Below are positions 1-64,000 of a stretch of 64,000 nucleotides of DNA, one piece after another. The notes below the pieces were generated by a model that made no database searches, had not been told where the DNA came from, and worked only from the letters and a program-made list of their open reading frames with translations. The position numbers and the translations under genes were made by a program. This DNA is from SAR116 cluster bacterium AG-426-B08 (GTDB lineage: Bacteria; Pseudomonadota; Alphaproteobacteria; Puniceispirillales; Marisalimonadaceae): contig QCNN01000001.1 in assembly GCA_003213175.1 (NCBI GenBank), forward strand, positions 62,001 to 126,000, written 5' to 3'. Numbering within the stretch: the first letter of the stretch is position 1; each line of letters starts with the position of its first letter.

Positions 1-825
1 TTTATTTCCTAAACTCGCAGAAGGAAGCATGCCTAATGATCCTGTCAACATGGCTGAACAATCAGACAAAATATCTCCAAATAAATTATCTGTAACTATG
101 ACATCAAACTGTTTTGGGTTTCTAACTAATTGCATAGCACAATTATCAGCATACATGTGTGTCAACTCAACATTATTACGTTCAACTGCATGAAGATTTG
201 TCATTACCTCCTTCCATAATACTCCTGACATCATTACGTTAGATTTTTCAACTGAAGTTACTTTTTTATTTCTCAATTCTGCTAAATCAAATGCTACTCT
301 ACCAATTCTCTCAATTTCAGAAGTTGTGTATAAATTGGTATCAAATCCTTTTTTTTCACCATTATCTAAATTTTCTATACCTCTTGGTTCAGCAAAATAT
401 ATTCCGCCAGTAAGCTCTCTTAAAATAAGAATATCAAGTCCAGAAACTACATCAGGTTTTAAAGTAGAAGAATTTGACAAAGCAGGAAAAACTATTGCAG
501 GTCTTAAATTTGCAAACAAATCCATTTCTTTTCTCAACTTCAACAAACCTCTTTCTGGTTTTTTTTCAAAATCAATATTATCGTATTGAGGACCACCAAC
601 AGAACCAAATAATACAGCATCAGCATTAACTGCATCTGCAAGAGTTTCATCTTTTAATGGAACACCATATTTATCATAAGCGGCACCACCAACTAAATCT
701 TCCTCAATGTGAAAATTTAATCCTTGATTTTTTGCAAACCAATCCAAGACTTTTTTTGTTTCATCCACAACTTCTGGCCCAACACCATCTCCGGGCAATA
801 TCATAATTTTTTTGTTAGAAGTCAT
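1..825 (-). CDS. leuB: 3-isopropylmalate dehydrogenase, C-terminus beyond window
   Basis: Third step of leucine synthesis: NAD-dependent oxidation and decarboxylation of 3-isopropylmalate in the cytosol. Translating the minus strand from the ATG at 823-825 gives 275 uninterrupted residues to the window edge, so about 85-90 C-terminal residues are missing. Visible family features are the N-terminal [10 protein letters not shown] nucleotide/fold motif, the arginine-rich substrate loop (RGLLKLRKE then LRPA, about residues 92-110), Lys194 in EKSNVM, Asp227 in YADNCAM, and Asp251/Asp255 in LFGDILSD, matching the catalytic Lys and metal-binding Asp residues of the family. It is last of the leuC-leuD-leuB run and starts 3 bp after the leuD stop, so it should be co-transcribed. 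Confidence 0.96.
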
Positions 826-828
826 TTT

Positions 829-1434
829 TTAAAGCCAGGGACGTTCAATGTCTATTAAATTCTCAAATTCCTTAATGTTCTTTTCCTTTTTTAAGGTAAT
901 TCCTATATCATCTAACCCTTCCATCAAACATTTCTTTCTAAAAGGGTCCAATTCAAATTTAATCACTGCACCATTTGGTCTTCTTATTTCTTGGGTTTTT
1001 AAATCGATTTCTAATTCAGGGTTTTCGGCATCTTTAGCATCCTCAAGGAGAGCATCTCTTTGGTCTTTTGAAACTTTTATTGGCAATAATCCATTTTTAA
1101 ATGAATTATTATAGAATATATCAGCGAAAGAAGTAGAAATGATACACTTTATACCAAAATCCGCCAAAGCCCATGGTGCATGTTCTCTACTAGAACCACA
1201 GCCAAAATTGTCTCCAGCCACTAATATTTTTGCCTGTCTATATGGATTTCTATTTAAAATAAAATCGTCACTTTCAGACCCATCGTCATTATATCTCATT
1301 TCATCAAATAAATGTTTTCCGAGACCTGTTCTTTTGATTGTGGTTAAAAATTGTTTCGGTATTATTTTATCTGTATCCACATTAAGTATGTTAAACGGCG
1401 CTGCAATACCTTTTAAATTCTGAAACTTTTCCAT
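829..1434 (-). CDS. leuD: 3-isopropylmalate dehydratase small subunit
   Basis: Swivel-domain subunit of isopropylmalate isomerase, which with LeuC converts 2- to 3-isopropylmalate in leucine synthesis. The 201-residue protein has the usual length. It shows the N-terminal [12 protein letters not shown] segment (19-30) and the small-subunit signature [15 protein letters not shown] (76-90) that forms part of the substrate site. It starts 1 bp after the leuC stop, and leuB follows after 3 bp, so subunit stoichiometry is probably set by translational coupling. Nothing looks damaged. Confidence 0.97.
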
Positions 1435-1435
1435 T

Positions 1436-2839
1436 TTAAACTATCTCCAGAGGATCAGTTAATTTTCCAGTTATCGCTGAAGCAGCAGCAATTTCTGGAC
1501 TGACCAAATGAGTTCTACCACCTTTTCCTTGCCTGCCTTCGAAATTTCTATTTGATGTACTAGCACATCTTTCGCCAGAAGAAAGTTTATCTGAATTCAT
1601 AGCTAAGCACATTGAACAACCTGGTTCTCTCCATTCAAAACCAGATTGCTTAAAAATTTTATCAAGACCTTCTTCTTCAGCTTGTTTTTTTACTAAACCA
1701 GATCCAGGTACAACCATTGCTCTAATATTATCATTAACTTTTTTACCAGATAAAATTTTTGCGGCACCTCGTAAATCTTCAATTCTAGAGTTTGTGCAAG
1801 AACCTATAAAAACAGTATCAATTTTAACTTCGTTTATTTTCTGCCCAGCTTTTAACCCCATATATTCAAGTGATCTTTTTATCTTTTCTTTTTTTAAATC
1901 ATCTTTAACTTTTTCTGGATCTGGTACAACTCCATCAATACTTACTATCTCCTCAGGGCTTGTCCCCCAAGTAACAGTTTGTTTAATTGAAGATGCGTCT
2001 ATTTCGAAAATAGTATCAAACTTTGCACCGTCATCCGTAGGAAGACTTTTCCACCATTTAAGTGCGAGTTCCCAGTTTTTTTCTTTTGGAGCCATAGGCT
2101 TGTCTATCAAATAATTATAAGTTAAATCGTCAGGCGCAATCATACCCGCTCTTGCTCCAGCTTCAATAGACATATTACAAATGGTCATGCGACTTTCCAT
2201 AGAAAGTTTCTTAATTGCATTACCTTCATATTCTATAACATGACCTGTTCCACCGGCAGTACCAATTTTACCAATGATGCCTAATATAAGATCCTTAGCA
2301 GATATATTTTCTTTTAATTCTCCGTTGACACGGATAAGCATATTTTTTGCTTTTTTTTGAATTAATGTTTGAGTTGCTAATACATGCTCAACTTCGGAAG
2401 TTCCTATACCAAAAGCTAAGGCTCCAAATGCACCATGCGTGGCTGTATGACTATCACCACAAACTATTGTCATACCCGGTTGAGTGAACCCCTGCTCTGG
2501 TCCTATAACATGGACAATCCCTTGACGCTCATCATTCATGTTAAAATATGGTACGCCAAACTCTTCAACATTTTTATCTAACTCTTCAACTTGAATTCTA
2601 GAGTCTTCTTCTTCTATTCCTGATTCTCTGTTTAAAGTTGGCACATTGTGGTCAGCAACAGCAAGAGTTCTCAATGGAGAATTAACTTTTCTTCCATTCA
2701 TTCTTAAGCCTTCAAAAGCTTGTGGACTAGTTACTTCGTGAACCAGATGTCTATCAATATAAATTAGGGAACTATCATTATCTTGTTCATTTATAAGATG
2801 ATAGTCCCAGATTTTGTCATATAGTGTTCTATACAGCAT
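1436..2839 (-). CDS. leuC: 3-isopropylmalate dehydratase large subunit
   Basis: Catalytic [4Fe-4S] subunit of isopropylmalate isomerase (aconitase superfamily), working with LeuD. The 467-residue protein is full length. The three cluster ligands are Cys348 in GSCTNSR and Cys408/Cys411 in GCSMC. Substrate-contact motifs [18 protein letters not shown] (127-144) and NRNFEGRQG (430-438) are present. The gene lies 27 bp downstream of rplS on the same strand, so the leucine genes may be read through from the ribosomal/SRP operon; no leader peptide or attenuator of the leu type is visible in that short gap. Confidence 0.97.
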
Positions 2840-2866
2840 TTTTATTTTTACGGTTTAAAATAGTAA

Positions 2867-3364
2867 CTATTTATCTTTTTTTTCATCCTTAGGCTTTTCA
2901 GCTAAAGTTTCTTTTTTATTTTCTAATTTTGTTTTTTTTTCAGTGACTTTTATTTTCTCGTTAGATTTTAAATTCTGTTTTTTTAGATTAATATCTTTAT
3001 TTTTAATTTCAATTTTTTCTACAATTCTTGCAGATTTACCTCTTCTACTCCTCAAGTAATAAAGTTTAGCTCTTCTTACTCTTCCTTTTCTAAGTAAAGT
3101 TATTCCTGCTACTTTTGGAGAATAGAAAGGGAAAACTCTCTCAACACCCTCTCCATAAGAAATTTTTCTTACAGTAAAACTTCTATTGATACCTGATCCA
3201 CTCTTTGCAATACATACCCCCTCAAAAGCCTGAACTCTCTCTCTAGTACCTTCTATTACTTTAACGTCAACCTTAATAGTGTCTCCGGGATTAAACTCCG
3301 GAAAATTTCTATCAGCCTGTATTTTTTCTATTTGGGATTTCTCAATTTTTTCGATAATATTCAT
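2867..3364 (-). CDS. rplS: 50S ribosomal protein L19 with Lys/Glu-rich tail
   Basis: bL19 sits at the 30S-50S interface of the ribosome. Residues 1 to about 115 carry the full family core ([49 protein letters not shown]). The protein is 165 residues, longer than the usual 115-130, because of a low-complexity C-terminal extension of about 45 residues dominated by Lys and Glu. It follows trmD by about 50 bp in the conserved rpsP-rimM-trmD-rplS order. The charged tail resembles in style, but not in sequence, the tail of the neighbouring bS16. Confidence 0.96.
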
Positions 3365-3411
3365 AACAAAACCTCTCGCAAATAACCAATAACAAAAAAA
3401 AATAAAAATTA

Positions 3412-4104
3412 CTACTTAGATTTTAAATATTTTTTCCATAGGTCTGGTCTTCTTAGCTTTGTTATATCTTCAGATTGTTTGATTTTCCAGTCTTTTATTT
3501 TTTTATGATTCCCAGATAATAAAACTTCAGGCACATCTAAATTTTTCCAACTCCTTGGCTGAGTATATAATGGGTACTCTAATAAATGATTTTTAAAACT
3601 TTCTTCATCTAAAGCATTTTTGTTACTAATCACTTCAGGTAATAATCTGATAATACTGTCTAATACAACCATCGTTGGTAGATCACCACCTGAAAGAATA
3701 TAATCACCTATACTTATTTCTATTAGCTTATAATGATCTATAAAACGTTGATCTACACCTTCATACCTTCCGCAAAGGAAAGTTGCTCCATCATGTTTTG
3801 ACATTTTTTCTGCAATTTTTTGTGAAAATTTTGTACCTCTAGGAGTTAAATAATAAATCGGAAATTTTTTATTTTTGATTGATGAAAGTGCTCCATCCAA
3901 TACATCAGGCTTGATAACCATTCCAGTTCCACCACCGAAAGGTATATCATCAACTTTATGATTTTTTTTTGAAAAATTTTTTATATCAATCAAATTTAAT
4001 TTCCAGAGTCTTCTTTCCAAAGCCTTACCCAGAACTGACATACCTAATATACCAGGATAAGCTTCAGGAAAAAGAGTTAATACATTAGCAGTCCAAGTTT
4101 TCAT
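3412..4104 (-). CDS. trmD: tRNA (guanine37-N1)-methyltransferase
   Basis: SPOUT-class methyltransferase that adds a methyl group to G37 of tRNAs using SAM, preventing +1 frameshifts. From the ATG at 4102-4104 the protein is 230 residues and starts [18 protein letters not shown], the normal TrmD beginning. A 12-codon longer frame would overlap rimM and has no family support. The trefoil-knot SAM site is represented by YLTPRG (85-90), [10 protein letters not shown] (111-120) and [11 protein letters not shown] (131-141). It begins 7 bp after the rimM stop in the standard operon order. Confidence 0.97.
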
Positions 4105-4111
4105 TACAACA

Positions 4112-4630
4112 TTATGATTGATTAGTGTTAATAAAATCAATTGGTAAGTTTAAAATTACTTTTCTTCCTTCAATATCTATTTCATTTATGAATTTGGAAT
4201 CAATGGGCAAATAAAAGTCTTCACCAAACTTATTTACATGTACGACTTGACCACCCCCAAAATCATGAAACTGAACAATATTTCCAAAAACTTCATCCTT
4301 AACTGTTTTCACTTCAAAACCAATTAGTTTGTGGTGATAAAATTCATTTTTTCCAAGTTTAGGTAAATCAGATATATTTATTTCTATCATCTTTCCAATA
4401 TAATTTTCGGCAACAGACCTACTATTACAACCAGGTAAACTGCAAACTAGCAATTTTTTGACTTTAAAATGGAAAGTTATGCAATCAAATTCATTTTCAT
4501 TAATAAAATATGCAGAGTAGTTTAATATATCTTTTGTATTTTGAGTAAAGCTATGAACTTTCATGAAACCTTTTATTCCATGAATGCCAACAATTTTTCC
4601 TACTATTAATCTTTCCCGATTAACAATCAC
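4112..4630 (-). CDS. rimM: 16S rRNA processing protein RimM
   Basis: Assembly factor for the 30S head; it binds uS19 and helps mature 16S rRNA. The 172-residue protein has the N-terminal RimM beta-barrel opening (VGKIVGIHGIKGFMKVHSF) and a C-terminal PRC-barrel region (FYHHKLIGFEVKT ... YLPIDSKFINEIDIEGRKVILNLP). Sequence conservation beyond these motifs is low, as usual for RimM in AT-rich genomes. Position between rpsP and trmD fits the classical operon and strengthens the call. Confidence 0.93.
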   Translation of the reverse strand: MIVNRERLIVGKIVGIHGIKGFMKVHSFTQNTKDILNYSAYFINENEFDCITFHFKVKKLLVCSLPGCNSRSVAENYIGKMIEINISDLPKLGKNEFYHHKLIGFEVKTVKDEVFGNIVQFHDFGGGQVVHVNKFGEDFYLPIDSKFINEIDIEGRKVILNLPIDFINTNQS

Positions 4631-4644
4631 TAAACTGATTTAAA

Positions 4645-5268
4645 TTATGTTTCACTCTCTTTAGGGGTGTTTTCTTTTTTAGCTTCTTCTGCAGGAGCAG
4701 CTTCTGTTTTTGCTTCTTCAGCAGGAGCGGCTTCTGTTTTTGCTTCTTCTGCAGAAGCGGGTTCTGTTTTTGCTTCTTCTGCAGAAGTGGGTTCTGTTTT
4801 TGCTTCTTCAGCAGGAGCAGTTTCTGTTTTTGCCTCTTCAGCAGGAGCGGGTTCTGTTTTTGCTTCTTCAGCAGGAGCAGTTTCTGTTTTTGCTTCTTCA
4901 GCAGGAGCGACTTCTGTTTTTGCTTCCTCAGCAGGAGCGGCTTCTGTTTTTGCTTCTTCTGCTTCTCTCTCTAATCGTTTTTTTCCTGGAGCACTTTTTA
5001 TAGGTTGCTCTCTAATAACTGGTGCACTTACGATACCATCTTTCGATAATAGTTTAGCAACTCTAAGAGTTGGCTTTGCTCCTTTTGATATCCAATATTT
5101 TATTCTTTCAACATTTAATGTAATTCTATCAGACTCTACCATGGGATCGTAGGAGCCTAATCTTTCAATAAACTTTCCATCTCTCGGTGACAGAGACTCA
5201 GCAACAACTATACGATAAAATGGTTTCTTCTTTGCACCACCTCTAGATAATCTTATTTTTAAAGCCAT
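4645..5268 (-). CDS. rpsP: 30S ribosomal protein S16 with decapeptide-repeat tail
   Basis: bS16 is a structural protein of the 30S body. Residues 1-82 are a normal bS16 (MALKIRLSRGGAKKKPFYRI, SPRDGKFIERLGSYDP, INLNVERIKYWISKGAKPT-like region). After a basic linker (84-103), residues 104-203 are ten consecutive 10-residue units of the form EEAKTEXAPA, ending in a degenerate last unit, for a total of 207 residues against the usual 80-120 in the family. The tail is acidic/alanine-rich and probably extended or helical; no function is known to me. First of the run rpsP-rimM-trmD-rplS, 19 bp after ffh. Confidence 0.97.
   Translation of the reverse strand: MALKIRLSRGGAKKKPFYRIVVAESLSPRDGKFIERLGSYDPMVESDRITLNVERIKYWISKGAKPTLRVAKLLSKDGIVSAPVIREQPIKSAPGKKRLEREAEEAKTEAAPAEEAKTEVAPAEEAKTETAPAEEAKTEPAPAEEAKTETAPAEEAKTEPTSAEEAKTEPASAEEAKTEAAPAEEAKTEAAPAEEAKKENTPKESET
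4660..4959 (-). repeat. Ten tandem 30-bp units coding the bS16 tail
   Basis: Ten contiguous 30-bp units in frame inside rpsP encode EEAKTE followed by a four-residue variable part (AAPA, VAPA, TAPA, PAPA, TAPA, PTSA, PASA, AAPA, AAPA), the last unit being degenerate (EEAKKE). The units are highly similar at the DNA level with changes mostly in the variable codons. Because the unit length is a multiple of three, slippage or unequal crossover would change tail length without frameshift, so copy number may differ between strains. Confidence 0.97.
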
Positions 5269-5287
5269 ATTTTTCCCTTTTATTAAA

Positions 5288-6793
5288 CTATTTTATTTTT
5301 TTTGACGGTTTGCCACCTAAGCCAGGAAGCCCTGCACTTCCAAATCTGTTAAACAAGTTATTAGCATTGGGCATATTTCCCATTAATTTTTTCATTTCTT
5401 CAATTGAAGTTGGCATTTGATTGTTATCTATAGAGGAACTTAGTTCATTTTCTTTTGGTGAGGAAAAAATGTTTTTCAATCCACCTATGCCACCAACTTT
5501 ACCAACTTTTTTTATCATTCTAGCCATTTCTTGCTGTTGTTTTACTAATCTATTTACGTCATGAACTGAACTTCCTGAACCTGATGCTATTCTTTTCCTT
5601 CTTGAAGCATTTAATAATCCAACATTTTTTCTTTCTTTGAGTGTCATTGAATAGATTATTGCCTCTTGTTTTGCAATAACTTTATCATCAAAATTATTTG
5701 CAGCCATTTGTTTTTGAAGTTTTCCAATACCTGGTAACATAGACATAACTCCACTTAAACCGCCAAGTTTTTTTAATTGTCCAATCTGTTTTAACATATC
5801 ATTCATATCGAATGACCCTTTTGATAGACGTTCCATCATCTTTTCTGCATCTTCTTCAGCAATAGTTTCAGCAGCTTTTTCAACTAAGGAAACAACATCA
5901 CCCATATCTAGGATTCTTGCGGCAGCTCTATCAGGATGAAATGTTTCCAAGCCATCTAGTTTTTCTGAGGTACCAACAAACTTTATGGGACAGCCAGTCA
6001 CTGATCGCATTGATAAAGCTGCTCCACCCCTTGCGTCACCATCTGTACGAGTTAATATAACACCAGAGAGATCTAAAATTTCTTTGAAAGCTTTGGCAGT
6101 GTTTACTGCGTCTTGACCTGTCAAGGAGTCTGCCACCAATATCGTTTCTGATGGTTTTGAAATTGAGAAAACCTCTTTAGCTTCTTTCATCATAATATCG
6201 TCAAGAGTTGTTCTACCTGCCGTATCTAAGATAAGAACATCTATAGCTTGAACCTTTGAAGCAGCCAAAGCTCTTTTAGTTATATTTTCTGGGCTTTGTC
6301 CATCAGATTCAGGTAAAACCATAACTTCAGCTTGTTCTCCTAAAATTCTAAGTTGTTCTCTGGCTGCTGGTCTATATATATCGAGCGATGCAAGCATAAC
6401 TTTTTTTCTTTGCTTAGTCTTTAAATGCAAAGCCAATTTTCCTGCTGTAGTTGTTTTTCCAGAACCTTGCAGGCCTACTAGTAAAATAATCGCTGGAGGA
6501 GAATGATTGATTTCTAAAGGAGAGTTATTAGAACCTAATGTATCAATTAGTGTGTCATTGACTATTTTAATAACTTGTTGGCCGGGTGTTATTGAACGAA
6601 GGACCTCATGTCCAACTGCTCTCTTTCTAACTTGGTCAATAAATTCTTTTACGACAGGTAAAGAAACATCAGCTTCTAAAAGTGCCATTCTCACTTCTTT
6701 TAATGCTTCATCAACATGTTTTTCAGTCAAAGCTCCTCTTTTTTTAAGAGAGCTAAAAACATTTCCTAATTTTTCTGTTAAATTTTCAAACAT
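5288..6793 (-). CDS. ffh: Signal recognition particle protein Ffh
   Basis: GTPase that binds signal sequences and 4.5S RNA and delivers nascent chains to FtsY at the inner membrane. The 501-residue protein has the helical N domain, G-domain P-loop GLQGSGKTT (107-115), DTAGRTT (190-196), the TRTDGDARGG motif (248-257; the usual TKLD is TRTD here), and a methionine-containing M domain with SRRKRIASGSG near residue 395-405 followed by a Gly/Met-rich C-terminus. A promoter-like TTGACT-N17-TATCTA precedes it, so the downstream ribosomal genes may depend on this start. Confidence 0.97.
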   Translation of the reverse strand: MFENLTEKLGNVFSSLKKRGALTEKHVDEALKEVRMALLEADVSLPVVKEFIDQVRKRAVGHEVLRSITPGQQVIKIVNDTLIDTLGSNNSPLEINHSPPAIILLVGLQGSGKTTTAGKLALHLKTKQRKKVMLASLDIYRPAAREQLRILGEQAEVMVLPESDGQSPENITKRALAASKVQAIDVLILDTAGRTTLDDIMMKEAKEVFSISKPSETILVADSLTGQDAVNTAKAFKEILDLSGVILTRTDGDARGGAALSMRSVTGCPIKFVGTSEKLDGLETFHPDRAAARILDMGDVVSLVEKAAETIAEEDAEKMMERLSKGSFDMNDMLKQIGQLKKLGGLSGVMSMLPGIGKLQKQMAANNFDDKVIAKQEAIIYSMTLKERKNVGLLNASRRKRIASGSGSSVHDVNRLVKQQQEMARMIKKVGKVGGIGGLKNIFSSPKENELSSSIDNNQMPTSIEEMKKLMGNMPNANNLFNRFGSAGLPGLGGKPSKKIK

Positions 6794-6827
6794 ATTTTAC
6801 ATTAAATTCATTTTCATTTATGCAGAT

Positions 6828-6856
6828 TAGATATATGGAATTGTATATTAAGTCAA
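6828..6856 (-). promoter_or_regulatory. Sigma70-type promoter for ffh-rpsP operon
   Basis: Read on the minus strand, TTGACT (6856-6851) and TATCTA (6833-6828) are separated by exactly 17 bp, and the ffh ATG lies 35 bp downstream of the -10 hexamer. The pair falls in the only non-coding gap (6794-6877) between ftsY and ffh. No operator or hairpin is evident there. Prediction from consensus only. Confidence 0.5.
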
Positions 6857-6877
6857 GGTTAAGAATGGATTAATCTA

Positions 6878-7813
6878 CTAATCGATGCCCATTATTGCCC
6901 TAGAAAATTCATCTGCTTTGAAAACATCAAGATCTTCAACTTTTTCTCCAACTCCTATTGCATAAATTGGCTTTTTAAACTCTTCAGCTAAAGAAATGAT
7001 GACTCCTCCTTTTGCAGTGCCATCAAGCTTAGTGACAATTATACCTGTTATGCCTATAGCCTCGTCAAAATGTTTTAATTGAGAGTGCGCATTCTGTCCT
7101 ACTGTTCCATCTAAAACAACTACCTTTTCTTGAGGGGCATTTTTATTTAATTTTGATAATACTCTGCATGTTTTTGACAACTCTTGCATTAAATCACTTT
7201 TATTTTGAAGTCTCCCAGCAGTATCAATTATTAGGTAATCAGCCTTCTCTTTTATTGCTAACTCCATTGATTTATAGGCTACAGCTGCCGGGTCAGAATT
7301 GTCGTCGCCTTTAACAAAAATTGAACCAGTTCTTTCAGCCCATGTCTCTAATTGTGAAACTGCGGCCGCTCTAAAGGTATCACACGCTGCAATTACAACT
7401 TTTTTATTATTTTTTCGAAGTTTTTCTGAAATTTTTCCAGCTGTAGTTGTTTTTCCAGAACCATTTACTCCAGAAAGCAATAAAACGCATGGAGTATCAA
7501 TTTTTTTTTTAAACAAATCTTTTTCACATGGTTGTAATATCTTTGAAATTTCGTTTGCTACAACATTAAAAACTTTTGATTCTGAAATTTCTTTTGTATC
7601 TTTTTCTATTAAAAACTTTTGTGATTTCAATTTTTCTACAATTTGACTAGCTGATCTCAAGCCTAAATCTGCCATTATTAATTGATCCTCAAGTTCATTC
7701 AAAGTTTCTTGATCTAAAGTTTTTTTACCAACAACAGCTGTTATAGATTTTTGTACTTTAGCAGCTGATTTACTTAAACCATTTTTTAATTTTTTAAACC
7801 AATTAAATGCCAT
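6878..7813 (-). CDS. ftsY: Signal recognition particle receptor FtsY
   Basis: Membrane-associated GTPase partner of Ffh for co-translational targeting. The 311-residue protein consists essentially of the NG domain: P-loop GVNGSGKTT (115-123), DTAGRLQNK from 197, TKLDGTAKGG (261-270). The long acidic A domain of E. coli FtsY is absent, leaving a short basic amphipathic N-terminus (MAFNWFKKLKNGLSKSAAKV) that could serve as the membrane anchor, as in other alphaproteobacteria. It lies 9 bp after mtaB on the same strand. Confidence 0.97.
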   Translation of the reverse strand: MAFNWFKKLKNGLSKSAAKVQKSITAVVGKKTLDQETLNELEDQLIMADLGLRSASQIVEKLKSQKFLIEKDTKEISESKVFNVVANEISKILQPCEKDLFKKKIDTPCVLLLSGVNGSGKTTTAGKISEKLRKNNKKVVIAACDTFRAAAVSQLETWAERTGSIFVKGDDNSDPAAVAYKSMELAIKEKADYLIIDTAGRLQNKSDLMQELSKTCRVLSKLNKNAPQEKVVVLDGTVGQNAHSQLKHFDEAIGITGIIVTKLDGTAKGGVIISLAEEFKKPIYAIGVGEKVEDLDVFKADEFSRAIMGID

Positions 7814-7822
7814 AATGTAATT

Positions 7823-9094
7823 TTAAAGTATTTTGTTTCCAGTAAGATATATATTATTATTTTTTAAAATTTTTGTCTTAATAATTTGACCAGGGCAAAT
7901 GTTAGATTCTAATTTTACTTTGGCGTATTGAGGGGTATATCCAAAATTATTTTTTTCTACCAAAATTTCTTGATAAGAACCTACTAAACTATCAAAAAAT
8001 TTTATTTTTTGATTTTCACTTAATTGTCTTATTTCCTTAGATCTTTGTTTTATTATAGAAACAGGTAGTTGTTCCATTTTTGATGCTGGTGTAAATTTTC
8101 TAGAAGAAAATGGAAAAACATGAACAAATTTTATGTCAGCCTCTTTCAACAACTTTAGTAAATTACTATGAGCCTTTTCCGTTTCAGTGGGGAAGCCAGA
8201 AATAACATCCGCTCCAAACACAACATCATGCCTTCTTCTTTTAGCTTCTTCCACAAAATTAATTACATCTCTATATAAGTGTCTTCTTTTCATTCTTTTT
8301 AAAATTAAATCATCTCCATGTTGCATGGATAAATGTAAATGAGGCATAAGTCTCTTTTCATTTTGTAAAACTTCCATAAATTCAAAGTCTATTTCTGCTG
8401 GATCTAATGACGAAACTCTTAATCTTGGAATTTCGGGTACAGAGTTAAAAATAGTTTTTATTAATTGACCAAGTGATTTTTTTTTATCAAAGTCTTTACC
8501 CCAAGATGTTAAGTCTACTCCTGTCAAAACAATTTCTTTAATGTCATTTTTAAGAGCTTTTTTAATGTTAAAAATAATTTCGTCTTCACAAACTGATCTA
8601 CTATTTCCACGCCCATAGGGTATTACACAAAAAGTACATCTATGATCACATCCATTCTGTATTTGTAAAAAGTATCTTGTGTGTTGATTAAAAGATTCTA
8701 GCAAATGACCAGATATTTCTTTAATTTTCATTATGTCTGACACAACAATTTTTTTATTTTCAAAATTTAATAATTTTACCCAGAAATTTTTTTCTGTTTT
8801 TTCTTTATTCCCAACTACAAAATTTACCTCTGGCATTTCTAACCATTTTTTCGGAGAAATTTGAGCTGCACATCCAGTTACAATTATTTTTGCTTCTGGT
8901 TTATTTCTTTTCATTTGTCTTATGGATTTCTTTACTTTTCTTTCAGCTTCTTCTGTGACTGAACAAGTGTTAAATATTATAAGCTTTTCAAAAATTTCAT
9001 TTTTAACTAGTTGGTCTTTAATTATTTCACTTTCCCAAAAATTTAACCGACAGCCAAAAGTTTTAACTTCTGGGTTTTGTATTAATTTATCCAT
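7823..9094 (-). CDS. mtaB: tRNA t6A37 methylthiotransferase MtaB
   Basis: Radical-SAM enzyme that converts t6A to ms2t6A at position 37 of tRNAs. It has the N-terminal MTTase domain with cysteines in TFGCRLN, FNTCSVTEEAERK and VTGCAAQ, the radical-SAM triad CDHRCTFC, and a C-terminal TRAM-like segment. The opening KTFGCRLN is typical of MtaB rather than MiaB. The ATG at 9092-9094 is preferred: it overlaps the dapF stop by 8 bp (ATGGATAA), a coupling arrangement. An 11-codon longer frame inside dapF is possible but unlikely. Confidence 0.93.
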   Translation of the reverse strand: MDKLIQNPEVKTFGCRLNFWESEIIKDQLVKNEIFEKLIIFNTCSVTEEAERKVKKSIRQMKRNKPEAKIIVTGCAAQISPKKWLEMPEVNFVVGNKEKTEKNFWVKLLNFENKKIVVSDIMKIKEISGHLLESFNQHTRYFLQIQNGCDHRCTFCVIPYGRGNSRSVCEDEIIFNIKKALKNDIKEIVLTGVDLTSWGKDFDKKKSLGQLIKTIFNSVPEIPRLRVSSLDPAEIDFEFMEVLQNEKRLMPHLHLSMQHGDDLILKRMKRRHLYRDVINFVEEAKRRRHDVVFGADVISGFPTETEKAHSNLLKLLKEADIKFVHVFPFSSRKFTPASKMEQLPVSIIKQRSKEIRQLSENQKIKFFDSLVGSYQEILVEKNNFGYTPQYAKVKLESNICPGQIIKTKILKNNNIYLTGNKIL

Positions 9095-9896
9095 TGAAAT
9101 GACCTTCAAAAACCTTTTCGATTTCACCTGTCATAATAACATGATCATCATTATTCCAATTAATATCTAAAACACCACCATCTAGATAAATACTGTTTTT
9201 TCTTGGAGATAAATTATTAACAGATGCTAATACAAGAGTTGCGCAGGCACCTGAGCCGCAGGCCAATGTTATTCCTACGTCTCTTTCCCAAACTCTCATT
9301 TTGATTTTACCATCATCCAATATTGTTGCAAATTCAATATTTGCACCTTCTTTGAAAATAATATTTTTTTCAAGCTTTGGTCCAATAGCTCTAATATTTA
9401 CATTCTCAAATTCTGATTTATTATTAAAAAAAATAACACCATGAGGATTACCAAAAGAAACGCAATGAATCTTATAACCATCTATCATTAATTTATTCGG
9501 ATTTATATTTTTTGACAAAGGAATTTGGTTCCACTTAAACCTTGGCTTACCCATATTAACACTAATTAAATTACCATTTTTCCAACATTTCAACTTATCT
9601 GTAATTGTCTTCACGTAAATTTGGTTAACATTATTTTTTTCCATAATCATAGATGCAACACACCTTACTCCGTTTCCACAAGCACCAACTTCAGAACCAT
9701 CATTATTAAAAATAGTCAAATCTACTTCCTCTTTAGAATAACTGTTTATCAACAATAACTGATCACAGCCAACACCGTAATTTCTTGAACATATTTTTTT
9801 AATCAATTTTTTATTAATTGAAACAGAATCAGCATCACTTTCTATTATAACAAAATCATTTCCTAGACCATGCATCTTTGTAAAAGGTATTTTCAT
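9087..9896 (-). CDS. dapF: Diaminopimelate epimerase
   Basis: Cofactor-free racemase that turns LL- into meso-diaminopimelate for lysine and peptidoglycan. The 269-residue protein carries the two catalytic cysteines in their family contexts: Cys73 in GACGNGVRCVA and Cys213 in ACGSGACAT. The start KIPFTKMHGLGNDFVIIE is typical. The 3' end overlaps mtaB by 8 bp, and dapF-mtaB-ftsY is a frequent alphaproteobacterial order. xthA lies 12 bp upstream on the same strand. Confidence 0.97.
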   Translation of the reverse strand: MKIPFTKMHGLGNDFVIIESDADSVSINKKLIKKICSRNYGVGCDQLLLINSYSKEEVDLTIFNNDGSEVGACGNGVRCVASMIMEKNNVNQIYVKTITDKLKCWKNGNLISVNMGKPRFKWNQIPLSKNINPNKLMIDGYKIHCVSFGNPHGVIFFNNKSEFENVNIRAIGPKLEKNIIFKEGANIEFATILDDGKIKMRVWERDVGITLACGSGACATLVLASVNNLSPRKNSIYLDGGVLDINWNNDDHVIMTGEIEKVFEGHFNG

Positions 9897-9908
9897 TTTT
9901 AAACCATA

Positions 9909-10697
9909 TTATTTTAGATCTATTTCCATTATAATTGGGACATGATCCGAAGGTTTTTCCCAATCCCTAATCTCTTTACAAATAATTCCTTTAGAAACTT
10001 TGTCAGATAAATTTTTTGAAACCCAAATATGATCTAATCTTCTACCTCTATCTGATTTTTTCCAATCTCTATTTCTGTATGACCACCATGAATAAAGTTT
10101 TTCTTCATAAGGAATAATTTTTCTCATAATGTCTATCCAATTACAAGATTTTTCAAATTTAATTAATGAAGTTGTTTCTATTGGAGTATGGGAAACTACG
10201 TTTAATAATTGTTTATGAGACCAAACGTCATTTTCGTGAGGTGCAATGTTTAAATCACCAACTAGTATTGTATTAATATTTTTTTTATTTTCAAAAAAAC
10301 TTTCCATTTCACTTATAAATTTTATTTTGTGATCAAATTTTTTGTTAGTTTTTCTATCAGGAATATCTCCACCCGCAGGTACATAAAAGTTATGCAATGT
10401 GATGTTATTTTTTAAAATTACTGAAATATGTCTAGTATCTCCCAATCCACAAAAATTTTCATGTGTTTCTTTTATAAAAGGTATATTAGAAATTATTGCA
10501 ACTCCATTATAGGATTTTTCTCCTCTAATTGAAATGTGCTTCATGCCTATATTTTTAAAATCATCAATTGGGAAAAATTCGTCTTGAGTTTTAGTTTCTT
10601 GCAAACAGATAACGTCTATATCGTATTCTTTTACAAAACGGATAACGTTTTGTATACGCAGTCTTACAGAGTTTATATTCCAAGTTGCTATTCGCAT
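9909..10697 (-). CDS. xthA: Exodeoxyribonuclease III
   Basis: AP endonuclease/3'-5' exonuclease of base-excision repair. Using the ATG at 10695-10697, which has GGAG just upstream, the protein is 262 residues and starts MRIATWNINSVR; an in-frame GTG four codons earlier is less likely. Active-site residues are visible: Glu34 in CLQETK, Tyr105 in NFYVPAGGD, Asp148/Asn150 in VGDLNIAP, Asp222 in RRLDHIWVS, and Asp251-His252 in PSDHVP. Complete and ordinary. Confidence 0.95.
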   Translation of the reverse strand: MRIATWNINSVRLRIQNVIRFVKEYDIDVICLQETKTQDEFFPIDDFKNIGMKHISIRGEKSYNGVAIISNIPFIKETHENFCGLGDTRHISVILKNNITLHNFYVPAGGDIPDRKTNKKFDHKIKFISEMESFFENKKNINTILVGDLNIAPHENDVWSHKQLLNVVSHTPIETTSLIKFEKSCNWIDIMRKIIPYEEKLYSWWSYRNRDWKKSDRGRRLDHIWVSKNLSDKVSKGIICKEIRDWEKPSDHVPIIMEIDLK

Positions 10698-10888
10698 TGG
10701 AAACTCCACACTCCAAAAATACTCAGATTATTCATTCTTTTTCTATACATTTAATACATATCAATAATTATTGAACTAAAATCCATGTCTACAAAATTTA
10801 TTTTAACATAACACATCTAAAAAACCATATATCCAAAGTAGCAGAAAGTTAAATTCAGCTTTTAATGAAAAAAAACTACTAAAGTCAA

Positions 10889-11944
10889 TTATCTTAAAAC
10901 TTGATTACATAAATTTTTGAAAACTTTCATATCAACTATTTGATTGGCATAAGTTAATTCTTGAAAATCAAATTTTAAATTTTTGTCACCAGTAATTTTG
11001 TTAACTCTAGAAAAATAAAAATAGTGATCTATATCACAGATTTCTGCCATAACATTAAAATTATGTCTTGTAAAATGATTGAATTTTTTTGAATTCTTTT
11101 CTGTATACCAATCTTCAGAATTTTTTATGTAGTTAGCAGATAACTCAATGACTTTTGATCCTGGCTGGGCAAATAGTAGATTTGTAAGAGCGGCTCCATG
11201 CATGGAAATTATTATCTTGCTTGAAGAAAATAGATCAATTTGCTCTTCGAAACTTTTACCAGTAAGAGTAATATTTTCGAAATTATATTTTTTTAAATAA
11301 TCGTAAACCTCGTCTTCGTTTTCTATAATTCTCATTTTTGAGTCTTTTCTTGATATGAAAATATTTTTCTGAGGAGTTACGTATTTTTTTGAATAAAATT
11401 TTTTATATAATTTTATTGTTCTATCAAATTTTCTGTTAGCAACAATTATTGAATTTTTAAACTTATATAAATTGTTTTTTTTAAGAACAAGTATTGGACA
11501 CTCAATACTTAAACGCTCTAGAAAATGTTCTAAAACGCCCTTTATGTGAGAGTTACTTATAACAATTTTTCTAATATTTTTGTGAAACAAAAAATTTTTA
11601 TCAAAAGAAAAAAGCCTAGAGTAACAATCAATCAGGTCATGATAATAATTGCCGGTAGAACCACAAATAAATGCATCTTCAATTACTTCAATGTTATCTT
11701 TATCTCTAGAAACTTTTTTTTCAAGATTAACATTTAGTAATTCTGAATATTTTTCTTTAACATAAAAACCGAAAAGATCAGTAGAAGTACAAAAGTTTTC
11801 TGCACATATAGGCAAATAAAAATCTGTTGTTAGGTAAAAGTTACCGTAAAAAGATATAAATTTAAAATTATTATGAATATTTTTAATTAACTTTTTTTTT
11901 AGTGAGGAGTTAAATATGAAATTTAAATTAAAATTTTCTATCAA
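10889..11944 (-). CDS. Glycosyltransferase family 61-type protein
   Basis: Predicted cytosolic glycosyltransferase for surface polysaccharide. The 351-residue protein shows the GT61 (DUF563) pattern: GNYYHDLIDCYSRL (98-111), NIFISRKDSKMR (194-205), and SMHGAALTNLLFAQPGSKVIE (about 247-267), the last being the family hallmark. No signal peptide or membrane segment. It overlaps the upstream FkbM-type methyltransferase by 4 bp, so the two are co-translated and probably modify the same glycan. Donor and acceptor cannot be told from the sequence. The 180 bp downstream up to xthA holds no gene. Confidence 0.8.
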   Translation of the reverse strand: MIENFNLNFIFNSSLKKKLIKNIHNNFKFISFYGNFYLTTDFYLPICAENFCTSTDLFGFYVKEKYSELLNVNLEKKVSRDKDNIEVIEDAFICGSTGNYYHDLIDCYSRLFSFDKNFLFHKNIRKIVISNSHIKGVLEHFLERLSIECPILVLKKNNLYKFKNSIIVANRKFDRTIKLYKKFYSKKYVTPQKNIFISRKDSKMRIIENEDEVYDYLKKYNFENITLTGKSFEEQIDLFSSSKIIISMHGAALTNLLFAQPGSKVIELSANYIKNSEDWYTEKNSKKFNHFTRHNFNVMAEICDIDHYFYFSRVNKITGDKNLKFDFQELTYANQIVDMKVFKNLCNQVLR

Positions 11945-12867
11945 ATTTTTTCCTCTTTAAAGCTCAAAAACAAATCTATATGTGAGTATTTTTTAAAGTG
12001 ATTGGTAACTCTTTTATTTAACATTTCAAGATCTTCATAATTCCAGTTTTCAGGGTTATGAATATTAAATTTTGTAAATAATCTCTTTATAAAACTTAAA
12101 TTCGTATCTAAGGAATTATAATTTATTAACTCAATTTGCATGCTTTTAATCTTGATAGTTAGCAAATCTTCAATTAAATCTTGCTCTGATCCCTCTATAT
12201 CTATCTTTAAAAAATCAACTTCACAAACATTATTTTCTTTCAAGAAAGTTTTTAAAGTTAAAGTTTTGATAGTTTCATAGTTTTCGAATTTTAAGTTTTG
12301 TATTTTTATTTTTTTAACAACATTCATTGTACTTATCGTATTAGTTATTTCATCAAAACCATCTTTTCCAGACATAATAATGTTAAATGGCTTTATCAAA
12401 GAATTTAACTGAGGATTGTGTGATAGATTTTTCTTCAAAATATTATAATTTTTAGGAGAACCTTCTACACTAAAGATTTTTGCTTCTTGAAATTTAGATG
12501 CTAGATACATTGAGCATTCTCCCCAACAAGCACCAATATCAATAATATTTTTAGGTTTTATATTTAAATTTGATAAAAATTCTTCTGATTGAATAAAAGT
12601 TGAAGTAATTTTTGTTCCAACATGCTTTAAATAATATGGAGTGCATATCATCAACTTTAGACCACTTACTTTAATAAATGCTGTCTTATCTTCAAAAATA
12701 ATCTCATTTTGTAAATCAAAGTAATTTATTAAATTAGATAAAGATCTAATTATATTGTAAATTAAACCACTTCTTAAAAATCTATTTTCATTTTTATATA
12801 AGTCTGTATCCTGTTTTTTTTGATTTATGCCTAGATAAACTCTTTGTGCAAATTCTTTTTTATCCAT
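11941..12867 (-). CDS. FkbM-family SAM-dependent methyltransferase
   Basis: Predicted O-methyltransferase, commonly acting on sugars of surface glycans. In the 308 residues, SAM-binding motif I is IIDIGACWGECS (108-119), the acidic end of beta-2 is FSVEGSPKN (132-140), and the FkbM signature VDFLKIDIEGSEQD spans 217-230. Its 3' end overlaps the GT61-type gene by 4 bp. The 172 bp between this start and the WYL regulator is AT-rich with no recognised gene or motif. Target unknown. Confidence 0.85.
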   Translation of the reverse strand: MDKKEFAQRVYLGINQKKQDTDLYKNENRFLRSGLIYNIIRSLSNLINYFDLQNEIIFEDKTAFIKVSGLKLMICTPYYLKHVGTKITSTFIQSEEFLSNLNIKPKNIIDIGACWGECSMYLASKFQEAKIFSVEGSPKNYNILKKNLSHNPQLNSLIKPFNIIMSGKDGFDEITNTISTMNVVKKIKIQNLKFENYETIKTLTLKTFLKENNVCEVDFLKIDIEGSEQDLIEDLLTIKIKSMQIELINYNSLDTNLSFIKRLFTKFNIHNPENWNYEDLEMLNKRVTNHFKKYSHIDLFLSFKEEKI

Positions 12868-13039
12868 ATATTAAACTATATTTTTGTTATAATAATTTTA
12901 AAGTAATTTTAATTTTTTTCATTACACTATCGTCTTAAAACTTGTATGGACATCATTTTATTAAATAAAATTACCTATCATCAAGTACTTTAATCTTAAT
13001 AATTATAGTATAAACCAATCTCAATAAACTAATTAATAA

Positions 13040-14029
13040 CTAACTCGCAGCTTTATTACAAAGTTTAATATAGCTCATAAAATCTTTTTTTAATTGTTCT
13101 GGCTCTAATATACTTATCTCTCCTAGCCAATCTGGATGCATCAACTCATGTATCAGTTCGTTAGAGTAGTTACATTTTAAGTTTAATATTAAAGAGTCAT
13201 CTTTATTCATAATCTTAGTTTGAGATGGATGAAATATTACATTTTCTACCAAGTGCGCGATTTTTCTACTAAATTTGATTGAAATTTTTGTTGTTTTTTT
13301 CCCTTTTTTAATACCATATTTTTTTTGCCACCATTCTTTGACATAATTTTTGTTTGGTTTTGCAAATAGAATATTTGATTTAAAAACATCTCTTATCAAA
13401 TCTAATCTATACAACAAAGTTTTATTAGCTGAATTGAAAGCAATCAACCAACAATATTTATCAAAAATCAATCCTAAAGGCTTAACATTTAAAAATTTTC
13501 TACTTTTTTTAATTTTTTCAAAATATTTGAACCTTACTTCCGTTCCTTTATCTATAGATTGTTCAATTTTAATAACTTCATTTATATTTAAATCTACTCT
13601 TGCTCCATTTACAAAAGCATAACCTATTTCTTCTAATAAAATTTTGTTATTTTTAATTATTTCTAAAGATAAAGGTTTTTTAATTGAAAGCATTTTAGTG
13701 ATTGCCTGTTTTACATTTATATCAGATACAATTTGTAGATGCCTCTCAAGTGCAGAACGCTCTAATGGTGAAATTTTTAATAATGATTTGGGTATATTTC
13801 TAATTTTATATCTTCTTATCAAGTGATGATCTCCAAGCATTTTATTATTCTCAATTTCTAGACCTAAATCTGATAATGTTGATATCCAACGCTCAATGGT
13901 TCTTTTGCTAGGGTTCATACCAATATTTTTACATTTTTCTATAATTTCATTTTTAGTCAATCCCATAGAACTTGATTGAAGAAAAGTTGCTAACAAAAAT
14001 AAATTTTTAATTTCTTTAGTAGTAGCCAT
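13040..14029 (-). CDS. WYL-domain transcriptional regulator
   Basis: Predicted DNA-binding regulator with a ligand-sensing WYL domain. The N-terminus (about residues 1-60) is a winged-helix segment (LTKNEIIEKCKNIGMNPSKRTIERWISTLSDLGLEIE). The middle third is a WYL domain with a basic RFKYF strand, NVKPLGLIFDKYCWLIAFN and YRLDLIRDV, followed by a WCX-like C-terminus. The ATG at 14027-14029 has AAGAGAT upstream; a frame seven codons longer also exists. It is transcribed away from an FkbM-like gene across a 158-bp gap with an inverted repeat. Target genes and ligand unknown. Confidence 0.85.
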   Translation of the reverse strand: MATTKEIKNLFLLATFLQSSSMGLTKNEIIEKCKNIGMNPSKRTIERWISTLSDLGLEIENNKMLGDHHLIRRYKIRNIPKSLLKISPLERSALERHLQIVSDINVKQAITKMLSIKKPLSLEIIKNNKILLEEIGYAFVNGARVDLNINEVIKIEQSIDKGTEVRFKYFEKIKKSRKFLNVKPLGLIFDKYCWLIAFNSANKTLLYRLDLIRDVFKSNILFAKPNKNYVKEWWQKKYGIKKGKKTTKISIKFSRKIAHLVENVIFHPSQTKIMNKDDSLILNLKCNYSNELIHELMHPDWLGEISILEPEQLKKDFMSYIKLCNKAAS

Positions 14030-14060
14030 AAAACATCTCTTAAACGTCATACTGTGTCGT

Positions 14061-14148
14061 TATAAAAAAGTCCATCTTTTAATAAATTTATTGTTAAATT
14101 GTTTGTTAAAATTTATTTAATTATTGTCTTATAAGGACTTTGTTTATA
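14061..14148. promoter_or_regulatory. Inverted repeat in WYL/FkbM-like divergent gap
   Basis: The arm at 14061-14073 (TATAAAAAAGTCC) is nearly the reverse complement of the arm at 14135-14148 (GGACTTTGTTTATA), with one extra base, separated by about 61 bp of AT-rich DNA. The second arm also contains the 8-bp palindrome CTTATAAG just upstream of GGACT. A position between two divergent genes fits paired operator half-sites, possibly for the WYL protein itself. Inference from position only. Confidence 0.3.
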
Positions 14149-14187
14149 AATTAAGTCATATTTAAAATTATTATAATATAGAACCCA

Positions 14188-14931
14188 ATGATGAAAAATT
14201 CTAAATTAATTTGGATTGATATTGGCACTCACTTTGGTCAAGAATATAAATCTATTTTTTCGAATCAAACTTACTTTGCTTGGAAGCTATTCAGACGTTT
14301 TATAGGAAGTAAGGTTTTTTCAAAAGGTAAATTTTTAAAAATCTCAGAATTAGCAGAATTATTCAAAAATAGGAAAGCATTAAGAAAAAATAAAAATATT
14401 TTTTATTTTACTTTCATAGAGGCAAATCCAAAAATTATAGCCATGAAAGTTTATTCTGAAGCAAATGATGTTTTTTGTCTTGCTCTTGGTCAAAATAAAA
14501 TAAAGAAATTTTCTGTAGGAAAATTATACCATGTTGACAGAAACGAAACATCTCAAGGAAACTCTATCTATAAGACAAAAACAAATGTTAATATTAACAA
14601 CTTTACTACTTGTGTTATTCAAAATCCCTTTTTATTTGCAACTGAATATAAAGGATACTTAGACGAATTATTTTCTAATTACAAAATTATCTTGCGTTTA
14701 AATTGTGAAGGTTCTGAAGATGATATTATATATGCTTTGAAAAATTGTTTTCAAGAAAAACTTAAATATGTATTTGGATCTCTTAAAGATGTAAAAACAG
14801 TTAAAGGAGATAAAGCTTTTCAGAAAATGATGTCTTTTATTCAAGAAAAAGAACTAAGTTATGTTGATTTTTCCTCCTCTGTAGAAACATGTCCAAAAGC
14901 ATTTAAAAAAATAAATCAAATAATAAATTGA
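14188..14931 (+). CDS. Diverged FkbM-like methyltransferase
   Basis: A 247-residue protein whose start LIWIDIGTHFGQE resembles SAM motif I, with FTFIEANPKI as a beta-2 motif, a QGNSIYKTKTN segment, and LRLNCEGSEDDII in place of the FkbM LKIDIEGSE motif. The Asn-Cys substitution before EGSE and overall divergence make activity uncertain. No signal peptide or membrane segment. It stands alone on the plus strand, divergent from the WYL regulator. The 223 bp that follow up to the next gene hold no recognisable feature. Confidence 0.6.
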   Translation: MMKNSKLIWIDIGTHFGQEYKSIFSNQTYFAWKLFRRFIGSKVFSKGKFLKISELAELFKNRKALRKNKNIFYFTFIEANPKIIAMKVYSEANDVFCLALGQNKIKKFSVGKLYHVDRNETSQGNSIYKTKTNVNINNFTTCVIQNPFLFATEYKGYLDELFSNYKIILRLNCEGSEDDIIYALKNCFQEKLKYVFGSLKDVKTVKGDKAFQKMMSFIQEKELSYVDFSSSVETCPKAFKKINQIIN

Positions 14932-15154
14932 TGTTATTTTTATAAAAATTAATTCCTATTTCTCTTATGTAATATAACATTCATTTAGTTAAATCTCTAA
15001 TGGAGGCAATAATAACGTAAAAAAATAATCTTACTTTTCCTAGAAATGTTTTATTCTTATTTAGTTGATTATATTTTTCTAAGCCACATTGTGTTTTTAT
15101 AAACTTGTTATTCATACTCTAGATTAAATCATTAAAATTTATATTTGAATATTT

Positions 15155-15376
15155 TTATAATTTTCCAAAAAGAGGCAATAGCTGAATAAAACCAAACAAA
15201 ACAAAAAAACATCCAAAAATTACTTTTGTTCTGGGATTTATAATTGGTAAACTATCTAAGTCAAAATCTTTTTTGCTCTGTCTATAACCATATAGAATTA
15301 AAGTTAAACCAAATAAAAATATTCCTGAACCTATTTCAGGAGAAACTAAAATATCTAAATTAAGACTTTTATTCAT
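15155..15376 (-). CDS. Small two-helix membrane protein, unknown
   Basis: A 73-residue protein with two hydrophobic segments (about residues 17-31, GSGIFLFGLTLILYG, and 49-69, VIFGCFFVLFGFIQLLPLFG) joined by a charged loop, a layout typical of small inner-membrane proteins. It starts 5 bp after the stop of the GT8-like gene and is on the same strand, so it is probably translated from the same transcript. I do not recognise the family. Its position suggests an accessory role in glycan assembly, but that is only context. Confidence 0.5.
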   Translation of the reverse strand: MNKSLNLDILVSPEIGSGIFLFGLTLILYGYRQSKKDFDLDSLPIINPRTKVIFGCFFVLFGFIQLLPLFGKL

Positions 15377-15381
15377 TTTTA

Positions 15382-16071
15382 TTATATATTTTTTTTGTAA
15401 AAACCATCCAATAATCTTTTAAAACTGTCATGCCAATGTTTTGATAAAGAGGTGTTTTCAAACTCTTTAAAGCAAGGGGTCCCTAATGTATAATGGATCA
15501 ATTTTAAATCTTTTTTTTCTGGATATTCCATTGCCAACCAATTCCATTCCTTTTTAATTTCTCCAATTTCAACATCATTAAGCCATTTAAATCTATGAAG
15601 ATAAGATCCATCTTTATCAGATATAAACTCTGGAGTTAAAATTTTATTTTTTTTGTGAGAACAATTCCACAAAATTAAACTAGACCAATTTTTTCTAGGA
15701 TAATCTTCATTTCTTTGACCAAAGTATTTTGTTTTATATTTAGTCTTATAGTCATGCTTTATTACTTGTAATGCAAATTTATTATCTCTTAAATCTAGAA
15801 GGTTTTTTATATCATCTAAACATACCATGTCACCATCAGCAAAAATGGCCCATCCATCAAAACCCATCAAAAATGGCACTAAAAATCTACTATATGTGAA
15901 TTTATTAGTACCATCTATGTGATTTTCATCATACATGTTTAAGTTATTTTCAGCCAATGGAGTAATGCTTAAAGGGATTGAGGATTTATCAATTATTGAC
16001 TGAACAAATGTATGATAAGCAACAGATTCTTTTTGATCAAAACCTATAAATAAATTGTTTAGTTTATTCAT
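15382..16071 (-). CDS. GT8-like glycosyltransferase
   Basis: A 229-residue protein with IFADGDMVCLDDI around residues 76-88; the DGD (79-81) is in the place of the metal-binding DxD of nucleotide-sugar glycosyltransferases. The N-terminal LFIGFDQKESVAYHTFVQSI and the C-terminal KLIHYTLGTPCF are like GT8-type transferases. No signal peptide. It overlaps the upstream TPR-glycosyltransferase by 8 bp, indicating coupling. Assigned to glycan synthesis by domain style and neighbours; exact sugar unknown. Confidence 0.65.
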   Translation of the reverse strand: MNKLNNLFIGFDQKESVAYHTFVQSIIDKSSIPLSITPLAENNLNMYDENHIDGTNKFTYSRFLVPFLMGFDGWAIFADGDMVCLDDIKNLLDLRDNKFALQVIKHDYKTKYKTKYFGQRNEDYPRKNWSSLILWNCSHKKNKILTPEFISDKDGSYLHRFKWLNDVEIGEIKKEWNWLAMEYPEKKDLKLIHYTLGTPCFKEFENTSLSKHWHDSFKRLLDGFYKKNI

Positions 16072-17986
16072 TTTTTAATCTTTCTTTTAATGTTTTAATC
16101 GGATAATCCCAACTTTCTTCATTATTATTTTGTAAAATATTTATACTTGGATACCAAAAACTTTTTTCATTTTTTTTATTCCAATTCCACAATCTACCTC
16201 GTCCAAAAGGAAGAAGCAAAAATGTCTTTTTATTTAAGGCTCCACATATGTGCGCATTAACATTGCTGCAAGTTATTACAAAATCACATGCATCAATTAT
16301 AGATGTCAATCCTATTATATCACTAAAATTATTAATACTTTCTTCTTTATGTATTTTCACACCGTAATTGCGAAAAATAAGTTTTCGTTCTTCTGCTGTA
16401 TCTTTATATTCTAAATCTATAAAATTAAAATTTTTAAAGTTTAATATCGGCAATAGCTTTTCTAAATCAATACTTTTTTCTTGCGAAAGCATTGCTTTCG
16501 AGCTTGACCAAGACATTCCTACTAATATCTCACCATTTTTTTTATATTTTTTAGTTATTTTGGAAGTTACATTCTTATCTCCTGAAATATAAGGGTATTT
16601 GTTTCTTCTAAAATCAATTTCATGATTTCTTATTAAAGAACCTATACTCCCAAAGGGTAAATGATGATCGAAATCATCATCAAATAATTTATCTCCTTTT
16701 CCAATGAAAGTTATATCTGAGTGTAAATCTTTAAAAATTGGAATAAGTCTTTTATCTAATTTAACAATTAATTTCCCAACATGTGTTGATAGTTCACTAA
16801 ACATACTGCCATACATAATCTGATCACCAATACCTTGTTCTGACCATGTAAATAACGTAATTTTTTTATTTAATTCAATTAGCTGTTTTTTCTTGGTATT
16901 TATTTTTTTTTGATGATAATCTTTACAATCCCATCTACTCTCAAAATTCTTCCAACCCAACTCAAAACTCCTAGAGTATAACTGTAATTGTCCAAGATAA
17001 TATATTCCTTCATAAAATTGAGGGTTAATTTCAATACTCTTTTTAAGGTAATTAATTGCCTCTTCAGTTTTATCATAAAAAGAAGTAATTACGGCTAAGT
17101 TTTTGTAGGCATTAAAATTGTTGGGATCTAGATTTATAGCTTTTTTGTGATTTTTAATAGCGTCAAAATAGTTACCTAGTTTTTCATCTGCTAAACCTAT
17201 TAATGTATAGATATCGGAGGAATTTTTTTCCAACCTCAAAGCATCTAAAAAGATTCCTTTTGCCTCTTTAACATTATTCTGGTTTAATTTTACAAGTCCA
17301 TATAAAATTCTAATTTCATTATAATCATCTTGTCTTGAATTGATTTGATCTAGAATTTTAATTGCATTATTAGTTTCTTTTATATCAAGTAAATGTCTAC
17401 AAAATTCTATAGAAATTTCTAAGTTATTTGGATAATTAAGCAAAAGCTCGTTATAAACTTTAAATGCAGATTTATAATTAAATAATCTTATGTGTGCTCT
17501 TGCAATTAATAAATTTGTTTCAAGTTCCTTTGGCTTTAAAATTTTAGATAATTTTAATGCTTCTAAACTTTGTTTATATAATTTTAATCCAGATAGAGAC
17601 TTTGATAAATTAATATAAAAAACTTCTTCAAAAGGACATAGAGATATTGCTTTTTCTTGATATAGTTTTGCTTTTTTAAAATCTAATATTGATCCATGAT
17701 AGTCCCCTAATAACCCATACAAATATCCATTATTAGGTTCTAATTTTATTAACTCAAGTAACTTTAAAGCAAAATCATTGTTCCTAATGTCTTTTTGCAG
17801 ATTAATAATTTCATGAAAAAGTTTAGACTGTTCAATATGTTTTTTTTTATTAGAGTTTATGAATTCATCTATTCTTTTATTAAGTGGATATTTATCTCTA
17901 ATTTCTGAAATATAATTTAGAGCGTTTCTAAGTTCTTTTCTATTCAAACTTAACTGCACTTTTTTTAATAAATTTTCTAAATTCAT
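16064..17986 (-). CDS. TPR protein with C-terminal glycosyltransferase domain
   Basis: A 640-residue two-part protein. Residues about 35-350 are repeated 34-residue TPR units (for example DIYTLIGLADEKLGNYFDAIKNHKKAINLDPNNF split over two units). Residues about 370-640 resemble GT9/GT41-like transferases: SEQGIGDQIMYG near the start, VGMSWSSSKAM, then a late ITCSNVNAHICGALNKKTFLLLP segment corresponding to the donor-site loop of heptosyltransferase-like folds. Such TPR-GT proteins glycosylate proteins or surface polymers; the target cannot be inferred. Begins 8 bp after lolA and overlaps the GT8-like gene. Confidence 0.75.
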   Translation of the reverse strand: MNLENLLKKVQLSLNRKELRNALNYISEIRDKYPLNKRIDEFINSNKKKHIEQSKLFHEIINLQKDIRNNDFALKLLELIKLEPNNGYLYGLLGDYHGSILDFKKAKLYQEKAISLCPFEEVFYINLSKSLSGLKLYKQSLEALKLSKILKPKELETNLLIARAHIRLFNYKSAFKVYNELLLNYPNNLEISIEFCRHLLDIKETNNAIKILDQINSRQDDYNEIRILYGLVKLNQNNVKEAKGIFLDALRLEKNSSDIYTLIGLADEKLGNYFDAIKNHKKAINLDPNNFNAYKNLAVITSFYDKTEEAINYLKKSIEINPQFYEGIYYLGQLQLYSRSFELGWKNFESRWDCKDYHQKKINTKKKQLIELNKKITLFTWSEQGIGDQIMYGSMFSELSTHVGKLIVKLDKRLIPIFKDLHSDITFIGKGDKLFDDDFDHHLPFGSIGSLIRNHEIDFRRNKYPYISGDKNVTSKITKKYKKNGEILVGMSWSSSKAMLSQEKSIDLEKLLPILNFKNFNFIDLEYKDTAEERKLIFRNYGVKIHKEESINNFSDIIGLTSIIDACDFVITCSNVNAHICGALNKKTFLLLPFGRGRLWNWNKKNEKSFWYPSINILQNNNEESWDYPIKTLKERLKNE

Positions 17987-17994
17987 AATTATTC

Positions 17995-18597
17995 TTAATC
18001 AAAATCTTCAGGAAAAAATAAAAGATAGGATAATTCATTACCAACTTGTAAATTTTGGATCAAAACGTTAGTTTCATTTTCAAAATTATCTTTTATTACC
18101 CATTTTTTTAATTGAATTGGATTTTCAGAAAAGGTGAGTATGAGAGCAGATTGATCTTTTTTTTCGCTATCTACAATTGTTAATGAAAGCAAACCGGAAT
18201 CTTTTTTTAGTGAAAATTTAATAAAATTGTTTTTTACATCAAATTGTTGATTTAATAAAAAATTCAATGGCGTTTGATTTACTGGTACATTGTTTGTCTT
18301 TTTTGTTTTTCTGTCTTGAATACTTAACCAAAATCCCTGACAAGTTATTAATATATTATTAGGTTTGTGATAATCGAACCTTAACTTTCCTGGTAAATCT
18401 AAATAAAATTTTCCCTCACTTACGTTACCTGAAGGGCCAATCTGTATAAAATCTGCTTCTAATGTCTTGAGGTTTTTAAAATAACTTTTAATTTTACTCA
18501 AAATAATTTCATTTTCAGAACCAATTACAAAATCGGATTTAAATAATAATAAAACAAAACAAACTATCAAAATATAAATATTAAAAGTTTTACTCAT
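17995..18597 (-). CDS. lolA: Outer-membrane lipoprotein carrier LolA
   Basis: Periplasmic chaperone that carries lipoproteins from LolCDE to the outer membrane. The 200-residue precursor has an N-terminal signal peptide (hydrophobic 7-21, cleavage probably near residue 26). The mature part has LolA features: KTLEADFIQIGPSGNVSEGKF, LPGKLRFDYHKPN, and PLNFLL. The start codon shares one base with the ftsK stop, a common arrangement in alphaproteobacteria, and supports the call despite low sequence conservation. Confidence 0.92.
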   Translation of the reverse strand: MSKTFNIYILIVCFVLLLFKSDFVIGSENEIILSKIKSYFKNLKTLEADFIQIGPSGNVSEGKFYLDLPGKLRFDYHKPNNILITCQGFWLSIQDRKTKKTNNVPVNQTPLNFLLNQQFDVKNNFIKFSLKKDSGLLSLTIVDSEKKDQSALILTFSENPIQLKKWVIKDNFENETNVLIQNLQVGNELSYLLFFPEDFD

Positions 18598-20993
18598 TAA
18601 CTATCCTCTATTAGTATTTCTCTTTTACCAGCTCTACCAGGTTTTGAAATAACATTGTTTTCTTCCATTTTTTCTATTATTGTCGCTGCTCTGTTATACC
18701 CAATACGCAAATGCCTTTGTATAAATGATGTGCTAGCCCTTTTTTCACGTAATACTAATTTAACTGCTTCGTCATAAACTAAATCTTCTGTAACATTTTG
18801 ATTTAATGTTAAATTTGAACCCGTCATTTTATCTTGTTCTTCTGGCTCTACCGTTATTGAGTCATCATATTCTGGTTGCGATTGATTAGATAGAAATCGA
18901 GTAATTTTTTCTACCTCCGAGTCTTCAACAAAAGGTCCATGAACTCTGATAATTCTTCCACCTCCTGCCATATATAACATATCTCCTTTACCTAATAATT
19001 GTTCTGCGCCCTGCTCGCCCAAAATTGTCCTACTATCAATTTTACTAAATACTTGAAAGGAAATTCTTGTTGGGAAATTAGCTTTAATTGTTCCAGTTAT
19101 TACATCTACAGATGGTCTTTGAGTTGCCATTATTACATGAATACCTGCTGCTCTTGCCATTTGAGCTAGTCTTTGAACAGCAGCCTCAATTTCCTTACCA
19201 GCTACCAACATCAAATCTGCAACTTCATCTATAACAACTACTATAAAAGGCAGAGGCGTTAAATCAATTTCTTGTTCCTCAAACAGGGGTTCGCCGGTTT
19301 CATTATCAAAACCAACTTGAATGCTTTTAGTCAAGACTTCGCCAGATTGTCTTGATTTCAGTAATCTCTCATTGTAAGATTCTATGTTTCTGACACCTAC
19401 TTTACTCATTGATAAATAACGTGACTCCATCTCTCTAACCGCCCATTTTAAAGCCACAATGGCTTTGTTAGGATCAGTTACTACAGGGGTAAGTAGATGA
19501 GGAATACCATCATAAACAGATAATTCTAACATTTTAGGGTCGATCATTATGAATCTACATGTTTCTGGTGTATGCTTGAATAATAAAGAAATGATCATTG
19601 CATTTATACCAACTGATTTTCCAGAACCAGTTGTACCAGCAACCAATAAGTGAGGCATTTTAGATAAATCTGCTACAACAGGACTGCCTGCAATATCTTT
19701 TCCTAAACATATCGGTAACTTGAAAGATGTATTTTGAAACTCACTGTTTTCAAGAATATTTCTTAAAACAACTGTTTCACGTGACTTGTTAGGAAGCTCA
19801 ATTCCTATTACATCCTTACCAGAAACCATTGCAACTCTGACTGACTCTGCAGCCATTGAACGAGCTATATCTTCAGCAAGCGAAATTACTCTTTGGCTAC
19901 GTAAACCGGGAGCTGGCTTTAAATCATACCTAGTAACAACTGGTCCATGCCTAACTGTTTCTATTTTTCCATTTATAGAATAATCATTTAAAACACCTTC
20001 TAGTAATCTTGCATTTGAATCCAACACATCTTTATCAGGTAGCTTAATTTCATTACTATAATTTTGTAATAACTTTAATGATGGCAAATGAAAGCCAGCT
20101 TCTGATGAAAGATCAAGGTTTTGTTGTTTAATATTTGTTCTATTTTTTCTCTTTAATATATTTTCACTATCAATTCTTGTTTTAATTAAAACAGGATCTT
20201 TCTTTTCAAAAGTTTTTTTTCTATCAAGTCTTCTAATCTTAAAAAAATTTTGAAAAAAGTTAAAAACTTTTTGCTTTCTATTAGAGGAATAATCAATTTC
20301 ATTCAACTCATCAATAATAGAATTATCATGATATTTTTTTAATAAAAGATTATTTGTAAGTTTTAGAAACCAATATAAAGGCAATATAGCAGGTTTGAAA
20401 ATAATAGCTGCTTTTACAAAATCATTAAAGTTTAAGGATAAAATCCAAGTAAATAATAAAAAAGTAATTATTATTAGAGATGAATTAATTAATATAGAAG
20501 AAGTTAATATGCTTAACTGAAAGTTATTTTCAAAATACTTAATAATATACTCATACAATAAATATCCTTTTGTCTGAAAATTAAATAAAGGAAACTTATC
20601 TCCATATAACTTAGTAACATTTTGATTAATTATTTCCGAGATTATAACAGATAGGAACAATAATATTAAAAGACTTATAAATCTATAAAATATCAAGTTT
20701 AATTTTCTATTTTTTATTAGTTTTAATCCTAATAAAAGAATTGTTAAACTTAAAAAAATACCTGCGAATATTCCTAATTCTCTTATGATAAAACTAGATA
20801 ATGTTGAACCAAATATTCCTAAATAATTAGTTGGTAAATTTTCATTAACTATTCCCCAACCTGGATCAATGGAATTATAAGACAAAATTGACGTTAAAGT
20901 TGTTAAGCTTGATACAATAAAAAAAAGACCTACCAGAAAAAGAGTGTTACTTTTATATTCTGAGTTTTTAATATTCAATTTGTCTTCACTCAT
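18597..20993 (-). CDS. ftsK: DNA translocase FtsK
   Basis: Septal DNA pump that moves chromosome termini and activates XerCD. The 798-residue protein has four hydrophobic segments in the first about 200 residues, a short polar linker, the RecA-like motor with P-loop AGTTGSGKS (about 450) and Walker B FIVVVIDEVADLM, and a C-terminal gamma domain (about 735-798, STSFIQRHLRIGYNRAATIIEKME) for reading KOPS. The linker is short relative to E. coli, as usual in streamlined genomes. Overlaps the upstream aminotransferase by 8 bp and lolA by 1 bp. Confidence 0.97.
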   Translation of the reverse strand: MSEDKLNIKNSEYKSNTLFLVGLFFIVSSLTTLTSILSYNSIDPGWGIVNENLPTNYLGIFGSTLSSFIIRELGIFAGIFLSLTILLLGLKLIKNRKLNLIFYRFISLLILLFLSVIISEIINQNVTKLYGDKFPLFNFQTKGYLLYEYIIKYFENNFQLSILTSSILINSSLIIITFLLFTWILSLNFNDFVKAAIIFKPAILPLYWFLKLTNNLLLKKYHDNSIIDELNEIDYSSNRKQKVFNFFQNFFKIRRLDRKKTFEKKDPVLIKTRIDSENILKRKNRTNIKQQNLDLSSEAGFHLPSLKLLQNYSNEIKLPDKDVLDSNARLLEGVLNDYSINGKIETVRHGPVVTRYDLKPAPGLRSQRVISLAEDIARSMAAESVRVAMVSGKDVIGIELPNKSRETVVLRNILENSEFQNTSFKLPICLGKDIAGSPVVADLSKMPHLLVAGTTGSGKSVGINAMIISLLFKHTPETCRFIMIDPKMLELSVYDGIPHLLTPVVTDPNKAIVALKWAVREMESRYLSMSKVGVRNIESYNERLLKSRQSGEVLTKSIQVGFDNETGEPLFEEQEIDLTPLPFIVVVIDEVADLMLVAGKEIEAAVQRLAQMARAAGIHVIMATQRPSVDVITGTIKANFPTRISFQVFSKIDSRTILGEQGAEQLLGKGDMLYMAGGGRIIRVHGPFVEDSEVEKITRFLSNQSQPEYDDSITVEPEEQDKMTGSNLTLNQNVTEDLVYDEAVKLVLREKRASTSFIQRHLRIGYNRAATIIEKMEENNVISKPGRAGKREILIEDS

Positions 20994-22191
20994 TATTAAT
21001 TTTGCTCAAACAATTTGTTATTCTCTCAAAAGCATTTTCAACAATTTTATTTTGATCAACTAAAGCAAGTCTGAGATACCCTTTACCTGGATTAAATCCG
21101 TTTACGCTAAATGCCATAAAACTTCCTGGCATTACTCTTATTGAAAAATCTCTCCACAATAGTTTTGCAATATTTATATCGTCCTTTACTGGTAACCATA
21201 AAAAAAAGCCCGCTTTTGGTATCTTTAATTTTGGATAAAATGTTCGGAGTTTTTTTTCTGCAATTTCAAAGTTTTTGTCATAATGTTTGCAGGCATTTAT
21301 GTTATGAATATCATCATCGTATAAGGCTGCGGCAACATTTTGGATAGGGATTGGAACTGGTGCGGCGCCATTAGACACAAGCAGTTTATATATTTCAATA
21401 ATTTTTTTATCCCCAAGAATAAAACCAGCTCTTATGCCTGGAACATTACTTCTTTTAGACAATGAATTAAAAATAACAATATTCTCTAAGTCAGTACTCA
21501 TTTTTTTTATAACGTCAAGACAACCAATTGGTTTTTCATTATTTAATCTTGAAATATCTATGTAACATTCATCTACGGCTAAAACAAAATCATATTTTCT
21601 AGCTAAATTTATTGCTTTTTCTAAATATTCATAAGAGGTTGTCCCGCCTTGTGGATTGGATGGAAAACATAAATACATTATTACTGTATTACGCAAAGTT
21701 TGAATTGGAATTTTATCAAGTTCTGGATTAAAATCATTGTCTTCCGTAGCATTAATCCAGTGTATGTTAGAGTTGCTTGCAATCGCACCTGTTCTCCATG
21801 CGTGATAAAATGGATTAGTTACAATAGCAATTGATCTATTATTTTTATTATTTTTTGCAATATGTCCAATTAAGTGAAGAGGCTCTCTTGTACCAGGAAC
21901 AGGTAAAATATTATTTGGATCAATAATATTTTGAGTTCCTGGAAACCTTCTTTCTAAATAATTAATAATAGAATTTTTTAATCTTGGTATAGCGACTGTT
22001 GGAGGGTATTTGCCCCAATCAGATGAAAAAGTTTTTAATTCTTCTTGCACAAATTCAGGAGGCATTAATTGAGGCTCTCCAATAGACATTTTAATTAAAT
22101 CTAGCTCAGAATTAATATTAATACCATTTAACAATTCATTCAAACTGCCAAACATCCAATTATTCAAAACATCAAAATCTTTATTTAACAT
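20986..22191 (-). CDS. Class I/II aminotransferase, probably DapC-like
   Basis: PLP-dependent fold-type I aminotransferase. It has the PLP Asp/Tyr motif AVDECYIDI, the Schiff-base lysine in FNSLSKRSNVPGIRAGF, and a C-terminal Arg motif GYLRLALV for carboxylate binding. The neighbour pattern (directly upstream of ftsK in many alphaproteobacteria) and sequence style suggest N-succinyldiaminopimelate or aspartate-type transamination, which would fit dapF in the window, but substrate is not proven. The ATG at 22189-22191 gives the normal start; an in-frame ATG nine codons earlier also exists. Confidence 0.85.
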   Translation of the reverse strand: MLNKDFDVLNNWMFGSLNELLNGININSELDLIKMSIGEPQLMPPEFVQEELKTFSSDWGKYPPTVAIPRLKNSIINYLERRFPGTQNIIDPNNILPVPGTREPLHLIGHIAKNNKNNRSIAIVTNPFYHAWRTGAIASNSNIHWINATEDNDFNPELDKIPIQTLRNTVIMYLCFPSNPQGGTTSYEYLEKAINLARKYDFVLAVDECYIDISRLNNEKPIGCLDVIKKMSTDLENIVIFNSLSKRSNVPGIRAGFILGDKKIIEIYKLLVSNGAAPVPIPIQNVAAALYDDDIHNINACKHYDKNFEIAEKKLRTFYPKLKIPKAGFFLWLPVKDDINIAKLLWRDFSIRVMPGSFMAFSVNGFNPGKGYLRLALVDQNKIVENAFERITNCLSKINNE

Positions 22192-22264
22192 AAAATTAAT
22201 AACTTTTATAATTTTCAAACATACAATGTTTGATAATTAAAAGAAAATAATTTAATTTTTAGAG

Positions 22265-23476
22265 ATGTCTAATTTATTTTTTTCTAATAAAAGTAGTTCT
22301 CATATTTTTGATATAACTGTTGTAGGAGGAGGTCTAACTGGTTCCCTTATGATTTATCTACTTATGTGTAACAAAAAATTATCTAAAAGTAAAATTTGTT
22401 GGATCAAACTAAAAGACAAAAATTTGACTGACGATAGGGTAAGTTTTTACAATTCTTCAAATTTAGAAAAACTATCTAAAAGTAAATTTTTACAAAATTT
22501 TCCTGAAAAAGAAATTACAATTGTTAATGAAATACATGTTTTAAATAAAAGACAAAAAAAACCTTTAATATGGAAAAATTTCCCTTATATGGGTTTTATT
22601 TTAAAAAATAAAGTTGTTCAAAAAAAATTATTAGATGATATTAAAAATGTTAAAATTTATAACAGTCCTGTAATCAAATCATATTCAGATGAATTTTATA
22701 GAACCATTATTCTAGAGGATAAAACTGTTATTAGTTCTAATTTAATATTAGCTGCAGATGGAAGTAATTCTAATTTAAGAAAATTGTCTTCAATAAAATA
22801 TCTTAGTCATCAACTAAATCACGAAGCTGTCACTGGTTATCTAGAAATTGAAAACAGTAATATAAATATTGCAAGACAAGCATTTCTTGACGAAGGTCCA
22901 ATTGGTTTATTACCTGTAAAATCCAAACAAAAATATGTCAATTTTGTATGGAGCATGAATAAAAATGTGGCCAAAAATATATTGTGTCTAGATAATCCTT
23001 CTTTGATTATTGCAAATAAACTTAATAATTTTTATAAAAGTTATGATTTAAAATTTAAACCTATTAAAGATTTGTCAAAAAGAAAATTATTAAAAATACA
23101 TAAATGGCCTTTAAATTTGATTTTTGTACCCAAACCCACTTCACAAAGATTGATTTTGATTGGTGATGCAGCACATAGCATCCATCCTCTTGCCGGGCAG
23201 GGATTTAATTTAGCTCTTGAAGATTGTTTTGAAGTCGAAAATGTTCTTGAAAAATCGATGCTAACGGGAAAAGAATTTGGACATAATGACAATCTGTCTT
23301 TATATAATAAAAATAGAAATATTCGAGTGAAGTTGATGTCTATATCTACAACTTCACTATTTTATGCCTTTACACAAAATTCTAAAATATTAAATGATAC
23401 TTTATCAAAAGGAATGGAATATTTAAATGAGAAGAAACTAAAAAATATTTTTATTAAAATTGCAAATGGTTTTTAA
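22265..23476 (+). CDS. UbiH-family FAD-dependent hydroxylase
   Basis: Flavoprotein monooxygenase of the UbiH/UbiF/COQ6 family, which hydroxylates the ubiquinone ring. The 403-residue protein has the dinucleotide motif ITVVGGGLTG (17-26), a middle AADGSNSNLRKL (DG motif), and the FAD-ribityl motif GDAAHSIHPLAGQGFNLALED near 299-319. Which ring position it acts on cannot be settled from sequence. Its 3' end overlaps the convergent DUF971 gene by 23 bp, so no terminator separates them. Confidence 0.9.
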   Translation: MSNLFFSNKSSSHIFDITVVGGGLTGSLMIYLLMCNKKLSKSKICWIKLKDKNLTDDRVSFYNSSNLEKLSKSKFLQNFPEKEITIVNEIHVLNKRQKKPLIWKNFPYMGFILKNKVVQKKLLDDIKNVKIYNSPVIKSYSDEFYRTIILEDKTVISSNLILAADGSNSNLRKLSSIKYLSHQLNHEAVTGYLEIENSNINIARQAFLDEGPIGLLPVKSKQKYVNFVWSMNKNVAKNILCLDNPSLIIANKLNNFYKSYDLKFKPIKDLSKRKLLKIHKWPLNLIFVPKPTSQRLILIGDAAHSIHPLAGQGFNLALEDCFEVENVLEKSMLTGKEFGHNDNLSLYNKNRNIRVKLMSISTTSLFYAFTQNSKILNDTLSKGMEYLNEKKLKNIFIKIANGF

Positions 23477-23804
23477 GTTTTTCTCTATATTCTTTTAGAA
23501 TATGTTTTTGGTTTATTGCAAAATCAAAAAGCTTTTCCCATGTGTATATTCCAGTGTTGTGACCGTCTGAAAATATTATTTTAATCGCATAATTTCCAAC
23601 AGTCTCTATATCTACAATTTCAACATCTTGTTTGTTAATTACAAAAACTTTTGGTCCTCCGTGACCTTGAACTTCTGCCGAAGGACTTTCAATCCTAAGA
23701 AGTTCAGAAGTTATAGAATATTTTTTTTTATTGCTAAACAAGATAAAAAGTTTTTTTTTTGACCTATCTAATTTAATCTCTAGTGGATAAATCTCAACTT
23801 GCAT
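23454..23804 (-). CDS. DUF971 domain protein
   Basis: A 116-residue protein made of one DUF971 (gamma-butyrobetaine hydroxylase N-terminal-like) domain: ELLRIESPSAEVQGHGG and YAIKIIFSDGHNTGIYTWEKLF are the recognised family parts. In other bacteria the domain is linked to Fe-S/cofactor-related operons, but its function is not established. It directly follows the Trm112-type gene (stop and start adjacent) in a conserved cluster with the LON-domain and thioredoxin-TPR genes. Confidence 0.88.
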   Translation of the reverse strand: MQVEIYPLEIKLDRSKKKLFILFSNKKKYSITSELLRIESPSAEVQGHGGPKVFVINKQDVEIVDIETVGNYAIKIIFSDGHNTGIYTWEKLFDFAINQKHILKEYREKLKNHLQF

Positions 23805-23996
23805 TTATTTAATTTTTCTTGCTTTTTCTTCGAGCATTATTGGAATGCCCTCAACAATAGGGTAAGCTAATTTAGCCTTTTTTGATACTAGTTCCATTTT
23901 ATTTTTATCAAAGGTAAGTTTACCTCCAGATTTAGGACAAATTAAAATTTCTAATAAATCTATAATTTTTCTTTCTTTTTCAATGTTTGATGACAT
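23805..23996 (-). CDS. Trm112-family protein (UPF0434)
   Basis: A 63-residue protein with [14 protein letters not shown] and [18 protein letters not shown], the signature of the bacterial Trm112/UPF0434 family. In eukaryotes Trm112 is a partner of methyltransferases; the bacterial role is unclear. The ATG at 23994-23996 has GGAG eight bases upstream and is preferred over an in-frame ATG four codons earlier. The 5' end overlaps the LON-domain gene (stop at 23980). Confidence 0.88.
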
Positions 23997-24627
23997 TTTT
24001 GTCTCCATTATTGATGTTATTCATTTCTAATATAGATGTTAACAATAAATATCTATTTTCTATATTTTCTGACTCCAATAACATTTGTTTTTCTTCTGAT
24101 GTAAATGGACAAATCATACTAATTTGATCGACTAAATCTACGTTCGCGCATTTTTCTATATAACCCCAATCAGTTTCAATTTTTTTAGTCTTAAAATAAT
24201 TTTTAAGTTCAATCTTTAGTTTTTGATCATTTTCATAGACGAAACTCATTTCTTTATATTTATTAATATCATTTAAATAATTTTTATTATTTATTTTGGC
24301 AACCAGATATCCCTCATCGGAGAGAGTTTCATTAACTATGTTTATTCTCGATATACCTCTCAATGAAATTAGATATCGTCCATCAGTAGTTTCTTCAAAT
24401 TTAATTATTTTACCTAGGCAACCAGTTAAATAAACAGAAAGATCATTTTTATTCGCTTTTTTCTTTGGTTGAATAATTCCTATCATTCTATGACTTGTTT
24501 TTAGAGCATTTTCAATCATTGATAAATACCTAGGTTCGAAGATATTCAGAGGTAATGTTGTATCTGGCAACATAATCACCCCTTTTAAAGGAAAAATCGA
24601 TATTTTATCGGGAAGGGATTTATACAT
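23980..24627 (-). CDS. LON substrate-binding domain protein
   Basis: A 215-residue protein with the N-terminal LON domain ([31 protein letters not shown], residues 12-42) and no ATPase or protease domain. Such stand-alone LON-N proteins are common in alphaproteobacteria next to thioredoxin-TPR genes. A role in protein quality control is proposed by context only. It lies 1 bp after the thioredoxin gene on the same strand and overlaps the Trm112 gene. Confidence 0.9.
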
Positions 24628-24628
24628 T

Positions 24629-25528
24629 TTAAGAAAATAGTATTGAAGATAGTTTACGTCTTGCTATTTTGGAATGTTCAGAATTCAATCCATCAGTTTG
24701 AAAGAATGCAAGTAATTGTTTTCTTGCTGCTTGTTCATTCCACTCTGAATCTTTCTCTATTGATGACAATAAAATTTCATATGCTTCCATTATATTTCCA
24801 CCCCCAAAAAGAGCTACTGCAAGGTCCAAACTTAATTTAAGATCATTTGGGTTATCTTTTAATTTCTGTTTAAGTGGCTCAATTTCTGAACTTGCTAAAA
24901 AGGCTTTTTCCGAAATTTCAATTTTGTCTACTGCTGCCAATAATATTTTATCATTTTTTAAATCATCATTTAATGAGTTAACTATTTCTTTTGCTTTATC
25001 AAATCTTTTAGACCCTATCTCTGCTTCTATTAAGCCAGCTAAAGCATTTTTATTAACATTATCAATTTTAAGAACTTCATTAGCAAAACTTTTGGCGTTA
25101 TCCCAGTCCATTTGTTCTAAACTATTATTGAGAGAGACAATTAATTCTTCTACTTCTTGACCAGGACCAGCTAAATTTATCACCTTTTTGACAAACTCAT
25201 TAACTTCACTTTCTGGAAGATTGCCTTGAAAACCATCTGCAACCTGACCCTGGTAAAATGCATAAACTGTAGGGATTGATTGTATTTGAAGTTGACCAGC
25301 TATAGATTGATTCTCGTCAATATTTATTTTCGTCAAACTAATCTTATCATTAACATTTGAAACGGCTTTTTCTAAAACTGGTGCTAGTTGTTTACATGGT
25401 GCACACCAAGGTGCCCAAAAGTCAACAATTACAGGTTTTTCCTTTGACTTTTCAATGACCTCAGCCATAAAATTACTTGCATCAACATCTTTTATATTTG
25501 AGGGGTTATCAGTAATATTATCATCCAC
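24629..25528 (-). CDS. Thioredoxin-TPR co-chaperone (CnoX/YbbN-like)
   Basis: A 299-residue protein: residues about 18-120 are a thioredoxin fold with active site WCAPC (Cys42 and Cys45), followed by TPR-like helices (about 130-299) as in CnoX. E. coli CnoX lacks the first active-site cysteine, whereas here both are present, so this one could have redox activity as well as the chaperone-holdase role with GroEL. It is first of the four-gene minus-strand cluster with LON-domain, Trm112 and DUF971 genes. Confidence 0.9.
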   Translation of the reverse strand: MDDNITDNPSNIKDVDASNFMAEVIEKSKEKPVIVDFWAPWCAPCKQLAPVLEKAVSNVNDKISLTKINIDENQSIAGQLQIQSIPTVYAFYQGQVADGFQGNLPESEVNEFVKKVINLAGPGQEVEELIVSLNNSLEQMDWDNAKSFANEVLKIDNVNKNALAGLIEAEIGSKRFDKAKEIVNSLNDDLKNDKILLAAVDKIEISEKAFLASSEIEPLKQKLKDNPNDLKLSLDLAVALFGGGNIMEAYEILLSSIEKDSEWNEQAARKQLLAFFQTDGLNSEHSKIARRKLSSILFS

Positions 25529-25670
25529 TTTATGAATCTCCTATATACTTATCATATGATTTAATTTAAAACTAATTCAAGTTCTACTAAACATAAAATA
25601 TTTCAAAATACTACAATTGACCTTTTCATAATCCCAGTATATGCAATAATAATGTTAGTAAAAAGTTTAT

Positions 25671-26618
25671 ATGAATAAATTAAAAATTGGAGTTATTGGC
25701 TGTGGCAATTGGGGAAAAAATATTGTTCACAACCTATTAGAATTAAATGTGCTTAACAAAGTATATGATGCAAACAAAGTTAGTTTGCAAAATTTACCAA
25801 TATCTGATTCTTATAAGTCACAAAAAATTGAAGATATAATAGAAAATGAAACGATTGATGCAGTAGTGATTTGCACACCTCCTATCACTCATAAACATCT
25901 AGCATTGAGAACACTAAAAAATCATAAACATGTATATATTGAAAAACCGTTCTGCCTTTCTCTTGAAGAAGCAGATGAAATAATAGCTACAGCAAAAGAT
26001 AGTAAAAAAATCGTATTTATTGGCCATTTGCTTAATTACCATAATGGTTTTATAGGTCTTAAAAATGAAATAAAAAATAATCAGATAGGAAATATTGTTC
26101 ATATAAAAGCTAATAGAATGCATTTTGGAGTGATAAGAAAATTTGAGTCAGTTATCTATGACTTGGCATGTCATGATATTTCAATGATTTTAGGTATTAC
26201 TAATGATCTTCCTATTAATGTTTCTGTAAATGCACTTTTTAAAAATTCAACACATATTCCAGATTCTATTAATGCTATTTTAAAATTTAAGCATAATCTA
26301 ACTGCTATGATAAATGTTGATTGGATGAGCCCCTATAAGGAGCATAGATTTTCCGTTTTGGGCTCAAAAGGAAGCTTAATATTTGACGATACTAAAGATT
26401 GGAAAGAAAAATTATGTATAAATCATTCTCTAATTAATGATAATTTAAATGTCATAAAAGGAGATAGTAAATTTATAGATTTGAAAGCAGAACAACCTTT
26501 GAAAAAAGAACTGGTAAACTTTTTAGATTGTATTAATAAAAATATTCAACCTTTGACAAATCATGAAGAAGGTTTGAGAGTACAAAAAGTTATGAAAATG
26601 ATAGAAGACCATATTTAA
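25671..26618 (+). CDS. Gfo/Idh/MocA-family oxidoreductase
   Basis: NAD(P)-dependent sugar oxidoreductase. The 315 residues open with the Rossmann motif IGVIGCGNWGKN (6-17) and contain VICTPPITH and the family EKP motif in YIEKPFC (about 91-97). MHFG...DLACHDISM resembles the catalytic Asp/His region. It is followed after 18 bp by a DegT-type aminotransferase, a pair that commonly makes 3-amino- or 2,3-diamino-sugar nucleotides for surface glycans. Substrate not determined. Confidence 0.87.
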   Translation: MNKLKIGVIGCGNWGKNIVHNLLELNVLNKVYDANKVSLQNLPISDSYKSQKIEDIIENETIDAVVICTPPITHKHLALRTLKNHKHVYIEKPFCLSLEEADEIIATAKDSKKIVFIGHLLNYHNGFIGLKNEIKNNQIGNIVHIKANRMHFGVIRKFESVIYDLACHDISMILGITNDLPINVSVNALFKNSTHIPDSINAILKFKHNLTAMINVDWMSPYKEHRFSVLGSKGSLIFDDTKDWKEKLCINHSLINDNLNVIKGDSKFIDLKAEQPLKKELVNFLDCINKNIQPLTNHEEGLRVQKVMKMIEDHI

Positions 26619-26636
26619 TAAAACATAAAATAAAAA

Positions 26637-27770
26637 ATGATTAAATTTATAGACTTAAAAACACAACAAATAAAAATTAGATCAAAGGTTGAAAATAAAA
26701 TAAAAAAAATTCTTGACCATGGTCAATACATCTTGGGACCAGAAGTTGACGAACTTCAAAGTAAATTGTCCAAATTTTGTGGCTCAAGATATGTTTTATG
26801 TTGTTCAAGTGGAACAGACGCTTTATTGCTAGGCTTATTGGGATTAGGACTTAAACCTGGAGATGGAGTTTTAGTCCCATCTTTTACTTTTGCTTCCTCT
26901 GCAGAAGTTATGCCTTTGCTGGGAGCAATACCAATTTTTGTGGATGTAGATAAATCAAATTTTAACATTTCTGCAAATTCTATTCAAGCAGGTCTCGATA
27001 CAGCAAAAAAAAAGAAAATAAATTTGAAAGGTATTATGACGGTTGGATTGTTTGGTCAACCCTGCAATATGGACGAAATTAATAAAATTGCAAATAAAAA
27101 TCAATTGTGGGTTTTAGATGATGCTGCTCAATCTCTAGGAGCAACTTTTAAAGGAAAACCGGTAGGTAACTTGGCTAAAGTTACTGCAACATCTTTTTTT
27201 CCCTCTAAACCCCTTGGTTGCTATGGTGATGGGGGGGCAATATTTACAAATAGCAAAAAAATATATGATGTTGCATATTCAACTCATTTGCATGGTATGG
27301 GTAAAGATAGATACACTTATGAAAGACTGGGTATGAATGGAAGGATGGACTCTATTCAAGCAGCAATAATAATTGAAAAATTAAGAATTTTTCAATCTGA
27401 GCTAAAATTAAGGAATAAAGTTGCAAATCAATACATTAAAGTTTTCACAGAATTAAATACCAAGATAACTTTACCTAAGATAATTTCTCAATGTACAAGT
27501 AATTGGGCTCAGTTTACAATTATTTTACCTAATTCTATAAATAGAGAGGCGCTTAGAGAAAAATTGTCTAAGAAACAAATTCCAACTGCTATTTATTATC
27601 CTATTCCACTACATAAACAAAAACCTTATAAAAATTTTCCAGTAAGTGTTGATGGTCTTAAAAATACAGAGTACTTGTGTAAAAATGTTATTTCATTACC
27701 AATGCATCCTTATCTAACATTTAAAGAAATAACTTTTATTTGTAAAAATATTCATCAATTAATAAATTAA
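26637..27770 (+). CDS. DegT/DnrJ/EryC1/StrS sugar aminotransferase
   Basis: PLP-dependent aminotransferase acting on keto-sugar nucleotides. In the 377 residues the family features are SSGTDALLLGLLGLGLKPGD (58-77), FTFASSAEV, the PLP Asp in LDDAAQSLGA (160-169), the Schiff-base lysine Lys191 in FFPSKPLGCYGDGGA, and GMNGRMDSIQAAI (substrate loop). Co-directional with the oxidoreductase upstream, so both probably act on the same sugar. The tRNA-Gly gene begins 55 bp downstream with its own promoter. Confidence 0.92.
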   Translation: MIKFIDLKTQQIKIRSKVENKIKKILDHGQYILGPEVDELQSKLSKFCGSRYVLCCSSGTDALLLGLLGLGLKPGDGVLVPSFTFASSAEVMPLLGAIPIFVDVDKSNFNISANSIQAGLDTAKKKKINLKGIMTVGLFGQPCNMDEINKIANKNQLWVLDDAAQSLGATFKGKPVGNLAKVTATSFFPSKPLGCYGDGGAIFTNSKKIYDVAYSTHLHGMGKDRYTYERLGMNGRMDSIQAAIIIEKLRIFQSELKLRNKVANQYIKVFTELNTKITLPKIISQCTSNWAQFTIILPNSINREALREKLSKKQIPTAIYYPIPLHKQKPYKNFPVSVDGLKNTEYLCKNVISLPMHPYLTFKEITFICKNIHQLIN

Positions 27771-27787
27771 ACACTTCAATAATTTAC

Positions 27788-27816
27788 TTGATAGGAATTG
27801 ATTTAACATTTATAAC
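27788..27816 (+). promoter_or_regulatory. Sigma70-type promoter for tRNA-Gly
   Basis: TTGATA at 27788-27793 and TATAAC at 27811-27816 are 17 bp apart, and the mature 5' end of the tRNA is 10 bp beyond the -10 hexamer. Strong consensus match and correct placement; no experimental support. Confidence 0.65.
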
Positions 27817-27825
27817 GACAATTAT

Positions 27826-27900
27826 GCGGGCGTAGCTCAGGGGTAGAGCACAACCTTGCCAAGGTTGGGGTCGAGGGTTCAAATCCCTTCGCCCGCTCCA
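27826..27900 (+). tRNA. tRNA-Gly (anticodon GCC)
   Basis: A 75-nt gene including an encoded CCA. The acceptor arm GCGGGCG pairs perfectly with CGCCCGC (27890-27896), the discriminator is T, the D-arm is GCTCAGGGGTAGAGC, the anticodon stem-loop is CAACCTTGCCAAGGTTG with anticodon GCC, and the T-loop is TTCAAAT. It is intact, and its 3' half from 27861 is repeated at 30,472, marking it as the target of an integrative element. Confidence 0.98.
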
Positions 27901-27930
27901 AATTTTCTTCGACAACTTCTCCAAAATTAC
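27861..27930 (+). repeat. att-like direct repeat, tRNA-side copy
   Basis: A 70-bp sequence starting in the anticodon arm of tRNA-Gly and running 30 bp past its CCA end. It matches 30472-30541 at 68 of 70 positions; the differences are one base in the 3' acceptor strand and one base just after the CCA. It is the presumed attachment site at the tRNA-proximal boundary of the 2.6-kb island. Confidence 0.9.
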
Positions 27931-27967
27931 TGTATTTCCACCCTTTTTAAAAGTTTGTACTTCTGAA

Positions 27968-27991
27968 GGGTAGACAAAAGGGTAGACAAAT
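27968..27991 (+). repeat. Paired 12-bp direct repeat, copy A
   Basis: Two abutting 12-bp units, GGGTAGACAAAA and GGGTAGACAAAT, 37 bp inside the tRNA-proximal att repeat. Similar pairs occur at 28692-28715 and 30348-30371 in the same orientation. The following TTTAAGGG is shared with copy B only. Could be recombinase arm-type or directionality-factor binding sites. Confidence 0.7.
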
Positions 27992-28045
27992 TTAAGGGGT
28001 CAATTTTGAGTTTTCTTTTTTGAACCAATCTTTAACAAAATTAAC

Positions 28046-28504
28046 TTATCCAGCTGATAACATTCTTCTCAAAAGTTTATTTCTTTGATTTATAATATTA
28101 TTAATTTTTTTAGAGTTTACTTTAATAGTATCAGCATTTTTCATAACCAAGATGCTTAACATACGATAACATTTTATAACTTCTTCAAATATTGTTTCGT
28201 CAAAAGTTTGGGTATTTGCAGCATTAATAATTTTGTCAGTATTTGAGGCAAGTATTTTATCGGCAATTGCCATATCATCCTTACTATAATTATTTGCAAA
28301 AACTTCACTAACGTAAGCAGTAATTCCTAGTTTAATACCTTCATCAAAACCTTTTTGATCACCCAAGCTAAAGTCAACCGATGCATTCCCAATTACAACT
28401 CCTGAACATGCTGATACATTATCTAACTGATTAGCAAAAACAATTTTTGAAGTAAAAATAAAATTTAGAATTAAAAAAAATAAGAATTTATAAAATTTTT
28501 TCAT
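28046..28504 (-). CDS. Exported protein of unknown function
   Basis: A 152-residue precursor with a clear signal peptide (MKKFYKFLFFLILNFIFTSKIVFA, hydrophobic 5-20, cleavage probably near residue 25). The mature part is mostly polar and probably helical, with two cysteines (near 33 and 112) that could form a disulfide in the periplasm. I recognise no family. It is the only minus-strand gene inside the island, transcribed toward the tRNA gene. The 291 bp upstream to the Sel1 gene contain repeat copy B. Confidence 0.6.
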   Translation of the reverse strand: MKKFYKFLFFLILNFIFTSKIVFANQLDNVSACSGVVIGNASVDFSLGDQKGFDEGIKLGITAYVSEVFANNYSKDDMAIADKILASNTDKIINAANTQTFDETIFEEVIKCYRMLSILVMKNADTIKVNSKKINNIINQRNKLLRRMLSAG

Positions 28505-28645
28505 ACAAGACTCTGGTTAATTAATTTGTCATTTAAAAATTTAAAATTTATTTAACTTATTTATCAAATAAATATTAAGCTTGATAGTTATATAAGTTTC
28601 TATTAAATATAAGATGCTCTCTACTTTGAATGTCGTTGCCAGAAT

Positions 28646-28715
28646 TACCCCCGGCGGCCCTTGCAAGGGCAAGTTATTAAACATCATTTTCAGGTAAACA
28701 AAATAGTAAACAAAT
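28646..28715 (+). repeat. 70-bp island repeat, copy B (GC block + 12-bp pair)
   Basis: A GC-rich 28-bp block (28647-28674), containing the perfect 14-bp palindrome GCCCTTGCAAGGGC at 28657-28670, is followed after 17 bp by the 12-bp pair AGGTAAACAAAA / TAGTAAACAAAT (28692-28715). The whole 70 bp aligns without gaps to 30302-30371 with 12 mismatches. The two copies flank the Sel1 and MORN genes. Confidence 0.8.
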
Positions 28716-28795
28716 TTAAGGGAAAATACCTTCACCAGAAACGAGATGAATTCCTTTTTCTTTTTTTAATTCAAAACCCTGTTAAAATAGCTTCT

Positions 28796-29542
28796 ATGAG
28801 AAAAATGTTTGCAACCCTTTTTGTCGCCATTTCTATATTTTTTGGAAGTTTGAATGGTGTCTTTGGTGATAATAATTATCAGAAAGGTTTGGATGCTTAT
28901 GAAATAGGTCATTTCCATACTGCAATTTCTTATTTTAGACCTCTTGCCGAACAAGGAAATGTAAATGCTCAAGTTTATCTAGGTATCATGTATGAAAAAG
29001 GGCAAGGGGTTCCACAAGATATGAAATTGGCATTTGAATGGTTTGCCGCTGCAGCCTTAAAAGGACATCCAGTTGCTCAAACCGAATTGGGTGCCTTTTA
29101 TGGTCAAGGGACGGTTGTGCCGGGTGTCCCAAAAGATTTTAAATTGGCATATAAATGGTATGCCAAAGCAGCCGAACAGGGGTTTGCAAAGGCTCAATTC
29201 CTTTTGGGTAATTCGTATTTAACAGGACAAGGTGTGCCAAAAGATTTTAAATTGGCATTTGAATGGTTTGCCAAATCTGCCGAACAGGGATTTGGAACTG
29301 CTCAAACATTTTTAGGCTTAATGTATGGTCGAGGAAAAGGCATACCACAAGATTATATCAAAGGATATATGTGGATTAATTTATCAATCACACAATTTAA
29401 GAATACTACCTACAAAACAAAAATTAAAAATGTAGCTAACAGAGCTATTAATAATTTTGAGAAAAAGATGACCCCTGAGCAAATAGCCAAAGCACAAGAA
29501 CTGGCTACACAATGTTATGCCAAAAAATTCAAAGGCTGTTAG
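28796..29542 (+). CDS. Exported Sel1-repeat protein
   Basis: A 248-residue precursor from the ATG at 28796; a 45-codon longer open frame upstream runs through repeat copy B and is rejected. The signal peptide MRKMFATLFVAISIFFGSLNGVFG is followed by one TPR-like segment and four Sel1 repeats (about residues 55-195) with the pattern AQxxLGxxYxxGxGVPxDxKLAFEWFAKAAEQG. The C-terminal 50 residues are polar with two cysteines (CYAKKFKGC). Sel1 proteins are periplasmic or secreted protein-binding scaffolds. It is followed 57 bp later by a MORN-repeat gene. Function unknown. Confidence 0.88.
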   Translation: MRKMFATLFVAISIFFGSLNGVFGDNNYQKGLDAYEIGHFHTAISYFRPLAEQGNVNAQVYLGIMYEKGQGVPQDMKLAFEWFAAAALKGHPVAQTELGAFYGQGTVVPGVPKDFKLAYKWYAKAAEQGFAKAQFLLGNSYLTGQGVPKDFKLAFEWFAKSAEQGFGTAQTFLGLMYGRGKGIPQDYIKGYMWINLSITQFKNTTYKTKIKNVANRAINNFEKKMTPEQIAKAQELATQCYAKKFKGC

Positions 29543-29598
29543 ATCAGTTTAAAATCGACAGACTATATTTTTCATCCTTTCTTGATTATAATGCAAAT

Positions 29599-30225
29599 AT
29601 GAAAAATCTTTTCTTAATCATTGTAGCTTTTCTATTCTGCTCCCTATCTTCAATCGCTTTGAGTGAAACAATGGATGATTTAGTCATATGGAATGGACTG
29701 TATTATAAGAAATTTACCGACACCCCTTTTAACGGAAATGTTGAAGGCAAAGAGCAAGGCGCAATTAAAAAAGGTAAGAAGCATGGGAAATGGAATTCTT
29801 ACTATGATAGTGGACAATTAGCGAATAAATCTCATTACAAAAACGGTAAGCTGGAAGGGAAATGGGTTTCTTACCATAAGAATGGACAATTATGGGCTAA
29901 AGGTCAGCACAAAAACAGTAAACGGGATGGGGAATGGTTTTATTATCATCACAACGGAAAATTATCTGGGCACAGTCAATTCAAAAACACCAAGGGGCAT
30001 GGGACATGGACAAGCTATCATGAAAATGGACAATTAGCGCGTAAATTTCATTACAAAAACGGCAAGCTGGAAAGGGAAGATATTACTTACTATGATAATG
30101 GAAAATTAAAGTCTAAATCTCATTACAAAAATGGCGAATTGGATGGTGAATGGACTCAGTACAATAAAAATGGAAAATTATGGAATAAAAACCATTACAA
30201 AAATGGTAAAAAAATAAACAAGTAA
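29599..30225 (+). CDS. Exported MORN/YwqK-type repeat protein
   Basis: A 208-residue precursor from the ATG at 29599; the open frame continues 29 codons upstream into the Sel1 gene but lacks a plausible start. Signal peptide MKNLFLIIVAFLFCSLSSIA is followed by a short head and six 24-residue repeats (residues 63-206) of the form GKWxSYYxNGQLxxKxHYKNGKLE. This is the MORN-variant repeat of the family often labelled YwqK antitoxin; no cognate toxin is recognised nearby. A beta-hairpin-rich solenoid outside the cytoplasm is expected. Confidence 0.85.
   Translation: MKNLFLIIVAFLFCSLSSIALSETMDDLVIWNGLYYKKFTDTPFNGNVEGKEQGAIKKGKKHGKWNSYYDSGQLANKSHYKNGKLEGKWVSYHKNGQLWAKGQHKNSKRDGEWFYYHHNGKLSGHSQFKNTKGHGTWTSYHENGQLARKFHYKNGKLEREDITYYDNGKLKSKSHYKNGELDGEWTQYNKNGKLWNKNHYKNGKKINK
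29785..30216 (+). repeat. Six 72-bp units in MORN-type gene
   Basis: Six in-frame 72-bp units encode the 24-residue repeats. Units share CATTACAAAAACGG-like segments, and conservation is strongest over the HYKNGKLE codons, suggesting recent expansion or gene conversion. Confidence 0.9.
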
Positions 30226-30471
30226 ACAGCCAAATAAGAGTTACTCATACAACTAATGGGCCTTCCCAAAACGCTCTCCCCTCTGCCTGCAGATACGGGG
30301 ATACCCCCGGCGGCCCTTGCAGGGGCAAGTCACTAAAAATGATTTTACGGTAGACAAAGCCGTAGACAAATCATGAGCCTGTTGACACAAATTACAGCTA
30401 CTTTAAACTAATCATCAAAAGGCTGGACAGGCGGAGAAGCAGTCAGAGGCTTAAATACACGAGTTTCAACA
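30226..30471. other. Non-coding right end of island
   Basis: There is no credible gene between the MORN gene and the att copy. The stretch begins with a GC-rich part (about 30270-30330) with potential hairpins (CGGGG-ATA-CCCCG at about 30294-30306, and CCTGCA/TGCAGG arms around it), then repeat copy C, then 100 bp without a recognised feature before the tRNA-like fragment. Confidence 0.6.
30302..30371 (+). repeat. 70-bp island repeat, copy C (GC block + 12-bp pair)
   Basis: GC block 30303-30330 differs from copy B at one base, so the central palindrome is imperfect (GCCCTTGCAGGGGC). The 12-bp pair CGGTAGACAAAG / CCGTAGACAAAT is at 30348-30371, 100 bp before the distal att repeat. It aligns to 28646-28715 without gaps at 58 of 70 positions. 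Confidence 0.8.
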
Positions 30472-30541
30472 AAGGTTGGGGTCGAGGGTTCAAATCCCTT
30501 CGCCAGCTCCAATTTTTCTTCGACAACTTCTCCAAAATTAC
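30472..30541 (+). repeat. att-like direct repeat, distal copy (tRNA-Gly fragment)
   Basis: A copy of the tRNA-Gly 3' half plus 30 bp of its downstream flank, 68/70 identical to 27861-27930. It has no D-arm or proper anticodon arm and reads CGCCAGC instead of CGCCCGC in the acceptor strand, so it is not a functional tRNA-Gly. It marks the distal island boundary, 14 bp from the stop of the JmjC gene. Confidence 0.9.
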
Positions 30542-30554
30542 CTTATTGGAAATA

Positions 30555-31718
30555 TTAACTTAGGACTCTCATTTGTTTCATAGCACCAATGAATTCATCT
30601 ATCAGACTTTCTGGTAAATCTTGAAAATTATTATTTAATTTCTTAATACTAATATTTTTTTCAGCAAAAGAATAACTTGTCAATTCTTCAAACTTTTTAG
30701 GAACTGGCACAGAGTTTTTTCCATTTGAAATAATTAATTGTCCATTTTGATTAGAGAGTTTTATTGAAGCCGGTATAGTATATTGAACACCAGCTTCAAC
30801 AATAGATCCTAGCTCATAGTCAACGAAATCGTATGGAAACTCCTTATAATAATTCAATAGTGGTGTTAAAAGAGTTTTATCATTTAGAATTTTATCAATT
30901 TCTTTTATAATATTTTTGTTTATGGCATGTATATCAGAGGTTGATTTTACGTTTTTAACATCTGACCTTAGATATGGATTAATGACTAGTTTATTCCATA
31001 TAAACTGCATCATATCAATGGGCTTCATATAATTTATACCAAAAGCAATATGAATAGCACCATTTTTAGAAGCTAGGGCATCGTGATACTGACCTCTTGG
31101 CAAATAAAGGAGATCTCCTGGTTTTAAAAGAACTTGTTCTTTAATTTTACCAGCTTTTTCTATTCTCTCCTCCAAAGGTAATTTGAAAATTGGATGATTG
31201 ATAGGATTATCTTCAAAATTTTCATAAATATTCCAAACTTTTTCACCATGGCAGTGAAGAGCAAAAACATCATGTGTGTCATAATGTGGACCAAAAGCCT
31301 GATGGCTTTGCATTGAAAAATATAAGTTTGCTTGGCATTTACCCCATGTAATTTTTTGCAACTCAGATGCCACATCTTTTACATTTTTTAAGACATATAT
31401 AATATCATCTAAAACAAGTGATGCCCCCTTTCTTATATAATCTTGAACTTTATTTGGATCAGGGCAATTTTTTGAAAATCCCATCTTGTGTCCATCAGTT
31501 ACAAATTCATTAAATCCAATAGCCTTTCTATCTAATACCATTTTGAAATTTTGATTATTCCATAAGCCAGGCATAGAAAGTATTTTATTAAGTATTTCTA
31601 AATTCATAACCTTTGCAAAACCTTCAAAGTCTGTTTTCAGATGATGATAATTTTTATTTTTATTAGCATCAGATAAGATCTGAATCTCACTATCAGAAAA
31701 AAATTTAAAATTTTTCAA
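30555..31718 (-). CDS. JmjC/cupin-fold 2-oxoglutarate oxygenase
   Basis: Predicted Fe(II)/2-oxoglutarate-dependent hydroxylase related to bacterial ribosomal oxygenases (RoxA/YcfD-like). In the 387 residues the metal triad is His145 and Asp147 in AFGPHYDTHDVF and His212 in LPRGQYHDAL; GEKVWNIYE follows the first half as in RoxA. A C-terminal region (about 240-387) may be a dimer/winged-helix part. The protein substrate, if any, is unknown. It ends 14 bp from the distal island repeat. Divergent from the following plus-strand genes. Confidence 0.82.
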   Translation of the reverse strand: MKNFKFFSDSEIQILSDANKNKNYHHLKTDFEGFAKVMNLEILNKILSMPGLWNNQNFKMVLDRKAIGFNEFVTDGHKMGFSKNCPDPNKVQDYIRKGASLVLDDIIYVLKNVKDVASELQKITWGKCQANLYFSMQSHQAFGPHYDTHDVFALHCHGEKVWNIYENFEDNPINHPIFKLPLEERIEKAGKIKEQVLLKPGDLLYLPRGQYHDALASKNGAIHIAFGINYMKPIDMMQFIWNKLVINPYLRSDVKNVKSTSDIHAINKNIIKEIDKILNDKTLLTPLLNYYKEFPYDFVDYELGSIVEAGVQYTIPASIKLSNQNGQLIISNGKNSVPVPKKFEELTSYSFAEKNISIKKLNNNFQDLPESLIDEFIGAMKQMRVLS

Positions 31719-31836
31719 ATCTTACTCTCCTTAATTTACGAAATGAGAATAGACTCATTTTTTATTATATTAATATAAACTATCTTATAACTTTTACGTA
31801 AATATGTATATAATTGAAGTAAACTAAGGTCTAAAT

Positions 31837-32319
31837 ATGAAATTTTTTGCATTTATTTTTTTTATTTTTATTAATAACACATTTGCTTCTGCTGAAACAT
31901 TAAATGGCACATATATAATATGTGAAAGAACGGATGATTTCATTATTAAGGAAAAAGACAAAGTTGATGAAAATTATATCTTTTTATTTATGAAATATGC
32001 TAATTACGAGCATAAAAAAATATTTAAAAATGATAAAAATTCTTTAATAAATTTTTCTTTTAAATTATTTAATACCGGACAGTATGAATTCAGAGAAAAT
32101 ACATTATTTCTAAATGACTCACTTAAATTTCGAGAAAAATCATACAAAAGGCATTTAGATAGAAATACCATGATATTAAAATCAAAATATAGAGAAAAGG
32201 TTATGTTTGAACATTTTTGTGAAGTTACTGATTTAATTAAATTTAGAATTAAATATACAGAAATTATAAATAATTTAAAAAAGTTTTGGAAAAATAAGTA
32301 TAAAGATAATAAAATCTAA
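31837..32319 (+). CDS. Exported protein of unknown function
   Basis: A 160-residue precursor with a short signal peptide (MKFFAFIFFIFINNTFASA, cleavage probably after residue 19). The mature domain starts ETLNGTYIICERTDDF and has two cysteines (about 29 and 133) that could pair in the periplasm; the pattern of alternating polar and hydrophobic residues suggests beta structure like a small lipocalin-like fold, but this is a guess. No family recognised. It ends 6 bp before the DUF1445 gene. Confidence 0.55.
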   Translation: MKFFAFIFFIFINNTFASAETLNGTYIICERTDDFIIKEKDKVDENYIFLFMKYANYEHKKIFKNDKNSLINFSFKLFNTGQYEFRENTLFLNDSLKFREKSYKRHLDRNTMILKSKYREKVMFEHFCEVTDLIKFRIKYTEIINNLKKFWKNKYKDNKI

Positions 32320-32325
32320 ACCACT

Positions 32326-33135
32326 ATGGAAATAATTAACTTTGATAAAGCTAAAAATCTTAACTCATCAGAAATAAGAGATTATATTCGAAAAGAATTG
32401 TATGCTGGACATACTGCAGGATTAGCTAAAAATAAGCTTCAAACGAATATTGTTGTATTGCCAAATCAATTCTCTGATCATTTTTTAAATTTTTGTCACC
32501 TCAATAAGAAGGCATGTCCATTAGTTGACAAGACAAAAGTTGGTGATCCTTTTTTTCATAATCTTGGAAGAGATATAGATGTAAGATTGGATGTTCCAAG
32601 ATATAACATCTATAAGAATGGAAAATTATTAAATACTACAAAGAATATTAAAGATTATTGGGAAGATACTTTTGTAGCATTTGCTATTGGATGCTCTTTT
32701 ACTTTCGAACACGAACTCTTAAGAAACAATCTTGAATTAGACCATATCAAAAATAATAAGATAGTTCCAATGTACAAAACAAATATTAAAAATAAACGAA
32801 GTGGAGTTTTTGCCAGTAAAATGGTTACCTCTATGAGAATCTTTAAAAAAAGTGAAGCTAAAAAAGTAATCACAATCTCGAAAAAATACTCTCAAGCTCA
32901 TGGCGAACCCGTCCATGTTGGAAGCCCGGAGAGGATTGGAATTAATAATATATTAAAACCTAATTGGGGAGATCCTCCTAGAGTCAAAAAGTCGGATGAA
33001 GATTATTATTTCTGGGCTTGTGGAGTTACCCCACAAAATGCTGTCATGGAAGCAAAATTGCCATTCTGTATTACTCACACACCTGGTCATATGTTAATAA
33101 CTGATACCACTGAAAATAAAATACTTTTAACTTAA
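32326..33135 (+). CDS. DUF1445 / D-glutamate cyclase-like hydro-lyase
   Basis: A 269-residue protein of the YcsI/DUF1445 family, whose animal member is D-glutamate cyclase. Recognised parts are AGHTAGLAKNKLQTNIVVLP, DVPRYNIYKNG, FAIGCSFTFEHELL, KMVTSMRIF, GEPVHVGSPERIGI and TPGHMLITD. Bacterial members are annotated as putative hydro-lyases; physiological substrate is not established. Full length and undamaged. Context with an exported unknown upstream and a methyltransferase downstream gives no clear pathway. Confidence 0.9.
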   Translation: MEIINFDKAKNLNSSEIRDYIRKELYAGHTAGLAKNKLQTNIVVLPNQFSDHFLNFCHLNKKACPLVDKTKVGDPFFHNLGRDIDVRLDVPRYNIYKNGKLLNTTKNIKDYWEDTFVAFAIGCSFTFEHELLRNNLELDHIKNNKIVPMYKTNIKNKRSGVFASKMVTSMRIFKKSEAKKVITISKKYSQAHGEPVHVGSPERIGINNILKPNWGDPPRVKKSDEDYYFWACGVTPQNAVMEAKLPFCITHTPGHMLITDTTENKILLT

Positions 33136-33170
33136 GTATTATCTCTAAATTTAATGTTTCATGTCAAATA

Positions 33171-33824
33171 ATGATGATGTCTCTTTTAGAAAAATTAAAC
33201 TTTTGCATTATTGAAAATAGAATAAAGAGAACATACTCAAATAGGTTTAAAACATTTGGAGCAACAGCAAAAGGTGTCTTCTGGAAAAATAATTTTACTC
33301 AAGATTTAAGGCTAGATCTTATAATAAATGCCATTGATAGTTATAAAGTAAAATATAATCCAGTCATTTGCGATATTGGTTGTGGTTACGGAAGATTATA
33401 TAAAAAATTACAATCACAATTATTATGGGAAAATTTTCATTATTTTGGATTAGACATCAACGAACAGTTTATTAATTACTGCAAATCAAATTTCTCTGCT
33501 AAAAATGCAATCTTTTTAAACAAGTCATCAGCTAAAAGTTTTTCAGACTTTACAGTTATGTCAGGAACTTTCAATTTATGTACATTCGACAATATAATTG
33601 TATGGGAAAGTTATCTGTGTGCTAACCTGAAATTAAATTGGAAATACACAAAAAAGGCCATGATTTTTAATTTATTACATAAAAATAAAAAGCAAATTTT
33701 AAATGGTCTTTATTATTCCGATAAACATTGGATCAAAAAATTTTGTGAAATCAATTTTGGTCAAACTGATATAATTAAATCTACTATGTTACCTGAAGAT
33801 ATACTTGTAAAAGTAAGTCGCTAA
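33171..33824 (+). CDS. Class I SAM-dependent methyltransferase
   Basis: A 217-residue protein with SAM motif I VICDIGCGYGRLYKKL (about 63-78) and an acidic beta-2 end FGLDINEQFINYC. The rest is diverged and the target cannot be named. Two adjacent ATG codons precede LLEKLNF; either may be used. Its 3' end overlaps the convergent alpha/beta hydrolase by 4 bp. Confidence 0.75.
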   Translation: MMMSLLEKLNFCIIENRIKRTYSNRFKTFGATAKGVFWKNNFTQDLRLDLIINAIDSYKVKYNPVICDIGCGYGRLYKKLQSQLLWENFHYFGLDINEQFINYCKSNFSAKNAIFLNKSSAKSFSDFTVMSGTFNLCTFDNIIVWESYLCANLKLNWKYTKKAMIFNLLHKNKKQILNGLYYSDKHWIKKFCEINFGQTDIIKSTMLPEDILVKVSR

Positions 33825-34630
33825 TTAATTTTTTTTACAAAATTAATTAAATATTCTGAAAATAATAGTGGGTTTTCTAAAGGTATTAGATGTCCACAAT
33901 CTTCAATCTCAACTCTTTTACAATTTGGAATTTGATTAGATAATTCATCTATATCTTCAGGAATTCTAAAAACTCGATCATAATGTCCTGTCATTACGAG
34001 AACAGGCAAATCCAAGCCACCCCAATTAAAATCCCAACTTGCATTTAAGGAACCTTTCATTAGTTTAAATACTCCATCATTTTCATTAAAAGGAATATAG
34101 TTTTCAGGATTAAGAGCATTCTTTTCCATTTTTTCTAAAAATAATGGAGAGGCAATCACTGGCATATTCATATCCATTAACAAAGCTGAACCTCCAACAC
34201 GTGCAGCATTTACCATAGTTTTATTTATCCATGTTAATCTGGAACTCTGCTTTCTTAAAGTATTAACTAAAACAAGTCCTAGAGCATTTATACCCTTCTC
34301 AATTGCAAGAGAAGCATATAAACCTCCAATAGATAAACCTACCAAAATAAACTTTTTAGGATTAAGATGTTCAATTAATTTAATCAGATCGGAAACTATA
34401 AGTTCAGTATCAAGAACAAGATCCTTCTCAAATTTACTTTTATCTTGGCCTCTAAAATTATATGCAATGTAACCATAACCTTGTTTTGCAATTTGGAGGC
34501 CTATATCTCCATTCCAAGCAGTTGTGTTGCCAGTCAATGCGTTGACAAAAATAAAAGTAGATTTATCGTTTTCTGGCTTGACATATTCGTAATAAATTTG
34601 ATTATCCTCGTCTAATTTTAAATAAGTCAT
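33821..34630 (-). CDS. Alpha/beta hydrolase
   Basis: A 269-residue cytosolic hydrolase. The nucleophile elbow is GLSIGG near residue 97, the oxyanion region FVNALTGNTTAWN near 28-40, the acid probably Asp in MTGHYDRVF, and the catalytic His in EDCGHLIPLENP near the C-terminus. Substrate unknown; esters or acyl-thioesters are typical. It overlaps the upstream anchored protein by 4 bp, so the two are co-translated. Confidence 0.88.
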   Translation of the reverse strand: MTYLKLDEDNQIYYEYVKPENDKSTFIFVNALTGNTTAWNGDIGLQIAKQGYGYIAYNFRGQDKSKFEKDLVLDTELIVSDLIKLIEHLNPKKFILVGLSIGGLYASLAIEKGINALGLVLVNTLRKQSSRLTWINKTMVNAARVGGSALLMDMNMPVIASPLFLEKMEKNALNPENYIPFNENDGVFKLMKGSLNASWDFNWGGLDLPVLVMTGHYDRVFRIPEDIDELSNQIPNCKRVEIEDCGHLIPLENPLLFSEYLINFVKKIN

Positions 34631-35199
34631 ATTTTCTCCTCTAATTCCTGTCCTTCTTTAGATAAATCATTTTCAATCTTTAGGTGATTGAAATGCTCAT
34701 ACAATTCATGTTCAACTTTGTTTTTGAAATCATTATACCTTTTTTCTTCTTCAGACAAATTTATATTTTCTTCATTAGGATCTTGAAATAGTAATTGTGT
34801 TGACAATGTCTCAGTAGCACTGGAATTAAAATCTTTTGTTAAAGGATTTTCTCCAACTAAGTCTTGAAAATTAGTTATAGCATGAATACCCCTTTTGATG
34901 GCTTCTCTGTCTTCTTCTGTTTCACTTTCATCAAAACCGACATATAGTGCATGAATAATATGTTGCTTTGGATCTGGCAATATTGCCGTATCATAAATAT
35001 AATCTTCAACAGGATCTAAATTTATATAGAACTCACTAAATCTCGCTAAAATTTCTCTAGTTCTAGATGGACCAGGTTCTGGTTTTTCAGCCTGTTTAAG
35101 TGGAGGTGGAGAGTTAATACTATTATATATAGCAATGCAAACTAAAACAGTAAAAGTTATGACTAATGCTAATAAAAATGGTGTGGTATCTTGGAACAC
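34627..35199 (-). CDS. Membrane-anchored acidic protein, unknown
   Basis: A 190-residue protein with one N-terminal transmembrane segment (about 8-26, FLLALVITFTVLVCIAIYN), a Pro-rich linker, and a strongly acidic soluble part. The segment RFSEFYINLDPVEDYIYDTAILPDPKQHIIHALYVGFDES looks ordered and conserved-like; the C-terminus is Glu-rich and probably coiled. I recognise no family. Translational coupling to the hydrolase suggests joint function at the membrane. Confidence 0.65.
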   Translation of the reverse strand: MFQDTTPFLLALVITFTVLVCIAIYNSINSPPPLKQAEKPEPGPSRTREILARFSEFYINLDPVEDYIYDTAILPDPKQHIIHALYVGFDESETEEDREAIKRGIHAITNFQDLVGENPLTKDFNSSATETLSTQLLFQDPNEENINLSEEEKRYNDFKNKVEHELYEHFNHLKIENDLSKEGQELEEKI

Positions 35200-35333
35200 A
35201 ATAACCTCCTGATTTTAATATAATATTTAAAAGAATCATTTTAAATGCCAAAAAAACATATTTTTTAAAAAAAAATTATTAATTGTAATCAATAAGTTAG
35301 GTTGCATATAAGTTATATTGCCATTTAGTCGGT

Positions 35334-35363
35334 TTGCATTAAATGTCTTTTTATTGTTATTAT
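35334..35363 (+). promoter_or_regulatory. Possible promoter of betaine-type transporter
   Basis: TTGCAT (35334-35339) and TATTAT (35358-35363) are 18 bp apart, upstream of the proX-like gene in a 225-bp non-coding gap. Between the presumed transcript start and the Shine-Dalgarno AGGAGG (35414-35419) lies a 14-bp palindrome. Consensus match is moderate. Confidence 0.3.
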
Positions 35364-35388
35364 TCATTATTGATTTCAAAATATGAAA

Positions 35389-35402
35389 TAAATACGTATT
35401 TA
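35389..35402. promoter_or_regulatory. 14-bp palindrome before proX-like gene
   Basis: TAAATACGTATTTA is a perfect 14-bp palindrome 22 bp before the start codon. It could be a dimeric repressor operator or part of a leader fold. No regulator is assignable from the window. Confidence 0.4.
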
Positions 35403-35424
35403 GAAAACTTAATAGGAGGGTATT

Positions 35425-36441
35425 ATGAAACGCGTATTCGGAACGGCTTTAGCTTTTTTTACCGCCGTTACCGCAAATTTATTTTTTTCGACTTTTGCTA
35501 ACGCATCTTGTGGAAAAGTTAAAATTGCAGAAATGAACTGGGCATCTGCTGAATTGATGGCAAATGTTGATAAAATAATTTTAGAAAAAGGTTATGGATG
35601 TGAAGTAGAAATGGTTGCAGGTGCTACCATGCCTACTTTTACTTCAATGAATGAAAAAGGTACTCCTGATGTAGCTCCTGAACTTTGGGCTAATGCAGTT
35701 GCAGTGCCTCTTAAAAAAGCTGTTGGTGAAAATAGACTTATAGTTGCAAATAATTCACCAATTACTGGTTTAGGTGAAGGTTGGTGGTTACCACCTCACA
35801 CTGTGAAAAAACATCCGGAGTTAAAAACTGCTTTAGATGTCTTAAAAAGACCAGATTTATTTCCTTACTCTGAAGATAAATCTAAGGGAGCATTTGTTGG
35901 TTGTCCTGCAGGTTGGGGATGTCAGCTAGCTAATGCTAATTTATTTAGAGCATTTGAAATGGAGAAAAAAGGTTGGGTATTAGTTGATCCTGGTAGTGCG
36001 GCTGGTTTAGATGGTTCAATGGCTAAAGCGGTTGAAAGAGGAGAAAACTGGTTTGGATATTATTGGTCTCCAACTTCTATGATTGGTAAATATAAAATGC
36101 ACAAACTAGATTTTGGTGTTCCCTTTGGTGGAAAAGATAACTGGGATAATTGTATAGTCAAACCTGAAAAAGATTGTGCTAATCCAAAAAAGTCTTCATG
36201 GGTTAAATCTGAAGTTAATAGCGTAGTATCTGCTAATTTTAAGAAAAACGCAGGTGTTGCACTAGATTATATAAAAAATAGAGTTTATCCAGGTGATGTT
36301 ATGAACTCTATGTTAGTTTTTATGACTGAACAAAAAGCAGGTGGAAAAGATGCTGCTTATGAATTTCTTGCTAAACATGGCAAGATTTGGGAAAGTTGGG
36401 TCAGTTCAGATGTAGCTAAAAAAATTAAATCTAGTTTATAA
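35425..36441 (+). CDS. proX: Glycine betaine/proline-type ABC substrate-binding protein
   Basis: Periplasmic binding protein for a quaternary-amine type osmolyte importer. The 338-residue precursor has a signal peptide (cleavage probably after FANA, near residue 27) and a ProX/OpuAC-type domain beginning KIAEMNWASAELMANVDKIIL; Trp-rich motifs (ELWAN, GEGWWLPPH, WFGYYWSP) are suited to cation-pi binding of betaines. A strong AGGAGG lies before the start, and an intercistronic hairpin follows, as expected for a highly expressed component. The exact ligand is not provable; choline, betaine, proline or DMSP-like compounds are possible. Confidence 0.88.
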   Translation: MKRVFGTALAFFTAVTANLFFSTFANASCGKVKIAEMNWASAELMANVDKIILEKGYGCEVEMVAGATMPTFTSMNEKGTPDVAPELWANAVAVPLKKAVGENRLIVANNSPITGLGEGWWLPPHTVKKHPELKTALDVLKRPDLFPYSEDKSKGAFVGCPAGWGCQLANANLFRAFEMEKKGWVLVDPGSAAGLDGSMAKAVERGENWFGYYWSPTSMIGKYKMHKLDFGVPFGGKDNWDNCIVKPEKDCANPKKSSWVKSEVNSVVSANFKKNAGVALDYIKNRVYPGDVMNSMLVFMTEQKAGGKDAAYEFLAKHGKIWESWVSSDVAKKIKSSL

Positions 36442-36460
36442 ATTTAATTAATATTTAATT

Positions 36461-36487
36461 CACTATCCTCATTTTGTGGGGATAGTG
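36461..36487 (+). promoter_or_regulatory. Intercistronic stem-loop after proX
   Basis: CACTATCCTC pairs with GGGGATAGTG (9 Watson-Crick pairs and one G-T) around the loop ATTTTGT. It lies between the binding-protein and permease genes and is not followed by a T-run, so it is more likely a 3' mRNA-stabilising/processing element than a full terminator. Confidence 0.65.
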
Positions 36488-36506
36488 ATTTCTATAAAGG
36501 TTTTAT

Positions 36507-37391
36507 ATGGACTGGATCTCTGAATTTCCTCAAATGAGTAGGTCAGGTTTAAGAGAATTTAAAAAATCTGTAGACTTTACTTTTACTGATTTCACTCGTT
36601 CATATGGTGCAGAAATAGAGCAGTTCTTTGAACCTTTGCTAATGTTTTTAGTATGGTTTGAAAAGTTATTTATCAATACACCATGGCCTTTAATAATATC
36701 TGTTATTTTGTTATTAGCTTGGTTAGGATCACGTTCACTTGTTATAGTAATAGGAACTTTTTTTAGTTTTATGCTAATTGGTTATTTTGGGATGTGGGAA
36801 GACACTATGTCAACCCTAGCGATAATTTTAGTAGCAACTTTTCTATGTATCGCTATTGGAATTCCTATTGGAGTTGCGATGGCAAGAAGCAATACAGTTC
36901 AAACAATTGTTGTGCCTGTATTAGATATTATGCAGACCATACCTAGCTTTGTATATTTAATACCAGTAGTTATGTTACTTGGAATAGGAAAAGTTCCTGG
37001 ACTAATTGCCGTATGTATTTATGCAATACCACCAATAGTTAGATTAACAAATTTAGGTATACGCTTGGTTGATAAAGATGTTTTGGAAGCAGCAGACTCT
37101 TTTGGTGCAAACTATTGGCAAAAACTTTTTGGTGTTCAAATGCCACTTGCTCTTCCAACTATATTTGCTGGAGTAAATCAGACTATTATGATGGCTCTAG
37201 CGATGGTAGTAATAGCTTCAATGATTGGTGTTAAAGGACTTGGTCTCCCAGTTCTTAGAGCTATATCTAATCAGTATCTTGCCTTAGGATTAATGAATGG
37301 TTTAGCAATTGTAGTTTTGGCTATAATTTTTGATAGAGTGACACAAAAAATTGGGCAAAGAATGCAAAAGTTTAAAATTGATCAAGAATAA
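36507..37391 (+). CDS. proW: Glycine betaine/proline-type ABC permease
   Basis: Inner-membrane permease of the same importer. The 294-residue protein has an N-terminal soluble part (about 1-45) and six or seven hydrophobic segments. The ATPase-coupling EAA region is DVLEAADSFGANYWQKLFGVQMPLALP (about 191-217), and the end GVKGLGLPVLRAI is typical of ProW/OpuAB. It follows proX after the hairpin and precedes proV by 8 bp. Confidence 0.92.
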   Translation: MDWISEFPQMSRSGLREFKKSVDFTFTDFTRSYGAEIEQFFEPLLMFLVWFEKLFINTPWPLIISVILLLAWLGSRSLVIVIGTFFSFMLIGYFGMWEDTMSTLAIILVATFLCIAIGIPIGVAMARSNTVQTIVVPVLDIMQTIPSFVYLIPVVMLLGIGKVPGLIAVCIYAIPPIVRLTNLGIRLVDKDVLEAADSFGANYWQKLFGVQMPLALPTIFAGVNQTIMMALAMVVIASMIGVKGLGLPVLRAISNQYLALGLMNGLAIVVLAIIFDRVTQKIGQRMQKFKIDQE

Positions 37392-37399
37392 TTAATAAT

Positions 37400-38443
37400 A
37401 TGACAAATCTAATTGAAATTAAGAATCTTTATAAAATTTTTGGAAATAACGAGAATGAAGCTCTTAAATTAGTTAAAAAAGGCATGGGTAAAGATGAATT
37501 GCTTGAAAAAACTAATACTGTATTGGGATTAAATAATATTAATTTAAAAATTCCAAAGGGGAAAATACAAGTTGTAATGGGATTATCTGGATCTGGAAAG
37601 TCTACTTTAATAAGACATTTAAACAGACTTATTGAACCAACTTTTGGTAAGATAATGATTGATAAAAAGAATGTTTTATCATTAACACAAAAAGAATTGT
37701 TGAGCTTCAGACAGAAAAATATGTCTATGGTTTTTCAGAAGTTTGCTCTATTTCCTCATAAAACTATTATTGAAAATATTGGTTATGGGCTTGTTATTCA
37801 ATCTATGTCTAAAGATTTATGGATTGAAAAAGCATCAAAATGGTTAAAAAGAGTTGGTCTTGAAGGATATGAGGACTATTATCCAAATCAACTCTCTGGA
37901 GGTATGCAACAAAGAGTTGGACTTGCAAGAGCATTGGCAACTGATGCCGAAATTTTGTTAATGGATGAGGCTTTTTCTGCTCTTGACCCCCTAATAAGAG
38001 CTGATATGCAAAATATTTTATTAGATTTACAAAATGAACTTCACAAAACAATCGTTTTCATAACTCATGATTTAGACGAAGCACTAAAAATTGGTGATAG
38101 AATAGCTATTCTTCGAGATGGACTTATTGTTCAAGATAGTGATCCACAAGAAATTATTTTAAAACCAGCAGATAAATATGTGTCTGATTTCATAAAAGAC
38201 ATTAATCGTGCCAGAGTAATAAAAGCTAAGTCCATTATGACAAAATCAACTTCTAAGATTAAAGATGCTGTTTCTATAAATCATAACATGGTTTTAGAGG
38301 ACGTTTTGCAAGAAATCACAAAAAATCCTGGGGCAATTATTTCGGTAACAAATGACTCAAAAAAAATAATCGGAAAAATTTCTATCGAAGAACTTTTAAA
38401 TGGAATTAAAAGACCTGTCTCAAAAACTAATAATTATACATAA
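37400..38443 (+). CDS. proV: Glycine betaine/proline-type ABC ATPase
   Basis: ATPase subunit driving the importer. The 347 residues contain Walker A GLSGSGKST (61-69), Q-loop VFQKFALFPH, signature LSGGMQQR (165-172), Walker B ILLMDEAFSALD and switch His in FITHDLDEA. The C-terminal about 70 residues resemble one CBS-like domain, the ionic-strength/second-messenger sensing part in OpuA; E. coli ProV is longer with two such domains. The N-terminal insertion NENEALKLVKKGMGKDELL is typical of the family. Confidence 0.94.
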   Translation: MTNLIEIKNLYKIFGNNENEALKLVKKGMGKDELLEKTNTVLGLNNINLKIPKGKIQVVMGLSGSGKSTLIRHLNRLIEPTFGKIMIDKKNVLSLTQKELLSFRQKNMSMVFQKFALFPHKTIIENIGYGLVIQSMSKDLWIEKASKWLKRVGLEGYEDYYPNQLSGGMQQRVGLARALATDAEILLMDEAFSALDPLIRADMQNILLDLQNELHKTIVFITHDLDEALKIGDRIAILRDGLIVQDSDPQEIILKPADKYVSDFIKDINRARVIKAKSIMTKSTSKIKDAVSINHNMVLEDVLQEITKNPGAIISVTNDSKKIIGKISIEELLNGIKRPVSKTNNYT

Positions 38444-38449
38444 ACACAC

Positions 38450-39757
38450 TTAAATTTTTTCTCTGCCTATTTGATAAAGTTTAAATTTACTCTTTTTGAA
38501 AACATTAGGGTCAAGTACATTTCTAAAATCAAAAATATATTTTCCTTCCATAAGACCACTTAAAAACTCTGGTGAGAGACTTCTGAATTCGCTCCATTCT
38601 GTCAATAAAACAACACAATCTGAACCTTTTATGCATTCATGAATACTCTCAGCATATTTTATTTTTTTTAAAAACTTTTTTGCTTCGTTTTTTGCCACAG
38701 GATCAAATGCAGTTATTTTAGCCTTTTTTTTAAGTAATTCCGGAATTAAATCAAGTGAAGGACTTTCTCTCATGTCATCAGTACCTGGCTTAAATGACAA
38801 ACCTAATACAGAAATCTTCTTATTTGTAACATCACCTCCCATAAGGTTAATAATTTTTCGTGCCAATGACTTTTTTCTATCTCGATTGTACCTGACAACA
38901 GTTTCAACTATTGAGAGATTTACGTCATTTTGTTTTGAAGTTTGTACTAAAGCAAGTGTATCTTTTGGAAAACAAGAACCTCCATACCCTGGCCCAGGAT
39001 GTAAAAATTTGTTACCAATTCTTTTATCTAATCCCATTCCTTTTGCAATATCATTAATATCTGTATCAAGTTGCTCACATAAATCTGCCATTTGATTAAT
39101 AAAAGAAATTTTGACAGCTAAAAATGCATTTGAAGCATATTTTATTAACTCAGCGGATTTCAAGTCTGTATATAAAATTGGTGTTTCAAAAAGAAACAAT
39201 GGTTTATAAATTGAAGCTAAAACTGTTTTAGATTTTTTATTTTCGTGTCCAACAACGACTCTGTTTGGTCTCATAAAATCTTCTATAGCGCTTCCCTCTC
39301 TTAAAAACTCAGGGTTAGAAACAACATCAAATTCCGCATTAGTATTTTTTTTTATAATTTCTTTAATTTTTTGTGAAGTACCAACTGGAACTGTCGATTT
39401 AGTCACAATTACAGTATATCCATTCAAATAAGAAGCAATTTCTTTTGCTGCATCATAAACATATGTTAAATCAGCATGACCGTCACCTCTTCTTGTAGGA
39501 GTGCCTACTGCTATAAAAACAGCATCTGCATTTTTCACATGTGCTCTTTGATCAGTACTGAATTTTAACCTTCCAGAAAGAAAGTTTTTTTTAACAAGAT
39601 CTTCCAAACCTGGTTCAAATATTGGCATTACTCCATTTTTGAGATTTTTGATTTTTAATTTATCTTTGTCTAAACATGTTACATCAAACCCAAAATCTGA
39701 AAAACATGCACCTGAGACTAATCCAACATATCCTGTACCTAGCATAACGATTTTCAT
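38450..39757 (-). CDS. ugd: UDP-glucose 6-dehydrogenase
   Basis: Oxidises UDP-glucose twice to UDP-glucuronate with NAD. The 435-residue protein has the Rossmann start MLGTGYVGLVSGACF, AVGTPTRRGDGHADL, the catalytic cysteine in GPGYGGSCFPKDT (about residue 261), and the C-terminal SFKPGTDDMRESPSL. It is divergent from galU, whose product UTP-dependent UDP-glucose is its substrate, separated by 103 bp with both start regions. It converges on proV with 6 bp between stops. Confidence 0.96.
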   Translation of the reverse strand: MKIVMLGTGYVGLVSGACFSDFGFDVTCLDKDKLKIKNLKNGVMPIFEPGLEDLVKKNFLSGRLKFSTDQRAHVKNADAVFIAVGTPTRRGDGHADLTYVYDAAKEIASYLNGYTVIVTKSTVPVGTSQKIKEIIKKNTNAEFDVVSNPEFLREGSAIEDFMRPNRVVVGHENKKSKTVLASIYKPLFLFETPILYTDLKSAELIKYASNAFLAVKISFINQMADLCEQLDTDINDIAKGMGLDKRIGNKFLHPGPGYGGSCFPKDTLALVQTSKQNDVNLSIVETVVRYNRDRKKSLARKIINLMGGDVTNKKISVLGLSFKPGTDDMRESPSLDLIPELLKKKAKITAFDPVAKNEAKKFLKKIKYAESIHECIKGSDCVVLLTEWSEFRSLSPEFLSGLMEGKYIFDFRNVLDPNVFKKSKFKLYQIGREKI

Positions 39758-39860
39758 TTCTATTATCCTCTATCTTTAAATCATATCTTGACTATTATAA
39801 CTGTATGAAATAGTTAATCCTTTATACAAATAATATTTATTACAATATACTTAATTTGTC

Positions 39861-40712
39861 ATGAAAATTAAAAAAGCAATATTTCCAGTAGGTGGTTTAG
39901 GTACCAGATTTCTCCCAGCAACCAAATCAATGCCAAAAGAGATGCTACCTATTGTTGATAAGCCACTAATACAATACGCTGTTGAGGAAGCTGCAGAAGC
40001 AGGCATAGAACAATTTATTTTTGTAACTAGTAGAGGAAAATCAGCAATTGAAAACCACTTTGATCATTCTTTTGAATTAGAAAATAATCTTCTCATGCAA
40101 GGGAAAAAAAATTTCCTTAAAATTACTCAAGAAATGTTAAAAATACCTGGGACATATGCATATGTTCGTCAACAAGAACCTGCCGGATTAGGTCACGCGA
40201 TTTGGTGTGCAAGACACCTTATTGACAATGAGCCATTTGCAGTAATTTTAGCAGATGATTTAATAACAGGTAACTTAACGTTAAAAAATATGATACACAA
40301 CTATCAAGGTGGCAACATGGTTGCAATAATGGAAGTAAATAAAAATGAAACTTCGTCCTATGGAATTGTTAAAACAAAAGAAATAACAAGTAAAAATTTT
40401 GAAATTACTCATATGGTAGAAAAACCTAACCCTGAAAATGCACCCAGTAATTTGGCAATTGTTGGTAGGTACATCTTAGATTCTAAAATTTTTAAAATCT
40501 TAGAAAAACAAAATGCCGGAAAAGGAAAAGAAATACAATTAACAGATGCTATTAATTCTCAAATTGGCACAACATTTTGTCACGGATTCCTTTTTGAAGG
40601 CGAAAGATATGATTGTGGTTCAAAATTAGGATTTATTCAAGCAAACATCACATTTGCTTTGGAAAGGAACGATCTAAAAAATGAACTCTCTACTTGGTTA
40701 AAAAAAATTTAA
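39861..40712 (+). CDS. galU: UTP-glucose-1-phosphate uridylyltransferase
   Basis: Makes UDP-glucose from UTP and glucose-1-phosphate. The 283 residues begin KKAIFPVGGLGTRFLPATKSMPKEMLP, the nucleotide-binding signature, and contain LPIVDKPLIQYAVEEA, GLGHAIWCAR, AVILADDL and MVEKPNPENAPSN. It is followed after 4 bp by a phosphohexomutase that can supply glucose-1-phosphate; with ugd this forms a UDP-glucose/UDP-glucuronate supply module for surface glycans. Confidence 0.96.
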   Translation: MKIKKAIFPVGGLGTRFLPATKSMPKEMLPIVDKPLIQYAVEEAAEAGIEQFIFVTSRGKSAIENHFDHSFELENNLLMQGKKNFLKITQEMLKIPGTYAYVRQQEPAGLGHAIWCARHLIDNEPFAVILADDLITGNLTLKNMIHNYQGGNMVAIMEVNKNETSSYGIVKTKEITSKNFEITHMVEKPNPENAPSNLAIVGRYILDSKIFKILEKQNAGKGKEIQLTDAINSQIGTTFCHGFLFEGERYDCGSKLGFIQANITFALERNDLKNELSTWLKKI

Positions 40713-40716
40713 ATCT

Positions 40717-42132
40717 ATGCTAATTAAACATAAGTTCAACAAAAATATTTTACGAGCCTATGATATCAGAGGAATTGTTGGAGAAAATTTAAAAGAAAAA
40801 GACGCGTTTATGTTAGGCTATTTCTATTGTCTTTTTCTAAAAGAAAAAATTGGGGACAATGCTGTTCCAAAAATAATAGTTAGCAGAGATGGTAGGATTT
40901 CAAGTCCAAGTTTAGAAAAAAATTTAATCGATGGATTACTCAAGGCAGGTGCAAGTGTTATTAGTATTGGAATGAATCCTACTCCAACATTATATTTTAG
41001 TAATCAATATTTTAATAGTGATGGAGCTATTCAAGTTACGGGAAGTCATAATCCAAAGTCTTATAATGGCTTTAAAATGATAATGCAGAATAAATCATTT
41101 TTTGGAAGAGATATTATTAAACTATCTGAATTTGCTGAAAAAGGTTCCGAGAAATCTTACTCTGGCACTTTTAAATTATTAAATATTGAAGATATATACA
41201 TCAAAGAAGTTTTAAAGCCACTAGAAAAATATTCAAATTTTAAAAAACTTTCTGAAAAAAAAATTATCTGGGATTGTGGAAATGGAGCAACTGGAAATAT
41301 AATAAAAAAACTAATAAGTAAACTACCCGGACAACACTCTATTTTATACAGCAAAATAGATGGTACTTTCCCAAATCATCATCCAGATCCTACTCAAGAA
41401 AAAAATTTAGTAGAACTTAAAAGGCAAGTAAAAAAAAATAGAGCAACACTTGGAATTGCTTTCGATGGAGATGGAGATAGAATTGGTGTAATTGATAAAA
41501 ACGGAAATTTACTTCCAGGTGATTTGTTAACAGCTTTTTTATGCCAATCTATTGAACAAAAAAATAAGACTATTATTTTGGATGTAAAATCTAGTTTAAT
41601 ACCAATAAATTTTATAAAACAATTAGGTTTAAATGTAGATATATGGAAGACTGGTCATTCCCACATAAAGTCAAGAATAAGTGAAATTGGTGCAGCATTA
41701 GCAGGAGAAATGTCTGGCCATATCTTCTTTAAAGACAAATATTTCGGATACGATGACGCTATATACACAGGCATACGTATTCTGGAATTAATGCACTTAG
41801 GTTATGATATAACAACTTTTTACAATAATTTAAAACAATCGTTTACAACTCCTGAAATTAAAGTTGAATGCTCAGATGATAGAAAATTTATTGTTATAAG
41901 AAATATTATTGAAAAATTGAAAATTCAATACAAAAAAGAAAATATTTTGTTGATTGATGGAGTAAGAATAAATACTCTTTTAGGATGGTACCTTATTAGA
42001 GCTAGCAATACTGAAAATGCAATTATAATTAGAGTTGAGGCTCAAAGTGATAGTTACAAAATGTCATTATTGAATGAAGTTATAGAATTATTAAAAGAAC
42101 AAGGTCTTAATTTAGACTTTGAAGATGAATAA
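40717..42132 (+). CDS. Phosphomannomutase/phosphoglucomutase
   Basis: Interconverts hexose-6- and hexose-1-phosphate (AlgC/ManB type). The 471 residues carry the phosphoserine loop QVTGSHNPKSYNGFK (Ser near 109), the metal loop FDGDGDRIG (about 248-256), the sugar-binding GEMSGHIFFKD, and a C-terminal phosphate-binding segment RVEAQSD. It starts 4 bp after galU. Dual glucose/mannose specificity is usual for this subfamily but cannot be proven here. Confidence 0.93.
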   Translation: MLIKHKFNKNILRAYDIRGIVGENLKEKDAFMLGYFYCLFLKEKIGDNAVPKIIVSRDGRISSPSLEKNLIDGLLKAGASVISIGMNPTPTLYFSNQYFNSDGAIQVTGSHNPKSYNGFKMIMQNKSFFGRDIIKLSEFAEKGSEKSYSGTFKLLNIEDIYIKEVLKPLEKYSNFKKLSEKKIIWDCGNGATGNIIKKLISKLPGQHSILYSKIDGTFPNHHPDPTQEKNLVELKRQVKKNRATLGIAFDGDGDRIGVIDKNGNLLPGDLLTAFLCQSIEQKNKTIILDVKSSLIPINFIKQLGLNVDIWKTGHSHIKSRISEIGAALAGEMSGHIFFKDKYFGYDDAIYTGIRILELMHLGYDITTFYNNLKQSFTTPEIKVECSDDRKFIVIRNIIEKLKIQYKKENILLIDGVRINTLLGWYLIRASNTENAIIIRVEAQSDSYKMSLLNEVIELLKEQGLNLDFEDE

Positions 42133-42164
42133 TAGGTTAAATTGATAAATGTAGAGGCTATATC

Positions 42165-44327
42165 ATGGAAAAAGTAATTAAAAATAAACTAAAAATATCA
42201 AAAGTTTTGTATGAATTTCTTGAAAATGATGTTCTCTCGCCATTGAATGTAAACTCAGATCTTTTCTGGAAGGGTTTTGAAGAAATCATTTATAAATTTT
42301 CTCCTTTAAATAAAAAACTACTTGAAAAAAGAGATGAGATTAAAAACTTAATCGATGATTTTTATAAGAATAATAAAGACAAAGCAATTAACCAAGAAGA
42401 GTATATAAGCTTTCTTAAAGATATAGGATACATTGTACCAGAAGGACCCGATTTTAAAATTGAAACGGAAAATGTTGATGAAGAAATTGCAAAAATCGCT
42501 GGACCTCAACTTGTTGTTCCTGTCACTAATGCAAGATACTCACTTAATGCAGCAAATGCAAGATGGGGAAGCCTTTATGATGCATTATATGGAACAGATC
42601 TGATTCCAGAAGAAGATCAAACAAGTAAAGGTAACAACTATAATCCTAAAAGGGGTCAAAAAGTAATAGAGTTTGGTAGAAATTTTCTTGATGAACATTT
42701 CCCATTAACAAATGGATCCCATCATGATGCAATTTCTTATGAAATTGAAAATAAAAAATTGATTATTAATTTTCAAAATGAAAAAACTACGCTTAAAGAA
42801 ACACAAAAATTCGTTGGATTTAGTGAAAAATCAAAAGATACTAGATCCATATTGTTAAAAAATAATAACCTTCATGTTGAAATTGTTATTGATCCTAATC
42901 AATTGGTAGGAAAATCCGATAAGGCAGGAATTAACGATATTATATTAGAATCAGCAATAACCACGATTCAAGATTGTGAAGACTCAGTAGCTGCCGTGGA
43001 TGCGGAAGATAAAGTTCTTGCATATAAAAATTGGTTGGGACTAATGAATGGTTCTCTTAAATCAACTTTTCAAAAAGGTGATAAAGTTGTTAGTAGAGAG
43101 CTGAATAATAATAAAGTTTTTGAAGGATTAAATGGTAAAATTCATCTCTCAGGATTGTCTCTCATGCTCATTAGAAATGTTGGTCATTTAATGACAAATC
43201 CAGCTATAATCTATGAAGAAAATAAGGAAGTTCCAGAAGGTATTATGGACGGTGTAATCACATCTTTGATTGCTTTGTTCGATATCCAAAATAAAATCAA
43301 CTCTAATGAAGGATCAATTTATATTGTAAAGCCTAAAATGCATGGACCTGAAGAAGTTGCTTTTACTAATGAACTTTTTGAATCCGTAGAAAACTTGCTA
43401 AACCTCAATAAGTATACAATTAAAATAGGAATTATGGATGAAGAAAGACGAACTACAGTCAATTTAAAAGAGTGTATAAGGCAAGCAAAACACAGACTTG
43501 TTTTTATCAATACAGGCTTTTTAGATAGAACAGGTGATGAGATACATACTGCAATGGAAGCTGGCCCGATTATACCTAAACCTGAAATAAAAAATGCAGA
43601 TTGGATTGATGCGTACGAAAAGAATAATGTTTATATTGGATTAAAATGTGGTTTATCTGGTAAAGCTCAGATAGGCAAAGGTATGTGGGCCATGCCGGAT
43701 CTAATGAAAGATATGTATGAACAAAAAATCAATCATCCAGAGAGCGGTGCTAATACGGCATGGGTACCAAGTCCAACAGCAGCTACTATTCATGCCTTGC
43801 ATTACCACAAAATAAATATTTTTTCTATTCAGGAACAACTTCTTAAAGAAAAAAAGAATGCAAACTATTTGCATAAAATTTTAAATGTACCTGTTACGTA
43901 TGGTCAAAATTTTTCTACTGAATTGATAGAACGTGAAATAAATAATAATGCTCAAGGTATTTTGGGATATGTGGTTAGATGGATTGATCAAGGAGTGGGT
44001 TGCTCCAAAGTTCCAGATATCAATAATATTGGCTTGATGGAAGATCGTGCAACTTGTCGAATTTCTAGTCAACATTTAGCAAATTGGTTGCATCATGAAA
44101 TCATATCTGAAGAACAGCTATTAAATTGTATGAAGAAAATGGCCAAGGTAGTTGACAATCAAAATGTAAATGACAAAAATTATCAGCCAATGTCAATGGA
44201 TTTTGAAAAATCTATTGCGTTTAATGCAGCGCTGGATTTAATTCTAATGGGAACAAAAAGTCCTTCTGGTTACACTGAACCAATATTACATGAAAGAAGA
44301 TTAAAACTAAAAAGTAATTTAAGCTGA
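42165..44327 (+). CDS. glcB: Malate synthase G
   Basis: Condenses glyoxylate with acetyl-CoA to malate. At 720 residues it has the long monomeric G-form length. Recognised parts are [40 protein letters not shown], the [11 protein letters not shown] stretch, [31 protein letters not shown] and [17 protein letters not shown]. No isocitrate lyase is in the window, so the glyoxylate may come from glycolate or the lyase elsewhere. Its 3' end overlaps the convergent ccrM gene by 9 bp. Confidence 0.97.
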
Positions 44328-45395
44328 AGATCTTATAATTGTTCTCAAATTATCAATAGGCACAAGTCTGCCTGATCTTTTAATATGCCAAAAAGTCCAT
44401 CCATTACAAGCTGGTAAGCCTTGAAGAGCTGCTCCAACAGAATGAATAGATCCCTTGTTTTTATCAGAAATTAAACTACCATCAGCCCTAACCTTTGCTA
44501 TCCATCTTTTTCTAAAATCTGTTAACAATTCTCCAGGTGTTATCAATCCTTTTTCTAGGAGAGATCCAAATGGTATTCTTGGCTCTTGTTTTTTTGGAAC
44601 AATTTGAATTATTTCATCTGGCTGAATTGGAAAAGTACCATCTAATCGCTTTTGAGCTTTCTTTACATAAGTTAAACTTTCTTCTATGCCAATATAGTTT
44701 CTCTTTAATTTTTTTGCTACTACACCTGTAGTCCCAGTTCCAAAAAATGGATCTAAAACTACATCGCCAATTCTTGAGCTAGACATTATGATTCTATTTA
44801 ACAATGATTCTGGTTTCTGAGTAGGATGAATTTTATTTCCTTCACTATCTTTTAATCTTTCACTACCTGTGCAAATTGGCAAAAGCCAATCTGAACGCAT
44901 CTGCAAATCACCGTTTAAAGATTTCATAGCATCATAATTAAATGCATATTTAGAATTATTACTTTTTGACGCCCAAATTAGAGTTTCGTGAGCGTTAGTA
45001 AATCTTTTTCCTCTAAAATTTGGCATTGGGTTAGTTTTTCTCCAAATTATATCATTCAGTATCCAAAATCCCAAATTTTGAAGAATGTATCCTAGTCTAT
45101 AAATATTGTGATAAGAACCAATCACCCACAATGTTCCATTAGGTTTCAATACAGTTCTAATTAAACTCAACCATTCTATTGTAAAACGATCATAATCTTT
45201 AAATGAACCAAATTTATCCCAATCTTCTTGTACGCCGTCAACTGCTGTTAGATCTGGTCTATATAATTCATTATTTAATTGCAGATTATAAGGAGGATCG
45301 GCAAATACCAAATCTACGCTATTTTTAGGGAGATCATGTAAAACATTAATACTATTGCCATGGATAATTTTATTTAAAAACTTTTTAATAATCAT
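44319..45395 (-). CDS. ccrM: Cell-cycle GANTC adenine methyltransferase CcrM
   Basis: Solitary N6-adenine methyltransferase that methylates GANTC and times alphaproteobacterial cell-cycle genes. The 358 residues have a beta-class order: DPPYNLQL (33-40) precedes [21 protein letters not shown] (near 219). The C-terminal extension [21 protein letters not shown] ... [20 protein letters not shown] is specific to CcrM and binds DNA. No cognate restriction gene is near. The 120-bp upstream gap to rnhB is very AT-rich with TTAA words but no spacing typical of a CtrA box. Confidence 0.95.
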
Positions 45396-45515
45396 TGTTT
45401 AAAACTTGTTAATAAACTTATTTAATATGTGGATAAAATTATAATTATTTAATAAAGTCAATAGCTTAACAATTAAAAATTATTTAGTACAATATATTGA
45501 TTTAAAATTAAAAAA

Positions 45516-46223
45516 TTAACTATATGTAGTGCTTATAGGTTTGAAACTTCTTCTATGAATATTACAGATACCATGCTTTTCTATCATTTCTAAATGAAAT
45601 TTTGAGCCATATCCTACATTTTTTTTAAAATTATAAACAGGATATCTTTTACAATAATTTTGCATTAAGTTATCTCTAGTAACCTTCGCAATAATGCTTG
45701 CTAAAGAAACTGATACAATCTTGTTATCCCCTTTTACAACTGTATTAATTTGATTACTTGGTAAATCTGGTAAAGAATTTTTCACCAAACTGATTTTACT
45801 AAAATCTGGAGACACGTTTCCATCTATATAAATACAAAACGTTTTCTTTTTTTTAAGTCTATAATTAATTTTATTTAGTAAACAATGTAAAGACCGGTGA
45901 ATCGCAAGATTGTTAGCTATTGTAAGACCAAATTTGTCAATTTCAAAAGGTGAACATGCCGCACAACTTGATAAACACATATTTTTTGTTTTTTCATATA
46001 TTTGAAGTCTACTTTTTGGAGAAAGCTTCTTAGAGTCCCTTATATTATGAGGTAAATTATCAAAATCCATTGGTTTAATCCAGCAAGCACATACTATAAT
46101 TGGACCTGCCAAAGAACCTCTTCCGACTTCATCTAAGCCTATAAAAAAACAATTCTTATTTTGTATATAGTTTTTAATTTCCAGATCTAGATTGGGTTTA
46201 ATTTTTAGGTCTAGATAACTCAT
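45516..46223 (-). CDS. rnhB: Ribonuclease HII
   Basis: Removes ribonucleotides and RNA from RNA/DNA hybrids. The 235 residues include the active-site start FIGLDEVGRGSLAGPI (Asp31, Glu32), DSKKLSPKSR, YIDGNVSPD and VSLASIIAKVTRD with the final catalytic Asp, and GYGSKFHLEMIEKHG. Its 5' end overlaps moaB by 26 bp, a tight arrangement on the same strand; a shorter start is possible but MSYLDLKIKPN reads well. Confidence 0.95.
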   Translation of the reverse strand: MSYLDLKIKPNLDLEIKNYIQNKNCFFIGLDEVGRGSLAGPIIVCACWIKPMDFDNLPHNIRDSKKLSPKSRLQIYEKTKNMCLSSCAACSPFEIDKFGLTIANNLAIHRSLHCLLNKINYRLKKKKTFCIYIDGNVSPDFSKISLVKNSLPDLPSNQINTVVKGDNKIVSVSLASIIAKVTRDNLMQNYCKRYPVYNFKKNVGYGSKFHLEMIEKHGICNIHRRSFKPISTTYS

Positions 46224-46743
46224 TTTCTTTTAATCTAGGTAAAATTTCTACGAAATTACATGGTTTATGTCTTATATCCAGTTGAAACAGTAAGATGTTA
46301 TCCCATGCATCTTTACATGCTGAAGGAGACCCTGGTAGGCAAAATATATATTTTCCATTTTTAACACCTGCTGTTGCTCTTGATTGAAGTGCTGAGGTAC
46401 CAATTTTTTTAAACGATATTAACCTGAATAACTCACCAAACCCATCTATTGATTTTTCAAAAATTCCTGTTACAGCCTCTGGGGTTACATCCCTTCCAGT
46501 TAAGCCTGTTCCACCAGTTGTTACAATAACGTCTAAAGACTTTTTATCACACCAGTCTTCTAGAACCTTTCTAATACTATTTATGCTATCTTTTACAATT
46601 TTTCTATCTTGAATTATATGACCAGAATTCGTAATTTTTTCTACTAGAATTTTACCAGACTTATCATTTTCTAATGATCTTGTATCAGAGATTGTTAGAA
46701 CTGCTATATTAATTGGTATAAACTTTATTTTTTTATCTAACAT
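46198..46743 (-). CDS. moaB: Molybdopterin adenylyltransferase-type protein MoaB
   Basis: MogA/MoaB-family protein of molybdenum cofactor synthesis, which adenylylates molybdopterin. The 181 residues contain the family core VLTISDTRSLENDKSG, IVTTGGTGLTGRDVTPEA and FCLPGSPSACKDAW. No other moa genes are in the window. Between slt and rnhB, 3 bp after slt's start side gap; in several alphaproteobacteria moaB is likewise near a uracil-DNA-glycosylase gene. Confidence 0.92.
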   Translation of the reverse strand: MLDKKIKFIPINIAVLTISDTRSLENDKSGKILVEKITNSGHIIQDRKIVKDSINSIRKVLEDWCDKKSLDVIVTTGGTGLTGRDVTPEAVTGIFEKSIDGFGELFRLISFKKIGTSALQSRATAGVKNGKYIFCLPGSPSACKDAWDNILLFQLDIRHKPCNFVEILPRLKENELSRPKN

Positions 46744-46745
46744 TT

Positions 46746-48521
46746 TTATCTCTTAATGAACTTTATTTCATTTCCACTTGCAAGAGCAGGTATTAAATAA
46801 GGAACTTCATTTAATCTAAAACGATATATCCACAAATTTGTAAGGACTAATTTGATATAATTTCTTGTTTGTCTTGCTGGAAGAGTTTCAATCAATAAAA
46901 GTATATCTGAATTTTTTAAATATTTTTTTTCACTTGTCCACTTTTTAAAATTGCCTGGTCCAGCATTATATGATGCCAACATTTTTATAACATTATTGTC
47001 TACTAAATCTAAACTCAATAGAAACTTGATGTATTTCGTCCCAATTATTATATTTTTTTCAGCATTATAAAGTATATCCCTTTTGGATTTAAATCTATAA
47101 GACCTGTTTTTCATTATAAAAGCTGCTGTTGATGGAAGAACCTGCATTAACCCAAGAGCGTTTGCAGAACTTTTAGCTCTTGGGTTAAAACCAGATTCTT
47201 GTCTTGATATAGAATATATGAGAGCTTTATCTTTAACATAGGCTTTATCTATATTCCAATTTGGTAAAGGATAAAGACCCCCTAAATAAATCAATCCATG
47301 ATCATTTCTCAAAATGGCTGAAATTCTAAAAGCTAATCCTGGCAAATTATTTGCTGCAGCAAAAGAAATGACTTTTGGATATTCTTTTATAGAAAAATTA
47401 GAGATTATTTTTCTAAATTCTCTTTCCGCTCTATGATTTTCTGAAATTTGAATTAATGCCAAAAGCCTTTTTCCTCCTTTAAAAGATTTTATTTTAGAAA
47501 CAAAAGTTTTTGTAATCTTTGGCAAGCTAAAATCTAATTTTTCTTTATAGCCGAGGCTGGCTTTTGCTAGAGTAGAATAAAATGTCCTTTCAAAGCTAGA
47601 TGCTTTTATTAAGTAGTTATTTATTTTTTTTATGTCTTGCGTCTCAAAAGCTAACCTAGCTGACCAAAAACAACCTCCAGAAATAATACTTTCAGGACCT
47701 TGATTCAATTTACATAAATTATTAAAAAACCATTTTGATTGTTTTATTTGTTTCGTTCTCCATGATGCAAGACCCCCAGCCCAATATGCTAAAGCATTTT
47801 TTGAGTTCGAAAGAGAAATTGAAACCCTTGCTTGTCTTAAGCTTTCAAAATCGTTTTTAAAGATAAAGTTAGCATGAGACAATTCTGCTCTTAATTGAGC
47901 TATTTCTTCTATTGAAAGATAACTTTGATTCTTTTTATTATTTAGTAAATTCTGTGCGTGAGAAATCTTTCTTTTATTAATTGACCTTCTAAATTGAATT
48001 GACAGTCTATTTGATTTTCGATGCTTGTTACCTATAGAAATAAAGGGTATTTTTGGTTTTATTAAATCATTGGAAATATTACCATATCCATTCAAAAATT
48101 CGCCGATTGGTTTTTTTGGTGATTTTACTTTTTGAGGTTGTCTTCGTTTAGCCAATCTATAAATCCTATATGCATCAGGGTGATCATTGTACTTATCTAA
48201 CCAAGTTTTTAATTCATTGTATTTACTTCTCCATCCAGTTGGATGCAAATATTTGTCAGCTAATAAATGACCAAAGAGTAGTTTATTAGAAATTTTTGAC
48301 TTGATTTTTTCAATTTTAATCCAGATATTTGATTTTCTATTTTTAATCATTTTTTTTTGTAAATTAAAAATCTCGGAATATAACTTAACATCATTATCAG
48401 ACAAAATTTTGTAACTAGTTTGATTGTTTTCTAATTTAGAAGCATGGGATTTATCAATACAAACAACTGAGAGAAGTATTAAAAAGATAAATAAATAATA
48501 GTTTTTAATTATTTTCGTCAT
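46746..48521 (-). CDS. slt: Soluble lytic murein transglycosylase
   Basis: Periplasmic enzyme cleaving glycan strands of peptidoglycan. The 591-residue precursor has a signal peptide (hydrophobic 9-22), a long alpha-superhelical region, and a C-terminal SLT domain with the catalytic Glu in SRQESGFNPRAKSSANALGL (about residue 440), followed by MQVLPSTA and ASYNAGPGNFKKW. Shorter than E. coli Slt70 in the helical part but domain order is the same. It starts 5 bp after the UDG-like gene. Confidence 0.93.
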   Translation of the reverse strand: MTKIIKNYYLFIFLILLSVVCIDKSHASKLENNQTSYKILSDNDVKLYSEIFNLQKKMIKNRKSNIWIKIEKIKSKISNKLLFGHLLADKYLHPTGWRSKYNELKTWLDKYNDHPDAYRIYRLAKRRQPQKVKSPKKPIGEFLNGYGNISNDLIKPKIPFISIGNKHRKSNRLSIQFRRSINKRKISHAQNLLNNKKNQSYLSIEEIAQLRAELSHANFIFKNDFESLRQARVSISLSNSKNALAYWAGGLASWRTKQIKQSKWFFNNLCKLNQGPESIISGGCFWSARLAFETQDIKKINNYLIKASSFERTFYSTLAKASLGYKEKLDFSLPKITKTFVSKIKSFKGGKRLLALIQISENHRAEREFRKIISNFSIKEYPKVISFAAANNLPGLAFRISAILRNDHGLIYLGGLYPLPNWNIDKAYVKDKALIYSISRQESGFNPRAKSSANALGLMQVLPSTAAFIMKNRSYRFKSKRDILYNAEKNIIIGTKYIKFLLSLDLVDNNVIKMLASYNAGPGNFKKWTSEKKYLKNSDILLLIETLPARQTRNYIKLVLTNLWIYRFRLNEVPYLIPALASGNEIKFIKR

Positions 48522-48526
48522 ATTTT

Positions 48527-49138
48527 TTATTTATTATCTGGAATAATTAGCTTCGATTTTAATAACTTTAAATTATCCCAAGCAATTCGTTTTAATGTTG
48601 GCTCTTGAATAAGTAGAGAAGGATCTGGGACATTAATTGAAAAAATACTATAAGTCATGTGTAGCGATAAAAATTTTACTATTTCTCTACTCGACATGTT
48701 TATAATGAATAAGGGTTCTAAGAAATTTAAATATTTAAAAAGGACATCAAAAAAATCAAATCTACTATGAACAAAATTATCTATATTTAATAAGAAAACA
48801 TCATTGATATTAACGTTTATAGAATTTAACATTTTTTCTAACAAAATTTTGTTCTTTCCACCATATGGTCTCTTTTCCATGATTTCTGCATCATTAAGCT
48901 TATTCCCAATTAATAATATTTTTGCGTTAGTATTTCCTTCAGAACGAACAAAGTTTAAATTGTTATTTTCAAAATATTCAAACAAAAAATTTTCTAGTTC
49001 ATTAATGTTTTTAAAATTTTGTTCTCTTAAATTATTTTTTAAATCAATTTTGTCTGTAAAACAATCTATACCCAAATCAACTTTAAATTTTATCAGATTT
49101 ATTAACTCATCCATATTAATATTTTCTTCAATTTGCAT
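48527..49138 (-). CDS. Diverged uracil-DNA glycosylase-superfamily protein
   Basis: A 203-residue protein that looks like a worn family-4-type UDG: AKILLIGNKLNDAEIMEKRPYGGKNKILLEKML aligns in layout with the GEAPG...G..F.G..G.LL..ML motif, and the end VPDPSLLIQEPTLKRIAWDNLKLLK matches HPxxLLxxPxxKRxxWxDLK. But the GEAPG residues, the catalytic His and all four Fe-S cysteines are missing (only one Cys, near residue 26). It is in the usual alphaproteobacterial place beside slt and moaB. Probably inactive as a canonical glycosylase. Confidence 0.6.
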   Translation of the reverse strand: MQIEENINMDELINLIKFKVDLGIDCFTDKIDLKNNLREQNFKNINELENFLFEYFENNNLNFVRSEGNTNAKILLIGNKLNDAEIMEKRPYGGKNKILLEKMLNSINVNINDVFLLNIDNFVHSRFDFFDVLFKYLNFLEPLFIINMSSREIVKFLSLHMTYSIFSINVPDPSLLIQEPTLKRIAWDNLKLLKSKLIIPDNK

Positions 49139-49205
49139 AAAAAACTTTAGAATTGTATAAAATTACTTAATTATGTTTATAATAATTATAATTTTATAAT
49201 TTCAA

Positions 49206-50825
49206 ATGAAAAATTATCAAAACACTTTATATTTCTTTTTACTTGTTTTTATTATGTCTTGTACAGTTAATAAAAATTTCAATACAAAATATAGTAATAC
49301 TAATTTAGGTAAATATTTGGCAGCATCATACTCTGTTCAAAATGGTGATAGTGCTTTTGCTTCTTCTATTTTAACAAATAATATTGATTATTCTAAAGAT
49401 ACAAAACTTGTTGAACTTGCTTTTTTTTCAAAAATTATAAATGGAGAATTCGAATCTGCAAAAAAACTCAAGGAAAATTATCCTAATCTATTAGATAAAA
49501 GTTCGTTTTCTCTTATTCCTGAAATTGCTATTTATTTAAAAAATCAAAATTATAAAAAAGCTAGCCAATTGATAAATATTAGTTCAGATCTACCTGGATT
49601 TAAAAATTTAAATCAAAAAATTGATAATATAATCATAGTTTTATCCTCTCCAAAAAAAGGAGAATTAAAAGATATTTTTAATCAGATAGATAATCAAGAT
49701 ATATATGACTTATTGATTTTTGAAAATATATTTGAAATTTCGGAAAGTAAGTTTTTTGATAATTTAAGTAAAAAATATCAAACTGAGATAAATAATTTTT
49801 TGATATCTGGTTACTTGTTTAGAAAAGAATTATTTCAAAAGAAAAATTACTTAATAGATAAACTACACCATGATTTTGATAAAAAGAATATCTATCTGAA
49901 TTTTAATAGTGAAGAAAATATATTCAAAAATAAACCAAGTTTTTTGCTATTAATATCCAGTTACTTAACTGAAATTGCTTTAAGAAACTCCCAAAATAAA
50001 AATATACCCTCCTCTTATTTAAAAATGCTTCTTGAAATGTCTAACTATATATATCCTAGACTAGAGTTCTCTAACTACTACTTAGCAAAGATATTCACTC
50101 AAGAGAACAATACAGAACTAGCAGTTAAAAAATTAGAACTAATTTCAGATAACTCTTTTGCTTACTTGCCTAGCTTGCTTAATAAATATAAGATTTACAA
50201 TAAAATAAACCAGAAAAAATCAAAAGCCATTCTAGATGTGATGTTAGAAAAATTTTCTGATAACACATCTGTTCAATATGAGTTAGCAGATTATTATCGA
50301 AAAACACAACAATGTTCTAAGGCTATTGATATATATAATAAAATTTTAAAAGTAGAAAAAGATAACTATAGATTTAAGTTTTACAAAGCTTCTTGCCTAG
50401 AAAAGTTAAACTTATGGGAGGAGTCAAAAAATGTTTTCAATGATATTATTTCAAATAATAAGGATCCATACGCTTTAAATTATTTGAGTTATTCTATGAC
50501 AATAAGGAATGAAAACCTTGATTTAGCACTTCAATTGATTAATGAAGCCCTTAAAAAAGAACCAAATAATGGTTACTTTTTAGATACACTTGGATGGGTA
50601 CAATACAAAAGAAAAGAATATAAATTGGCTGTTAAAAACTTGCAAAGAGCAGTTTCTATTCAGCCAAACAGTTCAGAAATCATGGATCATTTGGGAGATT
50701 GTTATTATAAAATGGGGAGAAAAAAAGAAGCTTTTTACGAATGGAATAGAGCACTTGTTTTTGATGCCGACGATAATTTGAAACAAAAAATTAAAGAAAA
50801 AATAAAGCTGTATGAAACAAATTAA
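49206..50825 (+). CDS. TPR-repeat lipoprotein
   Basis: A 539-residue precursor with a lipoprotein signal (MKNYQNTLYFFLLVFIMSC, lipid Cys at 19) and TPR units in the C-terminal half, clearest at ALNYLSYSMTIRNENLDLALQLINEALKKEPNN and the two following repeats. Members of this family sit before ispE in many alphaproteobacteria. Envelope assembly or scaffolding is likely; no defined function. The gene overlaps ispE by 14 bp. Confidence 0.87.
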   Translation: MKNYQNTLYFFLLVFIMSCTVNKNFNTKYSNTNLGKYLAASYSVQNGDSAFASSILTNNIDYSKDTKLVELAFFSKIINGEFESAKKLKENYPNLLDKSSFSLIPEIAIYLKNQNYKKASQLINISSDLPGFKNLNQKIDNIIIVLSSPKKGELKDIFNQIDNQDIYDLLIFENIFEISESKFFDNLSKKYQTEINNFLISGYLFRKELFQKKNYLIDKLHHDFDKKNIYLNFNSEENIFKNKPSFLLLISSYLTEIALRNSQNKNIPSSYLKMLLEMSNYIYPRLEFSNYYLAKIFTQENNTELAVKKLELISDNSFAYLPSLLNKYKIYNKINQKKSKAILDVMLEKFSDNTSVQYELADYYRKTQQCSKAIDIYNKILKVEKDNYRFKFYKASCLEKLNLWEESKNVFNDIISNNKDPYALNYLSYSMTIRNENLDLALQLINEALKKEPNNGYFLDTLGWVQYKRKEYKLAVKNLQRAVSIQPNSSEIMDHLGDCYYKMGRKKEAFYEWNRALVFDADDNLKQKIKEKIKLYETN

Positions 50826-51693
50826 TCAAACTCTTACTTTATTTGCACCAGCTAAATTAAATTTAAATTTAGAGGTTGTAGGAAAAGATAGAGACAATTT
50901 TCATTTTATTAAAAGTCAAGTCTGTTTTTTAAAATTATATGACATTATTACACTTAGGTTTAATAAGAATTCTCTAATTTTGGTAGATAAAAAAAATAGT
51001 AAATTTTGCCTAGATGAAGAAACAATATTAAAGAAAACTATTACCACGTTTAAAAAAAGGTTTGATTGGAGGAAAAATTTTAAAATCACTCTGACAAAAA
51101 ATATACCAATTGGAGCTGGATTGGGAGGTGGATCTGCAGACGCTGCCTCACTTTTACTGGGTTTAAGAAAAATCTACAATCAAGAAAATAAAAATAAAGT
51201 TACAATCAATAATTTATTAACTATTGGAAAAGATATAGGTTCTGACGTTCCTGCATGTATTTATAGTAGAAGCTTAATCGCAACAGGTAAGGGTGAAAAT
51301 ATCTCTATGTGCAGTATGCCAAACAATAAACATTTTTTGATTCTTTTTCCTGGCATTTCAATTTCTACTAGAAGTATTTTTCAAAATTTTGATAAAAAAA
51401 AGTACAATGATATTTTTGTAAATTCTTTTGAAAGCATCAAGGTCATCAACTCACTTTTACCTGTAGTATCTTGCATTGAACCCAAAATTAAACAAATTCT
51501 GTCTATATTAAAATCTCTAAACAATGTTCAAAGTTATGGAATGACCGGAAGCGGTAGCGCATGTTACGCAATTTTTAATAATATAAATGATTTAAAAAAT
51601 GCTCTTAGAATGATAAAAATAAGACGAGAAAATGATTGGTTCATTTGGTATGGTAAAAAAAAAGAATTTGGTTTTAACAGATTTTTGTATTAA
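50812..51693 (+). CDS. ispE: 4-diphosphocytidyl-2-C-methyl-D-erythritol kinase
   Basis: GHMP kinase of the MEP isoprenoid pathway. The 293 residues have the N-terminal APAKLNLNLEVVGK, the ATP loop PIGAGLGGGSADAASLLLG (about 98-116), and GMTGSGSACYAIF near the C-terminus. Translation probably couples to the TPR lipoprotein, whose 3' end it overlaps. tRNA-Gln begins 15 bp after the stop, so both may share a transcript. Confidence 0.95.
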   Translation: MKQINQTLTLFAPAKLNLNLEVVGKDRDNFHFIKSQVCFLKLYDIITLRFNKNSLILVDKKNSKFCLDEETILKKTITTFKKRFDWRKNFKITLTKNIPIGAGLGGGSADAASLLLGLRKIYNQENKNKVTINNLLTIGKDIGSDVPACIYSRSLIATGKGENISMCSMPNNKHFLILFPGISISTRSIFQNFDKKKYNDIFVNSFESIKVINSLLPVVSCIEPKIKQILSILKSLNNVQSYGMTGSGSACYAIFNNINDLKNALRMIKIRRENDWFIWYGKKKEFGFNRFLY

Positions 51694-51708
51694 CTATATG
51701 TTATCTAG

Positions 51709-51783
51709 TGGGGCGTAGCCAAGTGGTAAGGCATCGGGTTTTGATCCCGTGTACCGTAGGTTCGAATCCTACCGCCCCAGCCA
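51709..51783 (+). tRNA. tRNA-Gln (anticodon TTG)
   Basis: A 75-nt gene with encoded CCA: acceptor TGGGGCG pairs with CGCCCCA (51773-51779), discriminator G, D-arm with AAGTGGTAAGG, anticodon loop TTTTGAT giving TTG, and T-loop TTCGAAT. The outermost pair of the anticodon stem appears to be T-T. There is no separate promoter of good quality in the 15 bp before it. Confidence 0.97.
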
Positions 51784-51808
51784 ATAACAAATCTGCGTTA
51801 TTTAACAC

Positions 51809-52486
51809 TTAAAGTTTCAAAATATATCCTCCCTTTTCTTTCAATATAATTAAATTTAATTTTTTTTCTATTTTTTCTATTTTTTTTCTCAATCTATATA
51901 CATGTGTTTCTAAGGTATGAGTATTTATTGTTTCATTGATACCCCAGACATTGTTTAACAAATCTCTTTTTGCAACAAATTTATTTTTATTTTTAAACAA
52001 AAATTGAATTAGATAAGTTTCTTTTTCAGTCAAATGTATGATTTTACTAGTAATACTATTTTTAATAACTTTTTCGTTGGGTAGAAAAACTAAATGATCT
52101 AATAAATTTACCTTATTTCTATCCTCTCTTCCAATAGTTTCAAAGTTTGAAATTAAAGAAAAAAGATTTTTTAAAGTAAATGGTTTTACAATAAACTTGT
52201 AATCAATAAAATTTTTATTTTCATTTCTATATTTAAGATTGTCGAAAATTATAATTATATTGGATGTAACTTTTTTTTCAAATTCCTTTATAAAATCTAT
52301 GTTTCTATAAATTAATAAGTAATTTACTAATAACAAGTCAATTGATTCCTCTTTCAATTGTTGAAAAATCTTGAATTGATCAATTATCTTAAAATTTATT
52401 TTTTCACCAAAGTATTCTGTAAATTGATAAGATAAAATTTCTGAAAATAAATTATCTTCTTCAACTAAAATTATATTTTTAAACAT
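51809..52486 (-). CDS. OmpR-type regulator with atypical receiver
   Basis: A 225-residue DNA-binding protein. The N-terminal receiver keeps the acidic pocket (Glu9, Glu10, Asp11) and the KP motif (VKPFT) but has Asn55 (LLVNYLLI) where the phosphorylated Asp should be. The C-terminal winged helix (about 130-225) is typical OmpR/PhoB: LTEKETYLIQFLF, RDLLNNVWG, ETHVYRLRKKIEK, GGYIL. No histidine kinase is next to it. It may act without phosphorylation. Convergent with tRNA-Gln; divergent from ribA. Confidence 0.85.
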   Translation of the reverse strand: MFKNIILVEEDNLFSEILSYQFTEYFGEKINFKIIDQFKIFQQLKEESIDLLLVNYLLIYRNIDFIKEFEKKVTSNIIIIFDNLKYRNENKNFIDYKFIVKPFTLKNLFSLISNFETIGREDRNKVNLLDHLVFLPNEKVIKNSITSKIIHLTEKETYLIQFLFKNKNKFVAKRDLLNNVWGINETINTHTLETHVYRLRKKIEKIEKKLNLIILKEKGGYILKL

Positions 52487-52561
52487 TTTCTAATTGATAA
52501 CCTTTTGCTTTAAATCTATAAGTCTAATGTTAATTAAAAATTTTTAAAGTCAAATTAATTT

Positions 52562-53674
52562 ATGAAAACTTATTTACAAATAGAAAGGGCTATCTCTGAA
52601 CTAAAAAGAGGGGAAATAATTGTAGTTACAGATTATGACTCACATACCTCTGTCTTGCTTTCCGCTGGAGAACTAATAGATGAAAACACACTAAGTAAAC
52701 ATTTAAAACTTGGATTATCTTCTCCTAATATTATTCTATCAGCTAATAGATGTAACGCTCTTGGATTTAAAACAAAAGAAAATTGTTCATTTATTATTAA
52801 TAGTTCATGGAAAAAAGAAGATATATTAAATTTTGTATTTTCTAAGAAAGAGAATTTAAATTTAGATCTTAACACTTTGGTAGCTGAAAAAAATAATGCC
52901 TATAAGTGTTGTTTGAATATGTTAAAAAAAGCTGAATTACTCCCAACAGCCCTAGCAACTTTAGTTTCAAATGTAAATATAGAAAATATAAATAGCTGGT
53001 CTATGAAAAATAGTCTTATCCATATAGATATAAAAGATTTCGAAAAACACCTTCTGAATAGTGTTAACGATTTAGAAATAGTTGCAAAGACTCACCTTCC
53101 AATTAAATATACTAGTGACTGTGACTTTATAGTTTTTAGATCCAAAAATAGTTTCTATGAATATTTTTGTTTACTATTTGGATTAGCTAGGAAAATTGAA
53201 AAAAATGTTAAAGTTCCATTTGTACCTACCGTCAGAATTCACAGCCAATGCTTAACGGGAGATCTTTTGACAAGTCTGAAATGTGACTGTGGAGAACAAC
53301 TTAACAATTCTCTTGAACTTTTAGCTCAAAATGGTGAGGGAATTCTTATTTATTTGTCTCAAGAAGGAAGAAATATTGGATTAACTAATAAATTGAGAAC
53401 ATATAATTTGCAAGATGAAGGTTTAGATACTGTAGATGCTAATCTTACCTTAGGTTTTGAAGAAGATGAAAGATCCTATACTCCTGCAAAGCATATTCTT
53501 GATATTTTAAATATAAATAAAATAAATTTAATTACAAATAACCCAGATAAAATTAGACAGCTAGAAAAATTAGGTATTTCTATTGCTAGAAGAATTCCTT
53601 TATTAGTAAAAAGCAATAAGTTTAATGAGAGTTATTTAAAAACAAAAAAAAATAAGAGTGAACACTACTTATAA
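52562..53674 (+). CDS. ribA: GTP cyclohydrolase II with degenerate RibB-like N-domain
   Basis: First committed enzyme of riboflavin synthesis. The C-terminal about 175 residues hold GTP cyclohydrolase II: zinc cysteines Cys230, Cys241 and Cys243 in HSQCLTGDLLTSLKCDCGEQL split over the motif, then YLSQEGRNIGLTNKLRTY and VDANLTLGFEEDERSYTPA. The N-terminal about 190 residues are laid out like RibB (DHBP synthase) but lack its acidic metal loop (DYDSHTSV in place of DDEDRENE), so only RibA activity is expected. A separate RibB must exist elsewhere. The 3' end overlaps the convergent YggS-type gene by 6 bp. Confidence 0.9.
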   Translation: MKTYLQIERAISELKRGEIIVVTDYDSHTSVLLSAGELIDENTLSKHLKLGLSSPNIILSANRCNALGFKTKENCSFIINSSWKKEDILNFVFSKKENLNLDLNTLVAEKNNAYKCCLNMLKKAELLPTALATLVSNVNIENINSWSMKNSLIHIDIKDFEKHLLNSVNDLEIVAKTHLPIKYTSDCDFIVFRSKNSFYEYFCLLFGLARKIEKNVKVPFVPTVRIHSQCLTGDLLTSLKCDCGEQLNNSLELLAQNGEGILIYLSQEGRNIGLTNKLRTYNLQDEGLDTVDANLTLGFEEDERSYTPAKHILDILNINKINLITNNPDKIRQLEKLGISIARRIPLLVKSNKFNESYLKTKKNKSEHYL

Positions 53675-54340
53675 TTTGTCTCTTTTACCAAAAAACTCAG
53701 TACCTATTCTCAAATAATTTGCTCCAAATTTAATAGCCTCCTCAAAATCAGAAGACATTCCCATAGATAATTTATCTAAATTAAATTGTTTTGTAAGTTT
53801 ATTTAAATAACAGAAATGAATACATGGATCATCACCAATTGGTGGGATACACATAAGGCCAATTACTGGTAAATCTAGCTTATTAATACACAAATTTAAA
53901 AATTTTTCTAGTTCATTTGGAAAGATACCTGACTTTTGTTCTTCCATACCTGTATTAACCTGCACAAAAAAGCTTTTTATCCTAGAATTTTTAATATTTT
54001 TATGTATTTCGTAGGCTAAACTCTCTCTATCCAGGGTATGAACAAAATCAAATATTCGCATTGCTTTTTTTACTTTGTTAGTTTGTAAATGTCCTATTAA
54101 ATGAAGTTCTACTTTTTCATATTGATCTCTTAAAGTTAACCACTTTTTCTCTGCTTCCTGAACTTTATTTTCACCAAAAACTCTATGGCCACACTCTAAT
54201 GCTTTTATTATTTTATCAGTAGCCTGCTGTTTTGACACAGCTATTAAATTAGGTAGCTTTCTTTCATTGTAAAAACTTTTTTCATGAGCAATTTTTATTT
54301 TGTTATACAGAGTTTCTCTATTTATTTTTATTTGATTCAT
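53669..54340 (-). CDS. PLP homeostasis protein, YggS/PLPBP family
   Basis: Fold-type III PLP-binding protein that buffers pyridoxal phosphate. The 223 residues include the PLP lysine in LIAVSKQQ (Lys37), FGENKVQEAEKKW, HLIGHLQTNKVKKA, FFVQVNTGMEEQKSG and the phosphate-binding end SMGMSSDFEEAIKFGANYLRIGTEFFG. Full length. Alone on the minus strand, convergent with ribA. Confidence 0.95.
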   Translation of the reverse strand: MNQIKINRETLYNKIKIAHEKSFYNERKLPNLIAVSKQQATDKIIKALECGHRVFGENKVQEAEKKWLTLRDQYEKVELHLIGHLQTNKVKKAMRIFDFVHTLDRESLAYEIHKNIKNSRIKSFFVQVNTGMEEQKSGIFPNELEKFLNLCINKLDLPVIGLMCIPPIGDDPCIHFCYLNKLTKQFNLDKLSMGMSSDFEEAIKFGANYLRIGTEFFGKRDKL

Positions 54341-54450
54341 ACCCTAATAATTTCCTAATTGTGACAATTTTGCAACATAATTTAAATAATGTGATATTTT
54401 TACACTTTTAATGTAGAAATTACCTTAAAACATAAGTATATATATATCTA

Positions 54451-54473
54451 GTAATTTTCATGGTGAAAATTAC
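54451..54473 (+). promoter_or_regulatory. Perfect hairpin in porin 5' UTR
   Basis: GTAATTTTCA and TGAAAATTAC form a perfect 10-bp stem around the loop TGG, 28 bp before the porin start and just upstream of the Shine-Dalgarno AAAGGGG. The element could stabilise the mRNA as in ompA or serve as an operator. An ATG in the 5' arm/loop opens a nine-codon frame (MVKITINFI) that stops right before the Shine-Dalgarno. Confidence 0.65.
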
Positions 54474-54501
54474 AATTAACTTTATATAAAGGGGATACGC
54501 A

Positions 54502-55461
54502 ATGCGTAAATTACTTTTAACTACAAGTGCTTTAGTTGCTGCTACAAGTTTAGCATCATATGCAGTTGCAGATGTATCGGTTTCCGCTAATTATGAGTGG
54601 TCATACACAACCGCAAGTACAGATGACACTGACACAGATGGTGATTCTTATGGTCAAGTTGCTGAAGTTACAATAAACTTCTCTAACAAAACAGATTCAG
54701 GTCTTACTGTTGGAGCAACATGGGATGTGTCAGCTGGTGCTGCATCAGACGAAGAGAGTTTATTCATCTCAGGTGGATTCGGAAGAATTGACTTAGGTGC
54801 AAACGACCATGCTGGTGATGCATATGCAATTGATGAGTCAGATGTGATTTCAGAAGATGCAAGTTACACACCAGGAAGTGCAACAATCAGTACTTCTTCA
54901 TCTGTTGGTTTAAATGGCGACACAAACAAAATCAAATATACAATACCAGCAATGGGCAACCTAACTGGTGCTGTGTCTTATCAAGATTCAGGTGTAGCTG
55001 GAACTACTGATGAAGTCAGTTTTGGTGCAAGATATTCAATGGATAACATCACTATCGGTTATGCAAGAATAGAAGCAGAAACAGCATCTGGAACAAAAGA
55101 TTCAGAGTCAAATAACTATGGTGTAACAGCTACATTTGGTGCAACTACTGTTGTAGCTTCTGCTGGTGATCATGTAGCAGAAGATGAAGACAGAGAAAAC
55201 ATTGGTTTTGGTATTAAGCAAGCGCTTGATGGCGGAATGCATGTAGCTTTCTCAACCTTTGAGTCAGAAGATGCTGCTGATAGAGCTTCAAACTTAGATG
55301 AAAAGTTAACTGCAAGTCATGCTGAGATTGGATATTCAATCGCACCTGGTTTATCTGCTTTCCTTTCATACAGTAACTTTGAGTATGAAAATGGTGGAAA
55401 CTCAACTTCTATTGATGATGATGGAACACTTACAAAGCTTACAATTAAAGCTACATTCTAA
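54502..55461 (+). CDS. Gram-negative porin
   Basis: A 319-residue outer-membrane beta-barrel precursor. Signal peptide MRKLLLTTSALVAATSLASYAVA is followed by DVSVSANYEW, alternating beta strands rich in Gly, Ser, Thr, Asp, with GGFGRIDLG (a porin strand motif) and a C-terminal strand ending in Phe (LTIKATF), the BAM recognition signal. It lacks cysteine and is strongly acidic, as for marine porins. Codon use is distinctly richer in G and C than neighbours, fitting high expression. The 5' UTR hairpin and a strong terminator make it a single-gene transcript. Confidence 0.92.
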   Translation: MRKLLLTTSALVAATSLASYAVADVSVSANYEWSYTTASTDDTDTDGDSYGQVAEVTINFSNKTDSGLTVGATWDVSAGAASDEESLFISGGFGRIDLGANDHAGDAYAIDESDVISEDASYTPGSATISTSSSVGLNGDTNKIKYTIPAMGNLTGAVSYQDSGVAGTTDEVSFGARYSMDNITIGYARIEAETASGTKDSESNNYGVTATFGATTVVASAGDHVAEDEDRENIGFGIKQALDGGMHVAFSTFESEDAADRASNLDEKLTASHAEIGYSIAPGLSAFLSYSNFEYENGGNSTSIDDDGTLTKLTIKATF

Positions 55462-55485
55462 ATTATCTTTAATAGTTTAAAAAAA

Positions 55486-55510
55486 GGGTGACTTTTGTCA
55501 CCCTTTTTTT
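55486..55510 (+). terminator. Rho-independent terminator of porin gene
   Basis: GGGTGAC and GTCACCC form a perfect 7-bp stem around a TTTT loop, directly followed by seven T residues and preceded by an A-run. It is 25 bp after the porin stop codon. Because of the A-run it may also work in the opposite direction. Confidence 0.93.
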
Positions 55511-55575
55511 ATTAATGACTAAATTTAAAAAATATATATAGTTAGTACTAAATAAGGTAAGCACTAGATAATTTT

Positions 55576-56070
55576 ATGAAATATTTACAAATAATTTTTA
55601 TACTATTAATTGTTTCTAACTGTTCAACTTTCTCAGATCTTGAGGCTCCAGTTGAGGAAAAAGGGTCTCCAGGTTTATTTAGTAAGGACTCTAAGAAAGG
55701 GCTCAGTTTAGGTGATATGATTTTTGATGATCAAAATAATCAAAGCTCATCTTTCTACGTTAATGCTTATCTATGGCGAGCTAGTTTGGAGGTTGCATCA
55801 ATAGCTCCCCTAATTTCTACAGATGCTTTTGGTGGAACAATTATTTCTGACTGGTATATTCATCCCAAAACTAAAAATAAAAAAATTAAATTAGCTATTT
55901 TCATCAAGTCTCAAGAACTTAGATCAAATGGTATTTCTGTAAAAGTTTATGTCCAAGAATTAGAAGGAAAAGATTGGTCAGAAACAACGATTGATCGAAA
56001 TTTAAGTTTAAAAATTGAAGAAATTATTCTTAATAAAGCTAGAAATATGAGATTAAATACTAAAAAGTAA
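55576..56070 (+). CDS. DUF3576 lipoprotein
   Basis: A 164-residue precursor with a lipoprotein signal (LLIVSNC, lipid Cys near residue 16). The domain FYVNAYLWRASLEVASIAPLISTDAFGGTIISDWYI is the recognisable DUF3576 core. In alphaproteobacteria this gene commonly precedes leuS, as here (24-bp gap). Envelope role presumed; function unknown. Confidence 0.88.
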   Translation: MKYLQIIFILLIVSNCSTFSDLEAPVEEKGSPGLFSKDSKKGLSLGDMIFDDQNNQSSSFYVNAYLWRASLEVASIAPLISTDAFGGTIISDWYIHPKTKNKKIKLAIFIKSQELRSNGISVKVYVQELEGKDWSETTIDRNLSLKIEEIILNKARNMRLNTKK

Positions 56071-56094
56071 TAAAATTTTTGACTTAATCTACTT

Positions 56095-58641
56095 ATGAAA
56101 AAATATAATCCAGATGTAGTTGAAAAAAAATGGCAAGAAATATGGAATAAACATAATACTTTTGCTAGCAAAATAGATTATAATAAGCCTAAATATTATG
56201 TCCTAGAGATGTTTCCATACCCATCTGGTGACATACACATGGGGCATGTTAGAAACTACACCCTTGGAGATCTGGTTGCAAGATATAAAAGAGCTCAAGG
56301 TTATAATGTCCTACACCCAATGGGCTGGGATGCTTTTGGACTTCCAGCTGAGAATGCCGCAATTGAAAATAAAATACACCCAAATTTGTGGACAAAATCT
56401 AATATTTCAAAAATGAAGTCTCAACTGAAAAGAATGGGTTTATCTTATGATTGGAATAGGGAATTATCTACTTGTGAACCTGATTATTTTAAACACGAGC
56501 AAAAAATGTTTTTAGATTTCTATAAAAATGGTTTGGCGTATAGAAAAGAAACCTGGGTAAACTGGGATCCAAGTGAACAAACTGTTCTTGCAAATGAACA
56601 GGTTATAGATGGTAAAGGATGGAGATCAGGGGTAAATGTTGAAAAAAGAAAAATGAATGGTTGGTTTTTGAAAATCACAAGATTTGCAGAAGATTTACTT
56701 AAAGAAATAGATAACTTAAAACATTGGCCAGAAAAAGTAAAAATAATGCAAAAAAATTGGATAGGTAAAAGTATCGGTGCAACTATTAAATTTGAAGTCT
56801 ATGAAATTAAAGAGTCTATAAATGTTTATTCAACAAGGCCAGATACTTTATTTGGAGCAACATTCATAGCTATCTCTCCCCAACATCCGTTTGCCCTTAA
56901 AATTATTAAAGAAAATAAACATATTGAAAATCAATTAAATAGCATAGAATTTAAAGCTAATTCTGAAGAAGAAATTGAGAAATTAGATAAAGTTGGAATT
57001 AAAACCCCATTTACTGCAATCCATCCATTTATTAAAGAAAAAAGAATCCCTATTTTTATAGCAAATTTTATTTTAATTGATTATGGAACTGGTGCAATTT
57101 TTGGATGTCCCGCTCATGACCAACGAGATATGGATTTCGCTAAAAAATATAGTCTAGAAATTATACAAGTTGTTAAAAAATTGAATAGTAAAAAAAATGA
57201 AATTTTAGATAAAGCATATTCTGATGATGGCATTTTAATTAATTCTTCATTCTTAAATAATTTATCTGTAAAAGAAGCTATTGATTTGTCTGTTAAAAAA
57301 CTTGAAGAAAGGGGTCATGGCAAGAAAACAATTAATTACAAGTTGAGAGATTGGGGCGTATCAAGACAAAGATATTGGGGTTGTCCTATACCAATTATAT
57401 ATTGTTATAAATGTGGAGATGTACCTGTCCCAGAAAAGGACTTACCGGTAGAGTTACCTCAAGATATTTCCTTTAACAATAGAGGAAACCCTTTATCTAA
57501 CCATGAAAATTGGAAAAATGTTAAATGTCCACAATGTGGTTCAGGGGCAAAAAGAGAAACAGATACCTTTGATACTTTTTTTGAATCAAGTTGGTATTTT
57601 GCAAGATTTACCGATCCACAAATTGATACTCCATTTTCTGATAAAGCATCTAAGTACTGGCTTCCAGTTGACCAGTATATTGGTGGCGTGGAACATGCCG
57701 TTCTACATTTGTTATACTCAAGATTTTTTATTAAAGCTCTAAACAAATTAAACCAAATAAATATAACTGAGCCTTTTAGTTCCCTACAAACTCAAGGAAT
57801 GGTATGTCATCAAACATATCAAAATGATGATAATCAATGGCTATTTCCCAGAGATGTTTACCAAAAAAATGATCTTTTCTATGAAGTCACTTCCAACAAA
57901 CGAGTTAAGACTGGTCGAGTTGAAAAAATGAGTAAATCAAAAAAAAATGTTATTGACCCAAATATAATTATTAATAATTTTGGTGCTGATACTGCAAGAT
58001 TTTTTATTTTGTCTGACTCTCCTCCAGATAGAGATATGGAATGGACTGAGTCTGGTGTTGAAGGTTCTTGGAAATTTTTAAATAAACTCTGGAATATGAT
58101 TAGTAAAGAAAACTTTAAAAATGTAGACTCTAAATTTATAGAACCATCGAGTGAAAAAGAAAATAAACTTGTAAAAAATACCTTCAAGTGTATTAAAGAT
58201 GTAACTAAATCTATTGAAGATTTTCATTTCAATAATGCAATTGCTTCTATAAGAACTTTATTTAATGAAATTAATTCATATGATGTTAACTCAGTTAGAT
58301 GTATTTCTTTCAAAAAATTCTCAGTTTCTAAATTAATTATTTTAATGTATCCAATCTGCCCTCATTTTTGTGAAGAAGCCTGGGAAAACATTGGATCGAA
58401 GTCATATTTAGCTAATGAAAGCTGGCCAAAAATAAATGAAAAATATTTGCAAGATGAAACTGTGGTTATTCCTATACAAGTAAACGGAAAAAGACGTGCT
58501 GAAATATTAGTTGATAAAAATACTAATGAAAACGAAATTCGCAATATTGCAATATCACATGAAAAAATAAAAAAATTTCTTTTAAATAAACCCAAAAAAA
58601 TAATTGTCATACCTAATAGAATTATTAACATTGTGATATGA
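56095..58641 (+). CDS. leuS: Leucyl-tRNA synthetase
   Basis: Class I synthetase that charges and edits tRNA-Leu. The 848 residues include the HIGH-type motif HMGH (48-51) after PYPSGDI, the CP1 editing domain ([26 protein letters not shown]), a zinc-like CYKCGD ... CPQCGSG region, [13 protein letters not shown], and KMSKSKKN (about 611-618). The stop overlaps the lptE start as ATGA, a common leuS-lptE-holA layout. Confidence 0.98.
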
Positions 58642-59108
58642 CAAATATTTTAGAGAAATTGATTATAATTCTAAGTTTGTTTTATTTTGTAAACAATTGT
58701 ACAAACTCGGAAAGTCAAAAAATAACGCCTTCATATTCCTCAATAAATGTTGATACACCAAGAGATAGATATAATTCTTTATTAGGTTATGAATTACAAA
58801 AATTAACAAAAAATATAATTCATAATGAGAAATATAATTTATCTGCATCAATCAAATATAATTCACAAAATGTTTTAAATGTACTAGGTTTAGATTCATT
58901 AAATGAAATTGAAGGCTCTATTTCATATAAGTTAATTAATTCAAAGTCAAAAAAATTAATTAAACAAGGAAAAGTTATTAAAAGAATTAATCATGGAAGT
59001 ATATCATCTCTGTATGGTAAAAATCAAAATCTAAATCATATGAAAGAAAGACTAGTTAAAAGTTTATCCAAAAGTATTTATAATCAAATTAAACTATATT
59101 TAAATTGA
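58638..59108 (+). CDS. lptE: LPS-assembly lipoprotein LptE-like
   Basis: Outer-membrane lipoprotein partner of LptD in lipopolysaccharide export. The 156-residue precursor has a short signal with a cysteine near residue 21 (FYFVNNC) and low sequence conservation, as usual for LptE in alphaproteobacteria; [18 protein letters not shown] resembles the family. Identification leans on its place between leuS (4-bp overlap) and holA (4-bp overlap). Confidence 0.75.
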
Positions 59109-60139
59109 AAATTAATTCGTCAAATATATTAAATTACATTCAACAGCATAATGTAGAGGATAAAATATTTCTGCTTTATGGAAACAATTTTGGTTTACTA
59201 GATGAGATTTGCAAACAAATGATGGAAAAATTGGATTTTAACTTAAATGATCCATTCTCTAATGTAAAAATTAGTGCCTCTCAATTTATGAATAATGAGA
59301 ATATATTAATTGAAGAACTATCCACTCTTACAGTATTTCAGTCTAGTAAAAATATATTGTTAGATATAAGAGATATTTCTTCTGTCGATACTTTACTGAA
59401 AACTTTACAGACAACTTTCAGTTCAAATTTTAAAAACTATAAGCTTATTATCATTGCAAGTCATATTAAGTCTAATAGTTCTCTAATTAAATTTTTCAAC
59501 AATCTTCAAAATTGTTTGCTGGTACCTTGCTACGAAGAAGATTTGAAAATGTTGGAAAGCAAAGTAAAAAATTATTTATTTAAAAACAACATCAAATTAA
59601 ATAAAAATGAATTATCATCAATACTTTTAAAACTCTCCAAAGACTCAAAAATAAATAAAAATTTATTTGAAAAACTAGATCTACTTCTTTTATCTGAAGA
59701 AATAAATGCGTCAATATTTTGTGAAAGTTTTGATGATAATTTAGAAACAGATACTAATATGTTAGTAAATTCTTCTCTATGTGGAGAGTTTACTAAAGCT
59801 ACAAAAATGCTTTATTCAAGCAAATTATCTAAGATTTCAAGTACTCAGATTTGTAGAAAATTTCTAAATAAATTAAAAATCATTGAAACTTTACTAACCT
59901 TTTTGGAAAATGGTGTTACATTTGAAAATGCAATTTCAAAATCTGGAATAAACGTTTTTTTTAGGGAAAAGGATGAGTTGTTTAAACAAACTAAAATATG
60001 GAATAAAAAATCTGTTTGTTTAAGTATTAATAAATTTCTAGAAACTGAAATAAAGTGCAAATTAAACTCAGAATTAGAGTACAACTTTATAGAGGTTGCG
60101 ATGATGTTTATACATCAACAAACTTCAAAAAAATTATAA
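59105..60139 (+). CDS. holA: DNA polymerase III delta subunit
   Basis: Clamp-loader subunit that opens the sliding clamp. The 344-residue protein begins [33 protein letters not shown], like HolA, with FQSSKNILLDIRD in the middle and ELEYNFIEVAMMF near the C-terminus. The start is TTG (59105-59107), overlapping the lptE stop as TTGA; there is no ATG near that would give the conserved N-terminus. The 3' end overlaps convergent parB by 6 bp. Confidence 0.88.
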   Translation: MKINSSNILNYIQQHNVEDKIFLLYGNNFGLLDEICKQMMEKLDFNLNDPFSNVKISASQFMNNENILIEELSTLTVFQSSKNILLDIRDISSVDTLLKTLQTTFSSNFKNYKLIIIASHIKSNSSLIKFFNNLQNCLLVPCYEEDLKMLESKVKNYLFKNNIKLNKNELSSILLKLSKDSKINKNLFEKLDLLLLSEEINASIFCESFDDNLETDTNMLVNSSLCGEFTKATKMLYSSKLSKISSTQICRKFLNKLKIIETLLTFLENGVTFENAISKSGINVFFREKDELFKQTKIWNKKSVCLSINKFLETEIKCKLNSELEYNFIEVAMMFIHQQTSKKL

Positions 60140-61018
60140 ATTTTTTATTTTTTCAATTAAATCATCAAATTGCTCTAAGTTTTCACAAGATATTTTTATT
60201 GAACCTTTTTCGCTCTTGGGATTAAATTGAATTTTGATTTTTAAACCAATTTTTTCAGTAAGCTTATTTTCTATTTCTTCATAATGATTTTGTTTTTCAC
60301 TACGAGATTTTTTATTTTCTAAACTTTTAATATAGGTTTCAACTTCACGAACTGAAAATTTTCTTCGAACTATTTCTTTTGCCAAACTTACTGCGTCTGT
60401 TCTACCAATCAATGGTCTTACATGACCTATTGATAATTTATCAGAAATAATCAAATTTTGTATATCTTCAGGCAAAGTTAATAGTCTCAGTAAATTAGCT
60501 ACGTATGGTCTAGATTTTCCAACCACTAATGCTACTGTTTCTTGTTTATAATTATGATCTTCTATTAAGTTCTTATATCCTTTCGCTTCTTCAATTGGAT
60601 TCAAGTCAGTTCTTTGCAGATTTTCTAACAAAGAAATTTCTATGATCTTTTTTTCTTCCAAATTCTGTTGAACTATCACTGGTATCTCGTGTAACTTAGC
60701 TATTTGAGCAGCTCTCCATCTTCTTTCACCTGCAATAATTAAAAACTTTTCTTTGTTATTATCATCTTCTATAACAACAATTGGTTGTATGATTCCGTGA
60801 TCTTTAATCGATTTAGCAAGATTAATTAATTCATTGTTATCAAAAATTTTTCTTGCTTGCCATGGACCGGGAGAAACAAGTTCTATTCCTATAGTATTGA
60901 ATTTATAATTTAAATTGTTATTGGTTATAAGATTGTCTAAGTTAGTTTTATTTTCCCCCAACAAACTTGATAACCCTCTTCCTAAAGCTGGCTTGGTTTT
61001 AGATTTATTAGTCTTCAC
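60134..61018 (-). CDS. parB: Chromosome-partitioning protein ParB
   Basis: CTP-dependent clamp that loads at parS and spreads to segregate origins. The 294 residues contain GRGLSSLLGE, VSPGPWQARKIF, the CTP-binding AGERRWRAAQIA (from 96), NLQRTDLNPIEEAKGY and the helix-turn-helix KQETVALVVGKSRPYVANLLRLL. Overlaps parA by 4 bp. A perfect parS site lies 1.4 kb away within rsmG. Confidence 0.96.
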   Translation of the reverse strand: MKTNKSKTKPALGRGLSSLLGENKTNLDNLITNNNLNYKFNTIGIELVSPGPWQARKIFDNNELINLAKSIKDHGIIQPIVVIEDDNNKEKFLIIAGERRWRAAQIAKLHEIPVIVQQNLEEKKIIEISLLENLQRTDLNPIEEAKGYKNLIEDHNYKQETVALVVGKSRPYVANLLRLLTLPEDIQNLIISDKLSIGHVRPLIGRTDAVSLAKEIVRRKFSVREVETYIKSLENKKSRSEKQNHYEEIENKLTEKIGLKIKIQFNPKSEKGSIKISCENLEQFDDLIEKIKNL

Positions 61019-61797
61019 TTACTTTGTTGCTCCTGTTCAATAATTTCTGCAGCTAGGGAGGCATACGCTTGTGCTCCGGCACATGAAATATCATAGATCA
61101 ATATTGGTAGCCCATGACTAGGTGCCTCTGAAATCCTTACATTTCTTGGTATAATTGATTTATAAACTTTATTTTTAAAATGGGATTTTACATCATGAGC
61201 TACCATCTCCGAGATTTTGTTTCTTTTATCATACATTGTCAAAACTATGCCTTGCAAAGTCAATCTATTGTTGAAATTTAATTTTACTAATTCTAAAGTT
61301 TTAATTAATTGAGATAAACCCTCAAGAGCGTAAAATTCAACCTGTAATGGAACTAGTAAGTTGTCAGATGCTGCTAGTGCATTAATTGTAAGAAGACCTA
61401 GTGATGGTGGGCAATCAATAATTATATAATCAAATTTTTGTTTTATTTCATTTAAAATATTTTTTAACTTAAGTTCTCTATCTTTTAAATCAACAAATTC
61501 TTGCTCTACAGCCGTTAGATTCACTGTAGTTGGAATGATAAAAAGATTAGGAATTTTAGTCTTTAAAATACATTCATTAATAGATTTTTTTGCAGTGATA
61601 ACATCATAGAAGTCATTTTCACCATTTTCTTTATCATATCCTAGTCCAGTACTTGCATTACCTTGTGGATCACAATCTATAATTAAGACTGTTCTTTTGC
61701 AAGCAGCCATTGCCGTACCTAGATTTACTACTGTAGTTGTTTTACCTACACCCCCTTTTTGATTTGCTACAGCTATAATGTTAGTTATCATACCCAT
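61015..61797 (-). CDS. parA: Chromosome-partitioning ATPase ParA
   Basis: Walker-type ATPase (Soj) that moves ParB-parS complexes over the nucleoid. The 260 residues carry the deviant Walker A ANQKGGVGKTTT (11-22), IDCDPQGNAST and IIIDCPPSLGLLT (Walker B). ATG at 61795 gives MGMITNIIAVANQ; a second ATG two codons later is equally possible. It is followed by parB with a 4-bp overlap and preceded by rsmG with 2 bp between. Confidence 0.97.
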   Translation of the reverse strand: MGMITNIIAVANQKGGVGKTTTVVNLGTAMAACKRTVLIIDCDPQGNASTGLGYDKENGENDFYDVITAKKSINECILKTKIPNLFIIPTTVNLTAVEQEFVDLKDRELKLKNILNEIKQKFDYIIIDCPPSLGLLTINALAASDNLLVPLQVEFYALEGLSQLIKTLELVKLNFNNRLTLQGIVLTMYDKRNKISEMVAHDVKSHFKNKVYKSIIPRNVRISEAPSHGLPILIYDISCAGAQAYASLAAEIIEQEQQSK

Positions 61798-61799
61798 AA

Positions 61800-62447
61800 T
61801 TAAAATTCACTTTTGAAAAACAAAATCTTACTCTCTTTATCTGTAATTGAATTAATTATTTTAAATTTAATTGTATATTTCTTTGACAAATCATCAAGTT
61901 CAATTTTAAAGTTTTTTCCTTTTAAAAACAATAGGTTAGGTAGATTTTTGCTGATATTTTTTTTGTTTATATTATGATTTTTATTGTTACAATGTTTGTA
62001 AGATAATTCAATCAAGTTTCTTGTGGAAGTTAAGGCTCTAGAAATTATAAAATCTGGATTTAAAAAGGGCAGATTTTCAATTCTAGTATTGTGAATTTTA
62101 GAGTTTGTGTCTGTTTCCAGTAAAACTTTTTCCATAAAATCACATTTTTTTTTTTTTGCTTCTATTAAATTTACATTTTTAATACCCATAATAGATAATA
62201 CTAGTCCTGGGAAACCTGCTCCAGAACCAAAGTCTAAAACTTTACCTTTTGAATTCTTCAAAATATTATACAATTGAGCAGAATCCAAAAAATGTCTATA
62301 CAAACTATTCTTAATAGTTGAATTTCCAACTAAATTCATTTTTTTTTGCCATTCATTTAGAAGTTCATAATAAATCATAAACTTTTTGTATGTTTCACGT
62401 GAAACATATTGAAATCTTATGAAATCTTCATACTTGTGAATATTCAA
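61800..62447 (-). CDS. rsmG: 16S rRNA (guanine527-N7)-methyltransferase
   Basis: SAM-dependent enzyme methylating G527 of 16S rRNA. The 215 residues have LLNEWQKKMNLVGNSTI, RHFLDSAQL and motif I VLDFGSGAGFPGLVLSI. The N-terminal VSRET (15-19) is coded by a perfect parS palindrome. Starts 1 bp after the mnmG stop. The C-terminus (about 160-190) has an Asn/Lys-rich insertion like other AT-rich relatives. Confidence 0.94.
   Translation of the reverse strand: MNIHKYEDFIRFQYVSRETYKKFMIYYELLNEWQKKMNLVGNSTIKNSLYRHFLDSAQLYNILKNSKGKVLDFGSGAGFPGLVLSIMGIKNVNLIEAKKKKCDFMEKVLLETDTNSKIHNTRIENLPFLNPDFIISRALTSTRNLIELSYKHCNNKNHNINKKNISKNLPNLLFLKGKNFKIELDDLSKKYTIKFKIINSITDKESKILFFKSEF
62389..62408. promoter_or_regulatory. 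parS centromere site inside rsmG
   Basis: TGTTTCACGTGAAACA (62391-62406) equals the ParB-binding consensus exactly and extends to a 20-bp perfect palindrome with flanking TA. It encodes the VSRET segment of RsmG. No other perfect copy occurs in this window. Confidence 0.95.
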
Positions 62448-62448
62448 T

Positions 62449-64000
62449 CTAGGCCCTTCTCAGATAATCTTTTTTAATATAACTTAACAGAAGTAATAAT
62501 GCGGATTGGGTTAAACCAGGTAATCTGGAGGCTTGATTGATATTCATAGGTCTATATTTTGTAAGTGTTTCTTTGCTCTCATTAGATAATCCCTTAATTA
62601 AATTAAAATCTAGATTCTCTGGTATAGTTGTCTTTTGTTCCATCTGAAATATTTTTATATCCATGTTTTGTCTTTTTAAATACACTTCATATCTACAATC
62701 TATCTCTATTTGATTACAAACTGCTTTTGATATCTTATTTAACTCTGGAACAAAACAACTCAATTTTTTAATCGTAATATTATTCGACAATAATTTCTTG
62801 GCTGTAGCCTTTTTTCCATTTCTCTGAATTTTAATTCCATTTTCTTTTAAAATCTTATTAGATATTGTTAATTTACTAATTAAATCATAAGCAAATTGTA
62901 TTTGCTTTTTTTTATCATTCCAACAATCTTTTCTTTTTTTATTAACAACTCCAACATTAATTCCTTTCTCTGTTAATCTTTGATCTGCGTTATCAGCTCT
63001 TAAAAATAATCGATATTCAGCTCTTGACGTAAACATTCTATATGGTTCTGGCGCTCCTTTTGTAACTAAATCATCAATCATTACTCCTAAATATGCTTCA
63101 GAACGCAACAGAGTAAATTCATTATAATTTTTTTGTGCTTTTAAAGCTGCATTAATACCAGCTATGATGCCTTGACCTGCGGCCTCCTCGTAACCTGTTG
63201 TGCCATTAATTTGTCCTGCTAAAAATAAATTTTTTATATCTTTTGATTCTAAAGTATATTTTAATGCTCTTGGGTCAATATAATCATACTCAACGGCATA
63301 TCCATATTGAAGTATTTTAGCTTTTTCAAGACCTGGTATTGAAGCCACAAATTGATCTTGAACTTCTTTAGGTAAACTTGTAGAAATTCCATTTGGATAT
63401 ATAACTTTACTATTTAAACCTTCCGGCTCTAAAAAAATTTGATGTGATTCTTTATCTCTAAAACGTAAAATTTTATCTTCAATACTCGGACAATAACGTG
63501 GCCCTCTTCCAGCAATAGAACCAGAGTATACAGCAGATAAATTAATATTTTGTTCAATAATTTTATGTGTATTTTGAGAAGTTTTTGTTATACCACATTT
63601 AATTTGTTTTATATTTATTTGTTCAGTCATGTATGAAAAAGGTTGTGGGATCTTATCTGCATTTTGCATTTCAAGATCATCCCATTGAATAGAGCTTTTG
63701 AGAAGCCTAGGGGGTGTTCCTGTTTTAAGTCTACCAACAGGAAAGTTTAATGAACGAATTTTTCTTGCTAAGTTAATTGATGACTTATCACCTATTCTAC
63801 CTGCATTGAAAGTCTCTTTTCCAATAAAAATTTTTCCTCCTAAAAACGTACCAGTAGTTAAAACTAACGAAGTACATGAAAACTCTGAACCATCCTCTAA
63901 TATAATACTATTAACTTTATCAGAGGATAAGTTGATATCAGTAACTGTACCTTCTACGATCGAAATTTTTTTATGTTCACTCAATATATTTTTAACCGCC
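62449..64000 (-). CDS. mnmG: tRNA uridine-5-carboxymethylaminomethyl enzyme MnmG, N-terminus beyond window
   Basis: FAD-dependent subunit that with MnmE modifies the wobble uridine (cmnm5U/mnm5U). About 516 residues are visible, and the frame stays open through the window edge, so roughly 105-115 N-terminal residues including the first FAD motif are missing; the TTG at 63984 is an internal Leu codon, not a start. Family parts are [49 protein letters not shown] and [30 protein letters not shown] split over the C-terminal half. Followed by rsmG. Confidence 0.97.

Follow-up and report, generated by a model that had tools for sequence, protein, structure and literature searches.

Fixed address, constant core and variable cargo of a probable glycosylation island in low-GC SAR116 bacteria

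Related islands and the lolA-xthA locus

Marine bacteria and phages are believed to meet at hypervariable glycan islands, and such islands usually change as a whole block, erasing their own history. In aquatic prokaryotes, replacement flexible genomic islands for surface glycosylation occupy one address and carry lineage-specific content; they present no clear hallmarks of illegitimate recombination, and their exchange is ascribed, in the available text, to homologous recombination of similar flanks (PMC4033161). For the low-GC SAR116 clade, an outer-envelope (O-chain) metagenomic island has been published, and phage recognition was proposed for the islands of this clade (PMC8547437). A low-GC SAR116 strain in culture has also been reported (PMC12421898).

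The locus analyzed here shares with the replacement islands the same address between conserved genes and a differing content of similar function (glycosyltransferase and methyltransferase cargo). It differs from them in that three lolA-side genes are constant, whereas complete clusters are swapped according to the available text of that report (PMC4033161), in that single core genes carry separate histories, and in that many SAR116 relatives are empty, four of them with deletion scars, in a comparison made between species. It resembles the SAR116 metagenomic islands in belonging to the same clade and in being a constantly placed hypervariable region with outer-envelope glycan genes; their flanking genes are not named in the available text (PMC8547437), and the present locus may be one of them. 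The TPR-glycosyltransferase (TPR-GT) of the locus recalls FlmG of Caulobacter, a flagellin-glycosylating protein with an N-terminal TPR and a C-terminal glycosyltransferase part; FlmG, however, uses pseudaminic acid, a GT8 partner is not mentioned in the available part of the article (PMC7591256), and the SAR116 island copy is not located at flagellin genes. A literature search found no study that treats lolA and xthA together with a genomic island. The locus most likely serves protein or surface glycosylation and represents the known replacement type of island, here with a fixed core. We put at roughly three in four the probability that it is a flexible glycosylation island at a fixed address, in which the core is constant, the cargo is interchangeable and turnover proceeds by deletion and recombination.

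The window, i.e., the whole stretch of 64,000 nucleotides that was analyzed, comes from SAR116 cluster bacterium AG-426-B08. The accessory block that the original prediction had placed between xthA and lolA was found with all seven ORFs, which lie at positions 10889-17986 (Table 1), and the overlapping gene pairs it had mentioned measure 4 nt (11941-11944) and 8 nt (16064-16071). Beyond the flanks, dapF is adjacent to xthA in all nine family loci showing both genes, and ftsK is adjacent to lolA in 42 of 42. The GC content of the block is 24.4%, compared to 29.5% in the remainder of the window, which places it in the lowest 0.7% among sliding windows of the same length; at third codon positions, however, its genes have an unremarkable GC (0.16-0.20 against a mean of 0.189). 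No tRNA was found within 9 kb of the block, and no integrase or transposase among the nine window proteins scanned with Pfam or among the sampled cargo of sister islands.

Table 1. Genes of the lolA-xthA interval and its flanks (positions in the window).
Feature	Position	Strand	Evidence
xthA-like exonuclease III, right flank	9909..10709	-	PF03372, E 1.5e-24
GT61 glycosyltransferase, variable cargo	10889..11944	-	PF04577, E 3.7e-26, above cut-off
FkbM-family methyltransferase, variable cargo	11941..12867	-	PF05050, E 1.1e-12; NCBIfam TIGR01444, E 5.8e-21
WYL-like transcription regulator	13040..14050	-	WYL, 19.2 bits (cut-off 21.8)
Protein without family assignment	14188..14931	+	Pfam, NCBIfam: nothing above cut-off
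Small membrane protein, third core gene	15155..15376	-	Two helices by eye; 20 ORFs aligned
GT8-type glycosyltransferase, second core gene	15382..16071	-	Alignment, fold
TPR-glycosyltransferase, first core gene, beside lolA	16064..17986	-	Pfam TPRs; structural model
lolA, left flank	17995..18597	-	PF03548, E 9.7e-22

Core and cargo across SAR116

The comparison drew on genomes from the order and runs across species, not strains; ORFs were called only at 55 aa or more. Counts refer to the 58 genomes (52-100% complete) of the low-GC SAR116 family AAA536-G10, to which the window probably belongs. In 31 of them, lolA and xthA were located on the same contig, and these closed intervals comprised 13 with core and cargo, 16 empty sites in which 60-273 nt separate lolA and xthA, and two with other content. 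All 13 closed blocks open at lolA with the TPR-GT, the GT8 and the small membrane protein, and in 20 of 20 family loci having both lolA and a TPR-GT, either this gene or its GT8 partner lies directly beside lolA. The lolA-distal remainder, up to xthA, showed 13 different arrangements in the 13 closed islands: its 59 cargo genes belong to 30 families, 20 of which are confined to one island, and 48 of the 78 island pairs have no cargo family in common (flank and core genes were left out of this count, as were the labels c20, upstream of ftsK, c55, antisense to the small membrane gene, and c52 and c113, both short ORFs). Address exceptions were G023, where the core sits elsewhere, and G061, which does not come back to xthA. 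A 38-aa ORF beside xthA was rejected as the island border; it occurs as well in G021 and G036, whose sites are empty, and therefore belongs to the xthA side. The high variation in gene content and in presence or absence that had been expected of this interval was thus encountered, between species, and the same genes in the same order did not recur throughout the lineage. The modular turnover that had been proposed applies to the xthA-side cargo, but not to the conserved lolA-side third. The locus is hypervariable, though not wholly.

It is very improbable that this variation is an artefact of assembly or binning in incomplete genomes. Contigs do end within the interval in G002 (scored as a core genome from its TPR-GT alone, a gene cut by the contig end), G014, G019, G022, G029 and others, and the f1-like contig C84 in the f2 genome G135, which was used in the trees and kept outside the 58-genome counts, is probably misbinned; nevertheless, the 31 closed intervals have both flanks on a single contig, and neither deletion scars nor a common core is expected from misassembly. 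Misbinning is not the usual fault of single-cell genomes. The genomes of this subclade are mostly of that kind (PMC8547437).

Analysis of the core proteins revealed that the TPR-GT consists of about 350 residues of TPR helices followed by an alpha/beta domain (pLDDT of the model 88.9). The TPR part of the original assignment was confirmed by Pfam repeats, and no Pfam GT match was obtained for the C-terminal domain; whole-length Foldseek comparison gave SPINDLY and OGT as best PDB matches, with low full-length TM-scores (0.22-0.33). For the GT8-like transferase, the Pfam profile remained sub-threshold (20.7 vs. 24.3 bits), but the fold backs the assignment: the AlphaFold model (pLDDT 85.6) matched WbbM, a GT8 of Anaerococcus, LARGE1, GlyE, LgtC and glycogenin in the PDB (E down to 1.6e-9), and the alignment holds a conserved DxD-type motif. 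Homologues of the small membrane protein were detected by tblastn in 22 loci; among the best 80 GT8 loci, it was present (E < 0.01) in 19 of 19 from SAR116 and in none of the 61 others. In 30 of the 61 non-SAR116 loci, the TPR-GT ends no more than 800 nt upstream of the GT8 on the same strand. Such pairs, mostly of Betaproteobacteria, have GT8 proteins 54-64% identical to that of the window and occupy other addresses, two Polynucleobacter loci following, by eye, an sspB-like gene.

The likeness to FlmG raises the possibility of a flagellin-glycosylation island sited away from the flagellar genes. Relatives of the TPR-GT lie beside flagellins in G007, G018, G002 and G048, and TPR-GT paralogues and GT8 relatives (G001, G018) are grouped with flagellin, fliS or fliD. 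Yet in G007, G018 and G002 the TPR-GTs at flagellin loci are distinct from the island copy, which is present as well, and neither flagellin nor FlhA was seen in the core genomes G027, G030, G079 and G081, all incomplete, which makes such an island distinctly unlikely. Among the 22 core genomes, flagellin was found in 15 and FlhA in 14, and among the 36 others in 28 and 24, respectively, with no association with the core; a flagellin-only role was rejected, since the core tracks neither marker across the 58 family genomes.

Among the cargo genes of the window, the predicted GT61-type enzyme was upheld by Pfam, and its family is common to the G006 and G016 islands. One of the two predicted FkbM-type methyltransferases gave matches above cut-off and recurs in the G006, G013, G016, G022 and G079 islands. 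The second, encoded on the forward strand, had no FkbM match in Pfam (PF05050) or NCBIfam (TIGR01444), and its assignment was found unsupported; it shows FkbM-like motifs by eye alone and is possibly a divergent FkbM-like methyltransferase. Its single relative found, in the G022 island, is 52% identical, and an hhalign comparison with the aligned FkbM proteins of the islands gave a probability of 1.1, which is weak because one side held only two sequences. The WYL regulator was seen in Pfam, though below threshold; relatives adjoin xthA in G014 and G004 and lie one ORF from it in G053, of another SAR116 family, and a relative in L053 gave WYL and WCX matches, both sub-threshold. The window does hold the sugar-donor genes named by the original prediction (ugd-, galU- and phosphohexomutase-type), as well as its oxidoreductase-DegT pair.

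Sister-island cargo also includes GT4-like, asparagine-synthase-like, DegT and sulfotransferase genes. Asparagine-synthase-like and DegT genes are typical of O-chain and capsule loci. Their presence, together with the published SAR116 envelope island, speaks for an island devoted to surface polysaccharide (O-chain or capsule), in which the enzymes would make lipid-linked sugars and the TPR-GT would not be a protein glycosyltransferase. This is rather unlikely, however, as the seven genes of the window matched no polymerase, flippase, exporter or ligase family (other cargo was sampled), and relatives of the TPR-GT adjoin flagellin genes.

The locus sits at the ftsK-lolA / xthA-dapF address in low-GC SAR116 and is probably a flexible glycosylation island. 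The TPR helices probably grip a putative acceptor protein, to which the TPR-GT probably adds the first sugar, as FlmG does on flagellin; the GT8 enzyme probably extends this sugar, and the small membrane protein completes the lolA-side core. The xthA-side cargo (GT61, FkbM, GT4-like, asparagine-synthase-like, DegT, sulfotransferase and others) probably decorates the product.

Deletion and allele exchange

Alignment of the empty sites revealed that four of the 16 (G003, G078, G080 and G009) retain a remnant of the TPR-GT gene, its 5' end in decayed form, and at each of these sites none of 200 simple shuffles equalled the alignment; these sites therefore arose by deletion. Three of the scars have one xthA junction in common by eye and may represent one event. 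Aligning the gap to the TPR-GT gene gave no clear scar at the remaining 12 sites, and loss is therefore documented at four only. On the ftsK+lolA+xthA tree (39 typed rows), core presence and absence requires at least eight changes.

The GT8 and TPR-GT trees are at odds with the core tree and with one another, indicating that alleles are exchanged. For instance, the neighbours of G030 are G007/G018 in the tree of the TPR-GT and G024, G023 and G000 in that of the GT8. The GT8 of genus g3 was rejected as one clade (p-AU 0.002, the group being chosen after the first tree), and the corresponding TPR-GT result (p-AU 6e-5) owes much to the long G022 row in a tree with long branches; the tested GT8 and c10 groups were chosen after quick trees, and their p-values are therefore optimistic. 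The island GT8 may have entered the family once: it formed one clade in the quick tree and was not so resolved in the careful one, from which the distant copy of G053 was left out and in which five of the 61 non-SAR116 rows were included. Agreement at fourfold sites between G013 and G079, pooled by hand, was approximately 82% of 703 sites in the islands, compared to approximately 70% of 280 in ftsK+lolA and 81% of 72 in xthA; the species compared are too far apart for substitution peaks at the borders. Turnover would thus combine deletion of the island with exchange of alleles and cargo, probably by homologous recombination within the conserved flanks.

Gene families in common with phages

The GT8 co-occurs in T4-like phage contigs with c10 and c7, two sister-island cargo families (by eye GT-B-like and GT-A-like, respectively) of which the window itself has neither. 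Homologues of c7, GT8 and c10 stand in a row in Pelagibacter phage Mosig (MT647606), and of 57 viral loci with c10, 43 have all three. In the careful c10 tree (17 chosen viral rows of 96), SAR116 copies are interleaved with those of phages. Such interleaving was not seen for c7 (30 of 45 rows), whose SAR116 copies form one group; a viral scan with the c7 alignment, using narrow patterns, gave 37 pattern matches and none confirmed, and tblastn did find distant c7 homologues in the viral loci that GT8 or c10 had retrieved. Asparagine-synthase genes occur in nine of the 57 viral loci at 29-34% identity and were therefore not counted as recent phage exchange. A pattern scan for viral relatives of the unassigned window protein gave 81 matches, none confirmed, and the FkbM gene annotated in MW202512 showed no likeness to that of the window. 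In contrast to the island, Mosig and T4-like contigs mostly lack the TPR-GT (present in five of 80 viral GT8 loci), and a search of these loci at E 1e-5 detected no small membrane protein. Phage identity was based on UvsY in L273, UvsX and UvsY in L234 and SSB in L235, the remaining contigs being called phage by the classification of their own collection; PHROGs matched a family for three of ten proteins of L273, L274, L282 and L283, none structural. No publication joining Mosig, Pelagibacter phage and glycosyltransferase was found.

Phage selection of the locus, as originally suggested, is plausible. It may also be, tentatively, that SAR116 shares one glycan toolkit with marine T4-like phages, in which GT8, c10 and c7 would travel together in phages beside UvsX/UvsY genes and c10 would have been transferred between phage and host on one or more occasions. 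If so, the island would be diversified partly with phage-carried genes, phages would use the shared genes for coating their own virions or re-coating infected cells, and the fixed core with its TPR-GT would serve as a general platform for protein glycosylation, retuned by cargo. The TPR-GT, GT8 and small membrane protein constitute a candidate bacterial protein-glycosylation system. The locus has separable parts, namely a constant core, exchangeable cargo, scarred losses and defined gene families shared with phages, and gain, loss and phage-host gene exchange can thus be tested in a clade that is abundant and mostly uncultured.

Gene content of the block and of the lolA-xthA interval

The original prediction described an accessory glycan block inserted between xthA and lolA, and seven ORFs are indeed present, bordered by xthA-dapF on one side and lolA-ftsK on the other. 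Family searches upheld the GT61 assignment and the TPR repeats, and backed one of the two proposed FkbM-type methyltransferases, while the other matched no relevant family. The proposed WYL regulator matched at a score under the Pfam cut-off. The GT8 call also scored under the cut-off, but the AlphaFold model of this 229-aa protein has a predicted GT8-like fold, with WbbM, an Anaerococcus GT8 protein, LARGE1, GlyE and LgtC as the closest PDB matches. The model of the 640-aa protein shows a TPR solenoid that leads into an alpha/beta domain; its top PDB matches were SPINDLY and human OGT, at low full-length TM-scores (0.22-0.33). No tRNA was found near the block when the window was scanned.

Location of the features in the window and in the loci (L) read from other genomes (G) and contigs (C)
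Feature	Location
Whole block	10889-17986
GT61	10889-11944
FkbM, family matched	11941-12867
Proposed FkbM, no relevant family matched	14188-14931
TPR-glycosyltransferase (TPR-GT)	16064-17986
WYL-like regulators	13040-14050; L053:2126-3178; L088:1006-2058; L062:1748-2761
TPR-GT broken into two ORFs, G022	L048:7964-9879
38-aa ORF upstream of xthA	L068:929-1042 (-)
Flagellin loci	L103:1-16000 (G007:C4); L089 (G018:C8); L102 (G048:C1)

The genes ftsK, xthA and GT8 were located in 136 genomes belonging to the order, including 58 from the window's family, and the intervals were then read. The comparison of the xthA-lolA interval proposed with the original prediction revealed 13 blocks in 13 different arrangements, 16 empty sites and two with other content among the 31 family genomes that carry both flanks on a single contig; 18 of the 58 fall outside the classes listed below.

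State of the lolA-xthA interval in the family
State	Genomes
Closed block (13)	G000, G005, G006, G007, G013, G016, G027, G030, G031, G034, G074, G079, G081
Empty, lolA-xthA spacing 60-273 nt (16)	G003, G009, G010, G011, G015, G021, G025, G032, G036, G063, G064, G066, G072, G076, G078, G080
One other gene (2)	G070 (methyltransferase), G073 (acyltransferase)
Block begins at lolA; contig end or other chromosome precedes xthA (7)	G002 (assigned on a cut TPR-GT alone), G017, G018, G022, G061, G065, G067
Core on a short contig	G024
Core at another site, between a methyltransferase-like and an alpha/beta hydrolase gene	G023

In G061 (C13, L066), the island is followed by genes judged by eye to be sucA-, sucD-, sucC-, mdh- and sdh-like instead of xthA, and thus the chromosome differs at that spot. 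A contig resembling SAR116 family f1 and carrying a lolA-xthA island (G135:C84, L074) lies inside a genome of family f2 that has its own ftsK-xthA elsewhere, and is probably a binning error. The xthA of G007 (L026) was called as two ORFs, with a stop within the match in the genome search. Immediately upstream of xthA, an ORF for a 38-aa membrane-like peptide occurs in G013, G070, G073, G036, G021, G022 and others, comprising occupied, other-content and some empty genomes, and appears to belong to the xthA flank. WYL-like regulators recur near xthA in two SAR116 families, either adjoining it (G014, G004) or one ORF away (G053).

A fixed core with variable cargo

The TPR-GT or its GT8 partner directly adjoins lolA in all 20 family loci having both lolA and the TPR-GT, and the order TPR-GT, GT8, small membrane gene is kept in all 13 closed blocks. 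Two loci, in G061 and on the f1-like G135 contig, carry the TPR-GT/GT8 pair as an inversion, flanked by lolA and the small gene. The small membrane gene was detected by tblastn in 22 loci, including two missed by ORF calling (G006, G023). Of 61 non-SAR116 loci, 30 have a TPR-GT/GT8 pair, predominantly in Betaproteobacteria. The small membrane protein was detected in 19/19 SAR116 loci and in 0/61 of the non-SAR116 set. The split TPR-GT of G022 is possibly a decaying copy.

The remaining genes up to xthA, the cargo, amount to 59 genes in 30 families over the 13 closed blocks; 20 families are confined to a single block, and 48 of 78 pairs of blocks have no cargo family in common. The recurrent families were c7 (6 blocks), FkbM1, c10 and an asparagine-synthase-like family (5 each), a GT4-like family and another FkbM (4 each), and GT61 (3).

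Loss, exchange and possible gain of the island

At least eight changes in core presence are required on the ftsK, lolA and xthA tree (39 typed rows). The short gap that follows lolA matches the TPR-GT 5' end (about 75 coding bases) in G003, G078, G080 and G009, with 0/200 simple shuffles aligning as well in each case; G003, G078 and G080 have, by eye, a single xthA junction in common. Island loss is thus directly visible from these scars, and the other 12 of the 16 empty sites showed no clear scar. A quick tree, built with 61 GT8 relatives of non-SAR116 bacteria, united the island GT8 genes in one SAR116 clade and so suggests that the gene entered once; a careful tree with five outside rows does not settle this point.

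In the GT8 tree, G030 and G024 (genus g3) cluster with G000 (g1), G023, G061 and the G135 contig, apart from the other g3 members; monophyly of g3 (p-AU 0.002) and the grouping of g2 with g4 (p-AU 1.5e-5) were rejected, for groups picked after a first tree was seen. The TPR-GT tree joins G030 to G007 and G018, indicating that the two genes have separate histories. A single g3 clade is rejected here too (p-AU 6e-5), in a tree with long branches and with a rejection that leans on the G022 fragment. The G079 island closely resembles that of G013, and the sisters of G079 (G078, G080) carry the scar. Fourfold-site identity between G013 and G079, pooled by hand, was about 82% for island genes, about 70% for ftsK plus lolA, and 81% for xthA. 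Two histories would account for this, a regain of the island by G079 or a spread of the scar allele, and in both the locus moves between lineages.

Phage-shared genes and candidate function

GT8 relatives are abundant in IMG/VR, at least 599 being confirmed (599 of 600 stretches listed); the flanks of the best 80 contained a c10 homologue in 44 and a c7 homologue in 18. Neither family was detected in any of the 61 non-SAR116 bacterial GT8 loci checked. A class-wide draw of 385 genomes returned c10 in four and c7 in two, G000 being the only window-family genome among the matches listed. All three genes were present in 43 of 57 viral loci found via c10, and their homologues are consecutive in Pelagibacter phage Mosig; UvsX-, UvsY- and SSB-like genes were among the neighbours in the viral contigs checked. 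In the c10 tree, for which viral rows were chosen, SAR116 copies are split and one island group clusters with marine viral copies; a single SAR116 clade was rejected (p-AU 0.006) in an AU test that followed a first tree. The c7 tree showed no comparable mixing of phage and SAR116 copies. Since the window's block has GT8 and lacks c7 and c10, the phage link concerns the locus and not every block.

The island TPR-GT has the same domain order as FlmG, whose TPR part binds flagellin and whose GT part glycosylates it (PMC7591256). Flagellin-adjacent TPR-GT paralogues occur in G007, G018, G002 and G048; fliD and a fliS-like gene adjoin a GT8 relative in G001. The flagellin loci of G007, G018 and G048 carry one to four TPR-glycosyltransferases, that of G007 additionally an FkbM and a sub-threshold 2OG-oxygenase-like gene; elaborate flagellin glycosylation is suggested in these three genomes. 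Near the major capsid gene of a podovirus from a spring (MW202512) lie a TPR-GT relative (E 2e-21), a GT8 relative and an FkbM-annotated gene. The flagellin and capsid neighbourhoods together point to enzymes that glycosylate abundant proteins built into assemblies. No association of the core was seen with flagellin (15/22 with core, 28/36 without) or FlhA (14/22 and 24/36); the island core does not track flagella.

The lolA-xthA locus is a real, hypervariable glycosylation locus, of a general kind already known from replacement islands (PMC4033161) and from a glycan island of low-GC SAR116 (PMC8547437). As a variant form, it combines a fixed core and free cargo with deletion scars, exchange at the level of single genes and a phage-shared gene group; phage selection is a plausible candidate driver.
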